Of a stretch of 64,000 nucleotides of DNA, positions 1-64,000 are shown one piece after another. The translations under genes and the position numbers were made by a program. Source of the DNA: Hexactinellida sp. DTS-2022 (Eukaryota > Porifera > Hexactinellida); contig JAPNXP010000001.1 of assembly GCA_028753945.1 (NCBI GenBank), positions 14,436,501 through 14,500,500 of the forward strand, in the 5' to 3' direction. Every line of letters begins with the position of its first letter. Positions within the stretch are counted from its first letter, which is position 1. A model generated the notes under the pieces. It saw nothing but the letters and a program-made list of their open reading frames with translations, was not told where the DNA came from and ran no database searches.

Positions 1-480
1 GGGATACTCATAACACTCTAAATAGCATTTTAACAAATAGAGAATCTCTTTTGTGCTGGTACAAAATAGAAATTATGACAAGCATTTTATCCAGCGATTA
101 TATAATTCATCAAAAAGCACTTACATATTATTATACAGTCAGGGCTACTTATTATAAAAACTTTTTATTATGAACAAGCCCTATGATCCCAATTTAACAA
201 CTTAGATAGGATTTGTATTAAGCTGAGTTCGCTTATTATGAAAATTCTCTATCATGAACACAATTTTGGTCCCTTGAATGTTCATAATAAAGAACCTGAC
301 TGTATTTCCAAAGCGAATTATTAAACTATGACATCATCAGATAATGATAATGAGATGCAGCCCAGCCGTATCCCCAGATAGACTTCGTGCTGACCTGGTT
401 AAATATATCATCCTGAATTAATACTGGCAATAAAGGCTATTAACGTGTTCAAATAGTCGCTTGACCATTATAGTATACCT
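1..480 (-). repeat. Long dispersed repeat R, divergent partial copy
   Basis: This stretch is recognisably the reverse complement of part of the long repeat seen at 46.6-47.4 kb. Both share the block around 'aaattatgacaagcatt' and the block around 'ccccagatagacttcgtg'. It is older and more diverged than the copies at 40, 47 and 63 kb, and a pogo-like MITE sits inside it. It contains no gene. Confidence 0.6.
136..302. mobile_element. pogo/Tc1-like MITE
   Basis: A short element flanked by TA on both sides, starting CAGTCAGG and ending CCTGACTG. Its inner part (tattatgaacaagccc) recurs at 3391-3590. It has no coding capacity, so it would have depended on a transposase elsewhere. Confidence 0.7.
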
Positions 481-481
481 A

Positions 482-653
482 CAGTGAACTCCCGTTATAA
501 CGAAATCGGATATAACGAAATAGCCGCTTATACCGAATGGAGATTTCCCCAAGAGCACTAAAATGCATCAATATTACCCGCATATAACGAACATCCGGAT
601 ATAACGAAGTAATTTACAAGTCCCAAGCGCTTCGTTATAACGAGAGTTCACTT
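482..653. mobile_element. pogo/Tigger-like MITE, 'gttataacgaa' type
   Basis: The left end reads CAGTGAACTCCCGTTATAAC and the right end is its near reverse complement, with TA on both sides. Internal copies of the 'atataacgaa' motif are characteristic. A second copy lies at 4529-4717. Confidence 0.75.
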
Positions 654-775
654 TATGCTATTATGTAACGTAGAAACACAATATCGTAAATTATACCGAT
701 TTTAAATTTAAATCTTTTCAATTCTTAAACAAATTTTCAAAAAGGATCCGCGACCGACTGACCCATTTCTATATA

Positions 776-914
776 CAGTAGAATCTCTTTATTACGGACA
801 CAATTTCAGTCCCCTTCAGAGGCTTTCAATACAAATGATATTGGTTTAATACGAATTAAGAATAAGGCGAACACATGACGGTCCCCTGGTGTTCGTACTA
901 ACGAAGTTCTACTG
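776..914. mobile_element. pogo/Tigger-like MITE
   Basis: Starts CAGTAGAATCTCTTTATTAC and ends with ACGAAGTTCTACTG, with TA on both sides. It shares the inner 'ttcagtccccttca' block with 7230-7369 and 10213-10567. Confidence 0.75.
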
Positions 915-1179
915 TAATTGGTTAAACGTACAAGTTACCAGGAATCACTCTAAATTAATTAAGCAAGTAAACTGAACAAATCTAATTAGCTAACAAACAC
1001 ATTGAAAGTATAGTTGAACCATTTGTTGCTAGTATTCAGTGTTCTGTTTAGGAGATTATAACTAGACTACTCAAATTGAAAATGTATATAAACCAATTAG
1101 AGGTATACTTTTATAATAATACTGTTTCTATACTTTCCATTCGAATTGTTGTAAATATAATATTTTATTCATATTTTGA

Positions 1180-1261
1180 ATGGAGCAAAGGAATTTTCTA
1201 CTCTCTGTTTTTCTGTTGCTGCAACTAATGTGCACAGCTACAAATGGATTAGGACAGACAG
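1180..1261 (+). CDS. Ig-superfamily receptor, putative exon 1 (signal peptide)
   Basis: Twenty-seven codons beginning MEQRNFLLSVFLLLQL encode a charged start, a hydrophobic core and a small-residue exit (CTATNG), which is the shape of a signal peptide. The open frame runs into a consensus donor (g|gtgaga), leaving one base of a split codon, so the exon ends in phase 1. All the Ig-type exons from 10789 onward begin in phase 1, so this exon could join them. The intron would be about 9.5 kb and would hold an opposite-strand gene, so the link is inference. It might equally begin a different secreted gene, or a nearer first exon may have been missed. Confidence 0.5.
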
Positions 1262-1296
1262 GTGAGAATATACTTATTTTGTACAGAAATTCAGTA

Positions 1297-1439
1297 CAGT
1301 GGATGCCGGTTATAAGTACATCGTCGGGAACTGCATATGGTGTTCTTATAACCAACATGTTCTTATAACACACATAAATTATATCGGATATATGGCAATC
1401 GTTTTTCCAATACAATGTTCTTAAATCCGGCATCTACTG
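1297..1439. mobile_element. MITE, 'cagtggatgccggttataag' family
   Basis: Begins CAGTGGATGCCGGTTATAAG and ends with the inverted equivalent, TA-flanked. A longer relative lies at 23110-23282. It starts only 35 bases after the exon-1 splice donor. Confidence 0.75.
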
Positions 1440-1601
1440 TATCCGCTTTATAGTGGTTCCGATTAATATTTCTAAGTGTGAATAAGTGGCGTATAAAATT
1501 CAAATTATGGAGTGGGAAAGAATTGTAAATAGGTAGGCACTGAACTATTACGCCCTGGTGTTGATTGATATAACATTTGTTCTTGAATACTAGTTATATT
1601 A

Positions 1602-1767
1602 CAGTATACCTCGTTAGTACGAACAACAAGGGCCTTCAAAATACGTTCGCCTTATCCGGAATTCGTTAAATATCATTTATATGAAAAGGATTTGAAGGAG
1701 ACTGAAATAGTTGTTCATTTACCCGGAATTTCGTATTAACCGTGTTCGTACTAACGAGGTTTTACTG
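1602..1767. mobile_element. pogo/Tigger-like MITE, 'ctcgttagtacgaac' type
   Basis: The ends are CAGTATACCTCGTTAGTACG and the inverted CGTACTAACGAGGTTTTACT. It belongs to the same group as 10213-10567, 10583-10764 and 30974-31157. Confidence 0.75.
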
Positions 1768-2097
1768 TGCGTTTGTTCTTGAATAGTTGTTGCAATTAAG
1801 CGGATTAGACTGCATTTGAAACATTATATTTGTTGCTGTGTTCTGTTTGTAATTGTTCAATCATTTAATTAATTAAGTATTTTAAGCCTATTTACATCTT
1901 ACGTTAAAACAGAGCAGATACATTATCTATGAATAAATTAACAATGTCGTATTACGCCTTTGGGTTATATAATGTCGCTGGATTCAGACAAAAAGGAACT
2001 TATCTTGTCGATAAATACGAAATTCCAATATATACAACTCTGAACTTGTATGTCCAAAGCAGACATTACTTATACAGAACTCAGTTTTTCTATAATA

Positions 2098-2252
2098 CAG
2101 TTCTCTTTATTAATTGTCCACTTTTCTAATAGTCCACTTATTTACTTGTCCAAATCAACTATTTATATATCTGTAATAGTCCATATTCTCTAATAGTCCA
2201 CTTTCCACTGGTGGACTATTAGAGAGAAAAGTGTGTACTAAATAAGGCACTG
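2098..2252. mobile_element. Short inverted-repeat element with 'agtccac' repeats
   Basis: The left end CAGTTCTCTTTATTAATTGT and the right end (ttattt..gcactg) are loosely inverted. The inside carries several copies of 'taatagtccac'. A MITE is the simplest reading. Confidence 0.5.
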
Positions 2253-3390
2253 TGAAAGGTCATTTTACAGTATAAAATTGACCTTTATAACGCAAGCCTG
2301 TCTCTTTTATAAGAAATATTCTTAGCTCTATATAAGTATATTCTCTCTAAAATAATGTCCTATACATATTGCTCATGTTATTCTAATGAGTCTATATGCA
2401 TCGTTATGCGCGTCTAGAATTAACATTCCAAATTATAAGTCCCAGACAACCATCCGGTTATAATATTATAATGAGTCTAATAACCCATTTATTAGACTAA
2501 TTACTATATAGTGCAATTAGTGCAGGATAAGTCTTGATAGATAAGTACGGATTACTATTCATTAGGTGTAGATAGATAGTCCTAACATCTGCACTTGCCT
2601 TATAGGAATATCTGATCACTTCCTTAAATGAATGTCAGATATGTCTTACCGGACGAATGCAATTAATTATCTTCGCATAACAAGTAATAGTTGGCATTTC
2701 ACGTTGAACCTTAGCACTACTGTAATAGGATTCTAAATTAATGGAATTTCGAAGGCTTTATAAGTCAAGGGTTTCAGGCTGTATATATTTTGACGCGTTA
2801 ACTAACTTGGTGTTAGAATTCAGTATGCTTAATTAATTAATGATTTAAGAATTTGTGTTCCCATATTTAAGCGCCTATATAACTCCGAATAACTTTCTCG
2901 GGATTTCATTGGGCAATCTCAAGTCTAGATATCCAACAGAATGACATCATCTCTGCTAGAATATAAGCGAGAAATTAGTTTACCCGAAAATATGAACATA
3001 ATCAATCTCTACTATTAATACTAGTTGCCAAAACACACTGTATATTAATAGCTACCACGTGATTGAATACGATGATGAATTGATAAGTAGGTTATACACC
3101 AATAATTATATAATCACTTGTTTTGTCTGATTATGATATTCTCACAGTCAATACAATTACACTATAAACAAACTATTTCAATATTGCACTGTAATCAATA
3201 GTCTAGGATTATTGCATATAAGTCTAGCAAACAGGAAATATTATAAACCGCAATGACTATTCATAAATCACAATATATACCAAATACAAGTTGACTACAT
3301 TTAATTAATTATAACCCTTAGGGAATTGTTTTATTAACCCAAATCTTATTATATAATATTTACTATTTAGAACATAGTTATTTCAGGATA
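2253..3390. other. AT-rich non-coding stretch
   Basis: No convincing reading frame, clear inverted repeat or RNA gene was seen here. It would be intron sequence if exon 1 belongs to the Ig receptor gene. Confidence 0.5.
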
Positions 3391-3590
3391 CAGCAGGTCT
3401 CTGCTTATTGTGAATAAGATTTCGACTGATTAATATGAGAACTTTTTATTATGAACAAGCCCTATGATCCCAATTTAACAATTTACATTTGAGTTTGTAT
3501 TAAGTTGAGTTCGTATACGTATTATGAAGTCTTTCTATTATGAACACAATTTTTGGTCCCTTAAATGTTCATAATAATGGGACCTGACTG
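3391..3590. mobile_element. pogo/Tc1-like MITE, relative of 136-302
   Basis: TA-flanked, starting CAGCAGGTCTCTGCTTATTG and ending GGGACCTGACTG. The middle matches 136-302 closely (tattatgaacaagccctatg). Confidence 0.7.
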
Positions 3591-4208
3591 TATTTATATG
3601 GAGTATGAGTATACTAGTGCATAAATATATTTGTTGAATTGGGACTATAGAGCTAATAAAAATAATAAACCTTCATTTAAGCAGACAAAAATTGTTCAGT
3701 ATTATATTACAGTCAAATTGATTGGTTGACGAATTATAGAATAGTGTCTCTTAGAAGTTAACTTGGATATAAGCAATCTTAATTAAATCTAACATTGACA
3801 TATATCAGGCATTAATTATTTATCATGTCAATTTCTAATAGCCATATGAACCTGGGTATCTGTTATCAATTAAAGTTGAATAGGAGTTCAATAGATACAG
3901 ATTAATAAGGAATCAACCCTATTGACACCGGTAATACAGTGTATGTACAGGTTTCGATAAAACCATTATTACACATGTCTGTCTATTAAGCGCAAGTGGT
4001 AAAAGACAACTGTATTGAATCTGTTAATTATCTAGATGCATTGACATAAGTATTAATTGAGTCTAATTCTATTGAGAGAGTATGAGCCAAAAGCATACAA
4101 GATAATAAGTTTATTGATATGAGGTTTCAGCTAATGTGTTGGAATCAATGTGACTTAATCAAGCTACTTGTCCCGAATAACCAATAATATTAGTGTATTA
4201 ATACACAC
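3591..4208. other. AT-rich non-coding stretch
   Basis: No supported gene, repeat or RNA was seen. Confidence 0.5.
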
Positions 4209-4386
4209 AAGGAATTATCCAGGAGCGCGATACGTTCCTTTTGGAGTATGATTTTGGAAAATTGAATTTAGGAGCGCGAAAATTTGGAATCCTCTCCTAT
4301 ATCGTAACATTAATTTATGATTTAGGCGCATGAAAATTGTATCAGACCAGGATTAGGAGCGTAATTACAAATGGCTGTATATAATT
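4209..4386 (+). repeat. Interspersed element A, copy 1
   Basis: A roughly 180-base dispersed repeat starting aaggaattatccaggagcgc and ending near gcgtaattacaaatggctgt. Other copies lie at about 10313 (nested), 11874, 14091, 14954 and 48927, in both orientations. It has no obvious terminal inverted repeat, although 'ggagcg' recurs near both ends. Its class is undecided. Confidence 0.7.
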
Positions 4387-4528
4387 TTACTACTGAATAC
4401 ACAGTAGGTTGGTGTTAATTAAGATAATGAGATTAGCCTCAGTTAAGCGGGCGCCTAATTAGTCGGAGCTAAGAGCTGGCAGACTGTCTACATTTCTAAA
4501 ATTGTAATTGTATTCTATTTACAAACTA

Positions 4529-4717
4529 TAATGAACTCCCGTATAACTAAGTCCTAGGAACCGTTTCGCTTACTTCGATATTAACGGATTTTAATTAAAA
4601 ACACTACATACTTTATCCGTCTGGAAAATAAATACGTTATGTATATGTATATATATATAATTTCGTTTTAAACTGGTATTTCGATATTTCCGACTTCGTT
4701 ATAACGGGAATTTACTG
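4529..4717. mobile_element. pogo/Tigger-like MITE, 'gttataacgaa' type
   Basis: A degraded relative of 482-653. It begins near atgaactcccgtataacta and ends cgttataacgggaatttact. Confidence 0.65.
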
Positions 4718-4929
4718 TAATTATTATTATTCTAAATATTTTCAGCAAAGGTTATTTCAAAAGGTCAAAAACTTGTAAATACTAATTGCAATCTGGAGTA
4801 GAACATACTTGTATAATTTGTTATTTCAACAATAAGAATATATAATTTGCATAATTACTGTAACTACTGAATCTAATCAAGCTATATTATGAAGTGAGAG
4901 TTGAGTGTCTAATAATATTAATAAACTAA

Positions 4930-6375
4930 TTAACTAAAATGCTTTGTAGCTTGTACAATCATTTCGTATTTCTTCTCCACTAATTCTATCGCATCTTGTG
5001 CCGTATCGAAATACTCTATAGAATCTATTTGGTATCCCGGAGCATTCATATCTTTCCAAGCAGTTTGCAATACTTTCTCCCACGGATCTCTACATGCAAT
5101 CACAGCACGTTTGATACCTGGCAAATTGTACATACTGTCTATAGAGTACATGCTCGCTCCGACTAACAATTCTGTGAATGTTCCTATACTCCCGGGCATT
5201 ACTACCAATATAGCAGATTCCTCAACTAGCATGTCTGTCCTCTGGTTAATACCATGGGTTACATATCGCTTTGTAAGACTATCATTCCCTTTCAAACTCT
5301 TTGAGAACAATGTCGGACAAAGCACCCCTTCGGATAACATTTTATTACCCCCGCTTTCCTCCCCCCGTTTAGCCCCTGAATTAGCAGCCTCCATTATCCC
5401 AACATATCCCCCGGTTATAACTCGGAATCCTATAGCAGCGACTCCCAGCCCGATTTCGTAAGCCATCCTATAAGCAGGCTCGTCGGGGCTAGCGTGCCTA
5501 CGCCCGAATATAGCTACTCTCTTAGGGGGGGTATTGATAGAATATCTGATGTCAGTTAGACGCAGCATGTCCAAGAATCGTGATTTCTCATATAAGCTGA
5601 TAGAAGCAATATCATAACCATTGTGTATTAACTGTGCCGCCTCTTTGAGTGTTATGCCTAACGGGCGTATCACGTCTGATAATGCTTCTGTGTCGGTGTA
5701 ACGTCTGCTTAGATAGAAACAGATTCCTCTGGCCAATAGAAAGCGGAGTTTGCTAGAAACCATAAGGAATTCATTCTGTTTGATAGATAGGATTAGTTGG
5801 CAGCTAATAGGCAGACTATCGGTGAATATTATCTCTAGTTCATTATCACTGACCGCACTGAAATCTCGTAATATTATTCTATTCGTAGGGAGAATAGGGA
5901 AATCTCCCTTAATTATCTGAGTTATTTGAATCGCGTTGATAACAGTAGCTGTTATTAACGCGCCTGAGCCTTGTAACGCCGTAACGACATCTTTGGCATT
6001 AAGGAATGTTTCAAAATCGATACAATATCCAGTGAATAAATCCCGCCATATCCCTGAAAATATAATATTTTCCTTCAAACTGAGTTTATTCGGAAACATG
6101 CAACTGAATCTACAGCCAGTAATTAGCTCGCTCATTGCCTTGGAGCAAATCTCACGTACATTCCTATGTGTATTATCTGTTGTCAGGATAGTAGGATCAC
6201 ACAGCAGTAATTCAGTGTACACTGCTTTGTTGTAGGAACATTCTTCTAAATATTCCAGTAGGCATAAATGAAATGGTTTATCTGTTTGTATAAATGTTGG
6301 AGAGACGAATAGTTCTACCTTTGGAGATGTCCACAAATAGAAACTGATTCTGTCTTCTATCTTCTTTGGTTCCAT
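4930..6375 (-). CDS. LOG/SLOG-type nucleotide-processing protein with long unknown N-terminus
   Basis: An uninterrupted 481-residue frame. The C-terminal half (about 285-475) has LOG-family (so-called lysine-decarboxylase-like) features: a Rossmann start RVAIFGRRHASPDE, a glycine-rich turn ITGGYVGIMEAANSGA, the segment INQRTDMLVEESA, and PGSIGTFTELLVG in place of the usual PGGxGTxxE. LOG proteins cleave nucleoside monophosphates at the N-glycosidic bond; related SLOG proteins bind nucleotides. The PGG to PGS change leaves activity uncertain. Residues 1-280 resemble nothing I recognise, and most LOG proteins are only about 200 residues. The start lies in a good context (A at -3, G at +4). No introns are seen. 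It lies antisense within the putative first intron of the Ig receptor. It could be an old bacterial acquisition, but its base composition does not stand out by eye. Confidence 0.8.
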   Translation of the reverse strand: MEPKKIEDRISFYLWTSPKVELFVSPTFIQTDKPFHLCLLEYLEECSYNKAVYTELLLCDPTILTTDNTHRNVREICSKAMSELITGCRFSCMFPNKLSLKENIIFSGIWRDLFTGYCIDFETFLNAKDVVTALQGSGALITATVINAIQITQIIKGDFPILPTNRIILRDFSAVSDNELEIIFTDSLPISCQLILSIKQNEFLMVSSKLRFLLARGICFYLSRRYTDTEALSDVIRPLGITLKEAAQLIHNGYDIASISLYEKSRFLDMLRLTDIRYSINTPPKRVAIFGRRHASPDEPAYRMAYEIGLGVAAIGFRVITGGYVGIMEAANSGAKRGEESGGNKMLSEGVLCPTLFSKSLKGNDSLTKRYVTHGINQRTDMLVEESAILVVMPGSIGTFTELLVGASMYSIDSMYNLPGIKRAVIACRDPWEKVLQTAWKDMNAPGYQIDSIEYFDTAQDAIELVEKKYEMIVQATKHFS

Positions 6376-6692
6376 TTGCTAACTAAATTTTAATTAAATG
6401 AATTTGCTTTGTTTCTGTATAATACAGACAAACTCGCTAATCCGAACAGAGGTGTTCCGATTAGTGAATTCGTTCGGATTAGTGAAGTAATACATTTTCT
6501 ATAGGCCTCTATAAATGAGACCCCGATAATTCGAACCAAACTAGTCCAAACCTGTATAATCCTTACTAAACATATAGTAGTACGTATACTGTATACTACC
6601 TAAAAATTCAGAAACTAAGTTGATAATTTATCACTCCAAATTACAAATTTGAAGTAATAAGTAAATACAAAATCGTATTATCAGATTTATCA
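6376..6692. other. Upstream region of the LOG-type gene with MITE remnants
   Basis: About 100 bases upstream of the LOG-type start are three spaced 'taatccgaac'-like motifs, the debris of a pogo-type end. No clear promoter element can be named. The rest is AT-rich. Confidence 0.4.
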
Positions 6693-7192
6693 CAGGGGGG
6701 GGGGGTCAATGTTAAGAATACTAATTAGCCCATAGGTGACTTCATGGAAATATATATTTTTAGGGTATACCCACCCACACCCCCTCACGAAGTACCAAGT
6801 ACTTAACGAATTTATTGCTTTTGGACCCCTACACCCATTCAGTATTTGCCACAAGTGACACTCTAAAGTTGTCACCTGTATCAGATTAACATAAATTGAT
6901 ACGAAGTTAATTACATCTGGTCCCTGAAGTCCTCCTATTAGCATTTTTACCCAAAACACACTTTTTTAATTTTTTTTACAATTTTAATTAGTCAGCAATT
7001 CTCACCTTTAGGTGTGATAAGATTAAAAAAAATACCCTTAGTGTAAATTATTGATAATTTGCTGCAAAATTTCGCAATAATATTGATTCGTACCCTCCAT
7101 GAAGTACCAGGTACTTCATGAAATATTTTTTTAAATGGGACCCACCACCTGGCTATGGGTCAAGTATCTGTCGATTGACCCCCCCTCCCCTG
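6693..7192. mobile_element. hAT-like MITE with G-tract ends
   Basis: Starts CAGGGG followed by a G tract and GTCAAT; the right end is ATTGACC, a C tract and CCCCTG. The flanks atttatca and attatcac look like a target duplication that has slipped by one base. Inside are two copies of 'gaagtaccaagtacttaacg'-like sequence. Confidence 0.6.
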
Positions 7193-7229
7193 ATTATCAC
7201 TAATTTACTATACTTTACAGATTTATTTT

Positions 7230-7369
7230 TACACTAATATATTAATACGAACGCTATTTCAGTCCCCTTCAAGCCTTTTCAATACAAATGATATTGGCAA
7301 ATACGAACTCTGGATAAGGCGAACGCACTTTAACGGTACCCTGGTGTTCGTACTACAGAAGTTCTACTG
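7230..7369. mobile_element. pogo/Tigger-like MITE, degraded left end
   Basis: The right end reads CGTACTACAGAAGTTCTACT and the inside shares 'tttcagtccccttcaa' with 776-914. The left end is worn. Confidence 0.6.
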
Positions 7370-7838
7370 CAGTACAAACCCCTTTATTAATTTGTAGGCA
7401 ATAATATCAGTTAATTAATTGAACACAATTCTTATATACTAATTCAAATAAATAACTGTTGTAAAATTGGAAAATAAGCAAAGTAGTTTTGCCAATTGGT
7501 GGTAGAATTTGTGGCTTAAAATAGTATATTTTGTATAATACGAAAAACATATATAATTAAATAATAATTTGCAAGAAAGAATAACTGTGGTTTTACAGTG
7601 CCTACATAATTGAAAGTTAAATAGTTGAAGGTGCTATGTTATAATGGTCAAGTCGAACTTTCTACACAAATTTGTAGGTTAAACTTTATATTTTAGCCAG
7701 CTTGTAATCATCCCTGGAAATTAGGATGTAATCATATTATACTTACTTTTTCATGTACATGCGAAATATTAGCTTTAAGCTGGTGCAAATACTCCTCATA
7801 CGGATGTTAATTGTATACTTTACATTACCAATTTAATA

Positions 7839-8028
7839 TAGTAGAACTCGGTTATAACGTACACCCTTTGGAAAGGGAAATAACTACGTATATCCGAGTG
7901 TACGTAGTAATCGAGTTTACTCTACATAGAAATACATACTGCATTATAAACTTGGTTAAAATAAATTACTAGTACGTACTAAGCCGAAGTACTTACTAAC
8001 CCAGATACATTATAAACGAGTTCTACTG
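7839..8028. mobile_element. pogo-like MITE, 'tagaactcggttataacgt' type
   Basis: The left end tagtagaactcggttataac pairs with the right end taaacgagttctactg. Longer relatives lie at 39322-39725 and 45704-46637. Confidence 0.7.
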
Positions 8029-8797
8029 TATTAATTGGGCATTACCCTTTTATTGTTTTGACTTAGAATAATGCTTAGTGTGATAATGAAGAATATAAAA
8101 TATCAAAATAATAAAATCCTATCCGCCGTCCGTATTTTATACAAATCTGTTGAAGTTACGTATTTTCCATTACCATATATTTGCCAGTTGTTGTGTTTAC
8201 GTTTGTTTGTTTGTTTGTTTACATCTAATTTTGCGTTCTTGGCTTTCTTTAAAAGACCCAAAAGTTGACTTTTTCAGATTACTCTCAAGGTCAATTTTAA
8301 CATAAAAATACACCTCTGTGAAACCTGGCTTTTTATTGAAAGTTGTTGACCGATATATAAGTAAGTCCATATCATAACTTATCATAATAAAATTTTCAAT
8401 TAAGTGGAGTCGACTGTATATTATAATTTATGGTAAACTTCTGATTTCACAAAGTATAATTGGTACTACTGATACACGTGCACATCTCAAAATAACTTCT
8501 AATAATTAGAGGTTAATTTATGTAATTAATTTAATCTGATCTGACTTGCCTATATAAGCATTTATCTAATTAGGAATATTATCCTAACATAATATAGTTA
8601 CAAATATTATGGTCGTGTTAGGTAGATTAATATGCGATTAGACGAACATCTTTTAATAGTCAGCTGTTGTCAAGTTTCCACTATACAACCATAAAATTAA
8701 TGCAATTATAATTTCCTAAATTAACATAGCGTATAAGCTATTGCAATGATTTTCATAGGAATTTCATACCAGGGATTATTAATTAATTAAGAGATAT
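8029..8797. other. Non-coding stretch with one pogo-type end
   Basis: Mostly AT-rich DNA with a short GTTT run at about 8200. A single pogo-type end (ttaagtggagtcgactgta, about 8400-8420) stands alone. No gene was seen. Confidence 0.5.
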
Positions 8798-8965
8798 CTT
8801 ATATGTAGTCCGTCTATTTCTAGACCAGGTTTTCTAAAATATACATTAGTATTAACCATAAAAAGCAGGGCATCTGGTCTACAGAATTTATAGACGGTCT
8901 ACAAATTTTTGGCTTATTTGTATGGGTTTTTATAGACCGTCTAGAAATAGACCGTCTACATATAA
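8798..8965. mobile_element. Inverted-repeat element, 'agaccgtctagaaatagacc' type
   Basis: The left arm cttatatgtagtccgtctat and the right arm atagaccgtctacatataag are inverted copies of each other. Several internal 'agaccgtcta' motifs recur. Probably a MITE; no target duplication could be assigned. Confidence 0.6.
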
Positions 8966-9321
8966 GGATGCTCATTAATTAATTAATTAAATAATTAATT
9001 GTGCCATACTAATAAGCGGCTATACTAGCATATGCAATTTCCATAGGCTGACAAAATGTATTACTGTAGATTCTCGTTAGTACGAACACGAATAGGCGAA
9101 ATATCGGTAAAGTGAACTGTATAAGATTAGTATCTTACTTCTTGACTGCTTGGTAAGTTGTAATTAACTAATTAAGCTATTCTAATTAAACAAATATATT
9201 TATTCAATTTATTCAGCTGGTGTAGTATAATTATATCCAACCACAATAGATATAGTGTTACGAAACATGTTGCTTGCTTAATCGGAATAAAATCAATGAT
9301 TTGTGTTGTTACTAGATAAAG

Positions 9322-9440
9322 TAGTCGAAACAGGGTTCCCTAACCATTCTGTTAGAATAAACCGATTGAAAATAGAACAAAAAAATTGAAATTTCTTAGA
9401 CATTTAGAACAATTACGTAGTTAGAAAAAACCTGTTTCAA
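9322..9440. mobile_element. MITE, 'gtcgaaac..ttctaac' type (short copy)
   Basis: Shares 'ttagaataaaccgattgaaa' with the inverse strand of 9937-10096 and has matching worn ends. Confidence 0.55.
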
Positions 9441-9936
9441 TTTGTATGAAGTATTTTCACACATTGAAAGAGAATATTATTACTCTCTATGACCTGTCTA
9501 ATTTCTCCGTGCGGCTAGATTTAGTTATATATTTTATAGACCCTAGTGCGAACACATATAATTATCCATACTAAAAATATGTAATTACTTGTCTAATGTA
9601 ATGTAACTTGACTACGTAATTTCTAGTAGTAGTAAGGTGCATTCTTTAATTAATTAATAACATGAAAAATTCATAATTGCGAAGTTGGGTTTTATATTGA
9701 AAAGGTGTTGGCCAATATAATTAATTAAGCAAACCTGAAAATAATTAATAAGTTTAATATAACGTACATATTTGTTCCTGAATAAGTGATACTGTGTAGG
9801 ATATGAAGTGGAGAACTCATGGAATATATTCAAATCAATAATAGTACTATGTGGTATATTAATAAATTTAGACCATAATATAATGAACATACTACTCTAG
9901 TGGTTGAATAACAAAAGTATTATTATTTGGAATAGA

Positions 9937-10096
9937 CAGTCGAAACTTGGTTTTTCTAACTAACTATTTGTTCTAAACTTCTAAATGTGTTAGAAATTCT
10001 AATTTTGTTGTATTTTCAATCGGTTTATTCTAACTATCGGATTTTCTTACTTTATTTCCATGCAAACAATTGGTTAGAAAAAACTGGTTTCGACTG
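9937..10096. mobile_element. MITE, 'cagtcgaaac' type
   Basis: Starts CAGTCGAAACTTGGTTTTTC and ends in the inverted AAAAACTGGTTTCGACTG. It is non-coding. Confidence 0.65.
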
Positions 10097-10212
10097 TTGT
10101 TGTAAATCTGTCCCCAAATTTTGGTCCCTCTGAGGTTTAACGTTGTTTAAATATTGTTTATAAATTAGAGTCAACAAATACACCTGTTTATTATTCGTTT
10201 GTAGAATAAATA

Positions 10213-10567
10213 CAGTATAACGTCGTTAGTACGTAAATTAGTGACCATCAAAATGTGTTCGCCTTATCCGGAATTCGTATAAATTAACCAATTATATCAT
10301 TTGTATTCTAAACAGGGTTTTATCCAGGAGCGCGCCATACGCCTAGAGGTGTATAAATTGGGATAAGTTTGCTTTAGTGAGCGCGAAAACTTCCGAAAGT
10401 CCCCAAATAGAGTAATACAAAACTAACCTTTTAGGCGAAATTCATACTATACCTTAGGAGTATTCGATCCAAGCCCTGTATAAATAATACCCTGATTCAA
10501 AAGGCTTTGAAGGGGACTGAAATAGTGCTATTAGTATTATCGTGTCCGTACTAACGAGGTTCTACAG
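10213..10567. mobile_element. pogo/Tigger-like MITE carrying a nested element A
   Basis: The outer ends are CAGTATAACGTCGTTAGTAC and CGTACTAACGAGGTTCTACA with TA flanks. At about 10313-10485 it is split by a diverged copy of element A (tatccaggagcgcgcc). Confidence 0.65.
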
Positions 10568-10582
10568 TATACTAACGCTATA

Positions 10583-10764
10583 CAGTAGAACCTCGTTAAT
10601 GCGAATACCAACGGACGGTAAAAATATGTTCGCTTTATCCGGAGTTCGTATTAACCGGAGTAATACCCATTCAATAGCCATTATAGGGACCTGATTTGTG
10701 GAACTATTTGTTCCTCTTATCCGGAAATTCGTGTTACCGTGTCCGTACTAACGAGGTTATACCG
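10583..10764. mobile_element. pogo/Tigger-like MITE
   Basis: Ends CAGTAGAACCTCGTTAATGC and CGTACTAACGAGGTTATACCG with TA flanks. It is a close relative of 30974-31157 along its whole length and ends just 25 bases before the first Ig exon. Confidence 0.8.
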
Positions 10765-10788
10765 TATACTAACGCTATACATGTGTAG

Positions 10789-11061
10789 ATCCGCAGATAA
10801 CTCTCTACTACTCCGACACGAGACACACCTACAGGGGCCAGTCCGCTTCTAACTACCTTGATATCCCAGTGGCTACAACTAACATACGTCTCACATGCGA
10901 GGGAGCAGGCATCAGATGGATTACCCCTAGGTCTGTTGATGATAACATCAATGATAACCAATGGGGAACTCTAACAGTGAAACTACTCACAATAGGAGAA
11001 GCGGGGCTCTACAAATGCTATGGGGCAGAGGGAATATCTTCTGTCTATATACAGACTAAGG
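10789..11061 (+). CDS. Ig-superfamily receptor, Ig-domain exon 1
   Basis: An acceptor (acatgtgtag|at) opens a 273-base frame that closes at a donor (g|gtaagg). Both ends are in phase 1, as for most animal Ig-domain exons. The translation has the Ig pattern: a B strand NIRLTCEG, an early tryptophan GIRWITP, a run GTLTVKLLTIG, and GLYKCYGAEG with the second cysteine of the expected disulphide. The first cysteine and the tryptophan are closer together than usual. The symmetric exon can be skipped or duplicated without shifting the frame. The next intron holds a minisatellite. Confidence 0.75.
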
Positions 11062-11071
11062 GTAAGGACAT

Positions 11072-11625
11072 ATAATGCAGTATTATACAGCCGTTTGTAA
11101 ATAGGTAGATATAATGCAGTATTATACAGAAATTTGTAAATAGGTAGATATAATGCATAGTATTATACAGACATTTGTAAATAGGTAGATATAATGCAGT
11201 ATTATACAGAAATTTGTAAATAGGTAGATATAATGCATAGTATTATACAGACATTTGTAAATAGGTAGATATAATGCAGTATTATACAGCCATTTGTTAA
11301 TAGGTAGATATAATGCAGGTATTATACAGCCATTTGTAAATAGGTAGATATAATGCAGTATTATACAGACATTTGTAAATAGGTAGATATAATGCAGTAT
11401 TATACAGACATTTGTAAATAGGTAGATATAATGCAGAGTATTATACAGCCATTTGTACTAAATAGGTAGATATAATGCACAGTATTATACAGACATTTGT
11501 AAATAGGTAAATATAATGCACAGTATTATACAGACATTTGTAAATAGGTAGATATAATGCAGAGTATTATACAGACATTTGTAAATAGGTAGATATAATG
11601 CAGAGTATTATACAGCAGTTTGTAT
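11072..11625. repeat. Minisatellite, about 41-base unit
   Basis: About 14 tandem copies of a 40-42 base unit built from 'taggtagatataatgcagta' followed by 'ttatacagacatttgtaaa'. Variants differ by one or two bases. The unit contains 'ttatacagccatttgtaaat', which is also the outer end of element A at 14091 and 48927, so the array may have grown from an element end. It lies in an intron of the Ig receptor gene. Confidence 0.9.
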
Positions 11626-11873
11626 TTTCGGTAACATTTCGTAATTCAATTTAAATATACACTCAAAACTCCGAGATCTGGACCTCTCAGATACGGGCAC
11701 TTTTCAACCGGGTACACTTATTGATGTAAAGCCTAACTAAATACGTATTTATTTTAACCAATAATGGAGTTAGAAAATATTAATTAGACTCTTTGGAATT
11801 GCACATATACTAGCCATTGTATTTCAGAGATTATCGGATAAGGGAGGTTTGAGTATACTTGTATATCGGCTAA

Positions 11874-12042
11874 TTTGTAAATACACTCCTAATCCTAGTC
11901 TGATCTAATTTTCATACGCCTAAATAACAAATTAATCTTACGGTATTGGAGAAAAGACATTACAAATTTTCGCGCTCCTAATTAATATTTTCCAAATATC
12001 ATACTCCCATAGGAGCGTCTCGGGCTCCTGGATAATTCCTTG
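11874..12042 (-). repeat. Interspersed element A, copy 3
   Basis: Runs from tttgtaaatacactcctaat to gggctcctggataattcctt, the reverse complement of the copies at 4209 and 14954. Confidence 0.7.
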
Positions 12043-12207
12043 CTTTGTAACCTTATACCTCTCATTAGCAGGAATCTGATACAATATAATTTCGATACAG
12101 ACAGTTCCATACATGATAAAACCATATCGTGTATGAATGTTATGAACACATAATAACAAGACCTGACTTTAGTTAGTATCTGTACACTAGACATAGACCA
12201 ACTAGAC

Positions 12208-12494
12208 CAGTGGTTGCCAGCCTTTCAAAAAAAGTCAGGATATTACCCCCATAAGCTATATTTTTGCTAAAATTCCCCCCAGGATTACAATGTAGAATTT
12301 TTGTATGGAAATAACTGAAAAATTAAGTGAAATAGAAATACTACTGTCAATGAGAACTGTCAATATAATCAATGCAAGGTATTTTTTATTATTTAGTGAT
12401 TAAATCATTCAGTGAGACAAAATAATCCAGAAAATTTCATTAATATATCTAAGTATACCTATGTGGAATTCCGCCCCCAGGTTGGGAACCACTG
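12208..12494. mobile_element. hAT MITE
   Basis: Starts CAGTGGTTGCCAGCCTTTCA and ends GGTTGGGAACCACTG. It is flanked by a perfect 8-base target duplication, AACTAGAC, at 12200-12207 and 12495-12502. The 8-base duplication and CAGTGGTT end fit the hAT superfamily. Confidence 0.88.
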
Positions 12495-12576
12495 AACTAG
12501 ACAAACAACCAAATAAATTCCCCCAAAGGACATGCATTGGCACAGCTATAATTTTAGATATTTTATCCTATTTAAG

Positions 12577-12915
12577 GTCTGGGTATGTATGTTATGCGGA
12601 GTGACAAGGAATCACCTGAGAGGTTATTTCCCGGCAGAAACTACTTTATATCAGACGAACAACACACAACTTACAAGTTCTACTGCCTAATTAGCAATCC
12701 TTATTCACTGAATCCTCCAACTTGGACATTCCCCAAGTACATTATAGGCACTGAACATACGAATAATTACGTTGTTGAATCAGAGTATGAACAAGGGTCT
12801 ACTTTTCTAAGTGTTAAGGATAACTGGAATATTCTGCTGAGTGGGAGATATACTTGTGCTGGAGAGAATAGTTTGGGTGTAGTGGTTAATGTCAGCATCA
12901 ATATATGGAGTCACG
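12577..12915 (+). CDS. Ig-superfamily receptor, Ig-domain exon 2
   Basis: A 339-base phase 1-1 exon between an acceptor (ctatttaag|gt) and a donor (g|gtgagt). The translation has a first cysteine in TYKFYCLISNPYS, a tryptophan in PPTWTF, the strand STFLSVKDNWNILLSG and the closing RYTCAGENSLGVVVNVSINIW, which is a clear Ig fold. NVS is a possible N-glycosylation site. It is membrane-distal to the stalk exons and follows the first Ig exon. Confidence 0.8.
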
Positions 12916-12950
12916 GTGAGTTATATAGAGATACCGTATTTATTCAAATA

Positions 12951-13196
12951 GTAGCCTAGGCGATTATTGTTTTTTAGGCCATTTTCTGACCAAAGAATTT
13001 TGTGACTTTTCGAGAATATTACATGTTGATACAATTTATTTAGTATAATCGGTTGATAATCGTATTGCGACTAATATTAGATAAAGAAATTTACTCAGGG
13101 TACCGGTAGTAAATTTGTATTTGCTAATTTGGGGGGGGGCTATTATTGGAGGTAGGCGATTATTCGAATAGGAGCTACTATTAGAGTATATACGGT
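12951..13196. mobile_element. Partial MITE of the 'cctaggcgattattc' family
   Basis: Contains 'gcctaggcgattatt' and 'gattattcgaataggagcta' and ends agtatatacggtaat. A fuller copy lies at 29172-29427. Confidence 0.5.
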
Positions 13197-13532
13197 AATT
13201 ATACGTATAGTAGTAAATTTTGTTATATCCACATTTAGGCGCTTAATTTTCGCAATAAATTTTCTGAGCAATTGTTAGTAAACTTGTTTCAGACATCATA
13301 CTTTTCTTTATAGCGAGCACACACACATTTGAATATTGAATACAGTAGAAACTGTTTAATCCGACACCCGTTGCAATAGGAAGAAATGTTGGATTGCCAA
13401 ATTGTCGGATTATGCAGGTTCGAAAACTTTCATTTGTTCCCATTTTGGTGCACTGTAGCGAATTCAAAACTTTTCCAACTGTGAAACTCCTATAGTAAAT
13501 ATTAGACAATATGTAGACTCCTATAGTAAATA

Positions 13533-13633
13533 CAGTCGACTCCGCTTAATAGAGTCACCTCGGGACCAGGTTACTTTTACCCCAAAAAGCGGAGAAATCT
13601 ATTAACCGGTGGCTCTATTAAGCGAGTATACTG
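13533..13633. mobile_element. pogo-like MITE, 'gactccgcttaat' type
   Basis: TA-flanked, starting CAGTCGACTCCGCTTAATAG and ending TTAAGCGAGTATACTG. Related copies lie at 15903, 26687, 52741 and 59366. Just upstream (about 13344-13500) is a lone 'cagtagaaactgtttaatcc' end of another family. Confidence 0.75.
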
Positions 13634-13713
13634 TATTAGACATTCCTCATTGACCGTAATACATATTGTGCCCCCAGGTTGGGACCACTACTCTACTGTA
13701 TGTACCTGTTTAG

Positions 13714-13896
13714 CTACTCCAATACAGAGAACTACTGTGCATACAACTACTGCATTAGATTATACTAGCATTGAGACTACAGAACAACCTGTAACAGATA
13801 CACACATAGAGACTGATTCTAATTCAGTTCCTACTCCTATGGCAGTTAATCTCATCACTAAGCAAGTATCTCACTCTAATACAGATACATACCAAG
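13714..13896 (+). CDS. Ig-superfamily receptor, Thr-rich stalk exon
   Basis: A 61-codon phase 1-1 exon (acceptor tgtttag|ct, donor g|gttagt). It reads as ATPIQRTTVHTTTALDY and continues rich in Thr, Ser, Pro and acidic residues up to SNTDTYQ, with no cysteine or hydrophobic run. This looks like an extended, probably O-glycosylated juxtamembrane stalk. The call rests on exon phase, composition and position, because there is no domain to recognise. Confidence 0.6.
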
Positions 13897-13922
13897 GTTA
13901 GTATACGTAGGTTTATCTAGAT

Positions 13923-14366
13923 CAGGGGTGCCTAAGATACGGCACGCGTAAAATTTTAATATTTTTGATAATTTTATGTTGTCTGTCATGGTTTAGATGT
14001 GTTTCTTAACCTAATCTGTTCAATTTCCGCTTGGATACCCCAACCTATCTCTCCCTAAATATATCTGAAATTTATCAATTGGCCTATATGCAGTGTATTA
14101 TACAGCCATTTGTAAATACGCTCCTAATCCTGGTCTGATCCAATTTCTTACGCCTAAATCACAAATTAATGTTACAGTATAGTAGAGGATTCCAAATTTT
14201 CGCGCTCCTAAATTCAAATTGCCAAAAAAATCATAGAAATAGGGAGATAAAAATCATGCTCCAAAAAGAGCATCTTGCGCTCCTGGATAATTCCTTGCCT
14301 ATATTGCCCACCTAAATATTTGAGGAACCCAATGTCTCCGCAATTATATCAGGTTGGGCACCTCTG
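13923..14366. mobile_element. hAT-like MITE with nested element A
   Basis: Starts CAGGGGTGCCTAAGATACGG and ends GGTTGGGCACCTCTG. The flanks atctagat and gtctagga match at six of eight positions, so the target duplication is worn. Element A copy 4 occupies about 14091-14296 in minus orientation. Confidence 0.6.
14091..14296 (-). repeat. Interspersed element A, copy 4
   Basis: Starts cagtgtattatacagccatt and ends gctcctggataattccttgc. An extra internal stretch near 14235 distinguishes it from the other copies. Confidence 0.7.
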
Positions 14367-14953
14367 GTCTAGGACCTTTTAGCTGCCCAAACGAGTGTCG
14401 TTAAATATAATTCTTACTGTAATACGAACTAATTTCGACGGTCCCCTGGTGTTCGTAAAGTACTGTAATATACGTACAAAGGATTAATGATTCAGCGATA
14501 TTCCCAACCAATTTATATAGGGTATAGTTCGGCGTTTATCTAGGATTTTCTTGACAGGACTTTTTTTATAGAAGTTACATTTTTATGGCTTCCTAAAGGT
14601 GTCAGCCATAAAACATAACGGTATAATTCAATGATGAGGCATTATTTGAATTAATTAAAATATGTACGGTACCCAAACAAGATTTCTCCAGGAATTTCTA
14701 TGCCCAAAAACTCTTGTCTATTGTAAGATACACTATACTAACCGGCAAAAAGTAATCACAACAATAATTAGTATTCATACATACAAGTTTCTAGCAGCAT
14801 AATAACATTTGTAGATGCTTCAAAATGGATGTTTACACATAAACAGATACGTTAAGTTTACTAAAATGCCAAAATTCCTGTTGTTCCATTACTTTAGTGG
14901 CTTAGAGCTTAACTGTAGGTTGGTTAGTCTACAATAATTGCTGAGTGATGTGC
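14367..14953. other. Intronic stretch without a gene
   Basis: AT-rich sequence with lone MITE-type ends, for example 'actaaccggcaaaaagtaat' near 14737, which resembles a Tc1-type end. No exon fitting the phase-1 pattern of the Ig gene was found. Confidence 0.4.
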
Positions 14954-15135
14954 AAGGAATTATCCAGGAGCGCGATACACTCCTTTTGGAATATGATTTT
15001 TGGTAAATTTGAAATTAGGAGTACGAAAATTTGGAATCCTTTCCTATACCGTACATTAATTTGTGATTTAGGCGTATGAAAATTGGATCAGACCAGGATT
15101 AGGAGCGTGTTTACAAACCACTGTATAATACACTG
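14954..15135 (+). repeat. Interspersed element A, copy 5
   Basis: Very close to the copy at 4209, from aaggaattatccaggagcgc to accactgtataatacactg. Confidence 0.75.
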
Positions 15136-15532
15136 GTAGTGTGTGTCTCGTACCTAAATGTGTTAGTCATAATACATAATGGTATAATTAACTATTAGCG
15201 GCACTATTAATTGAGGATAAATTCGTACTTGACTCAAATAGGGGTTTGTTTAACGAGGAACTTATGGCCCAGCAAATCTCTGAACCTAAATTAAGTGAAA
15301 TTCCGGTACTTAAATCGAATCACACTGCAAGCACCTCCTTAATCCTTTACACCTTGGCTCCTTAACCGATGCTGGGCTGGCACCTATAAGTGCCTACCAG
15401 GCACCTAGATATACTCCTGATATGGTAGTATGTGTAGGGCCGACGCAAGCGGTCAGGCCGGTCAAGCCAATGCCAGTCCACTTGATAACTGCTTCCGCAT
15501 ATAGTGTATAGTAGTTACTATATCTAGTATAA

Positions 15533-15700
15533 CGAGCCCTTCGGTCTCGGTCGCTTTGCGACAGATCGGTGCTACGCACCTCAAGTTAACGGCCGCTATG
15601 CGGCCTTACTCCCCACCGTTGCTACCATGGAAAATGTTAGAGGAAGTTATATACAACTCTCAAACACACAACAATCGAGATTTAATAATATAGATATACT
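15533..15700 (-). mobile_element. Helitron-like family H, 3' fragment
   Basis: Contains the family H 3' landmark (gagcccttcggtctcggtcg) and the GC-rich block ending acggccgctatgcggcctta, then 'atggaaaatg'. The rest of the element is missing. Related ends lie at 26.6, 37.2, 38.9, 45.4 and 58.4 kb. Confidence 0.55.
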
Positions 15701-15902
15701 ATACACGAGCAGATGCATACGAGGGTAATTAAATTTATACAAATACAGTCGGAAGTCGGAACTGGTCTTACCATTTCTTTAGTTTTAGTTTGACACACGC
15801 GCCTAAATTACTGAATTTGTGTTATTTATCTCTCGATTTTCGCACGCCTAGATAAGTTCCTTTCGAAATTAGGCTATAAACGCGTAGCAAGCAGCTTGTA
15901 TA

Positions 15903-16093
15903 TACTACCGACTCCGCTTAACAGGGTCAGTTTTGTTCCCGGGTAGTTTGACCCAATTAAGCGGAGAAATCTAATAACCGAAAATATTTTGAGTCAAACA
16001 GTAATTACGTCCTATAAATCCTGTGAAATTTAGAACCCATTATATAAGCGAAGAAATCTATTAACCGGTTACTCTATTAAGCGGTGTATACTG
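15903..16093. mobile_element. pogo-like MITE, 'gactccgcttaa' type
   Basis: The left end taccgactccgcttaacagg and the right end attaagcggtgtatactg are inverted. The inside shares 'cctataaatcctgtgaaatt' with 26687 and 59366. Confidence 0.7.
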
Positions 16094-16153
16094 TATTAGC
16101 TTGAGTTCTATTTAATCTGAGAATCCAATTAATGAGATATATTGTATTTCTAG

Positions 16154-16201
16154 AACTGACATCTACTACTGGAGGCAATATACAGAAGCAAAATACTTCA
16201 G
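16154..16201 (+). CDS. Ig-superfamily receptor, short stalk exon
   Basis: A 48-base phase 1-1 micro-exon between acceptor (tatttctag|aa) and donor (g|gtgagt), reading ELTSTTGGNIQKQNTS. It continues the Ser/Thr-rich stalk into the membrane exon without breaking the frame. Being so short, it rests on the two good splice sites, the phase and the composition. Confidence 0.5.
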
Positions 16202-16213
16202 GTGAGTGTATAA

Positions 16214-16422
16214 CAGCGATTCCCAACCTTTTTAAACCGTAGAACCCCCTATAGCAAATATTATGCATTCTGTGGACCCCCTATACTATATCAAATATTA
16301 TACATTCTGTGGACCCCTCCCATTTATTTAATACAAATTTTGAGATATTGTGGGGCCCCTACTCGCGAGTTTGTTTGTTAATTAAAAGTGGTTCGCCAAT
16401 TCGCTAAGTTTTGGAACCACTG
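16214..16422. mobile_element. hAT-like MITE, 'cccaacctttttaaaccg' type
   Basis: Starts CAGCGATTCCCAACCTTTTT and ends GTTTTGGAACCACTG. No intact 8-base target duplication remains. The same left end recurs at about 31893. Confidence 0.6.
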
Positions 16423-16608
16423 GATTAAACTATTGTTGCCTTTGGACTATAACTAACTGTGTATTCCTATAAGTAATTATACTATTGAATGTGTTGCCCT
16501 AACTAACTATATATTCCTATACGTAAATATACTATTGAATATGTTTCCCTTTGACTATATTCTATAGCTATATATTCCTATACGTAATTATACTATGTAC
16601 TCCTATAG

Positions 16609-16943
16609 TTGTGGTTGTGTTTGCTCTCGCTCTCTCCATCGCTGTGCTGGGCTGGATATTCTCTACGCTGTTAATATGCTGTCTGTGGTGCCACGTTAGC
16701 AGAAGGAGAGCTCACAAACTGGCGTATTTGAAGGGGAGTCAGAGGTCTCTCTCATTGAAGGAAACAAGCCATAACTCACATGATATTAACTTAAATAATT
16801 CTAACAACAGTTCCTTATTAAACGGGTATTATCCGTGTAAAATGCGGACCTTTGATAAAGAGCCTAGTCCTATTGGCAGCACTAGATCCTGGGATTGTTC
16901 CACGCCAACCTATAGAGTGCAATCCCAGGAAATGTTAATCTAA
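16609..16943 (+). CDS. Ig-superfamily receptor, membrane segment and cytoplasmic tail
   Basis: The last exon opens at an acceptor (ctcctatag|tt, phase 1) and ends at TAA. A hydrophobic run (VVVVFALALSIAVLGWIF then STLLICCLWC) is followed by a basic stop-transfer HVSRRRAHK. A tail of about 80 residues is rich in Ser and Asn and ends QSQEMLI. The type I topology fits the upstream signal, Ig and stalk exons. Tail tyrosines (NGYYPC, TPTYRVQ) do not match a consensus ITIM or ITSM; YRVQ fits the loose YxxQ pattern only. The hydrophobic C-terminus (MLI) could be a class II PDZ ligand, which is speculative. Confidence 0.7.
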
Positions 16944-17074
16944 CGAAATCTTCTCTTATCTTTTGTACACACACACACACAACATCGGGAATACTCCTGA
17001 ATATTTTAATACTATTATACTATATCAGTGTATGCTGGTATATTTATACTATTTGTATCCAATTTAAGTAAATT

Positions 17075-17080
17075 AATAAA
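17075..17080 (+). terminator. Candidate poly(A) signal of the Ig receptor
   Basis: AATAAA 132 bases after the stop codon at 16941-16943. In AT-rich DNA this hexamer is common, so only its position supports it. Confidence 0.4.
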
Positions 17081-17159
17081 TACAACTTACCTTTCGTTAA
17101 TTCTATTTAATATACTCGATACAGGAATTGTTGGTGTACTATGGTATTTCCGATCTGAC

Positions 17160-17450
17160 CCTAGGGCTACATGTCCGGGGGACATCTGACCCTAGGGCCA
17201 CAAGTTAGGGGGGGGACATCTGACTCTAGGGCTACATGTCCGGGGAGACATCTGACCCTAGGGCCACAAGTTAGGGGGGGGACATCTGACTCTAGGGCTA
17301 CATGTCCGGGGAGACATCTGACCCTAGGGCTACATGTCCGGGAGACATCTGACTCTAGGGCCACAGGTCCGGGGAGACATCTGATCCTAGGGCCACAAGT
17401 TAGGGGGGGGACATCTGATCCTAGGGCTACATGTCCGGGGAGACATCTTG
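17160..17450. repeat. Tandem array A, left arm
   Basis: About ten copies of a unit of roughly 30 bases, gacatctgaccctagggcta followed by catgtccgggga. Some copies carry 'acaagttagggggggg' instead. The unit is an imperfect palindrome (GACAT..CCCTAGGG..ATGTC). Confidence 0.9.
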
Positions 17451-17456
17451 TAGGGT

Positions 17457-17705
17457 TTCATTTGGGGGGGCCCCCCAATTTTGGGAGGGACCCCCCCAAA
17501 TCTGCTAATTTTCAAATATATTTGGGGGGGTCCCCCCAAATTTGAGGGGACCCCCCAAAATTTTCCAACTTTCGTTTCATTTGGGGGGGTCCCCCCAAAT
17601 TTGGGGAGGACCCCCCAAATCTGCGAATTATCAAATTCATTTGGGGGGGACTCCCCCAAGTTTGGGGGTGACTTCCCCAAATCTATCAATTTTTCCATTA
17701 CTTTT
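17457..17705. repeat. G/C-tract array B, left arm
   Basis: Four roughly 60-base units, each a pair of facing tracts (tttggggggg then ccccccaaat), separated by AT-rich linkers such as 'tgctaattttcaaatatatt'. The same array, inverted, lies at 19925-20172. Confidence 0.9.
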
Positions 17706-18083
17706 GGGACTTCGTATAACCGAAATTGCACTTATGATCCTACAAGCTTTCCGACTTGGTGCGCAGGGCGTTGACTGTAGATAATATTGTTGATGATATT
17801 ATTTTAAGTCAGTATACTCGATTCACAAGGCAGAATCAAGGGGAACTCAAGGGAAGTTCATTCTCTATCAAATTGAGAGTACAGGCGAAATCGTTCCCCC
17901 CCCCCCCTAAATGCATGGGAAAAGAGGCAAAAACCCCGATAGGCGAAACAATTCGATTTCAACTGTACGTATATGAATTGTGTTATGGATAAACAAGTAT
18001 GTGCAAGTGGGCAAAATAACCGGGGAGGCAAAACACCCGATATCGACTGTACCTAAGGATCAAAGCTTTGGTATCAGTCAATG

Positions 18084-18598
18084 TGTTGCAGTCCAAGTGC
18101 GTTACAACGCCAAACGCGTTTGGCCCATTTTAATTCAGCCAAACGCGTTTGGCGTGTTTCCATAAGCCATTCGCGTTTCTAACATTATTTCTTTTTATTT
18201 GTTGTTATTTAATTAATGCTAGTTAGATTATTCACAAACAAAGTATGTATCTAATTAATATTCAAATATCTGTTCTACAATATTTATTGTTTATTTAATC
18301 TCTGTACTAAAATAATACCATTGCGACTTATACTAAATATTTAAAACCATTGTGAATTAAAAACAATTCACGTTCAAAACTAAGTAATTGAACAATATGT
18401 ACCTCTCCTTAGAGGGAAATATAATTCCGAATAATTCAAAATTATTTGTATTGTTGAACAAAATTTGAATTAAATAACACCAAATATAAAGAAATAATGT
18501 TAGAAACGCGAATGGCGTATATAAACACGCCAAACGCGTTTGGCTGAATTAAAATGCGCCAAACACGTTTGGCGTTGAAACGCACTTGGACTGCAACA
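18084..18598. mobile_element. Long-TIR MITE with 'ccaaacgcgtttgg' hairpins
   Basis: A 515-base element with inverted ends of about 110 bases, starting TGTTGCAGTCCAAGTGCGTT. It is flanked by the 4-base duplication AATG (18080-18083 and 18599-18602). Each arm contains two copies of the palindrome CCAAACGCGTTTGG (one copy altered by one base). The inside is AT-rich and non-coding. The superfamily is uncertain, because 4-base duplications fit few well-known animal groups. Confidence 0.85.
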
Positions 18599-18852
18599 AA
18601 TGTACATTATTATAGGTCAATTTATCCCACTCAAGGGCTGAAAGTTATATGTGAACAACCCAGATAGTGGAAGCAAACGAATTGTGCAATTTGTGTATAA
18701 ATCCCAGTACAGCTAAAGGAATGAATAAATTGCATAACCAAAGTATAAATTGCATAACCAAAGTGAAAATGCATCTTAACAGTTAACACGTATATAAATT
18801 GTGACAGTTAACACGTATATGAAATCATTCGAATCTAGTTTTGCTGATTATA

Positions 18853-19330
18853 CAGTACCCGGACAAAAGTATTTGACCACCTAACATTTTCCCATTGAAA
18901 ATAGTACTATAGTAGGCCTAATAATATTGTTCAATGTATTAAAACTGTATTACATATTGTCATTTTGAATTCAAATTCGTATTCTACGCAATCGAATTAC
19001 CTATTGTAGATGCTTCCAATTAATTACATATTAATTCGGTTGAAAATTATCATCAAATGGCAACATTTGCCACCAGTTCCCATCTCTCCCATAGTGGCAA
19101 TTATGGAAAAGTGGTGCATAGTGGCACAGGAAGATAATATTTAATCAAATCAAAAAGGATTGAATTGAAAGCTCCTACAATTGTTAATTCGAATGTGCAG
19201 AATACGAATATGTAATCGAAATAGCAATATCTCATGTAATTATAAAACACCATCTTCCATTGTTAACCCCACTATAGTACTATTTCAATGGGAAAATGTT
19301 GGGTGGTCGAATACTTTTGTCCGGGTAGTG
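18853..19330. mobile_element. Tc1/mariner-type MITE
   Basis: TA-flanked, with inverted ends of about 62 bases starting CAGTACCCGGACAAAAGTAT. The middle is AT-rich and non-coding. A related element with the same tip style lies at 31185-31747. Confidence 0.85.
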
Positions 19331-19924
19331 TATAATCAATAGAAAATTTCTGTAGTTTAAGGTGACATGACTTTGTTTGGATAAATTTCCCTTAAAGCAA
19401 CAAGAAAGAGATATCTATGCTAATTAGATAGTTTAAGTACTTCTGTAGCCATCATATAATAGTTTGTTGTTAATGCACGATGTGGTAATTTTTCTCTAAT
19501 TGTTCTATATTTATTTTACACAGGGCAACAAATCTGTTACCATCTTCTAGGCATTTATTAAACAAAATTTACTTGCACATAACAAGAACACTCCCTTATT
19601 ATGAGAGCTTAACTAAAGTCATAGTTGCCAACCTGGCGTCTCACTAAGCCGTGAGATTTCTTCTTAAAAGGCGTTAGATTTGGAATTTCTGCATCAAAAT
19701 GTACTGATGAGAAGTAAAAATGTCGTGAGATTGGATTTGCGAAAAACCATGAGTCTACCAGCTAACCCGTGAGAGTTGGCATCTCTGTAAAGTAATAAAC
19801 ATGAAATTTGAAGCAAAATATAGTAAATGTAAAAAACAACAAGTACAAGTTCATTTATCGAAGCTGGGGTATAATTGGAGGGGAACCACCCTCAAATGTA
19901 GCTGAGGCCTCATGAAGTCATCCC
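19331..19924. other. Core remainder of the foldback-like element
   Basis: Holds a possible hAT-like MITE at about 19621-19787 (catagttgccaacctggcgt at left, gagagttggcatctctg at right). Otherwise there is no gene. Confidence 0.4.
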
Positions 19925-20172
19925 AAAAGTAATGGAAAAATTGATAGATTTGGGGAAGTCACCCCCAAACTTGGGGGAGTCCCCCCCAAATGAATTTGAT
20001 AATTCGCAGACTTGGGGGGTCCCCCCAAAATTTGGGGGGACCCCCCCAAATGAAACGAAAGTTGGAAAATTTGGGGGGGTCCCCCCAAATTTGGGGGGAC
20101 CCCCCCAAATATATTTGAAAATTAGCAGATTTGGGGGGGTCCCTCCCAAAATTGGGGGGCCCCCCCAAATGA
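19925..20172. repeat. G/C-tract array B, right arm (inverted)
   Basis: Inverted counterpart of 17457-17705, starting cccaaaagtaatggaaaaat and ending ccccccaaatgaaaccct. The match is near perfect by eye. Confidence 0.9.
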
Positions 20173-20185
20173 AACCCTAAACATC

Positions 20186-20990
20186 TGACCCTAGGGCTAC
20201 ATGTCTGGGGGACATCTGATCCTAGGGCTACAAGTCCGGGAGACATCTGATCCTAGATCCACATGTCCGGGGAGACATCTGACCCTAGGGCTACAAGTCC
20301 GGGGGACATCTGACTCTAGGGCCACATGTCCGGGGAGACATCTGACTCTAGGGCCACAGGTCCGGGAGACATCTATCCTAGGGTTACATGTCCGGGAGAC
20401 ATCTGACTCTAGGGCTACATGTCCGGGGGGGACATCTGACCCTAGGGCCACATGTCCGGGGAGACATCTGACCCTAGGGCTACAAGTCCGGGGGACATCT
20501 GACTCTAGGGCCACATGTCCGGGGAGACATCTGACTCTAGGGCCACAGGTCCGGGAGACATCTATCCTAGGGCCACATGTCCGGGAGACATCTGACTCTA
20601 GGGCTACATGTCCGGGGAGACATCTGACCCTAGGGCCACATGTCCGGGGAGACATCTGACCCTAGGGCTACATGTCCGGGGGGGACATCTGACCCTAGGG
20701 CCACATGTCCGGGGAGACATCTGACTCTAGGGCTACATGTCCGGGGGGGACATCTGACCCTAGGGCCACATGTCCGGGGAGACATCTGACTCTAGGGATA
20801 CATGTCCGGGGAGACATCTGACTCTAGGGCTACATGTCCGGGGAGACATCTGACTCTAGGGCTACATGTCCGGGGGGGACATCTGACCCTAGGGCTACAT
20901 GTCCGGGGGGGACATCTGACCCTAGGGCCACATGTCCGGGGAGACATCTGACTCTAGGGCTACATGTCCGGGGGGGACATCTGATCTTAG
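20186..20990. repeat. Tandem array A, right arm
   Basis: About 27 copies of the same unit of roughly 30 bases as in the left arm, with higher-order runs (an eight-unit block is repeated near 20265 and 20445). It is much longer than the left arm, showing copy-number change. Confidence 0.9.
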
Positions 20991-21295
20991 GAATGACTAT
21001 AGATCTACTTTTATGGATAACTCCTTTTAAGGTAAAAAATGCATCAAATATGTTTTTCAGTTACTTAAATAATTATTACGATTGTGTCTTGAAAACCTGA
21101 CGAAGGAACTTAAGCAGTTAGAAAGCTTGTCATAAGACGTAAGGTATTTTATTACATTATAGTTTCAACATTGAGTTACCTGAATTAATTATTCATGAAT
21201 AATTATGTAGGGCCACAGTAAGGTTCAGATTTTCAAAATAATATAAATAATACTTCATTTGTCCATAAATACATTAATAATAAGAAAAACTTACT

Positions 21296-22381
21296 ATGTT
21301 TGTATCGGCTATTAATATTGGATTACATGTAGAGGTCCTATTATTATCTATAATATCTTTCCCACTATGTCCATTAACGCTATTCGTATTAGTGTACTAT
21401 GTACGGCGGAGATACAAGCTGTATCGAGAGATAAAGAGAGTTCCACGGGAAATGCTATGGAAGGACACTTTTAGGAACCATCTTAAGAATCTCAGGTTAA
21501 AGTGTGTCATCCATAACTTCGTTATTATCATTTTAATAATGGAATTTATCCGAAGTTTAGGCATAATACTCTCGTCGCTTCCTTCCTGGTTCATATATTT
21601 TGGAAATGAGAACTCAGGTTTGGTAGAATATCAAATGAATGTTGAAGGATTTTTCAGCGGACACATTGTTCCCCAATCAAATTCCTTTGTCCCTGTACTG
21701 TGCCTATTCATGAAGTTCCTATGGTTGGCATATAGGAAACTCGAATACAAATATACTATCATTAGATGGACATGGTACATAGTGATAAGAGTTATTATGC
21801 ATACATCGTATCATTTACTTCATCAAATCCTCCCTAATGATTATCGATATAATGGCATAATTCTTATGAGTCTGATTGTGGAATTCTTCATAATTCTTGA
21901 CTTTATACAGTATGTATATTATTCTAGAAAATTCTATTTGCTACTTAAAAGTAGGGAGACAGAAATTCGTCTATTTTACTTCGATAAGAAAGCATATCTC
22001 GATATCAAATTCCTATGTTTCCATTTTAAGATCGCAACCATCTTGGTAGCAATAGCACTGTTCTTCTTAACTACTTGTAGAACTCTTCACGCTTTTAATA
22101 AATTGTTTATAATTCCCCTTTCTGAATACAATTTTTGCTACGCAGCTATTCTACAATGGTTTTGTAACAATGAACATTATATTTATCATTGCACAAAGAC
22201 TTTCCTTATTCGCCCATGTAGATTAGTTTACTCAATTCTGTTTAATTTTAACTATTTGTATATATTCATTGCTGTTGTTTACAAGTCTTACAGTGACAGA
22301 CAAAAGTTAAGAAACATAAATAGTTACATCAAGCCTATTGTCAAGCGGTATCATGATAGAGTGTATAACCGCTATCCATAG
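21296..22381 (+). CDS. Orphan 7TM receptor-like protein, member A
   Basis: An intronless 361-residue frame with seven hydrophobic segments at about 14-36, 70-90, 128-147, 158-175, 187-210, 242-262 and 308-330. Positive charge places the loop after segment 1 (RRRYKLYREIKRV) and the C-tail (KSYSDRQK) in the cytoplasm, giving the N-out/C-in topology of GPCRs rather than of insect taste receptors. The first cytoplasmic loop is unusually long (about 34 residues), and no class A, B or C motif (DRY, NPxxY) is present. Family and ligand are unknown. The stretch before the ATG (atttgtccataaata .. aagaaaaactta) is shared with member C. The last residues are altered: an inserted hAT MITE supplies the TAG, removing an ancestral NYIQC tail. 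Confidence 0.75.
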   Translation: MFVSAINIGLHVEVLLLSIISFPLCPLTLFVLVYYVRRRYKLYREIKRVPREMLWKDTFRNHLKNLRLKCVIHNFVIIILIMEFIRSLGIILSSLPSWFIYFGNENSGLVEYQMNVEGFFSGHIVPQSNSFVPVLCLFMKFLWLAYRKLEYKYTIIRWTWYIVIRVIMHTSYHLLHQILPNDYRYNGIILMSLIVEFFIILDFIQYVYYSRKFYLLLKSRETEIRLFYFDKKAYLDIKFLCFHFKIATILVAIALFFLTTCRTLHAFNKLFIIPLSEYNFCYAAILQWFCNNEHYIYHCTKTFLIRPCRLVYSILFNFNYLYIFIAVVYKSYSDRQKLRNINSYIKPIVKRYHDRVYNRYP

Positions 22382-22543
22382 GCGTCGTAAATGCAAAGGT
22401 CAATCCTTCGGCCCGCCCGGAAATTCCTGGTAATGTCCGGGTAAACTCCGGGTAAACTCGGAGTTTAGTGTTAGTAGCATAGGGACAATCCCTTCGGCCC
22501 GCCCGGACATTTCCGGGCACCCGGGCGGTTTACGACGCCTATG
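22377..22543. mobile_element. hAT MITE inserted in the 7TM-A C-terminus
   Basis: 167 bases starting CATAGGCGTCGTAAATGC and ending GGTTTACGACGCCTATG, flanked by the perfect 8-base duplication CCGCTATC (22369-22376 and 22544-22551). Its first bases CATAG supply the receptor stop. Removing the element and one duplicate restores ..NRYPNYIQC-stop, close to the NRYPNYTLC end of member C. Confidence 0.92.
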
Positions 22544-22770
22544 CCGCTATCCTAATTATATACAGTGTTAGGTGATGTGTGATTGCTTCCAAATAGAGCG
22601 TTTGTCCTTCTTGTAAACTAAACTTTTATTGTTTGTTTGTTTTATAATTCTCTATAAAGCATTCATTTTGATATTTTGTATTGTAATTTAATTAAACTAA
22701 CTTCAAAGCTCGTTAAAGTTCGTTATATATAGATATGTACAACAATTAAAAAAATCCAAAATTGCAGCTG

Positions 22771-22851
22771 TGCCGACAACATGCAGTTCCTTTGGAGGCA
22801 CTATATTTGGCTGGTTAATTGATATAACCTCCAAAGGAAATGCTGTCGGCA
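22771..22851. other. Imperfect hairpin, about 81 bases
   Basis: The arms tgccgacaacatgcag..cctttggagg and cctccaaaggaaatgctgtc..ggca pair over about 23 bases with a four-base bulge, around a 28-base loop. The size suits a small-RNA precursor, but a tiny MITE remnant is equally possible. Confidence 0.4.
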
Positions 22852-23109
22852 TAGTTCTTCATTCTCTGCTCCAATAGGCAGATAGACAGGACCGTCGAGA
22901 GCGCGAGCGGTAAGTTCATAATTTGTGTGCGGATCCCTGACTACCTCTGATATTTTAGTTCTGTTATCGTGAAATGAATAAACTAAACGCAAACTATTGC
23001 ATTCGTATTACACATATTTAAAATATACAATAAATTAAATCCTATTTTCTCCTATAGTTCATGAATTTTCACTTTTACGATATTAAGTAGTATAAATTAA
23101 ATACTAATA

Positions 23110-23282
23110 CAGTGGATGCCGGTTATAAGCACATCGTCGGGAACTGCACTTGATGTCTTATAACCGGCATGTTCTTATTACCGACATGAATTATACAAGG
23201 TATATGGCAACCGTTTTTCAACATAGTGTTCTTATATCCGAAATGTTCTTATAACTTGTGTGCTTATATACGACATTTACTG
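23110..23282. mobile_element. MITE, 'cagtggatgccggttataag' family
   Basis: TA-flanked, same left end as 1297-1439, ending atacgacatttactg. It holds extra internal copies of 'ttcttat..ccgacatg'. Confidence 0.75.
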
Positions 23283-23896
23283 TACTACAAAGCTAATACT
23301 AGTTATTGTAGCAGATACAAACTAAGTCAGGACCTGATTTCTAGCAATGATTAAAGAAATATTGTGTCCGGGGGAGTATAAACCAAGTTTCTACCGAATA
23401 CAGTATAACTTTGTTCTATACTAATACGATTAATACGACATTCTGGTTTTACAAACAGTATTTCTGTCCCCTCCTAACCCTTTCCATTACAATGATATTT
23501 GTACGCTAATTAACTATGTAGATAATTGAATTGAAGTTTGTTACTTGTATTGAGTGTTATATTCTAAAATTCAACTTAAAATAAAGAAAGTTACGCTGCT
23601 GTTGGCAATTTGGTTCTCTGCTTATCTCACATGTTGAACTTAATCAATAATCAAATAATTAAATCCAACCGAGTTGACACTTTGTTAGGCAGAAGACCAG
23701 TCAAATTAAGGTCAGGTCAAGGCGCTCAGAAAAATAGGTTCAGATCACTCTAAGGTCAGGTAATGACCTGACTTTTGGAAAGCTTGCTTAATACACATCG
23801 AGATCACTCTAAGTATATTAACTAACTACTCCTAGGAACTTCGTTAAAGGGGAGTTCACAGTATATTTAGAATAATGTTATCAAATACATCTACTC
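23283..23896. other. Non-coding stretch with MITE debris
   Basis: Contains a worn pogo-type end near 23400 and, at about 23690-23790, 'aggtcaggtcaagg' repeats ending aaagcttgctta, a decayed relative of the hAT MITE at 52205. No gene was seen. Confidence 0.45.
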
Positions 23897-24057
23897 CATG
23901 GGCATAGGCTCCGATAGGGCTGGTAGGGCCATGACCCTACCAATAATTGTCTTTTCTCCATAGAAGCTAACACAAATATGCCAAGATGGCCCTACCAATG
24001 TCCTAACATCCAGCCTATAAGGGCCCTACCATTCTCCAAAACGAGTCTACGCCCCTG
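23897..24057. mobile_element. Probable hAT-like MITE
   Basis: Ends CATGGGCATAGGCTCCGATA and CGAGTCTACGCCCCTG are loosely inverted. The flanking 8 bases match only in half, so this is an old insertion at best. Confidence 0.4.
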
Positions 24058-24660
24058 TGTAACTCCGCTCATGGCTTTATCCGGCCATAATAGACCTGCG
24101 CACCCTAGGTGATGTAACATTTTCATTCGCACACCCAAATTTACAAAAATACAATAGAACTCGGTCTAATATCAGGGATTTTCACTAGTCACTTGATTGA
24201 CTCGGTGACTCGAGTCAGGACTCGCGAGTCATCGAGTTCAGGAATCGCGAATTATTGATTAATTTTTAAGAAAATAAGAAAATAATCGCTAACAATAGAT
24301 ATATTCCCCCATTTATTGGAAGTTATATAATCTCATGAACACACAATGATTAAGGACATTTTAAATTAAATATCTATAGGGACTATCCAAATTCTATTAG
24401 TATTTGCAACTACAATTTTCCAGGGATTTAGCTTGGTTAATTAAGAGCTCATGTTACTGCTTATATGAAATATAATTCAATGAAATTAGTATACTATATT
24501 ACATCTTCCATTATAGTAATATGTATTATGTTTGCATTATGTTAATACTGTAGGATATGATAATTCCCCTTTTCCAATGTCTCAAAGCGATTATAAATAT
24601 CGTATTTGTGGATTCAAATTATACTACACATAATATACTTCAACTGATTGATACAGTACA
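24058..24660. other. Upstream region of 7TM-B
   Basis: AT-rich. A patch near 24190-24250 repeats 'gactcg' and 'gagtca' in both orientations and may be MITE debris. Unlike members A and C, it shows no shared sequence just before the ATG. Confidence 0.4.
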
Positions 24661-25734
24661 ATGAATGAATCGGCCACTAGGATTGGAGCTAGAGTAGAGT
24701 TCCTTTTTGTACCAATAATATCTTTCCCATTCTGTCTACTGACGATATTCGTATTAGTGTACTATGTACGGAGGAGATACAAACTGTATCGAGAGATAAA
24801 GAGAGTTCCACGGGAAATGCTATGGAAGGACACTTATAGGAATCATCTTAAGAATCTCAGGTTAAAGTGTGTTATCCATAATTTCGTTATTATCATTTTA
24901 TCGCTGGAATTATTCCGATCTATAATTTATACACTATGTTTCCTTACCTACTGGTTCATCGAATTTGCGCATGAAAGTAAGGCTATGCACAGTTTTCAAT
25001 ACAAAGTTCAAAAGTTCTCCTACATGTTACTTGATCCCATAGCATATTCATTTATCCCTGTACTGTCTTTATTAATGAATTTGTTATGGTTAGCATATAG
25101 GAAATACGAATACCGATATACTGTCATTAGATGGTCATGGTATATTGCTATAAGAACCATCATAATTATTTTAAAGCAATGCCTTCTCAGTAATCTCCCA
25201 ATAGAATATCAATATTTGTTTATGATTATTTACAGGTCGGTGTGGGGATCTCTATCCATTCTAGACTTTATACAGTATGTATATTATTCTAGAAAGTTCT
25301 ATCTGCTTCTAAAAAGTAGAGAGACAGAAATTCGACTATTTTACTTCGATAAGAAAGCATATCTCGATATTAAATTCCTATGTTTCCATTTTAAGATCGC
25401 AACCATCTTAGTTGGCATAGCACTGTTCTTCTTTTCTGTATCTTTTTCCGTTGAAAAATATCTTAAAACAGTAACGGATATTCTTTGTGTCATTTCTATT
25501 CCCAGATCGTTTTGTCATCAGGTTTTATTTTCTCAGTACATTATTGTTTTTATATCTCATCCCTCTGCATCTATTTGCAATATCATATATATTTTTAATT
25601 ATTTTTATATGTTTGTTGTTGTTGTTTACCAGTCCTATAGAAATCGCCAGAAGTTAGCCAATATTAACGACTACATTAAGCCCCTAGTCCAACAATACCA
25701 TGAGAGACACTTCAATCATTATAATTATTGCTAA
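24661..25734 (+). CDS. Orphan 7TM receptor-like protein, member B
   Basis: An intronless 357-residue frame and the most divergent of the three members. It keeps the long first cytoplasmic loop (RRRYKLYREIKRVPRE onward) and the block from DFIQYVYYSRKFYLLLKSRE through the sixth-segment start, identical in protein sequence to A and C. The outer halves of segments 2-5 and the third extracellular loop (about 262-305) differ strongly: member A has LQWFCNNEHYIYHC where B has FSQYIIVFISHPSASIC. The N-terminus MNESATRIGARVEF contains a possible N-glycosylation site (NES), as expected if it faces outside. The C-terminus ends NHYNYC. It stands in tandem with member A, 2.1 kb downstream on the same strand. 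Confidence 0.75.
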   Translation: MNESATRIGARVEFLFVPIISFPFCLLTIFVLVYYVRRRYKLYREIKRVPREMLWKDTYRNHLKNLRLKCVIHNFVIIILSLELFRSIIYTLCFLTYWFIEFAHESKAMHSFQYKVQKFSYMLLDPIAYSFIPVLSLLMNLLWLAYRKYEYRYTVIRWSWYIAIRTIIIILKQCLLSNLPIEYQYLFMIIYRSVWGSLSILDFIQYVYYSRKFYLLLKSRETEIRLFYFDKKAYLDIKFLCFHFKIATILVGIALFFFSVSFSVEKYLKTVTDILCVISIPRSFCHQVLFSQYIIVFISHPSASICNIIYIFNYFYMFVVVVYQSYRNRQKLANINDYIKPLVQQYHERHFNHYNYC

Positions 25735-25749
25735 TCTTGTTCCTATCTA

Positions 25750-25755
25750 AATAAA
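25750..25755 (+). terminator. Candidate poly(A) signal of 7TM-B
   Basis: AATAAA 15 bases after the stop codon, followed by T- and GT-rich sequence (gattgttgtgtatgtgtttg). This is a close, plausible cleavage context. Confidence 0.45.
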
Positions 25756-25849
25756 TGATTAAACTTGATTGTTGTGTATGTGTTTGTTTGCTTTGTCTTC
25801 ATTTGAATTAATTTAAAGTGATTGGGTAACAGAAAATACATTTTATTGA

Positions 25850-26230
25850 AAAATCAACGAATAAAATATGTCGATTTTATAAAATCAACATATTTTATTC
25901 GTTGATTTTGTAAATCGACAATCTAAATGTTGATTTTGTAAAATCAACATTTCAGAATGTCGATTTTACAAAATAATCTAATAAAATATGTTGATTTTAT
26001 AAAATCGACATATTTTATTCGTTGATTTTGTAAACACACACTTAAAATGGCCCGAGCGTTTCAAATAACCATACAAGACACTTTGTTTAAAGCCTGGTTC
26101 TTTTATCTTGTTATGTGCTACATGCTTCCTCAGTTAAGCATGGATATACCCTCACTCCACACCTTGACAGAGAATGTTGATTCATGTCGTTTTTGTAAAA
26201 TCAACATTTGACAAAATCGACAAAACATAT
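25850..26230. repeat. Palindromic 'gattttgtaaaatc' repeat cluster
   Basis: Multiple facing copies of 'gttgattttgtaaaatcaac' and 'aataaaatatgtcgatttta' form overlapping palindromes. About 130 bases of unrelated sequence interrupt the cluster near 26040-26170. Probably fused remains of a small inverted-repeat element. Confidence 0.6.
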
Positions 26231-26235
26231 CTATA

Positions 26236-26686
26236 TATCTATATTATAAAAACTCGAATGTTGTGTATTTGTTTGTCCGGATTGTATTAAAGTGATGGGG
26301 GAATAGAACCGCAATCACATATGAGATATAAACTAACTTCCAAATGTTATAATAGGTAAACAAGTATGCTGATTTCGAATTTCGCATTTATAAATTTATA
26401 ATATAAATATTTGTTGTTGTTGTTTACCAAAATAGATAAACAAATTATTGAAAATTCAAAATGAACTTAGAAGTTAGCTTCCAACGGGTATTATTGGTAA
26501 AAAAGTATGCTGATACGAATACGATTAGAACTATGGAAAATGGTAGAAACGGTTGTATATGACTTCCTCTACCATTTTCCATGGTAGCAACGGTGAGGAG
26601 TAATGCTGCATAGCGGCCGATAACTGAGGTACGTAGTACCGATTTGTCGCAAAGCGACCGAGACCGAAGGGCTCGTATGATATATA
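26236..26686 (+). mobile_element. Helitron-like family H, near-complete copy
   Basis: Begins tctatattataaaaactcga (A before the TC) with a GTTT-type tract and 'attaaagtgatgggggaata'. It ends in the GC-rich landmark gcggccgataactgaggtac .. gcgaccgagaccgaagggct. Other copies lie at 28.3-29.0 (minus), 36.6-37.2 (plus) and 58.4-58.9 kb (minus). No protein is encoded. The A|TC start fits a Helitron, but the 3' CTRR end was not confirmed. Confidence 0.55.
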
Positions 26687-26870
26687 CAGTCAACTCCGCT
26701 TAATTGGGTCACATCGGGACCAGGTTGTTTTGACCCGATTAAGCGGAGAAACCGATTAACCGAAAATATTGTAAGCCAAACTGTTATTCTGTCCTATAAA
26801 TCCTGTGAAATTTTGACCCGATTAAGCGGAGAAACCGATTAACAGGTCTCCCAATTAAGCGGAGTTGACT
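26687..26870. mobile_element. pogo-like MITE, 'caactccgcttaatt' type
   Basis: Starts CAGTCAACTCCGCTTAATTG, ends AATTAAGCGGAGTTGACT and carries 'gattaagcggagaaaccgat' twice inside. It directly abuts the family H copy. Confidence 0.8.
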
Positions 26871-26892
26871 ATATGATATGATATATGATATA

Positions 26893-27061
26893 CAGTAGAG
26901 CCTCTGAACAACGGACACCTTGGGACCGGAACCGTTGTCCGCTATTTAGAGGTTGCTTTTCTATTAGACATATGCTAAATAAATAAATCCGTGCCACGAG
27001 GGTTGTCCGTTATTTAGAGGTTGTCCGCTATTTGGAGTGTCCGTTATGGGAGGCTCCACTG
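26893..27061. mobile_element. pogo-like MITE, 'cagtagagcctctgaacaac' type
   Basis: TA-flanked; starts CAGTAGAGCCTCTGAACAAC and ends TATGGGAGGCTCCACTG. Inside are several 'gtccgctatttagagg' copies. Confidence 0.8.
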
Positions 27062-27119
27062 TATATGAAATGATATATATGATATTATATATATTGATAC
27101 GATATGATATATATACAGT

Positions 27120-27728
27120 ATATGACATCACTTGTGTGACGTGGTGGAGGCGCTTCCCACCGTATAAGGTCAGTCACTCCCAGGAGGTATAGGCAGTGAT
27201 GTTTTGGTGGGGGGGGCTCGGAGGGGCGGACCCCCCACTTATTTCGCTAGGGGGGCGCTTATACCAGGAGGGGCGCTCCTTCCTATCAGTTATCTATAGA
27301 ATTCATTATTGGGGGCCGTTTTCACCAATGTTTTCTAAGAAAATGCTAAATTTGAAAAGGGAGCCCCCCCCCCCCCCACTTCTTTTTTTGGCAAAACACC
27401 ACTGGGTATAGGTGCCGATGGAGCTGTGTGGACAGCGAGATAGAGCAGGCCTAGCTGTGTAGGCAGCCAGGGACCAGACAGGGTCCCGCGGGTACTACAC
27501 AGCGGTCGCAGTGAGCTATTAAGAAGAGTACCGTCCTCCTAATGAGGTCTATGGAGGGACGAAACCCTTGAGTGGTTGGTGAGAATGGTGACACCTCATG
27601 GACCTGCGATCCGCAGATTGTGGCAACGTTCGGGAAGGTCCCAAAGCTTCCATGACATTTGAATATTAATGTCACGACCCTTGTCCTCTGGAGTATGCGG
27701 TGTTGGGAGCAATGAATAAGTTGACAGT
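27120..27728. other. Less AT-rich stretch of unknown origin, split by a hAT MITE
   Basis: After removing the MITE at 27194-27404, the sequence reads about 400 bases of unusually GC-balanced DNA (ggagctgtgtggacagcgag and on). It has no long frame, tRNA-type box or rRNA-like motif that I recognise. It could be a SINE or a gene remnant. Confidence 0.4.
27194..27404. mobile_element. hAT MITE
   Basis: Starts CAGTGATGTTTTGGTGGGG and ends TTTGGCAAAACACCACTG, flanked by the perfect 8-base duplication GGTATAGG (27186-27193 and 27405-27412). Confidence 0.9.
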
Positions 27729-27759
27729 ATGGACAGACTCACCCAGTGAGTCTGTCCAT
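27729..27759. other. Perfect 14-base-pair hairpin
   Basis: ATGGACAGACTCAC pairs perfectly with GTGAGTCTGTCCAT across a three-base loop (CCA). It overlaps the left end of the next inverted-repeat element. In DNA it could extrude as a cruciform; its role is unknown. Confidence 0.6.
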
Positions 27760-28009
27760 GTAAAATTGTTTGCAATGATTGAACTAGTGTTGTGCATGAA
27801 GTGACACAATAGGATTTATTAGTTAGGCTTTGTTACCATGTTATTTAAACACATCTTATAAACATTATTTATCAACAATTCCTTATCAAATCCAGTTGGT
27901 ATTCATTGGGCAGTTCAATAGAGGTGATTAATAAGAATACTAATATAGTATCATATTGTGCCACTTCATGCACAACACTAGTTCAATCATTGCAAACAAT
28001 TTTACATGG
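27756..28009. mobile_element. Inverted-repeat element with 56-base arms
   Basis: The arms start CCATGTAAAATTGTTTGCAA and match with one difference by eye. The middle is AT-rich and non-coding. No target duplication is clear, so the superfamily is open. Confidence 0.75.
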
Positions 28010-28074
28010 GCGAAAATTAACGTAATATGATACACACGTAGCTTATAGTATATACGTAGTGTTTAACAATTTAA

Positions 28075-28310
28075 TCAAATTCCACTCGATTCCACTATTC
28101 AGTCAAAGATTCCACTCGATTCCACCATTCAGTCAAATTCCACTAGATTCCACTGTTCAGTCAAAGATTCCACTCGATTCCACTGTTCAGTCGGTTTTTA
28201 GAAAATCCACTCGATTCCACCGTTCAGTCAATTCCACTAAAATTTAGTAATTCCACTAGATTCCACTGGATTCCACTGGATTCCACTCGATTCCACTATT
28301 CAGTCAGCCC
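28075..28310. repeat. Minisatellite, 'attccactcgattccac' type
   Basis: About nine irregular copies of 'gattccactcgattccactg' with 'ttcagtca' between many of them. It borders the family H copy. Confidence 0.8.
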
Positions 28311-28964
28311 CCTTGTTTACCAATAATACCCGTTGAAGGCTAACTTCTGGGTTGATTTTGAATTTTCATTAATTTTTACCTATTTTGTGTAAGCAACAAC
28401 AATAAATATTCACATTATAAATTTGTAAATGCGATTCGTGATCAGCATACTTGTTTACCTATTACAGAGTTGGAATCGGGTTCGGGTTTCTCGGGTCGGG
28501 TCGGGTTCGGGTCGGGTTCGGGTTAAGATTTGGATTTAGAATCGGTTTCGGGTCGGGTTCGGGTTCGAAGTTGATCAGTTAATATCTACACTTATATACA
28601 CTTCGGGTTCGGGTCGGGTTCGGGTTAAGATTTGGATTTAGAATCGGTTTCGGGTCGGGTTCGGGTTCGAAGTTGATCAGTTAATATCTACACTTATATA
28701 CACTTCGGGTTCGGGTCGGGTTCGGGTTAAGATTCGGATTTAGAATCGGGTTCGGGTCGGGTTCGGGTTGAAGCTCGTCGGGTCGGGTTCTGAAAAGTGG
28801 ACCCGATTCCAACTCTGACCTATTATTACATTTGTTTACCTATTATAACATTTGGAAGTTAGTTTCTATCAAAATAATGAATGCGGTTTCTATTCCCCCA
28901 TCACTTTAATACAATCCGGACAAATACACAAACAAACACACACATATACACCAATCGAGATTTA
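28311..28964 (-). mobile_element. Helitron-like family H, copy with insertion
   Basis: Reverse-oriented family H (ccgttgaaggctaacttctg at left, 'tcccccatcactttaataca' then cacaccaatcgagatttaat at right). It is interrupted by the hAT MITE at 28465-28817, and its GC-rich 3' part is missing, replaced by the minisatellite. Confidence 0.55.
28465..28817. mobile_element. hAT MITE with internal 'cgggttcgggt' tandem repeats
   Basis: Starts CAGAGTTGGAATCGGG and ends CCCGATTCCAACTCTG. The perfect 8-base duplication ACCTATTA lies at 28457-28464 and 28818-28825. Inside, a unit of roughly 100 bases containing runs of 'tcgggttcgggt' is repeated about two and a half times. The runs look telomere-like but belong to the element. 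Confidence 0.92.
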
Positions 28965-29171
28965 ATATTTTGAAAAAAGGACAAAATATCACGCTTTGGG
29001 CTTAAAAAAAGTTTCAACCCTGATACGAACTGGTGCCATGTGTGTGATCGACAGAGCCCGTATCAATTCATCCATGTGTCAGAACTAACAAACATATTAA
29101 TTCGTTAGACTTTTAGTTTGTTTGCTTCAATTTATTGTTAGTAGAAAGATTCCCTATTCAAATCTGTATAT
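28965..29171. other. Non-coding stretch
   Basis: Nothing recognisable; AT-rich. Confidence 0.4.
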
Positions 29172-29427
29172 ACCGTTTAATATGGCGTTCATACTCGAAT
29201 AGGTATCCCTCCCCTCGAATAATCGCCCCCCGAGTAGCAAATAATATTTTGTTACCGCTGCCCGGAGTAAACATCTTTATCTAATATAAGTTCCAATAAG
29301 ATTATAAACCGAGTATAATAAATAAATTGTTAATATAAAGTGCGATATTCTCGAAAATTCATAATTTTTTTGTTCAAATGGCGAAAAAACAATAGTCGCC
29401 TAGGCTACTATTCGAGTAAGTACGGTA
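29172..29427. mobile_element. MITE of the 'ctcgaataatcgcc' family
   Basis: Left end taccgtttaatatggcgttc, right end actattcgagtaagtacggt. The inside carries 'cgaataatcgccccccgagt' and 'cgcctaggctac'. A partial copy lies at 12951-13196. Confidence 0.6.
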
Positions 29428-29560
29428 ATATTAATATTAGTAACCTGTAAAGTTAGTTTAATTAAATTACAATTCAAAATACAAAATTGAGTGTTTAGCA
29501 GAGAAATATAAACAAACATATAATTAAAGTTTAGTTTACATAAAAACTGTATTTACATGA

Positions 29561-30655
29561 CTAGCATAGCGTATAATTAGGATAGCGGTTATACAATCTA
29601 TCATGATACCGCTTGACAATAGGTTTGATGTAATTGTTTATGTTTTCTAACTTCTGTCTGTCACTGTAAGACTTGTAAACAACAACAATGAACATGTACA
29701 AATAGTTAAAATTAAATATAAGTAAGTAGACAAATATACAGGGGGATTGGATGAAAACAATTGTGAAATTATTGATAGAATTTGCATTATTACAAAACCA
29801 TTGTAGGAGAGCTGTGGAGCACCAATTGTATTTCAGAATTGCAAACAGTATATTAAAATTGTAAATAGATAAATATGCAGTTAAGCAGAACAGTGCTATT
29901 GCTACTAAGATGGTTGCGATCTTAAAATGGAAACATAGGAATTTTATATCGAGATATGCTTTCTTATCGAAGTAAAATAGACGAATTTCTGTCTCCCTAC
30001 TTTTGAGAAGCAGATAGAATTTTCTAGAATAATATACATACTGTATAAAGTCAAGTATTATGAAGAATTCCACAATCAGACTCATAAGAATCACGGCGAA
30101 ATATTGATAACCATTAGGGAGGATTTGTGCAATTAAATAGTGCAATCTATTCATAATAACTCTTATCACTATGTACCATGTCCATCTAATGATAGTATAT
30201 CTGTATTCGAGCTTCCTATATGCCAACCATAGGAACTTCATGAATAGGCACAGTACAGGGACAAACGAATATGATTGGGAAACAATGTAATCGTAGCTAA
30301 AAGTTTCAACATTAATTTGAAATTCTTTCAAACCAGAGCTCTCATTTCCAAAATATATGAACCAGGAAGGAAGCGACGAGAATATATAGCCTATACTTCG
30401 TACAAATTCCAGCGATAAAATGATAATAACGAAATTATGGATGACACACTTTAACCTGAGATTCTTAAGAAGGTTCCTATAAGTGTCCTTCCATAGCATT
30501 TCCCGTGGAACTCTCTTTATCTCTCGATACAACTTGTATCTCCTCCGTACATAGTACACTAATACGAATAGCGTCAGTAGACATAGTGGGAAAGATATTA
30601 TAGATAATAATAGGGGTATTACTTCATATCCAATATTAAGAGCTGATTCAAACAT
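29561..30655 (-). CDS. Orphan 7TM receptor-like protein, member C
   Basis: An intronless 364-residue frame on the opposite strand to members A and B. Its topology is the same as A. It is closer to A than to B (PSWFIYFGNES, FVPVLCLFMKFLWLAYRKLE and the C-tail KRYHDRLYNRYPNY are nearly shared). It differs mainly between segments 6 and 7, where A has TTCRTLHAFNKLF and C has TAYLSIYNFNILF. The intact end NRYPNYTLC shows what member A has lost. The roughly 45 bases before the ATG resemble those of A, suggesting a shared control region or a recent duplication unit. Ligand and G-protein coupling are unknown. Confidence 0.75.
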   Translation of the reverse strand: MFESALNIGYEVIPLLLSIISFPLCLLTLFVLVYYVRRRYKLYREIKRVPREMLWKDTYRNLLKNLRLKCVIHNFVIIILSLEFVRSIGYIFSSLPSWFIYFGNESSGLKEFQINVETFSYDYIVSQSYSFVPVLCLFMKFLWLAYRKLEYRYTIIRWTWYIVIRVIMNRLHYLIAQILPNGYQYFAVILMSLIVEFFIILDFIQYVYYSRKFYLLLKSRETEIRLFYFDKKAYLDIKFLCFHFKIATILVAIALFCLTAYLSIYNFNILFAILKYNWCSTALLQWFCNNANSINNFTIVFIQSPCIFVYLLIFNFNYLYMFIVVVYKSYSDRQKLENINNYIKPIVKRYHDRLYNRYPNYTLC

Positions 30656-30973
30656 AGTGAAGTTTTTTCTTTTAATATATTTATGAACAAATGCACTTAT
30701 ATAGTATACTATACAGTATATTATTTTGGACTATTTAATATTTTCTGATAATGACCATTGTAAGCATGTCATGATTATCAAGGTACATTAATTAGTTCAC
30801 TTGATTCTACAGTAAATCTGTTAAGAAATTTGTTATTAAGCAAAAAATGATTGCATACTCTCGTGAACTTGTATAACCTTGAAATGTGATTTAATGAACC
30901 ATGAATATTTGAGATGTAAGCACAATATACGAACTATTGAATTAATAGTTCTTATGATGCATACCATTAACTA
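30656..30973. other. Upstream region of 7TM-C
   Basis: AT-rich. The first 45 bases correspond to the stretch before 7TM-A. No named promoter motif beyond AT-rich boxes. Confidence 0.4.
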
Positions 30974-31157
30974 CAGTGGAACCTCGTTAATACGAACACC
31001 AACGGACGGTAAAATTTTGTTTGCTTTATCCGGAGTTCGTATTAACCGGAGTAATACCCATTCAATAGTCATTGTAGGGACTTGATTTTGTGGATCTGTT
31101 TGTTCGTCTTATCCGGAAATTCGTATTAAATGTGTTCGTACTAACGAGGTTCTACTG
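30974..31157. mobile_element. pogo/Tigger-like MITE
   Basis: TA-flanked, CAGTGGAACCTCGTTAATAC to CGTACTAACGAGGTTCTACTG. It is very similar to 10583-10764 along its full length. Confidence 0.85.
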
Positions 31158-31184
31158 TAATTGTCATTAAACGAAGTTTATATA

Positions 31185-31747
31185 CACTAACCAGCCAAAA
31201 GTATTTGAACAATTGGAATTTGAATGCAGACACAATAGTCGTCTGATAACTAATTAACGGCTGTTTAAACTACTCTGAAATGACTATAAATATCTTGCTA
31301 TATTTGTAAAGTAAAAAATATTTTGAATTCACGTCATTTTAGTCAATATTGATGAAGTGGCATAAGAGTATCTGCCACTTGCCACTTGTGGCACAAGTGG
31401 CACACTTTGGAATGTGGCTGTAATTCAGTAGAAAATAAACGTATTGATTTGAAATTAAGCACCTAGAGTAATTCGACCATGTGGAATTCAAATCTGCAAT
31501 CAGAACTTCTATATTCTCATTCCATCTTGATGATCGGAAATTAGATATTTAATTAGCTAATTATATAGTTAATGAGTTTGACACCTCCATATATATGTAA
31601 ATTCAGAAGATTTGCTATTTTATTATACTTTACATATCGTTTATGTAAATAGCAGTGTTGATAAATCTACCAATGCTCTTATGCTGCTAGAAGCTTGAAT
31701 GTATAAATACAAATTATTGCTGTTCAAATACTTTTGTCCGGTTAGTG
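31185..31747. mobile_element. Tc1/mariner-type MITE
   Basis: TA-flanked; starts CACTAACCAGCCAAAAGTAT and ends ATACTTTTGTCCGGTTAGTG. Inside are 'ccacttgtggcacaagtggc' palindromes. No transposase remains. Confidence 0.8.
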
Positions 31748-32269
31748 TAGGGAAATTTTTAAAATATATTTTCTTTATAAAATGTCCAAATCGTTTCACT
31801 CATTCCGTGGTTATTTCATTTTTACCAAGGATTGGCTTTTATATTCAACTAGACCAATGAGTTCGCAGTAGTGATAATTCCACAATTTAAATCAGCGATT
31901 CCCAACCTTTTTCAACCGTGGACCCCCCTACAGCAAATATTATACATTTGTCATGAGCTTGAGGCCAGGGACTAGTATTACGATTAGACGCTATGATCGA
32001 CTTCAGCTCGTGTGTGTGGTTTCATTCCATCGCAGGGACTCATCAGGAGGGTAACCCTTGAGCACAATACGTACTGTGGCCCTTCCTGGCTCCAGCCCGT
32101 AGATCCTGCCAGTGCCTAACTCGTAGTGAAACTACCTGATTACCAGTCGTACTGTGGGGCTGTGAATACTCAGTCTGCCCGTATTGCCACCTACATGACC
32201 CTCTCAAGGCCTCCTAAAGGTCCAACGATACTCATAACACATTCTGTGGACCCCTCACATTCACCATCT
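31748..32269. other. Mixed non-coding stretch
   Basis: Contains a lone hAT-like end near 31893 (cagcgattcccaaccttttt). About 290 bases of GC-balanced sequence follow at 31953-32240, with no frame, tRNA box or rRNA match that I can see. Confidence 0.4.
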
Positions 32270-32945
32270 ATCTATATATTAAAAGAGAAATTGTTGTTTG
32301 TGTTTGTGTGTGTGTGTGTGTGTTTGTTTGTTTGTTTGTTTGTTTGTTTGTTTGTTTGTTTGTTTGTTTGTTTGTTTGTTTGTTTGTTTGTTTGTTTGTT
32401 TGTTTGTTTGTTTGTTTGTTTGTTTGTTTGTTTGTTTGTTTGTTTGTTTGTTTGTTTGTGTGTTTGTGTGTTTGTTTGTGTGTTTGATTGTTTGTGTGTT
32501 TGTCCAGAATTAATTGGAAAGAATACGAGTCCCAGAAAGCTGAAAATTTGTATACAGGGGTAATTTTGTACTGCGACAACGATCTAATGGTTTTTGTAGA
32601 GAAATATTTACATTTGAAGGTGACAAAATATGTTAGCCAATTAAATTCGAGGTATGGACTAGCAGACTTCATCAATTACTGACAATTAGTATAAATAGAC
32701 TGTGCATAATAGAAAGATTTTCTGAGGCTGCAATCTGATTGAGTTAAAATAAATTCATTTAAACAATCAATCTTTGTCTATTTTATTGCATGTTTTTCTT
32801 TTAGTATAATTTGGATTCGAGCTATCATTATCGTGCAACTGAAATTTTTTGAGTTATTAATATGAGAATTTGAATTTCCCAAACAAATTACAATGTGTAG
32901 CATTCTTATTAAGGCTGTAGCTCTAAATTTTTTCCGAAGAGGGAA
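32270..32945 (+). mobile_element. Helitron-like family H', copy with expanded GTTT tract
   Basis: Starts tctatctatatattaaaaga and runs through a long GTTT microsatellite (32311-32458, about 35 units), then 'gtccagaattaattggaaag'. It continues parallel to the minus-strand element at 38852-39318 until the homology stops near 'ttcttattaagg'. The GC-rich 3' landmark is missing, so it is truncated. It encodes no protein; the open frames in the tract are repeat artefacts. Confidence 0.6.
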
Positions 32946-33627
32946 TAATGGCTCAGGGCCCCTAGATTGTAAATCTACATTACCTAGGGTGCGCCATGGT
33001 ATAAAACGCCTAAACACAATTCTGAGTTTCTCAAAAGTGATTACAATGGACTCGCAATGGCTGATTATCCCATATGCAATGCAAATTATGCCAATAGGAG
33101 CATAGTTTAGCTTAGAAAAAATTACAAAACTGGGCTCTTATTTTTTCTTATGATTCAGTAGCATGTGTAGCCGATATAGTAGCCATGGCGCGTGTGATCG
33201 AGATCGATTTAATTCTAGGCGCATGGTAAAATTTGTTTGGATGAAAGCATGGATGAGCCTCATACATTATGAAAACTTAGGCATATTCAACGGTGTTTAT
33301 TGGACAGTAAGAATTCTCAGGAGGGATCAGCCCTCCCCTGGCTACGGGCCTGAGGTGAACGCCATTCATAGGTTGATTTGTAGCAATATTCATTAGAACT
33401 AGTTCAGTTTATACGGTTTCAACCTTGCTCTACCAGCAACTCATACTATCTGTACCCCTTAAGGATTAATTGATAAAATAATCATCAAATAAATTCCATA
33501 AAACAATACTACATATCAGATTAGAGAATAACATTTACAAGAAGGGAAGAAATTAGGATTATTAGTTCACGGTTTAACAAATAAAGTCAGATAAAGTTAG
33601 GGAAAGCGTAATTAGAATATAAATAAA
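32946..33627. other. Non-coding stretch with a worn element arm
   Basis: About 32995-33110 is a diverged copy of one arm of the element at 37292-38086 (cgcaatggctgattatccca). The rest holds nothing recognisable. Confidence 0.5.
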
Positions 33628-34833
33628 TTAGAACTTCTGAAAGCAGTCATTAGCATTACCATTACTCACACAAATAATATTATTTGCGTTGTCTAGTGTA
33701 ATACCAGCTAATGATCTGAGGTGGCCTTTTCCTAGGATGTGCTTGAGTTTTCCATCAGGTGAGAAGATACGGATTTCGTTTATAGAGTTATCAGTAATTA
33801 AGAAGTTGCCTTTCGTGTCCATTGTGAAGAATAGAGCTGTTGTCATAGGTTGCTCCTGTCCAGTTAACTCTATCTTCTTAAGAAAAGTACCATCTCTGTT
33901 GTAGCAGTAGATTGTATTCTGGTCAAGAGACAGAATATGCAGAGTGTCTGAGTGGATAGTGATGTCACTGGGCTGTTTGATTTCTCTAGAACCGAATTTC
34001 TTAATAAATTGGAGATTTAAATCGAACACTTGGATTCTTTGCATACTACTATCACATACATAAACCAATTCAGCTTCATAACACAATCCTAATATTCCCA
34101 TAAAGCAGCCTGGTGTAGTGCCTCTGGATCCAGTCTTGTTTATAAATTGTCCGGCTAGACTAAACCTCATTAAACATTCTCTTGCAACATCGGTCACAAA
34201 CACACCATCTTGTGACACACAAATACCATGTGGCTCTTTCAAGTGCTCTGTTCCGAATGAACGTAGATACTCTCCTTCTGTATTCAAGACTTGTATGCGA
34301 CTGTTACTATAATCACTAATGAAGACCTCATTCCTTATTCTCTCAATTGATATGCCACTTGGAGTAATAAACTCGCCATTTCCACTGCCCCTCTTACAAC
34401 TCTTAAGAACAAGACTTTCTCTCCCCACATACTCTGGCATCAGTTCTATTAAATCAGTCTCTTCGATCGCATTACGGATCTTACCAGAGAAACAACGAAA
34501 CTCAACAAACGAAAGATTTTCCACTGCTACCTTCAAATCCTCTTTCGCTTGTATTTCCTTATCCTATCCTTCTCTAATAGAATCCAATTTCCCTCCTAGA
34601 ATGTTGCTAGTCATCACATTAACTGCTGTATCTCTCACAATTCTCAGCTGTTCCATTGCCGCATCCAGCTCTGCATTCCTATCGTGTCCCTCCTTCATTC
34701 TCGCTAGTCTCCCCAGGAGATTCCGTCTCTTCTCCGATAGAAGCAAATCCAGCTCATCAAAGCTCCGCTCTATTTCCAGTTTCAGAGCTTCTAGCTTAGC
34801 ATCGACATTCTGTACATCTCTAGCAGCAGCCAT
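33628..34833 (-). pseudogene. NHL-propeller protein, copy 1, with one internal stop
   Basis: Exactly the same length as copy 3 (1206 bases), with the same frame throughout. The start MAAARDVQNVDAKLEALKLE leads a coiled-coil (about 5-110) and six NHL-type blades (about 155-401). One codon is changed to a stop: codon 91 reads TAG where copy 3 has TTG (leucine), cutting the product to 90 residues of coiled-coil. No other disruption is visible, so the break is young, polymorphic or a sequencing error. NHL propellers bind RNA or protein. No RING or B-box is present, so calling it TRIM would overreach. Confidence 0.8.
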
Positions 34834-36250
34834 CTCTTCTATAAACTGAATGCAATACTGTACACGATTTATGCATTCTATTTTATAGTATAGTAAACCA
34901 GCATAATCCGATTCTATATTCCGCTATTCGCCATAATCCGACACAATTTCTATCCCAACGAGTTTCGGATTAGACAGTTTCTACTGTTTCACTAACACCT
35001 AGGTTGAGGTTATTGTACGATCGGATACTGTGTACCGGTGCATACTTACTAATGGCTCTTTCAGGAGATCGTACCTCCAGTTCTCGGAAATAGGACGAAT
35101 AAAAATAGTTATCGAACGGTGGAGTAATGGTTATACTTTGATTGGGATGTGTCTAGGTGCGTGGCCGACACTTTTAAGTGCCGGACAGGCATTAGTTGTG
35201 GTGAAAAAGTGCGTGAATTGCGATTCTATTTAGGTACCGGGTTGGCACTTAATTAGTTGCCGGGTGTATTGCCAAATTTTCTGGTCCATAAATGGTTTGG
35301 ATAAACAACTGTTTGTGCACCGTAGAAATTTACCTCTTTAAAATAATTCCGCATGATTGAATTATACTGATTATGTATTATGGATAATACCTTAGGGTGC
35401 CGGAAAATTTCTACCTCCATAATAAAGTGCCAGCCATGAAAATCCTATATAAACCCCTGGATGGTAGTAATCCACTTGATTCATATGCAGCATAGTTTTC
35501 GATTCTACGGTACCCTTAGAACCCCATTGAGTCCCTTAACTATTCATCTCAAATTTACAGATAATGAGCGAATGACTATAGTTTTGATCCTCAAACGGTT
35601 TTTCCTTCTAAACTATCCCAAATACTCTGATTATGACCCTAAGTCAGGGATTTAAATTAAGGATCTATTTGATTTTCTTTTCTACAAATATCATTGATTT
35701 GAATGAACATTCTAAAATTTTATAAAAGCTATTCAATTGCTATTTGCGCTGTGAATATAGTCTGTAATATAGCTACGATTTAGATACGTTTCGCCCTTCT
35801 CAAACAGTAAATCAACATTAAATTAAGTAATTTTAATTTTGCTTAAAAATCATTGTTTTACTATCTTGGCCGAAAGTAAAACAATCCTGGCGGAAATCCC
35901 CACTTTATACTCTCAAGGGAAATGGAACCATATACCAGTGTCAACCCATTCAATGTTAGTAGTTATGCTATGCTACGACTCACGGGGAGATTTTAATCTA
36001 TTTAATAATCGTAGTACAGTCTATTCTAGCTAATTTGAACCATTATTTCGTACCCAGCAAATGTGATGCATGACATCACATCTTGAAATGTGTCACAGTA
36101 TAAATTATTACTGGCTTACATATCAAAACAAACTATTACTATATACCCCCAAGTGTTCGAATTTGCGTGAGTTCGCTTCAACGAGGATTCGATTTGTTAC
36201 TCATCCTAATGTAATGTGTATGTACTGAGTCTACTGACATTGCTAGTATA
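34834..36250. repeat. Duplicated upstream block of NHL copy 1
   Basis: Parallel to 56681-57730 upstream of copy 3: both carry a pogo-type MITE (here about 34890-34990), then 'gattctacggtacccttaga' and later 'cagcaaatgtgatgca'. The duplication therefore covers gene plus over 1 kb upstream. No further gene is present. Confidence 0.7.
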
Positions 36251-36390
36251 GTTTTTAACCAGGAAAATTTTTATGAGGGTCTAGATTTTTTGAGCTCGCT
36301 CTCGTGCGTCCAAATTACTAGTATTTTATTTAAGTCCATGGGAATCTATAGTATACTACGTACTAAAACACAAGGCTATATTTAAGTGTG

Positions 36391-36635
36391 TATATGTTAC
36401 GGTCAATACCCGAAACCAGTCAGTACCCGTAATGACTAGTCAGTACCCGCAAAAAAAAAACTGTACTGCCTAGTAAAACTGTACTGACTAGTCAATTGTA
36501 AAACTGTACTGACTAGTCAATTGTAAAACTGTACTGTACTGAATAGTAAAAACTGTACTGACTTGTCTTTAGAAAAACTGTACTGACTTGTCATTACGGG
36601 TACTGACTGATTTCGGGTATTGACGGTAACATATA
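36391..36635. mobile_element. Foldback-type small element, 'gtcagtacccgtaatgac'
   Basis: Left arm tatatgttacggtcaatacc with 'cgaaaccagtcagtacccgt'; the right arm is its inverse. Between them about six copies of 'actgtactgactagt' stand in tandem. Arms reach about 45 bases. Confidence 0.7.
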
Positions 36636-36640
36636 TATCT

Positions 36641-37197
36641 ATATTATCACAACTCGATTGTTGTTTGTGTGTTTGTTTGTCCAGACTGTATTTAAGTGAT
36701 GGGGGAATAGAAACCGCATTTAACATTGAGATAGAAACTAACTTTCAATTGTTATTATAGGTAAACAAGGGTGCTGATTTTGAATTTCGCGTTTCTAAAT
36801 TTATAATATGAATATTTGCTGTGTTGTTGATTATAAAATAGGTAAACAAATTAAAGAAATCTCAAAATCGACCTAGAAGTTAGCTTTCAATGGATTATAG
36901 GTAAACAAGTATGTTGAACACGAATTTCGCACTCATAAATTTCCAATATGAATATTTGTTGTTGTTGTTGTTGTTGTTTACCCAAATAGGTAAACAAATG
37001 TATTCAAAATCAACCTAGAAGTTAGCTTTCAACCGGTATTATTAGTAACAAATAGAAACTATGCAAAATGGTAGAAAAGGATGTATATAACATCTTCCCT
37101 GATGTAAAGGCTGAGGTTTAGGGCCACATCGCACCGTTATCTTGAGGTGCGAAGTACCAATCCGTCGTAACGCGACCGAGACCGAAGGGTTCGTTTG
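36641..37197 (+). mobile_element. Helitron-like family H copy
   Basis: Starts tctatattatcacaactcga and continues with 'gtatttaagtgatgggggaa' and two further internal repeats of 'ggtaaacaa'. It ends gcgaccgagaccgaagggtt. It is the longest family H copy because the middle is partly repeated. Confidence 0.6.
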
Positions 37198-37291
37198 TTT
37201 GTATTTTCCGAGTTTATTGAAGAAACTGGACGGTTACAATTTGATTTTGGCATATAGGGGTAACTTTTGGAACGCGACAACACGTTGAGGT

Positions 37292-38086
37292 CATGGCCTA
37301 CTTAATATACGGCCGTGTATGTCACCGAGAAGGCCAAAAAAATAGAAGGCCAGTTTATAAATTTTATTCTAGGATAAACTATGCCCCTTATTGTTATTAT
37401 TTGGGTTGTATATGGGGTAATCAACCATTGCGAGTCCAATGGAACCACTTTTGAGAATCTCAGATTTGTGGTTAAGCTGTTTATACGCCATTTAATGATG
37501 ACACAACAAATATACAAAATATACAATTCGAGTCTAAAAGAACTACGAGAGAATGAAGATATTTTGCTAATATACGTGTACTTAGTAAATATTTCAGAAT
37601 AGTATATAATGAGAATTAATATAGATAAACCAGCAATTATATACGTTTTATGGACGAAAATAGTAAGTTGTAACTCGGATACTACTTGTAATTTAGCATG
37701 TGGTTGCTTGATAATTTTTAAAATTTTTAGAATGTCGCCATTTTGTGATTTAGTAGCTTTTGGGGTATAAAATATATCCCTATTTAGTATTCCTATTATA
37801 AAATTATTAATTAGTAGGAAGAAAATGAAATTTATGATATTTGAATGTTTTTTCATTTTACCATAAATTGTTACCGTCACCATGAATTGGCGCCTAAACA
37901 GCTTAACCACAAATCTGAGATTCTCAAAAGTGGTTCCATTGGACTTGCAATGGTTGATTACCCCATATACAACCCAAATAATAACAATAAGGGGCATAGT
38001 TTATCCTAGAATAAAATTTATAAACTGGCCTTCTATTTTTTTGGCCTTCTCGGTGACATACACGGCCGTATATTAAGTAGGCCATG
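37292..38086. mobile_element. hAT-like MITE with about 200-base arms
   Basis: Starts CATGGCCTACTTAATATACG; the right end is the exact inverse of that tip. It is flanked by the perfect 8-base duplication GTTGAGGT (37284-37291 and 38087-38094). The arms are nearly identical for about 200 bases, so the insertion is fairly recent. Open frames across it are arm artefacts. Worn single arms of the family lie at about 32995-33110 and 56908-57040. Confidence 0.9.
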
Positions 38087-38851
38087 GTTGAGGTTCCACT
38101 CGAAATTTCTGATCCCTCGCCATGTCATTCTCACATGAATATCGCACATAATTCTCACCCTCTAAAGAGATACAAAATCTGAAACTTTAATAGAACATGG
38201 ACTTTAATGATGCGGACATATTGATCACACCATATTATCAATATGCTTACTCTTTACGCATGATGACGAAATCATGAAAATTTCGTATTGTTAAAATTGA
38301 CTATTTGAGCCTACTTACGCTATATCAATGTTACTTAGTGTTAGAAGTATAAACCACACACCAACCGAGAAGTGGTTGTAGCAAGCTTTCCTATTTTTGA
38401 AAAACTGAATTAAAAAAAGTTGCCCCAAATCTATCCATTTAGTCGGCAAGTCCGAACAATTTTTTGGGCAGTGGTCATGAATGTTATGAATAGAAGAACG
38501 ATCGTCGATTAATAATTAGGATATATAAATTGAGCCACAAAACTTCGTCTCATTGCATTGCAAACAAATGATAAAATGTAAGTATACTATACTAAACAAC
38601 ATAGTATAATAAAGGACAAATATATTTTCCAATAATTTTGTAATATTACCAACTACCATCTAAATTATTTAACTATTTCACAATTAACATAGTAGTTATG
38701 AAACATAACAAATATAACTGTAAAGCTATTCATGACTGTATCTTAATAAGAAAAGAATCTGCAATGAAATATTAGGTGCATCGAGATTCCAGATCTCATT
38801 GATGATACCCTGTGTGACAACAAGCCTCTAGGTGCGGTTTTAACTACACGA

Positions 38852-39318
38852 GCCCTTCGGTCTCGGTCGCTTTGCGACGGTTCGGCGCTTCACGCCTCAA
38901 TTGACGACCGCTGCGCGGCCTTACTACGAATAATTATAAACTAATCATTTATAATTATACGTCTTTGTGGTGTATTAAATATATTCCTCATAAAGTCCCC
39001 TTAAAAAGAATGCTATACAATGTAATTTGTTGGGAAATTCAAATTCTCATATTAGTAGCTCAATAAATATCAATTGCACGATAAGTAAGTTCGAATCCAA
39101 ATAATACTAAAGAAAAACATGTAATAGAATAGCCAAATGATTGATTGGTTAGATGAATTTATTTCAATCATCAATCAAATTGCAGCCTCAGAAAATCTTT
39201 CTATTATGCACAATTACCCCTGAATATAAATTTTCAGTTTTCTGGGTCTTTCCAATTAATTCTGGACAAACACACAAACAATACACACAAACACACAACA
39301 ATTTCGCTTTTAATATAT
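38852..39318 (-). mobile_element. Helitron-like family H', full copy
   Basis: On the minus strand it starts tctatatattaaaagcgaaa (A before it) and ends in the GC-rich landmark gcgaccgagaccgaagggct. Its inside matches 32270-32945 but not family H, although both families share the two ends. Confidence 0.6.
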
Positions 39319-39321
39319 AGA

Positions 39322-39725
39322 TTAGAACTCGGTTATTACGTACCACCCTGGGAAACAAGTAAAGTACTAAGTACTAACCGAGGTACGTCTTATCCGTATG
39401 CATAATCCACAAGTCGAAATACTGATTTGTTCAATGATATGAATACGATGTAGGGCATTCAAGTCTTTAACATACTTAACGATAAGATTAAAGTATTTTA
39501 CTCCTACTCAGTACTCACTTAAACCAATTACTAATGATGATAGTTTTCTAGAGTACTTACTAACCGAATTAAAATAAATACAGTTAATTTACTTTTGGAT
39601 AGAAATTGGTACGTCTAAGCGTGTACGTATTAGCGAATAATTTATAATGGATTATATAGGAGGAAAAATCGGTTATTAGAGAATGGTACGTAGTAACCGA
39701 GAGTACGTACTAACGAGTTCTACTG
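39322..39725. mobile_element. pogo-like element, 'tagaactcggttattacgt' type
   Basis: The left end attagaactcggttattacg pairs with the right end taacgagttctactg. A copy at 45704-46637 is the same element with a hAT MITE inserted, so this one shows the empty site. Confidence 0.7.
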
Positions 39726-40844
39726 TACTACGTATATTGGCTAACACCTTTCTAACAGTGTTATGCATTATGGCAATAATAAAAGTGAATATTCCTAGAA
39801 TAGATATGCAAAATTAAATTCCTTACAAAAATATTTGATCGTATTAGAATATAATAGCAGTTAATAATTATGAAAAATCCATAAACTCACCAATAATGCG
39901 ATAGAGTTTTAATTTACTAGAATTTATTGTTGTTGTTGTTGTTGTTGTTGTTGTTTGTCAATTGTTTGGTGTATAATACGTTATTCAATTGGTTTAACCG
40001 TGGCCTACGGTTTAACTTAATATCCTATCACATTATACTGTTAGTTGGCACAAAATGTATCTACTGTGGGTCTGTTAGAATAATTTCCTATCAGATTACT
40101 CCAGTTCTCCAATAGTTAGTCACTACACTGTAATACGAGAAAAATAGTACAATAACCACTATACCATAGCTCTGCATTATGTCTAACTACTCTTAAGAAC
40201 ATATTTTGGACTATGGGGAACCTAATGCAACCTTATACCCTTCCCGGCCTTCCGTATATAGTCTGAATAACAGTATATTATAAGCCAGTGTTAATGGTAA
40301 TAAATTTATTGTTTCAGCTTCACAGGAAGTCTATCTGAGGATGCGGATTGGCGGCTCTCTATTAGATGAGTTTTATTGATAAAGTTTTATTATTATTTGA
40401 TGAAGGCGTAGTTAAATAATTCACTTTGCAAGTTCTAATTAATGAGTGCTTTTTGATAAAGTATGAATACTATGAAATCGTTTGTATTAATGCTTGTCAT
40501 AATTTCTCTTTTGTTACTACATACTAGCTAATTTTATGGATATCTTAAAGTGTGTTAATAATAAAGTGTGTTAATACATTGTAACGACAATAAAGTTCAA
40601 TAGCAATATGATGCAGGCGGTGGAGCTGAAACACGTTTACAATTAGCAACAAATTCGAAATGCACATGTTTACTTTATTAAAACAGTCTATATCTCATTA
40701 TAAATGCGTTTTCTATTCTCCCATCACTTTAATGCAACCTAGATAAACAATCAACAAACAATCAAACAAACAAAAATCGAGTTCTAATGATATATATGTA
40801 GACAAATTGATGGGTTAAAATATTTAAAATGGTCAATGGGTAAC

Positions 40845-40905
40845 ACGATGGGTCAATGGGTCACAAATGCGATGGGTCAGATGGGTCATCAATGTTCACC
40901 CATGG
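40845..40905. repeat. Short 'gatgggtcaatgggtca' tandem repeat
   Basis: Six or so irregular copies of 'gatgggtcaa' directly before the NLR 3' fragment. Confidence 0.7.
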
Positions 40906-40910
40906 TCCAC

Positions 40911-41240
40911 TCTGCTCCAGAGTCTCCAGTATATTCAAATTAACTTCCTATAAATCCACTTTACTAACACTTCCTATGTTTGATACCTTCTCTGTCTCCT
41001 CTAGACTAACCTCACAGCTTAACTACTCTGCTGTCTCCTCTCATTCCTCATAGTGATATCAGTGTAGGAACTGACTTGTTATATTTATTTATCTCTTTGT
41101 TCGTATTTATCATTAACACTCGATACATTTATTCTGTGTTTATTGTTGCGTTAATAATTTGGATTCGTTTTTCCTTTCTATACACTGTGCGAGTATTCGT
41201 TAGACACTTCTTAGGAGTCTTACTTTGCATTTATTCTTCA
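40911..41240 (+). pseudogene. Fragment of an NLR gene 3' end
   Basis: Closely matches 51667-51995, the last codons (APESPVYSN then stop in the copy at 51.7 kb) and 3' flank of the NLR relic. Homology stops sharply at both sides: on the left at the 'gatgggtca' repeat and on the right at base 41240, where a Helitron begins. It is non-functional, a displaced gene piece. Confidence 0.8.
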
Positions 41241-42004
41241 CTAGCCGAAAAACCGCCCTCCGGGCGGCGTTTTTCTGCTAGTTTACTACGCTTTGTATTT
41301 GGTGGTAAGATTCATTTTCACGTTTTATTCGCTTTCTCGCTGTATTGGGCGTTTGTTTACAATCATTACCAACACGCGAACGTTTTTTAAGTGGCATACG
41401 TAATAGTTGAGTAACAGGTTCGGATTTTGTATGTAAATTATGATTGAAGTTTGCAAAAATATGTCAGCCCGATCTATTTATAGCAATAGGTATGACTATT
41501 AAATTGTCCAACAACACAAATGTAAGGTTGAATTTTATTGGTCTATATGTATATTCAATTGTTGTTTATATTATGGGAAATCATATAGGGATACAATGTT
41601 CAGCTATACAAACGGAATACAAATAACTGATTGGCTATACAAACGGAATACAAATAACTGATTGGATAAATTAATTTACTCTCGACCAATTAAATCACAG
41701 TCTCAGATAGGCATTCTATAACGTACACTTAACAATTGATAGAGACACTAAAATCCTTTTATACGAATTGAATGCTAGCTGCTAATCCATACTTGAAAAC
41801 CCTCGAATTTAATAGGCTAAAAGTTTTGTCACCTTTAGGGAGGGAAGATGTGAATATTTTTCTTAGATATTAGAACTTGTTCCTAGATACACTATTCCCC
41901 ACCCCCCTGCCAAATTTCACGTCTGGAGCTCTTACCAATTGCTCAATCAATTATGAACAAACAAACAAACAAACAAAAAAATCATTGTGATTTAATATAT
42001 AAGA
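41241..42004 (-). mobile_element. Non-autonomous Helitron
   Basis: On the minus strand it starts TCTTATATATTAAATCACAA, preceded by A. It ends with a hairpin (CCGCCC..GGGCGG), a short spacer TTTTTCGG and CTAG, followed by T. TC start, hairpin, CTRR end and A|T target without duplication are the four Helitron hallmarks. A GTTT tract lies near the start. No Rep/helicase frame is present. The start resembles that at 44982. Confidence 0.85.
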
Positions 42005-42108
42005 TTACTCTGAGGCAATTTAAAAGCTCGAACCCTTGGATAATCCTTGTATTCCTAGAGGGTTGCCAACAGAGTTGCGATCGTCCTTGACTTCTAGGGA
42101 CCGGACAG

Positions 42109-42454
42109 CATGGGCGGATAACTGGGGGGGGGGGGGGGCAGGGGGGGCGCGTCCCCCCAGATTTACAATCTGAGGGGGCCGCCCCCCCAAATTTTATGTC
42201 TAAAAACTGGATTTTCCATGTCAGTTTGTAAGTAAAAAATGGTCTACTGGGTTTAAAAAATATATAATCCCGGGATTCCCGACCTGAAGCTTAATTACTT
42301 AGCTTTATCTTTGTTGTAATGTCTATTAGCTCTATGTAGTAATGGGTTTCCTAATATATTGGATAAAATATGGTTTCAATCTAAACAGTTGCCGTAAAAA
42401 TTTTGTCTCGCCCCCCCAGAATTTCAGGAATTTTTAGATAACTATCCGCCTATG
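42109..42454. mobile_element. hAT MITE
   Basis: Starts CATGGGCGGATAACT then a G tract; ends GATAACTATCCGCCTATG. Perfect 8-base duplication CCGGACAG at 42101-42108 and 42455-42462. The paralogous site near 54886 is empty. Confidence 0.92.
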
Positions 42455-42499
42455 CCGGACAGTACCAAGTATTATTCCGCTATACCAGGATCCGACCGG

Positions 42500-42649
42500 C
42501 AATGGCGTAGCCAGGCCAAAATCTATGGGGGGGTGGCAAATGTACAACCAGCGAGCGTAGCGAGCGACTTAAAGGGGGTCTTGGGGTGAAACCCCCAGAA
42601 AATGGCTGAGCTAGGGAGGGGCAACTGCCCCTCCCTCCCTACGCCCATA
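42500..42649. mobile_element. hAT MITE
   Basis: Starts CAATGGCGTAGCCAGGCC and ends CTCCCTACGCCCATA. Perfect 8-base duplication CCGACCGG at 42492-42499 and 42650-42657. The paralogous 54.9-kb block lacks it. Confidence 0.88.
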
Positions 42650-43192
42650 CCGACCGGGTATAATTGAATAATACTTTTTGTCAAACGAGTACATTTCTCA
42701 TTTCTGAACAACAAGTTACTGGAAATGGAACTGACACTATATTAAAGCTGGTGGATCATGGCAGCAATTTTCAACATTTTCCACCGTGGATCCCCTATAG
42801 TAATTACCAAACCTCCTGTTGACCCCTCTCAATGACCGTAAAACAAATTTTTGATCTGACCGTCTAATACCGTCCATGGAATTATTGGATTAGCCCTGTT
42901 GAATATATCTATTTCGACCTTTTTATTAGGTATAAATACATAATCCCACATTCTCATGAGTCCTAAGTATCAGTCCCATTACCTACACAAGAAGCCAATT
43001 ATACTACGTGTATTAGTAACTTAAAGTTAATAGACAATAAATCATTTAAAATTTAATTCAGTCAAACAATTCATATCTAAATACCGAATAACACTACAAG
43101 GTAGAAGGATAATAGGACATTTAGTTCAGCAAATAATGTCAACACAAAGTTAGGGAAGGACTAATTAGCAATTAGAGTATAATTAGGGCTAA

Positions 43193-44398
43193 TTAATACT
43201 TCTGGAAGCAGTCATTAGCGTTGCCATTACTCACACAAATAATATTATTTGCGTTGTCTAGTGTAATACCAGCTAATGATCTGAGGTGGCCTTTGCCTAG
43301 GATGTGCTTGAGTACTCCTTCAGGTGAGAAGATACTGATTTCGTTTATATAGTTATCAGTAATTAAGAAGTTACCCTTCGTGTCTACGGTGAAGAATAGA
43401 GCTGATGTCATAGGTTGATCTTGTCCTATTAATTTTATCTTCTTCAGATAAGTACCATCTCTGTTGTAGCAGTAGATTGTATTATGTTTTAGAGACAGAA
43501 TATGGAGAGTGTCTGAGTGGATAGTGATGTCAGTGGGCTGTTTGACTTCTCCAGAACCGAACCTTTTAACAAATTCGAGAGTTAAGTCGAAAACTTGGAT
43601 ACTCTGCATACCACTATCACATACATAAACCAATCCAGCTTCATAACACAGTCCTGATATTCCCTTAAAGTACCCTGGTGTAGTGCCTCTGGATCCAGTC
43701 TCATTTATGAATTGTCCGGCTAGACTAAACATCATCAAACATTCTCTCGCCCTATCGGTCACAAACACACCATCTTGTGACACACAAATACCGTGTGGCT
43801 CTTTCAAGTGCTCTGTTCCGAATGAACGTAGATACTCTCCTTCTGTATTCAAGACTTGTATGCGACTGTTATTTTTATCTGCAATGAATACTTCATTCCT
43901 TATTCTATCGACCGAAATTCCTCTAGGAGTCTTAAACTCGCCATTTCCACTGCCATTCTTACAACTCTTAAGAACAGGACTTTCTCTACCCACATACACT
44001 GGCATCAGTTCTATTAAATCAGTTTCTTCTATTGCATTACGAATCTTATCAGAGAAACAACGAAACTCAACAAACGAAAGATTTTCCACTGCTACCTTCA
44101 AATCCTCTTTCGCTCCTATTTCCGTATCAAAGTATTCTCTAACAGAATCCAATTTCCCTCCCAGAATGTTGCTAGTCATCACATTAACTGCGGTATCTCT
44201 CACAATTCTCAGCTGTTCCATTGCCGCATCCAGCTCTGCATTCCTATCGTGTCCCTCCTTCATTCTCGCTAGTCTCCCCAGGAGATTCCGTCTCTTCTCC
44301 GCTAGAAGCAAATCCAGCTCATCAAAGCTCCGCTCTATTTCCAGTTTCAGAGCTTCTAGCTTAGCATCGACATTCTGTTCATCTCTAGCAGCAGCCAT
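43193..44398 (-). CDS. NHL-propeller protein with N-terminal coiled-coil, copy 2
   Basis: 401 residues from MAAARDEQNVDAKLEALKLE. Residues 5-110 are a charged coiled-coil, probably for self-assembly. From about 155 there are six NHL blades: FKTPRGISVDRIRNEVFIAD, then HGICVSQDGVFVTD, GLVYVCDSGMQSIQVFD and so on, ending NANDCFQKY. An in-frame upstream extension of 80 codons exists, but it is translated hAT MITE DNA and is absent from copies 1 and 3, so the start shared by all copies is used. RING and B-box, found in TRIM-NHL ubiquitin ligases, are absent. No introns. A 500-base MITE lies 62 bases before the ATG and may alter its control. Confidence 0.85.
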   Translation of the reverse strand: MAAARDEQNVDAKLEALKLEIERSFDELDLLLAEKRRNLLGRLARMKEGHDRNAELDAAMEQLRIVRDTAVNVMTSNILGGKLDSVREYFDTEIGAKEDLKVAVENLSFVEFRCFSDKIRNAIEETDLIELMPVYVGRESPVLKSCKNGSGNGEFKTPRGISVDRIRNEVFIADKNNSRIQVLNTEGEYLRSFGTEHLKEPHGICVSQDGVFVTDRARECLMMFSLAGQFINETGSRGTTPGYFKGISGLCYEAGLVYVCDSGMQSIQVFDLTLEFVKRFGSGEVKQPTDITIHSDTLHILSLKHNTIYCYNRDGTYLKKIKLIGQDQPMTSALFFTVDTKGNFLITDNYINEISIFSPEGVLKHILGKGHLRSLAGITLDNANNIICVSNGNANDCFQKY

Positions 44399-44460
44399 CT
44401 CTTCTATAAACTGAATGCAATACTGTACACATTTTATTTTATAGTACATCAGAACCAGCG

Positions 44461-44960
44461 CAGAGTTGCACGCGGGCCGGCCCGGCCCGCAAGCCCGCAC
44501 CAAGTCCGCGGGCAGCCCGCGGGCTGCGGGCCGACTTTTTACTTCGGCCCGCGGGCCGAAAAAACTATTTTTGCGTGCCGCGAGGGCCGACCCGGAATGC
44601 CTCCCATTATAATCCGCATTATTATTTTGAATTGTCACGAGTTACCAATTGGCAATACATAGAAGTAAGAAATTAATATTTCCCTTATTCATCAGTTTTC
44701 ACAAACTCCGTTTCACTCAAGGGTTCCCTAATAATCCTCTTCACCTTATATTAATAACAAACATATTGAAATTTATATATAAGCTGCAATCTGCAACAAA
44801 CAAGATGCGGGCCTCTTGCGGGCCAAAAAAATCCATGCGGGCTTTTTGCGGGCCGAATAATTCAGTCGCGGTCGCGGGCCGGGCTGCGGGCCTGGTTTAC
44901 TTAATTTTTCGGGCCGCGGCCCGGGCCGCGGTTAGAAATTTCGGCCCGCGTGCAACTCTG
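44461..44960. mobile_element. GC-rich hAT MITE upstream of NHL copy 2
   Basis: Starts CAGAGTTGCACGCGGGCCGG and ends GGCCCGCGTGCAACTCTG. Perfect 8-base duplication AACCAGCG at 44453-44460 and 44961-44968. The ends are very GC-rich repeats of 'gcgggcc' around an AT-rich middle. It entered an older pogo-type MITE. Confidence 0.93.
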
Positions 44961-44981
44961 AACCAGCGTAATCCGATTCTA

Positions 44982-45245
44982 TCTTATATATTAAATCACA
45001 ATTATTTTTGTTTGTTTGTTTGTTTGTTTGTTTGTTCAGAATTGATTGATGGTAAGAGCTACAGACTTAAAATTTGGCAGAGGGAACAAGTTCCTGGATT
45101 CATTTAAGACTATTGGAGTATGTAATTAAATACAACCGACATTTAATTTGAAAAGGCATGTGTTTTGAAACACAAGCGAGGGCCGCAGGCCCGAGTGCAA
45201 GTTGTAAGAACGCGCGTAGCGCGGACGAGCAGCTTGTTACAGTCA
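44982..45245 (+). mobile_element. Helitron-like insertion start with GC hairpins
   Basis: Starts TCTTATATATTAAATCACAA after an A, with a GTTT tract and 'gttcagaattgattgatggt', as in the Helitron at 41241-42004. At about 45178-45240 two hairpins follow (gggccgcaggccc and gcgcgtagcgc). Copies 1 and 3 lack it at the same A|T site. The expected CTRR end and the far host junction were not found. Confidence 0.5.
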
Positions 45246-45436
45246 TTTTGTAATAGTCTAAAATGATAACAATAATTTTAACATACTATATGTAGTTGTA
45301 AAACACAACAATTAAAATATAAAGCTATTCATGACTGATTCCAAACAAGAAAATTATCTGAAATGAAATATATTTAGGTGCATCAAGATTCCAGACCCTG
45401 TGTCTGTGTGAATGCCTCTGGATGCGGTTTTAACTA

Positions 45437-45574
45437 CACGAGCCCTTCGGTCTTGGTCGCTTTGCGACGGTTTGACGCGGCGCTTCTGGACAAACACACA
45501 AACAATCACACAAACTATCACACAAACAAACACACAAACACACAAACACACAACAATTGCGCTTTTAATATATA
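45437..45574 (-). mobile_element. Helitron-like family H', internally deleted
   Basis: Keeps both ends of family H' (cacgagcccttcggtcttgg at left, gcgcttttaatatatagata at right), but almost the whole interior is gone compared with 38852-39318. Confidence 0.6.
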
Positions 45575-45582
45575 GATAGGTT

Positions 45583-45698
45583 CATGGGCGCCAACTTTTG
45601 AGGCCGGACACCAAAGGTTGGGAGGGGGGGTCCTAATTGGAAATTGGGGTGGTCCTAATGGGATCGGACCCCGAAAAAAATGGAAGTTGGCGCCTATG
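45583..45698. mobile_element. Short hAT MITE
   Basis: Starts CATGGGCGCCAACTTTTG and ends GGAAGTTGGCGCCTATG. The flanks gataggtt and gatagatt match at seven of eight bases. Confidence 0.85.
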
Positions 45699-45703
45699 GA
45701 TAG

Positions 45704-46637
45704 ATTAGAACTCGGTTATTATGTACCACCCTGGGAAACAAGTAAATGTGCCACGTACTAACTGAGGTACGTCTTATCCGTATGCATAATCAACAAGTCG
45801 AAATACTGACTTGCTCAATAATATGAATACAATGTAGCATATAGGGCATTCAAGTCTTTAATACTTAATGATAAGATTAAAGTATTTCAGTTGTCACTAG
45901 GGCATTAGGATCGAACGATCAAAGATCGCGCGCTCACGATCGCGATCCTTTTTAGACGATTGAAGCAGGATCGTCGATCATATTTTACAGAACGATCGAA
46001 ATGGAAATCTCGATCATTTTTTTGCAGAAGATTTCGATCCTACATTCCGATCTTTTAGAAAAGGTTGCCCAATTAAATTCATCCACCAAACCACCTAATT
46101 TGTTTACCACTTATGTATTTAATTTGAATACGATTATTAATTCAATTTATCCATAAACTGGCCCGTAACAATAAAATATTTTTCAGGTTGTTGAAAATCT
46201 AACTTCACTGTTTCTAAAAGTTGGTCAAGTTGAAACCTGAGCATCCTGAATAGTTACTACGGTAAATAAGAAATGATCGCAAAATGATCGGGATCGGATC
46301 GGCGATCATTTGTAAAATGCGATTGGGATCGAGATCGCGATACTATTTTAAGTGATGATCGGGATCGAGATCGCGATCAATTTTTTGGCGATCGACTAAT
46401 GCCCTAGTTGTCACCTATTCACTTAAACCAAATACTAACTGAGTTCTGCTGATAGTTTCTAGAGCACGTACTAACCGAATTAAATAAATACATTTTATTT
46501 ACTTTGGGATAGAAATTGGCACGTCTTATCCGTATACGTATTAGCGAATCATTTAGAATGGATTAGATAGGTTGAAAATTGGGTTATTAGAGAATGGTAC
46601 GTAGTATCCGAGAGCACGTACTAAGCGCGTTCCACTG
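45704..46637. mobile_element. pogo-like element split by a hAT MITE
   Basis: Same element as 39322-39725 (left gattagaactcggttattat, right agcgcgttccactg), with the 45898-46406 insertion inside. Confidence 0.7.
45898..46406. mobile_element. hAT MITE, 'cgatcgcgatc' rich
   Basis: Starts TAGGGCATTAGGATCGAACG and ends GGCGATCGACTAATGCCCTA. Perfect 8-base duplication GTTGTCAC (45890-45897 and 46407-46414). Near each end 'gatc' motifs alternate densely. Confidence 0.92.
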
Positions 46638-47574
46638 TACTACGTATATCGGCTAACACCTTTCTAATCGTTTTATGCATTATGGCAACAATAAAAGTGA
46701 ATATTCATAGAATAAATATGCAAAATTAAATTCCTTACAAAATACTTGATTGTATTAGAATATAATAGCAGTTAAGAATTATGAAAATTCCATAAACTCA
46801 CCAATAATGCGATAGAGATTAATTAACAATAATTTGTTTTTGTTGTTGTTGTTGTTGTTGTTTGATAGTTTGGTGTATAATACGTTATTCAATTGGTTTT
46901 ACTTAATTAATATCCTATCACATTATACTGTTAGTTGGCACAAGATGTATCTACTGTGGGTCTGTTAGAATAATTCCCTATCAGATTACACCAGTTCTGC
47001 TATAATTAGACACTACACTGTAATACGAGAATAATAATACAATAACTACAGTACCATAGCTATTCATTGTGTCGAACTACTCTTAAGAACATATTGGGAC
47101 TATGGGGAACCTAATGCAACCCTATACTATGTATGAATAATCAGTATATTAAGTCAGTGTTAATGTTAATATTGTTCAGCTCCACACAAAGTGTATCTGA
47201 GGATGCGGGCAGCGGCTCTTTATTTGATGAAGGCGTAGTTTAATAATGCACTTTGCAAGTAGTATTCTAATTAATGAGTTATTTTTGATAAAGTATGAAA
47301 TGGTTTGTAATAATGCTTGTCATAATTTCTCTTTTGTTACTACATACTAGCAAATTATGGATATCTTAAAGTGTGATAATAATAAAGTGTGTTAAAACAT
47401 TGTAACGACAATAAAGTTCTAAATAAATTTGATGTAGGCGGGAGGTCAAAAAGTTTATAATTAGGTACAAATTAGAAATTAAATTACTTGTTTACTTTCT
47501 AAAACATTTATAAGTTAGTCTATATCTCAATTATAAATGCGTTTTCTATTCCCCATCACTTTAATGCAACATGG

Positions 47575-47710
47575 ATAAACAAACAACAAACAAACAAACA
47601 AACAAGCAAACAAACAAACAAACAAACAAACAAGCAAACAAACAAACAAACAAAAAAACAAACCAAACAAACAAACAAACAAACAAACAAACAAACAAAC
47701 ACACACACAA
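47575..47710. repeat. CAAA microsatellite
   Basis: About 30 CAAA units with scattered variants, at the 5' end of a Helitron-like element. Such tracts mark most family ends in this window. Confidence 0.95.
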
Positions 47711-47745
47711 ACAACAATTGAGTTTAATGATATAGATGTTTACAA

Positions 47746-48575
47746 ATTGATGGGTTAAACCTGTTAAATCTTGCTCAATCATGCTGTCTAATTGGGAAAA
47801 GGCCATTTTCGAGAGCCAAAGTTGAAATCTTTCCAGGAGGCAATTCCTCACTCCTAAAAGGCGGTCTCACAGCAAATTTGAAACGGCCATTCCTTACTCT
47901 TTAACCGGGACTCTAAATCCTTGCTACGGCGTTGATAGTATTAGGTTTGGTTCCTTCTCGACATACCTGTCCGACAAGTGAACAATGAATACATTCAGAA
48001 TGAACTTTGCAGAATAGGAATCCTAGATTGATAATGGCTGCTATCTCTGTAGAGATAATTTGTCTCATTTACACTCCCTCCAACTGGACCCTCAGTTCCT
48101 ACAACTAGCCACAGGTTTAATTTACTTATTATTAGTCTGATTTGAGAAGAGTCATACCTCGTGGGGACGATAATTACGTTCAATAGTGTTTAACACAACA
48201 AACAAAGGTAGATAAGCTGCGTTTGTGAGAGAGTGAATTGTTGAAAAGCGCCCGAAATTGAAGGGCTCCTTGTTCACACAATTGTTCTTGGTTTGTTTGT
48301 TTTGCCAGAATTAATAGACAAGATCGTACTAGCTAGAGAGCTGAATATTGGTGTAGTTCAGGCAAAGCGACAAGAGTCTATTGGCTATCTAAGCGATTAA
48401 CCACCTAATTACATATTTTAACACAAAAATTTATTGTTCTAGAACACAATTTTAATGTTGACCATTGTGAAAATTATATGCATCGAGTGCAACCAAATAT
48501 TCTATAAGTGATGGTTGTTTAGGATAATCCATTATTTATCCGATTTATCTATTTAAATATGTGACACTCGTATTC
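47746..48575. repeat. Inverted-duplication block, left copy
   Basis: Reverse complement of about 61680-63125: shared stretches include 'aaaggcggtctcacagcaaa', 'gaacaatgaatacattcaga' and 'gttgtttaggataatccatt'. The two copies differ by indels and by a MITE at 62558. No gene. Confidence 0.8.
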
Positions 48576-48926
48576 TTTATCTTTTACAGAATATAATAGA
48601 ATAATAGAATAAATACTGACTAGTAAGCCATCAAACAACAACAACAAGAAGCAACAATTTCATTAGATTGAGTATATTTGTACGATCAAATTCAATACAT
48701 GTCGCTTTAGTAGATTGACGGATGCTTGTGATTGGCCATTCAAATCATGCCTGAAGAAATACTCTGCAATAATAAAGTATATAAATAGACTTAATTATTC
48801 AATTAGGCATTTGTTTATTCCTTTAGTAGATGTATTTCCTGATTCTTTCTAATGCTTGGTTAAGTTGAGCCCAGGACAAACAACAGACCAATTATCAATA
48901 ATAACGGGTCAATTTATTTTAACTAA

Positions 48927-49121
48927 CAGTGTATTATGCAGCCATTTGTAAATACACTCCTAATCCTGGTCTGATACAATTTTCATACGCCTAAATCACA
49001 AATTAATGTTACTGTATAGGAGAGGATTCCAATTTTCTCCTAAATTCAAATTTCCTCCTAAATTCAAATTTCCAAAAATCATGTTCCAAAATGAGCGTCT
49101 CGCGCTCCTGGATAATTCCTT
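48927..49121 (-). repeat. Interspersed element A, copy 6
   Basis: Starts cagtgtattatgcagccatt and ends cgcgctcctggataattcct. A short direct repeat ('tcctaaattcaaattt') is doubled inside. Confidence 0.75.
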
Positions 49122-49450
49122 CATAACAAGTAATTTAGGTACGCAACCATACAACAATTATATACATACAAGGAATTAGGAATTAGATAGGAAATAGATA
49201 CACAGTATAGATTACTCTTTGGTTACAGGAAATATCCCTAAGTACTTTCCCATAATTAGTCACAGACTGTATCTATATAATAAGCTTACAAATCGGTCAG
49301 TTTGGAAGATGCATATGTAGAACTAACAATCCTGAAAGAGGAACCGAAATAAATAAACTTAGAAAATGAAACCACATATAACGAAATTGCATAATTCAGG
49401 AAGATTGCGAATAAATAGGTTAGAGTAAAACCAATTGATTTTCAAAATAA
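49122..49450. other. Stretch upstream of the NLR relic
   Basis: AT-rich; no recognisable death-fold or other N-terminal NLR domain was found, so the effector part may be lost or lie in a distant exon. Confidence 0.4.
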
Positions 49451-51699
49451 CTAAACGCATACGAACAAAATGAACCAGAAATTTGGTGCATAATAGGCAA
49501 CCCAGGTTGTGGGAATACATTTTTCGTGAAGCGAACTGCTCTGAGGTTCAGCAGCAGTGAATTAATCGGAATTAAATACTCAATCTCAATTCCTTGTCGC
49601 AACACTGACTGGCATGTCATGGAATCCACACGGTACGAAAACAAAATCGAAATAGAAAAGGAGTACATCAGTAAGTGGCTGTGTCTGGGTTTACCAAAGG
49701 GAGCAAACTGGTCTAGTGATCTCGCTAAGCACCTCGCAGGCTCTGATGGTTAGGGACTCTCATGATTATAGACGGACTCGACGAGTTTACTCGGAAAGTC
49801 CCATTTGAAAAAGGTTCCTCTGCTCATTACTAGCTCGTCAATTTATAACGAAACCACTACTAATATTCACAAGTCGCCCCGGCGCATGGACAAGCATCTC
49901 TTCACAAAATGAACTGAAAATAGACCGTTTTTATCATTGCTTGGGTTTTCGCCACAGAATACGGACTTCTATTTCAAGAAGCAAATCACAAACGAAAAGA
50001 AAATGAATTCATGTTGGGAATTAATGGAGAGACATGACAAGTTGAAACTGATGTCCCTAATCCCGGTGAACGCGTCACTATTCGCGGCTCTGTTGAAAGG
50101 AGAAGATTCTGCCTCCATTAACACACTGACTAAGCTGCATTGCGAACTTACCAACTACCTGATAAGAAGAGAAGTGTCGAGAATGGGTTTACGAATATTC
50201 TCTCGAGTCGCACGACTATCAGATCTCCATCCAGACATACAGACATGTTTCAAGAGAATTGTTTTTATAGCGTTCCTCGGCGTAGCCAACAGAGATCCCA
50301 TATCTGATGAGAATGTCCCTCTGGTTATGGGACAGGAGGAATACCCCAGCCATTGCCTCGGTCTGGCACACGAGCACTACAAAACTAATTCTGTTGGGCT
50401 GATAACAAAGGTGTGGACCTTTGCGCACCTGACGATGCAGGAGTTCACAGCCCCACTGGTTAAGCAACCATTCCTGGACCAAGCAGTGTCTCAGCATCCG
50501 CTACATCTCCCACTCCACTGCCCACTTCTCCCTCTTCCGGATGCTAGTCAGGTTCCTGTGTGGTCTGTTAACCGACAGATCTGCTGCTGTACTTACCATA
50601 ATGCACAGACACCTAATTCCACAACCTATTCAACTGGGTGATATGCCTATTAGTTATCAACTCAAATATGAAGATGTTATGGTATGAATACACAGAAATA
50701 TATTTCCAGTTAATCGCTATTTTGTTTGAAACTAATTCCCATCTGATTCGATATTGGTTTAGCAACTTCAAATAATATATATTACTTTCCTGTCTCATTA
50801 TACTTGTATGTACGACAAGCCGTCTCTCCTAATGAATTGATTTGTTTTGTGCAAACTATCAATTATGTTAGCATTCATCTCATTTATATCGACACAAGGC
50901 ATATCAATAAAACTCAATTTAAATCGTTGATGAAAGAAATGAGAACAAGTTCAGTTAACTCATTAGCATTGCGTTTCAATGGAAAATATTCCACAACGAT
51001 CCTATCGTATATAGATGTAATTAGAGAAGCAAAATGAACTTTAATACGAAAATTTGTATTGAGCTATTAAAAATCAGATGTAATTTCAATGTAATTTCGA
51101 TGTAATTTCGAAGGTGAATCGCTTTCCTGCATGCATAAGCAACCAGTTTCTGAGCATGAGACTAATTATCAATCAATATTCATATCAAGTTACCCAGAAA
51201 ATAACGTATCAAATGTCTTCCTTTCAATACTTGTATTTATATGAATCTGAAACTAACTACGCCACACTGGTACCAGCTCTTTGTCAGGCGACACAATTAA
51301 GAGTATTACACCTCTAATTAAACACCTTCCTAGCCTAACAGCTGTGCTACCTCAGTTCCCTCCAAGCTACAAGAGATTTGATTCGATAATTACTCACTTC
51401 TACCCGCAATTAATCATCTGTCAAACCTAACTTATCTTAACATAAGAGATGATACAACAAATGACAGAAATCTCTCTCTGTATATTTTACAGATAATTAC
51501 GCAGAACAGATACTCCTTAAAGGGAATGGAGCTAAAGCATTTGTATAGAATGGGTTTTAAGGATTGGAGTTTATTTCTCTATTGCTTTGATTGTTGTACA
51601 AATTTAGTTCAGCTAATGCTATGGAACACTACTCTGCCATCTTATGACGTCATTCACTGGCGTAGAACTGCTCCAGAGTCTCCAGTATATTCAAATTAA
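49451..51699 (+). pseudogene. Decayed NLR (NACHT-LRR) gene
   Basis: In order: a P-loop GNPGCGNTFFVKR (the catalytic GKT lysine is asparagine), LGLPKGANWSSDLAKHLAG, a Walker B MIIDGLDEF in another frame, a sensor TSRPGAWTSISSQ in a third, then a long open frame (49937-50641) with helical NACHT-associated sequence including TNSVGLITKVWTFAHLTMQEF. Leucine-rich patches follow, e.g. LSNLTYLNIRDD at about 51415. The last 97 or so codons to TAA at 51697 are open. At least three frame changes and several stops break it between 49750 and 51400. NLRs are cytosolic danger sensors that oligomerise through NACHT; the lost lysine alone would cripple nucleotide binding. Confidence 0.85.
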
Positions 51700-52204
51700 C
51701 TTCCTATAAATCCACTTTACTAACACTTCCTATGTTTGATACCTTCTCTGTCCCTTCTAGACTAACCTCACAGTTTAACTACTCTGCTGTCTCCTCTCAT
51801 TCCTCTAGTGTATCAGTGTTAGGAACTGACTTGTTATATTTATTTATCTCTTTGTTCGTATTTATCATTAACACTCGATACATTTATTATGTGTTTATAG
51901 TTTGCGTTAATAAATTGAACTTGTTTTCCCTTTTATACACTGTGCGAGTATTCGTTAGACACTTCTTAGGAGTCTTATTTTGCATTTATTCTTCATATTA
52001 TGGTACTTGTCAGAATCTTTCGGTAGTTTATATCATGGAGCTCTAAAATTATTGGGACAAAATCAGCTCATAATATTCATTTCCCCGATTTTTAAAAATA
52101 GTATATAACTGGAAATTTACTTCAATAATTAAATACCAACTATGTTATCTCGTATTTACGAAGAAGGCTACAATTTTATTACTTGCGAACCCTCGCCCTC
52201 CAAG
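51700..52204. other. 3' flank of the NLR relic
   Basis: The first 295 bases match 40950-41240. The rest is AT-rich without features. A frame across 51732-52046 is the flank read through and also exists in the other copy, but it shows no recognisable domain. Confidence 0.6.
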
Positions 52205-52610
52205 CAGGCTTGTCAAAAGTTCCCTAATTATTAACTCAGGCCAGGTCAGGTCTTTAAAAAAATTGATCCAATCAGTTCAGGTCAGGTCCTTAGGGGAAAA
52301 TATTGTCATTTCAGGTCTTGGGTCATTTTCATGTCGTGCAGGATATCTAGATATTCAAGGTGTGTTAAACTAGTTCTGTTTTGAATCCAATAAATTAACA
52401 TAATTTACCAAAACGTGTAATAGAAATTCATCTAAATGACGAAAACACCATGTCCTAGTTCCCTAATTTTTTGCTCAGGTCAGGTCAGGTCAGGTATTTA
52501 AAAATATTCGTCCGGTCAGGTCAGTTCAGGTCTTTAAAAAACAAAAATTGCCTCAGGTCACTCAAAATTCAGGTCAGTTCAGGTCATGACCTGAACTTTT
52601 GACAAGCCTG
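52205..52610. mobile_element. hAT MITE with 'aggtcaggtc' repeats
   Basis: Starts CAGGCTTGTCAAAAGTTC and ends with its exact inverse. The flanks cctccaag and cttccaag match at seven of eight bases. Inside, 'caggtcaggtc' runs in several blocks. Confidence 0.9.
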
Positions 52611-52740
52611 CTTCCAAGGGTTTGAAAAAATAATAGTATTCATACCTCCACGGATACCGAATGGAGCTTAATTTGACATTGGAGGAGCTACCCAGAGTTA
52701 GAACTGTATCAGAACAAGCAAGGCAGGAGGAAGCAGTTAC

Positions 52741-52918
52741 AGTAGACTCCGCTTAACACCGGTTAATCGGTTTCTCCGCTTAATCGGGTCAAAATTTCAC
52801 CGGATTTATGGGACGGAATTACAGTTTGGCTTACAATATTTTCGGTTAATCGTTTTCTCCGCTTAATCAGGTCAAAATGACCTGGTCCCGATGTGACCCA
52901 ATTAAGCGGAGTCGACTG
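52741..52918. mobile_element. pogo-like MITE, 'gactccgctta' type
   Basis: TA-flanked; starts CAGTAGACTCCGCTTAACAC and ends AATTAAGCGGAGTCGACTG. Confidence 0.85.
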
Positions 52919-53856
52919 TATATAGTGGTCAGGACATGGCTTGACCGGTCTAACTAGTGACGTAGGAGAGTCTGACCGCTTCCGCCGGCCCTGACAAGGG
53001 AGCCTAGGGTGATGGGAGCAAACCTAGCAGTGTTGGTAGGTACGACTTGATAAACTCACTTTGAACTTACAGAAAGATTTCAGGTGAGGAAATTAAGGGC
53101 GAGTTTCCTCTCTCTAAGGTGAAGAAAAATGGGAGAAATACTATGTGTTCAGCTTACCCGAGCTAACTAGTCTGTTTATCGACACCAGAAATGACTAATA
53201 GAATCAACTGATGATTCTCAATTTAAGTTTGAGGGTAAACAGATTGGCTCTCAAAGCCTTATTTCACATCAACAGAAGTGAACATTTGGGGGCCAAAAGG
53301 GGGATTCCAATCGTAAGTCTACTATAGCTAATATGATGCATCTATTATCTAGCAAGGTTTATCGATGAGCTCTTGCAATTCCAAAGCAGGAGGGCAAACA
53401 GGACAACCATCCTGCCAACAAGGAATGCAGAAATAAGCCACAATCTCCTCCCGGTTAAGAGTCTGACCTGAGCTACTCGATTCATTGGTTGCACGATAAT
53501 GAGAATAAAATTTCCTAAAACCGGTCATCGGATCAGAACTTACCGTGTCATGAAATCTTTACCCGGTCCAAGCCTGCTTGGTTGACTATGAGTAATAGGG
53601 TGCACATAATGGATAACTGAAGTTCTTATCTTATCCCAATTTACTTGAAGTTTAGTAAAATTTTATGTAGAGGATCCAAGATAGCCCAAAGTGAACACCT
53701 TTAATAAATGAACTACAAAATATGGACACTTTTTCTCGGTCCCAAATTTTCCCATTGTTTTCACAATGTTTACCCTCCAACTTCTGAACACCATTGAAAA
53801 GTGAAATGTGAACACCTAATTTGGTCCCAATTGTCCCAATTGTATAGGATATGCCC
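52919..53856. other. Non-coding stretch, slightly richer in GC
   Basis: No frame with recognisable protein similarity and no repeats shared with the rest of the window were seen. It could hold small exons that cannot be picked out by eye. Confidence 0.4.
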
Positions 53857-54415
53857 CATAGGCGTCGACCATGCCGGGGCGGTCGGGGCGTGCCCCGGCA
53901 TGAGAAAATCATGCCGGGGCGGGCACTGTTCCGCTCCGGCATAAATTCGATTGGATTCGAGTGGAACCCAAAAATTTTGGTTTCGGCTGAACTGAAAATT
54001 CTAAATCGATCCATATCATCTCTGTTCGAAAGGTAATTAATTAACATAAATTAGTGACAGTTGAAATTCATCCTCGGGAAAAGTTTTTTTGATCCTAGTT
54101 CAGCACGAACCTATTTGATTCGGATGAACCTATTTAGTTCGTTGAGAACTAAACTAATTAGGTTTGTCCGAACTTAATTCGAACCGTTAAAGACGCCATG
54201 TTTATAGCAATAATGCAATGTTTTGTTGTTTCAGAAAGATTAAAGAAAGCGATTTATCGGGAAATTTTCATCAAGATAATCCCAACCTTTGGAAAAAAGT
54301 TATACAATACGTAAAACAACTTTCTGAGACAAGTTATATACTAGGTAATATTTAAAAAAATTCCTAGCTCGCCCCGTCATGATTTTCCGAAAAATGGAAA
54401 AGTTCGACGCCACTG
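53857..54415. mobile_element. hAT MITE
   Basis: Starts CATAGGCGTCGACC and ends AAGTTCGACGCCACTG. Perfect 8-base duplication ATATGCCC (53849-53856 and 54416-54423). The left part is rich in 'catgccggggcg'. Confidence 0.9.
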
Positions 54416-54423
54416 ATATGCCC

Positions 54424-55474
54424 TCATAAAAGTGAACATACGATTTGGAGGATTTTAGCCATGTTGAGAGGGTGTTATTTGATCTGCTTGAGATGGACTC
54501 CCTGGAGGCTAACTGGCAGCTATGTTTTCGCACTTGTTGTGAATGCACAAATAATTCATCATGTGGCTTCATTAGACAATATGTGATAAGTTAGTATTGG
54601 AAGTAGAATCTGGACAGGACACATAATGATACATAATGAATAGTAAACATTTTGTTTGGTTCCCAGGGTGTTCCTTTTCTGAAGGTTTACTGTGATGCTC
54701 AAAAGTTCACCCTACCACTTAATAGTATACCCGCTGTAGAGGGTATATACATTTGCCTTATTAACATAGCCTTGAGATTCATTAATATTACTCTGAGGCA
54801 ATTTAAAAGCTCGAACCCTTGCATAATCCTTGTATTCCTAGAGGGTTGCCAACAGAGTTGCGATCGCCCTTGACTTCTAGGGACCGGACCCAAGTATTAT
54901 TCCGCTATACAGGATCCGATCTGGTATAATAAAATAATATCTTTTGTCAAACGAGTACATTTCTCATTTATGAACAACAGATTACTGGAAATGGAACTGA
55001 CAATATATTGCAATAATTAGAATCTAAAGCTGGATGATCATGGCAGCAATTTCCAACATTTTCCACCATTGATCCTCTATAGTAAATACCAGACATTCTC
55101 TTGATTCCTCCCAATGACCGTAAAACAAATTTGAGATCTGACCGTCTAATACCGTCCATGGAACTATTGGATTAGCCCTGTTGAATATATTTATTTCGGC
55201 CTTGCAATTAGGTAGAAATACATAATCCCACATTCTAATTAGCGTCAGTCCCAAATTCCCAATATCTACATCAAGAAGCTAATTATACTGTGTGCATTAG
55301 TACGCTTGAAGTTAACAACAATGTAATCATTTCATTTAATTCAGTCAAACAATTCATATCAGAATGCCGAATAATTATCACTACAAGGTAGAAGGATAGT
55401 AGGACATTTAGTTCAGCAAATAATGTCAGATCGAAGTTAGGGAAGGACTAATTAGCAGTTAGAGTATAATTAGG
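54424..55474. repeat. Duplicated downstream block of NHL copy 3
   Basis: From about 54788 it parallels 42005-43192 without its two hAT MITEs, so it preserves both empty sites. The part before 54788 holds nothing recognisable. Confidence 0.75.
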
Positions 55475-56680
55475 TTAGTATTTCTGGAAGCAGTCATTAG
55501 CATTACCATGACACAAACAAATAATATTATTTGCGTTGTCTAGTGCAATACCGTTTAGGAATCTGAGGTGGCCTTTTCCTAGAATGTGCTTTAGTACTCC
55601 ATCAGGTGAGAAGATACGGATTTCGTTTATAGAGTTATCAGTAATTAAGAAGTTACCTTTCGTGTCTACTGTGAAGAATAGAGCTGATGTCATAAGTTGC
55701 TCCTGTCTTGTTAACTCTATCTTCTTAAGAAAAGTACCATCTCTGTTGAGGCAGTAGATTGTATTGTGTTGTGCAGACAGAATATGGAGAGTGTCTGAGT
55801 GGATAGTGATGTCAGTGGGCTGTTTGATTTCTCCCGAACCGAATTTCTTAACAAATTCGAGAGTTAAGTCGAACACTTGGATTCTTTGCATACTACTATC
55901 ACATACATAAACCAATCCAGCTTGATAACACAATCCTCGTATTCCCTTAAAGCACCCTGGTGTAGTGCCTCTGGATCCAGTCTTGTTTATGAATTGTCCG
56001 GCTAGACTAAACCTCAACAAACATTCTCTTGCAACATCGGTCACAAACACACCATCTTGTGACACACAAATACCCTGTGGCTCTTTCAAGTGCTCTGTTC
56101 CGAATGAACGTAGATACTCTCCTTCTGTATTCAGTATTTGTATGCGACTGTTATTTTTATCACTAATGAAGACCTCATTCCTTATTCTCTCAATTGATAT
56201 GCCACTTGGAGTAATAAACTCGCCATTTCCACTGCCCCTCTTACAACTCTTAAGAACAAGACTTTCTCTCCCCACATACTCTGGCATCAGTTCTATTAAA
56301 TCAGTTTCTTCGATTGCATTACGGATCTTACCAGAGAAACAACGAAACTCAACAAACGAAAGATTTTCCACTGCTACCTTCAAATCCTCTTTCGCTCTTA
56401 TTTCCGTATCCAATCCTTCTCTAATAGAATCCAATTTCCCTCCTAGAATGTTGCTAGTCATCACATTAACTGCGGTATCTCTCACAATTCTCAGCTGTTC
56501 CATTGCCGCATCCAGCTCTACATTCCTATCGTGTCCCTCCTTCATTCTCGCTAGTCTCCCCAGGAGACTCCGTCTCTTCTCCGCTAGAAGCAAATCCAGC
56601 TCATCAAAGCTCCGCTCTATTTCCAGTTTCAGAGCTTCTAGCTTAGCATCGACATTCTGTTCATCTCTAGCAGCAGCCAT
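55475..56680 (-). CDS. NHL-propeller protein with N-terminal coiled-coil, copy 3
   Basis: A clean 401-residue frame with the same layout as copy 2: a coiled-coil to about residue 110, a linker with the conserved FVEFRCFSGKIRNAIEETD, then six NHL blades, for example FITPSGISIERIRNEVFISD, AGLVYVCDSSMQRIQVFD and KGNFLITDNSINEIRIFSPD. The three copies differ mainly by scattered residues in the blades. The start sits in 'agagATGG', a fair context. It is intronless. The product is probably a cytoplasmic scaffold or RNA-binding protein; no catalytic domain is visible. Confidence 0.87.
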   Translation of the reverse strand: MAAARDEQNVDAKLEALKLEIERSFDELDLLLAEKRRSLLGRLARMKEGHDRNVELDAAMEQLRIVRDTAVNVMTSNILGGKLDSIREGLDTEIRAKEDLKVAVENLSFVEFRCFSGKIRNAIEETDLIELMPEYVGRESLVLKSCKRGSGNGEFITPSGISIERIRNEVFISDKNNSRIQILNTEGEYLRSFGTEHLKEPQGICVSQDGVFVTDVARECLLRFSLAGQFINKTGSRGTTPGCFKGIRGLCYQAGLVYVCDSSMQRIQVFDLTLEFVKKFGSGEIKQPTDITIHSDTLHILSAQHNTIYCLNRDGTFLKKIELTRQEQLMTSALFFTVDTKGNFLITDNSINEIRIFSPDGVLKHILGKGHLRFLNGIALDNANNIICLCHGNANDCFQKY

Positions 56681-56728
56681 CTCTTCTATAAACTGAGTGC
56701 AATACTGTACACGTTTTATTTTATAGTA

Positions 56729-56826
56729 CAGTAAACCAGCGTAATCCGATTCTATAATCCGCTATTCGCCATAATCCGACATAAACTTTCTATCCCAACG
56801 AGTTTCGGATTAAACAGGTTCCACTG
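56729..56826. mobile_element. pogo-type MITE 48 bases upstream of NHL copy 3
   Basis: TA-flanked, CAGTAAACCAGCGTAATCCG to GATTAAACAGGTTCCACTG. Its remnant also stands upstream of copy 1, and the split halves upstream of copy 2, so it predates the gene duplications. It probably lies within the promoter or 5' leader. Confidence 0.7.
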
Positions 56827-57780
56827 TATCAGTTAGCTAACACCTAAGTTATTGTATATCGGATAGTGTGTTACGGACTTACGGTGCTCACTTACTAATC
56901 ACTTACTAAATGGCGCCTAAACAACTTAACCACAAACCTGAGATTCTAAAAAGTGGTTCCATTGGACTCACAATGGTTGATTACCCCATACACAACCCAA
57001 ATAACAACAATAAAGAGGCATAGTTTATCCTAGAATAATCCAATTGAGTGCCTACATTCATACGGTGCTTAGTTTCCGATTCTACGGTACCCTTAGAACC
57101 CCATTGAGTTCCTAAACTATCCATCTCAGATTTACCGGTAATGAGCGAATAACTGTATAGATTTGATGCCAAAATGGTTTTCCATCAAAATTATCCCAAA
57201 TATTCCGATTAGGACCCCTCAGAATTGAAAATTAATGATTATTTAATTTACTCATGAAATATTTGTGAATGTGATCTCAAATTTTATATAATCAATTCAA
57301 TTCTATTTGCGCAGTGAATATAGTTTGAATATAGTTTCGTCCTTTTCAAATAGTAAAAATTAACATTTAATCAATTGATTTTGATTTGATTTTGATTTGC
57401 TTAAAAATATTGTTTTACTATCTCTGCCGTCTCTTTATGAATTTCCGACTTTATACTCTAAAAAATAAAATGGAATCCTATACCAGTATTAACTCATTGA
57501 ATGTTAGTAATGCTATGCTACGACTTACTGGGCGATTGAAATCTATTAATTAATCGTGGTACTTTTTATTCGAGCAAATTTGAACCACTTTTTCGTACCC
57601 AGCAAATGTGATGCAAGATATCACATCTTGAAATGTGTCACAGTATGAATTAATACTGGCTTACATATCAAAACAAACTATTACTATATACTCTCAAGTG
57701 TTCGAATTTGCGTGAGTTCGATTTAACGAATTCGATTTGTTATTTGTTTGTTAGTATAGTTGTAAAACAAAACAAATAAA
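56827..57780. repeat. Duplicated upstream block of NHL copy 3
   Basis: Parallel to 34990-36250. In addition, a single worn arm of the 37292-38086 element lies at about 56908-57040 (aacttaaccacaaacctgag). Confidence 0.7.
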
Positions 57781-58434
57781 ACTCCAAAGCTATTCATGAC
57801 TGTATCTGGATCAGATTCAGATCACATTCTAGTTTCTAAAATAAGAATTGCATCCCGATTCGGATCTAAAGTTCCTAGTGCTCTAATTATAATATCCATC
57901 ATTTGAAGGGGTGGCACAAGCTGTCAGGTTAGTCGGGCTTGAATAGTTTTGATATCCGCAATGTTGTTGCTCATTATTACACAGATCATTTGGGACCGTT
58001 ACAACATTAATGTTACTGTTACTCCGTTACTAGTAACGGAGCACATCACTGGTTTGGTGAACGTTACAACATTACGTAATCTTCAAATGATGGGTTTACT
58101 ACTGTCTGACAGACCATCCTTTTTGTATAAAAATGTCAAAAAAGCGTGACACAGGAAAGGAGGAACATTATTTTTGAACTCTAGCATTTAAACGATTATA
58201 GCGTAGTATTTTCTTTCATGATCACTCTCACTTAAGCTTATGTGAATCAATTTAATCCCATAATATTCGAACTACATCTATTTGGTTTACGAATACGTTA
58301 TTTTATAACTCTAAAGGGTCGTTTCGCGAAAGATTACTAACAACACATGGTCTCTAATTATACCAATGTCTTCAAAATATATTTTACAATTTGTGGTAAG
58401 GAAAATTCTTAATTACACAAATCCCTTTAATCGT
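57781..58434. other. Non-coding stretch with a perfect palindrome
   Basis: CTCCGTTACTAGTAACGGAG at 58022-58041 is a perfect 20-base palindrome set among 'gttacaacatta' repeats. A 66-codon frame there is a by-product of the repeats. Nothing else was seen. Confidence 0.5.
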
Positions 58435-58436
58435 GA

Positions 58437-58852
58437 CGAGCCCTTCGGTATCGGTCGCTTTGTGACGTATCGGTGCTAAAGACCTCAGGTTAACGGCCGC
58501 AAAGCGGCCTTACTCCTCACTAAACCAGCGATTATGTAGTTTGTAAAAAATAGTCATTGTTATATACATCCTTTTCCACCATTTCCCATATTTTTAACTT
58601 GTTTACCTATAATACCCGTCTAAATTTAACTTCTAGGTTGATTTTGTATTTTCATTAATTCGTTTTCCTATTTTGTAAACAACAACAAATATTCATATTA
58701 TAAATTTATGAATTCGAAATATATTCAGCATTCTTGTTTACCTATTATAGAATTTGAAAGTTAGTTTATATCTCAATTCTAAATGCGGTCTATCCCCCAT
58801 CACTTTAATACAATCCGGACAAACACACAACAATCGAGTTTTAATAAACTAG
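58437..58852 (-). mobile_element. Helitron-like family H copy
   Basis: On the minus strand it starts tctagtttattaaaactcga (A before it) and ends with the GC-rich landmark (aaagcgaccgataccgaagg). It is the most complete family H copy without insertions. Confidence 0.6.
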
Positions 58853-58934
58853 ATTAAAATCGTAATCATTTTAAAGTAATCGGCCCATTCGACAATAATT
58901 CGTAGGTTGGGTAAAATAAATTGAGAGCTCATTA

Positions 58935-59350
58935 ATGAAATATTTAGGCAGAGCTCATTGATGATACCCTATGTATGTAATAAGAGTGAATATTCATAGA
59001 ATAAATTTGCCAAAATAATTTTCCTTATAAAATATTGTTTATCTTAGAATATTAATAGCAATTAATGATTATTTAATATCCATAAACTCACCAATAATGC
59101 GATAAAGTTTTAATTAACAAGAATTTATTGTTGTTATTGTTGTTGTTGTTTGATAGTTGTTGGGTGTATAATACGTTATTCAATTGGTTAAATTAAAATC
59201 AATATTCTATCACAGTACACTGTTAGTGGCACTGTGGGTCTGTTAGAATAATTTCCTATCAGATTACACAGTTCTGCTATATTAGATACTACACTGTAAT
59301 ACGAGAAAAATAGTACAATAACTACAGTACCATAGCTATGCATTATCCTC
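58935..59350 (-). repeat. Long dispersed repeat R, partial copy 3
   Basis: Parallel to 39770-40180 and 46670-47065 (ataatgcgataaagttttaa, the GTT tract, then 'ggtctgttagaataatttcc'). It lacks the pogo-like element found in copies 1 and 2. Confidence 0.7.
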
Positions 59351-59365
59351 TGTCTAACTGCTATC

Positions 59366-59456
59366 TAAAATATTTTAAGCCAATGTAATACCGTCCTATA
59401 AATCCTGTGAAATTTTAACCCAATTAATCGGAGAAACTATTAAGCGTGGTATATTG
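59366..59456. mobile_element. pogo-like MITE fragment
   Basis: Carries 'cctataaatcctgtgaaatt' and 'aatcggagaaactattaagc' from the gactccgctta family; the left end is missing. Confidence 0.55.
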
Positions 59457-59863
59457 TATTTACAAAGTTCGGGCCCCTGCTTTTGAGCACGCTACTTCAG
59501 GTATTATTTAGGGACAGAGTAAATTAATTACTAATCCTTTTATCGCCGGGATTGCTAATATTTATTTTCATCTGGGCAGACAAGTTTGTGTATAAAAGAG
59601 CATACACGTGTACAGTTAATATACTCATCTCACGAAATATTTCGTCCCTATTATTGTTACTCGGTCGGTCCAGAATATTCAGAAATATTTGGTCCGGACA
59701 TTGAAAATCACACGGAACAAGCGTTTCGAGACTTATAAATAGTTTTGTTGTTTAGTATAGTAACATCAAAACCTATTATCTTATTCCATTTTCACCTTCA
59801 ATTTGAATTTAAAGTTAATTAACTTCCGGCTTTACTTTCACATTCCTGGCACTAGGGCACTAT

Positions 59864-60559
59864 TCAATAATAACATTTATACCAATTTAACAACATGGAT
59901 AGAGTAGAAATAATAAACAAGACATAGTGCAATCTATTAAGGGAAGTTTTCTGTTTGTGAGGTTGTGAATATTTCCCAAATTCTGCTTTAAGTTTTCTCT
60001 GCAATTCCTCATTGCTCATACTTCCAAATACAGACTTGTACTTTTGTATTTTAACAATTAAATCCAATCGTCCCACCAGTCCCATCAGATCACACAAGTA
60101 TGCCAAGTTGGGTTCTACTGCCCAGGACTCTATAATGGCGTGGAGTCCTGTTTCGAATGTAAAGTTTGTTCCCACTTCGCGTCTCATTTCAGTCCGAACA
60201 ATTAACTTCAGGTCTTCTAACGCAAGTTCGTTTCTCAGCATTATAACGAATCTCCTGACAGGAGACTCTGTGACTATCTCCCTGCTCTTACTGTGCAGCC
60301 ACGGGATGGAGTATGCTGTCCCAATTAAATCCTTTCTGCCTATTCTCTCCAGTGCATCAGGGAATTCCTCTGGATCGAATTCTCTCCACTCATCTCTGAG
60401 AGAGAATATAAACTCGCTTGCTCTGTGTTCAGATCTTTCCCGTATCCCATCTGGAGCCAGGAGATAGAATTGGAGTTTTCGTATCTCTTCCATCGTCAGA
60501 GAGTCTATCAGTGTCCTCAGCTGATGGCTTTCTCTACTGACCGTTCTTGTTGTTTTATC
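59864..60559 (-). CDS. Tandem death-effector-domain protein with tail anchor (last exon)
   Basis: An ATG stands at 60493, but the frame continues open upstream to a good acceptor (caatctag|gat at 60560/60559). The added residues (SHQLRTLIDSLT) complete the first helix of a death-effector domain, so the exon likely begins at 60559. The first DED-like unit runs SHQLRTLIDSLTMEEIRKLQ through RIGRKDLIGTAYSI, aligning well by eye with the FADD type. A second death-fold unit follows (VRRFVIMLRNELALEDLKL to LMGLVGRLDLIVKIQKYK). The end, LHYVLFIISTLSMLLNWYKC, is a single hydrophobic helix near the C-terminus, suggesting insertion into ER or mitochondrial outer membrane. It would be an adaptor or decoy for caspases; no protease domain follows. 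The first exon was not found. Confidence 0.65.
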   Translation of the reverse strand, partial: DKTTRTVSRESHQLRTLIDSLTMEEIRKLQFYLLAPDGIRERSEHRASEFIFSLRDEWREFDPEEFPDALERIGRKDLIGTAYSIPWLHSKSREIVTESPVRRFVIMLRNELALEDLKLIVRTEMRREVGTNFTFETGLHAIIESWAVEPNLAYLCDLMGLVGRLDLIVKIQKYKSVFGSMSNEELQRKLKAEFGKYSQPHKQKTSLNRLHYVLFIISTLSMLLNWYKCYY

Positions 60560-61679
60560 CTAGATTGAATAAATAGCAGTATATACTCCCATAGGGTAAC
60601 GTTAATGTTCTATTTGATACACTTTTCTAAGCATCTTGTTGCTCTATTTTACGAAAATGTATGTGCAATTATAATTCAAAGTTGAAATTACTTACCTTTT
60701 CCAATGGTGTATTGAGTGATAATCGTACACAGTTCCCCCTATAAATATATAATATATGATTATAGTAAATTTGTGATTCAAGTTATTTTTTTTAATTGGG
60801 TTACTTACACTTTACAAATTACAAATTATTTAGCTCTTCTTTGTGTTAAAACTGGGATAACCGAGAAATTGTATAAATACAGAAAAAACCGACTCTCTGT
60901 ACTTCTTATTAGTTTAACTGGGAAGAGCGATAAGAACTCTATTTTATCATAAACCGAAGTGTAACCGTGTGTACAAACACTTAATCTTATAATTAATCTC
61001 ATATTTAAAACACAAGAGTAGTACATTTATGAATACAAACTCACATTTGTTGACAAAGTATTTTGATGCCCTCGCTATATAATGAGAAGTATATGGATGG
61101 ATGGATGCAGTATTTTAGTGAACACTTTAGTTTCTCTGTTAAATAACAGTTTCTCTGTGTATATATATGTTGCTTTGGGCTGCAACATATACACTTTGAT
61201 TTGCTTCTGAAATAGAGTCCAAAATTAGAATAACGAATGGAAAGTTGAGTTTCAGCAAATTTAACATGCTAGCTCCATATATGATATATTTAGACCGTAT
61301 CATATTACAACAGTTGAACTGGATACATTATACTCAGTAATTGTCCGATATCCCATAGAGTTGATTAAATGTCCAATATTCCCGTGGAGTTGTATGATAT
61401 CTAAAAATAAATGGTAGCTATCTATTACAGAAAGTTTCATTAGTTGCTTACCAAACCATACCAAGTAATATATACTGCTTTCTATATGCTAATGCGTGAT
61501 CCATTTTAAAACATGTCTATTGAAATTAAAGTATTGTATTTCAACGAGAACTACATTGAACAAAATAAAGAAAATTCTAGAATAATTTTCTGTTTCAATG
61601 ATATTTTTATAGTATACTCTGGAGTTCGCATACTAACAACTCAATTTTTATAGTACTCTGGAGTTATATTCGTGTCATA
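60560..61679. other. Presumed intron and upstream region of the DED gene
   Basis: AT-rich. A small hairpin (gtatatatatgttgc .. gcaacatatacac) lies at about 61159-61192. No first exon could be chosen with confidence. Confidence 0.4.
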
Positions 61680-63129
61680 TATTTAAATAAATAAATCGGA
61701 TAAATGATGGATTATCCTAAACAACCTTCAGGTGTAGAATAATAGGTTTAACTCAATACATATAATTTCCACAAAGGTCACCATTGAAATTTTGTGTTCT
61801 AGAACAATAAATTTTTGTGTTAAAATGTGTAGCTAAGTGGTTAATCGCTTAGATAGCCAATAGACTCTTGTCGCTATTCCTGAACTACACCAATATTCAG
61901 CTCTCTAGCTAGTACGATCTTATCTATTAGTTCTGGAAAAACAAACAAACTAAGAACAATTGTATTTTAATATATAGCCCTTCAGTCTTGGGCGCTTTTC
62001 GACAAATCATTCTATCACAAAGGCAGCTTCGCGGCCTTTGTTTGTTCGTGTTAGACACCACGCAACGTATTATCGTCCGCTACGACTAATCTCAATATAA
62101 GTAAGTTGAACTTGTTTACTTCCTATTCAGTATACATACTTTCCAAGTTAAGTTTATATGATTAATTAAGAAATTTACTAACCCAGGATTTTACTTCTGC
62201 ATGATATATGGTTTGACGATGAGAATAATAAACTTAAGACAATAACTCATCGGAAAGAGAAATCATTTTAGATATGTGCACTTGTAGACTTACGTATATT
62301 CATTCAGAGAGCATATTCTGAATAAACTTAAGAAATTTTGATCATAACTTAGAGCATTAAATACGCAACAAACAGCTACCTCCAGGGCCGGACGGAGAGA
62401 TTATACTCAGAAATCGATCTCATATCAAGGTCAGTTCACCTTGTCTGGGACCTAAGAATTAATTGGGCCTAGGGCTTTAGCCCGAGAAGCCCTATTGTGA
62501 ATCCGCCACTGGTTACCTCGTGGCTCTGCGTCCCTCACTCCGTCAGAGGTCCACAACCAGAGGCGTAGCCAGGGTGCGACACTTGTGTTACAGGCCGTAC
62601 CCAAAAATTTGTACCCACAAAAACGGATAGTAGTATAATACCATAGTGCTGAAATTCCGTAACTTCATGCAGGGCTAGCTACGCCTCTGTCTACAACGTC
62701 TCCTTTGATCCGGACCCAGGCGTGGCCGATTGGATGCATAGTGTCTTCCTGTAGGAACTGAGGTTCCTGTTGGAGGGAGTATAAATGAGACAAATCATCT
62801 CTACAGAGATAGCAGCAGAGATAGCAGCATCTAGCATTCCTATTCTTCAAGTGGTTGTCATTCTGAATGTATTCATTGCTCACTTGTAGGACAGATATGT
62901 CGAGAAGGAAGCAAACCAATATACAATCAGTGCCGTAGCTAGGGTTTCAGGCCCCGGTTAAAGAGTAAGGGCTGGCCGTTTCAAACTTGCTGTGAGACCG
63001 CCTTTTAGGGGGGTGGGAATTGCCTCCTGGAAAGTTTCAACTTTGGCTCTCGAAAATGGAATTTCCCCAATTAGACAGCATGATTGAGCAAAATTTAACA
63101 GGTTTAACCCATCAATTTGTCTACATCTA
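61680..63129. repeat. Inverted-duplication block, right copy
   Basis: Reverse complement of about 47746-48575, with added sequence. It contains a Helitron-like end (ttgtattttaatatatagcc, about 61960) and a worn hAT-like end (cagtgccgtagctagggttt, about 62928). No gene. Confidence 0.8.
62558..62689. mobile_element. hAT MITE
   Basis: Starts CAGAGGCGTAGCCAGGG and ends GCTAGCTACGCCTCTG. The flanks tccacaac and tctacaac match at seven of eight bases. Confidence 0.88.
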
Positions 63130-64000
63130 TATAATTAAACTCAAATTGTTGTTTGTTGTTTGTTTATCCATGTTGCATTAATGTGATGGAGGAATAGAAA
63201 ACGCATTTATAATTGAGATAGAGACTAACTTATAAATGTTTTAATAAGTAAACAAGGATGTTCATTTCGAATTTGTTGCTAATTGCAAACTTGTTTCAGC
63301 TCCACCGCATGCATCGTATTTCTTTTGAACTTTATTGTCGTTACAATGTATTAACACACTTTAAGTCTAAGATATCCATAAAATTACCTAGTATGTAGTA
63401 ACAAAAGAGAAATTATGACAAGCATTATTACAAACGATTTCATACTTTATCAAAAGCACTCATTAATTAGAATACTACTTGCAAAGTGCATCATTAACTA
63501 CGCCTTCATCAAATAAAGAGCCGCCAACCCGCATCCTCAGATAGACTTTGTGTGGAGCTGAAACAATATTATCCATTAACACTGACTTATTATACTGATT
63601 ATTCATACATCATACGGAAGGGTATAAGGTTGCATTAGGTTCCCCATAGTCCCAAATATGCTCTTAATTAAGAGTAGTTAGACATAATGCAGAGCTATGG
63701 TATAGTGGTTATTGTACTATTATTCTCGTATTACAGTGTAGTGACTAATATAGCGAACTGGAGTAATCTGATAGGAAATTATTCTAACAGACCCACAGTA
63801 GATACATTTTGTGCCAACTAACAGTATAATGTGATAGGATATTAATTTTAAACCAATTGAATAACGTATTATTACTACTATTATAACATCCAACAACTAA
63901 CAAGCAACAACAACAACAAATTCTAGTTAATTAATCTCTATCGCACGCATTACTGGTGAGTTTATGGAATTTTCATAATTTAAATATTAACTGCTATTAT
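63130..64000 (+). repeat. Long dispersed repeat R, copy 4, runs off the window
   Basis: On this strand it starts with a Helitron-like 5' end (tctatataattaaactcaaa, from about 63127). It then mirrors 46800-47740, including 'ccgcatcctcagatagactt' and the 'caacaacaacaacaaattc' block near the window edge. Confidence 0.7.

Follow-up and report, generated by a model that had tools for sequence, protein, structure and literature searches.

Receptor families that change mainly on one face of the membrane, or that expand in a single lineage, have been described in several animals. The nematode srz chemoreceptors are a described family with selection on the outer face (PMC2576165), the Amphimedon survey found lineage-specific seven-transmembrane (7TM) receptors, several of which lie in groups of 2-8 neighbouring genes with 51-74% identity (PMC4302439), and the mammalian formyl peptide receptor paralogues are alike above all in their cytoplasmic signalling domains (PMC545074).

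Three single-frame genes share two conserved blocks

The window, meaning the whole 64,000-nucleotide stretch of DNA analysed, contains three receptor-like genes, A, B and C, each of which is a complete ATG-to-stop open reading frame in a single frame (ORF analysis of the window, coding frame only). The features discussed below are as follows.

21296..22381, + strand: receptor-like gene A, one open frame, 361 aa
21383..21535, + strand: gene A residues 30-80, predicted basic first cytoplasmic loop and TM2 start
21893..22048, + strand: gene A residues 200-251, predicted TM5 end, third cytoplasmic loop and TM6 start; same in A, B and C
22377..22543, no strand assigned: MITE-like dispersed repeat whose 15-bp terminal inverted repeats are perfect
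24661..25734, + strand: receptor-like gene C, one open frame, 357 aa; the sole member with a Bonferroni-level conversion signal
24748..24900, + strand: gene C residues 30-80, first conserved block; silent sites common to A, B and D
25258..25413, + strand: gene C residues 200-251, second conserved block; silent sites common to A, B and D
29561..30655, - strand: receptor-like gene B, one open frame, 364 aa
29903..30058, - strand: gene B residues 200-251, second conserved block
30416..30568, - strand: gene B residues 30-80, first conserved block

At the protein level, B is 79% and C 58% identical to A. In line with the sequence-only reading of this DNA, which had described three intronless genes with two almost unchanged blocks, the second of them identical in protein, residues 30-80 of A, B and C vary at positions 59 and 62 only, and the 52 residues from 200 to 251 are identical in all three. 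That reading had also counted about eight base changes, all silent, between A and B in the second block; across residues 200-257 (174 bases) we instead find six silent changes and one amino-acid change (F257C). The region between segments 6 and 7, said to align poorly, is indeed the most diverged part of the protein, with dN of 0.37 for A-B and 0.94 for A-C. Across the family at large this second block does vary: D (C1:14044631), a close relative, has differences there.

The MITE-like repeat is flanked by 8-bp direct duplications (22369-22376 and 22544-22551). The stop codon of gene A sits in the first bases of this repeat, and the tail of A is shorter than the tails of B and D.

Predicted topology

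The first cytoplasmic loop spans 40-41 residues in each of A, B and C, rather than the roughly 34 estimated earlier, and carries 13 K/R. Specifically, cytoplasmic loops 1, 2 and 3 and the tail of these proteins hold 13, 4-6, 8 and 5-9 K/R, respectively, and the outer stretches 0-4, a charge distribution that predicts an N-out, C-in orientation. A hydropathy scan of 11 members delimits seven segments in seven of them and eight in four; B and C belong to the latter via the stretch between segments 6 and 7, and in A the scan counts this stretch but misses segment 4. We read the scan as seven segments; with eight, the basic tail would lie outside. The eight hydrophobic stretches of these four members would fit an alternative in which the proteins are membrane channels or transporters rather than receptors, and their outer face changes to evade a parasite or toxin. 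Additionally, loop 1 measures 33-41 residues in all 11 scanned members. The scan delimits the second outer loop in 10 of them, at 3-16 residues; the limits are approximate in both cases. Ahead of TM1 lie 9-33 residues. AlphaFold models of the three window proteins reached a pLDDT of 49.6, too poor to use.

An expanded and apparently undescribed superfamily

Collecting homologues across the 112-Mb genome recovers an expanded superfamily of about 51 such genes. The tree has 48 members, 32 of which are in alignment A4; for subfamily IV, sequences of 12 of the 14 members were retrieved and aligned. Homology between copies continues into the non-coding flanks, reaching as far as about 1.3 kb on the upstream side and the end of the fetched 1.5-kb flank on the downstream side, its extent differing by pair; a retroposition origin of the copies was therefore rejected. 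Some copies are pseudogenes. The selection and tree analyses exclude the members that carry stops (L022, L031, L033, L036 and L038) as well as L034, which is partial.

The family is apparently undescribed. Searches with the three window proteins and with family I and superfamily members returned no credible Pfam or PDB sequence relative. Specifically, Pfam 7tm_1, 7tm_2, the nematode chemoreceptor models including srz (PF10325) and the insect odorant and gustatory receptor models 7tm_6/7tm_7 are unmatched in the 3 window proteins, 23 family I members and 32 superfamily members, and 7tm_3 is unmatched in the latter two sets. Viral contigs scanned with the family I profile yielded 118 pattern matches and no relative, and the phrase "long first cytoplasmic loop" was not met among the matches listed in a literature search. 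The genome itself contains only two 7tm_1 matches, one of them above the cut-off, and G-alpha genes are present.

Class A GPCRs, to which the formyl peptide receptors belong, have D/ERY at the end of TM3, NPxxY in TM7, a short first cytoplasmic loop and a TM3-ECL2 disulfide; class C GPCRs have a large ligand-binding ectodomain, and insect odorant receptors place their N-terminus inside. The family departs from the last two in its 9-33 residues ahead of TM1 and in its predicted N-out orientation, respectively. By eye on the family alignments, both D/ERY at the TM3 end and NPxxY in TM7 are absent, and the second outer loop has no conserved cysteine. The missing motifs and the lack of any 7tm model match are in keeping with the earlier view that no known GPCR class fits, and neither the Pfam searches nor hhalign against GPCRs of the same genome found a sequence link to a known class. 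Against same-genome 7tm_2, class A and class C GPCRs, which also have seven TM segments and form the in-genome comparison set (6, 2 and 5 sequences), hhalign probabilities do not exceed 0.6%, yet the known classes reach one another at just 0.6-2.7%, so that a low score of the family says little on remote kinship. For the six 7tm_2 sequences, the probability is 0.2-0.3%, where the known classes themselves attain only 1.6-2.7%, so the 7tm_2 frames of the C2 region are neither tied to the family nor firmly set apart from it.

The failure to match any known receptor family would also suit channels or transporters. However, the sole Pfam transporter family listed, PHO4, appears in one member at chance level (E 0.081), and the large copy number, single frames and turnover seen here are typical chemoreceptor traits.

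Selection differs between the predicted outer and inner faces

The inner and outer halves were partitioned by hydropathy, with the partition drawn after the sliding-window plot had been seen; when it was shifted along the gene, the ratio was as high in 4 of 386 shifts and highest at a 4-column shift. In agreement with the proposed conserved cytoplasmic face and diversifying outer face, codon likelihood on a recent burst of 15 family I members gives an outer omega of 2.0-2.6 and an inner omega of 0.40-0.49, with a whole-gene omega of 1.31 (neither this set nor alignment A3 includes L019, which is almost the same as L018). Fixing the outer omega at 1 is rejected (LRT 42 and 115), M2a against M1a gives an LRT of 274, and 47 of the 48 sites above 0.9 are outer (hypergeometric p 5e-17). 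Because recombination is detectable among these 15 members (PHI p 0.002), the tree-based site models may be inflated; the result from disjoint pairs is unaffected. In this tree-free comparison of seven disjoint pairs, outer omega is 1.62 by counting (bootstrap 1.21-2.22) and 2.45 by likelihood (p 4e-11), and inner omega is 0.33 and 0.40, respectively, with one pair reaching an inner value of 1.01. Among family I pairs, outer omega exceeds 1 in 94/105 (11/105 are at or below 1) and inner omega falls below 1 in 102/105. A, B and D tend in this direction too, with an outer omega of 1.14-1.25 and an inner omega of 0.14-0.23.

These analyses covered family I and subfamily III, and outer diversifying selection is shown for the recent burst of the former rather than for the superfamily at large: subfamily III (6 of its 7 members) has an outer omega of 0.64, significantly below 1 (p 0.0017), with only 2 sites above 0.9. 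Inner identity is higher than outer identity in all 10 subfamily comparisons, and the 13 invariant or near-invariant columns of the 32 aligned members fall in the cytoplasmic half or mid-membrane by predicted topology.

A loosening of constraint in the outer half once genes had duplicated, with no positive selection, would fit the many recent copies and pseudogenes as well as the value below 1 in subfamily III, but relaxation alone cannot give an outer omega significantly above 1, which the burst displays both with and without a tree, and we regard this explanation as highly improbable. Outer diversifying selection would also suit channels or transporters escaping an attacker; the invariant basic loops 1 and 3, however, resemble docking surfaces for a cytoplasmic partner, and we consider channels or transporters unlikely.

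A local gene conversion signal in gene C

Segment-wise gene conversion had been proposed to keep the cytoplasmic loops of the family alike. Among A, B and D, silent divergence is even: pooled codon identity at shared amino acids (A-B, A-D and B-D) reaches 0.92 in the first block and 0.88 in the second, against 0.87 elsewhere, and an 8-bin test detects no heterogeneity (p 0.36, 0.44 and 0.86), so that purifying selection explains their conserved loops. The uniform silent divergence that was to count against conversion is thus seen among A, B and D. C shows the block effect, its codon identity with these three being 0.90 and 0.85 in the blocks versus 0.64 outside. At amino acids identical in A-D, the C codon is shared at 94/100 positions inside the blocks versus 52/74 outside (p 2.8e-5), and in a stricter set at 61/66 versus 31/43 (p 0.005). 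The blocks are those of the sequence-only reading, and tests using them are not blind; without preset blocks the signal is weaker, both in 8-bin heterogeneity (p 0.029 for A-C, 0.057 for B-C and 0.44 for D-C) and in a best-segment search (p 0.26, 0.0135 and 0.30, respectively).

Of the 276 pairs within family I, D-C and B-C alone survive Bonferroni correction, and A-C fails (p 3.7e-4). Family-wide conversion was rejected on this count and on the even silent divergence of A, B and D. Within the recent burst, pooled identity is 0.955 in block 1, 0.916 in block 2 and 0.946 in the rest, and between the burst and A-D it is 0.567, 0.500 and 0.578. General silent-site constraint in the blocks was also rejected, as none appears among A, B and D or between A-D and the burst. 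The two inner blocks of C were probably homogenised with the A/B/D lineage by gene conversion; as the general keeper of the loops, conversion has the shared silent sites of C and the PHI signal of the burst on its side and the evenness elsewhere against it, and we judge it a shade less likely still than channels or transporters.

A candidate receptor superfamily and its relation to known systems

Taken together, we consider it fairly likely that A, B and C belong to an expanded N-out, C-in 7TM superfamily of recognition or chemosensory receptors. In this model, the outer half (N-terminus, outer helix ends and outer loops), under persistent diversifying selection in family I, would meet fast-changing ligands, for which microbial, allelochemical, gamete or kin cues are candidates. 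The inner half (the 40-residue basic loop 1, loops 2 and 3 and the basic tail), under purifying selection, would dock a single partner inside the cell that does not vary, a heterotrimeric G protein being the most likely candidate. New copies would arise by DNA duplication, tandem and dispersed, some becoming pseudogenes, and gene conversion would be present but secondary. Receptors that follow rapidly shifting external signals are expected to vary on the outside and stay constant within. Should the proteins indeed act as receptors at the cell surface, the likely ligand face is given by the 48 selected sites and the docking site by the near-invariant inner loops, which raises two testable questions: which outside cue lies behind the selection, and which partner reads the 40-residue first loop. 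More tentatively, the superfamily might be a separate animal 7TM class outside the Pfam GPCR classes, marked by a basic loop 1 of 33-41 residues and used for fast-evolving microbe or self/non-self recognition in a sponge-like animal, a possibility that we find doubtful.

The likeness to the formyl peptide receptors lies in the conserved cytoplasmic side (PMC545074), and no sequence relation to them was found here. A receptor family with such outer-face selection is already described, the Caenorhabditis srz chemoreceptors (PF10325; PMC2576165); they share it with the family I recent burst and not with subfamily III. No kinship to them is detected, and the present family differs in having no match to their Pfam model, a basic first cytoplasmic loop of 40 residues and a single open frame per member. 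The Amphimedon receptors are likewise lineage-specific 7TM proteins, some of them grouped as neighbours, but they were found with Pfam (PMC4302439), whereas the family here matches no 7tm model; GPCR surveys that rely on Pfam models, such as that one, would pass over a superfamily of this kind.

Genes A, B and C and their predicted topology

The genome comprises 112.4 Mb in 18 contigs, and the window sits in one contig of 17.6 Mb. The three single-frame receptor-like genes were found as complete open reading frames (ORFs) where the sequence-only reading had placed them:

21296-22381, + strand: gene A, complete ORF
24661-25734, + strand: gene C, complete ORF
29561-30655, - strand: gene B, complete ORF

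B and C share 79% and 58% protein identity with A, respectively. The two blocks described as almost unchanged are indeed so: block 2 (residues 200-251; end of TM5, loop 3 and start of TM6) is identical in A, B and C, and block 1 (residues 30-80; loop 1 and start of TM2) varies at 2 positions. Across A to C, lysine and arginine residues number 13 in cytoplasmic loop 1, 4-6 in loop 2, 8 in loop 3 and 5-9 in the tail, with 0-4 in the outer stretches. Hydropathy and charge suggest a topology of seven segments with the N-terminus outside. Of 11 members put through a mechanical hydropathy scan, 7 came out with seven segments and 4 with eight, the additional segment falling between segments 6 and 7; in gene A the scan counted this stretch and missed segment 4. 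Because of the eight-segment readings, we weight slightly higher the alternative that these proteins are membrane channels or transporters instead of receptors, and slightly lower the 7TM receptor family. The former appears improbable, and the best explanation, held with reasonable confidence, is that A, B and C are members of an expanded N-out 7TM receptor superfamily.

Size and structure of the superfamily

Genome-wide protein searches recovered approximately 51 uninterrupted full-length frames, a lower bound since only the best candidates were scored, frame by frame, and spliced relatives would escape. Specifically, these comprise 24 frames in family I, 6 in subfamily II, 7 in subfamily III and 14 in subfamily IV (the end of C12:5760958 being doubtful); over a dozen further copies are interrupted or partial. 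Profile comparison joined family I to subfamilies III and IV at 99.9% probability. In a tree of 48 members, well-supported branches split off family I (100/99) and subfamily III (100/100), subfamily II is weakly supported (84/16), and subfamily IV does not lie on one side of a branch. One family I pseudogene close to A-D (L036/L038, G000:C4:1177113-1183316) has internal stops and halves approximately 5 kb apart.

By eye, most members of subfamilies III and IV (L054, L057, L064 and others) carry one cysteine in outer loop 1, absent from family I, and another in outer loop 3, mostly in N-x-C. These two cysteines could possibly form a disulfide.

Silent divergence and gene conversion

The sequence-only reading had proposed segment-wise conversion. 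Among A, B and D (a close relative at C1:14044631), silent divergence is even along the gene (8-bin test, p 0.36 for A-B, 0.44 for A-D and 0.86 for B-D), with a dS per region of 0.05-0.36 in A-B. Against A, B and D, the dS of C is 0.12-0.19 in loop 1, 0.22-0.39 in loop 3 and 0.53-0.72 around loop 2, and is saturated in the tail, where the protein is nevertheless fairly conserved (dN 0.19-0.24). In these comparisons, codon identity at equal amino acids is 0.90 in block 1, 0.85 in block 2 and 0.64 in the rest. A block-excess test covering 276 family I pairs left two that survive Bonferroni correction, D-C and B-C; next came A-C (p 3.7e-4) and then L017-L030 (p 0.011). Additionally, at amino acids identical in A-D, C shares codons at 94/100 positions inside the blocks vs 52/74 outside (p 2.8e-5), and more weakly in a stricter set (61/66 vs 31/43, p 0.005). 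Block-blind tests are weak for A-C, B-C and D-C, both for 8-bin heterogeneity (p 0.029, 0.057 and 0.44) and for the best segment (p 0.26, 0.0135 and 0.30). Neither block is set apart within the recent burst, a group of 15 family I genes (codon identity 0.955 in block 1, 0.916 in block 2, 0.946 in the rest). Because the blocks stand out in C pairs and not elsewhere, one or two conversion events involving C are likely; the proposal is supported as a local signal but not as a family-wide mechanism.

Selection on outer and inner parts

The recent burst is spread over contigs C1, C2, C5, C6 and C10, with median pairwise pS of 0.11 and pN of 0.10 (16 genes). Using likelihood code that matches the IQ-TREE M0 lnL (-5884.26), whole-gene omega was 1.31. 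With a hydropathy partition into 164 outer and 195 inner codons, omega was 2.56 (outer) and 0.40 (inner) under one rate, and 2.03 and 0.49 under separate rates; both versions reject an outer omega of 1 (p 1e-26 and 8e-11, respectively). M2a placed 20% of sites at omega 5.5, and 47 of the 48 sites above 0.9 are outer. Because recombination was detected (PHI p 0.002), a tree-free rerun used seven disjoint pairs and gave outer and inner omega of 1.62 (1.21-2.22) and 0.33 by counting, and 2.45 (p 4e-11) and 0.40 by likelihood; individual pairs ranged over 1.05-3.17 (outer) and 0.17-1.01 (inner). In line with the burst result, outer omega was 1.39 in C2 members alone and 1.41 in dispersed members alone. 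For A, B and D it was 1.14-1.25, with inner omega of 0.14-0.23. Subfamily III departs from this pattern (outer 0.64, below 1 with p 0.0017; inner 0.37), with M2a still better than M1a (LRT 14.7) and 2 sites above 0.9. The earlier idea of a diversifying outer part and a conserved cytoplasmic part is supported in the recent burst. Selection is the main cause of the conserved-inner, diverged-outer pattern, and conversion is likely a local extra.

Other features of the window

22377-22543: MITE-like repeat right where gene A ends, 15-bp terminal inverted repeats, 8-bp flanking duplications
33628-34440, 43193-44449 and 55475-56680, all - strand: three similar ORFs
4930-6375, - strand: ORF of 481 aa, SLOG/LDcluster4 (lysine-decarboxylase-like) domain in the C-terminal part
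59864-60493, - strand: ORF with a hydrophobic C-terminus; death effector domain match below threshold (E 0.032)

The stop codon of gene A lies in the first bases of the MITE-like repeat, which has at least 33 further genomic matches among 40 scored; its flanking duplications have a length characteristic of hAT elements. Approximately 300 bp upstream of gene A is a minisatellite (20181-20991) of approximately 25 copies of a 32-bp unit. A Pfam scan of the two longer similar ORFs found NHL repeats behind a region without a listed domain.

Comparison with known receptors

The proposal that no known GPCR class fits agrees with the searches of Pfam and PDB sequences, which gave no credible match. 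Pfam listed no match for A, B and C up to E 10 and, for sets of 23 and 32 members, scattered names only and no 7TM receptor model, the best match (E 0.009) being to a family of unknown function. Against PDB sequences, the family profiles had no hits, and gene A on its own matched only a serpin (E 0.96). Among the papers listed for sponge receptors and for receptor selection, screened by title or abstract start, none describes the superfamily; the collection covered excludes bioRxiv preprints and the majority of subscription papers. Neither "ICL1" nor "intracellular loop 1" occurs in the main text, the part covered here, of an eLife GPCR-family survey (PMC12716839).

Single-frame 7tm_2 stretches at G000:C2 4.9-6.0 Mb share their region with the main family I cluster; an insensitive test found no sequence relation between the two. 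Counted as matching stretches rather than genes, searches of the genome gave 47 for G-alpha, 19 for class C receptors, 71 for 7tm_2 and 2 for 7tm_1. The observed pattern is real and more than chance, in a superfamily for which no name was found.
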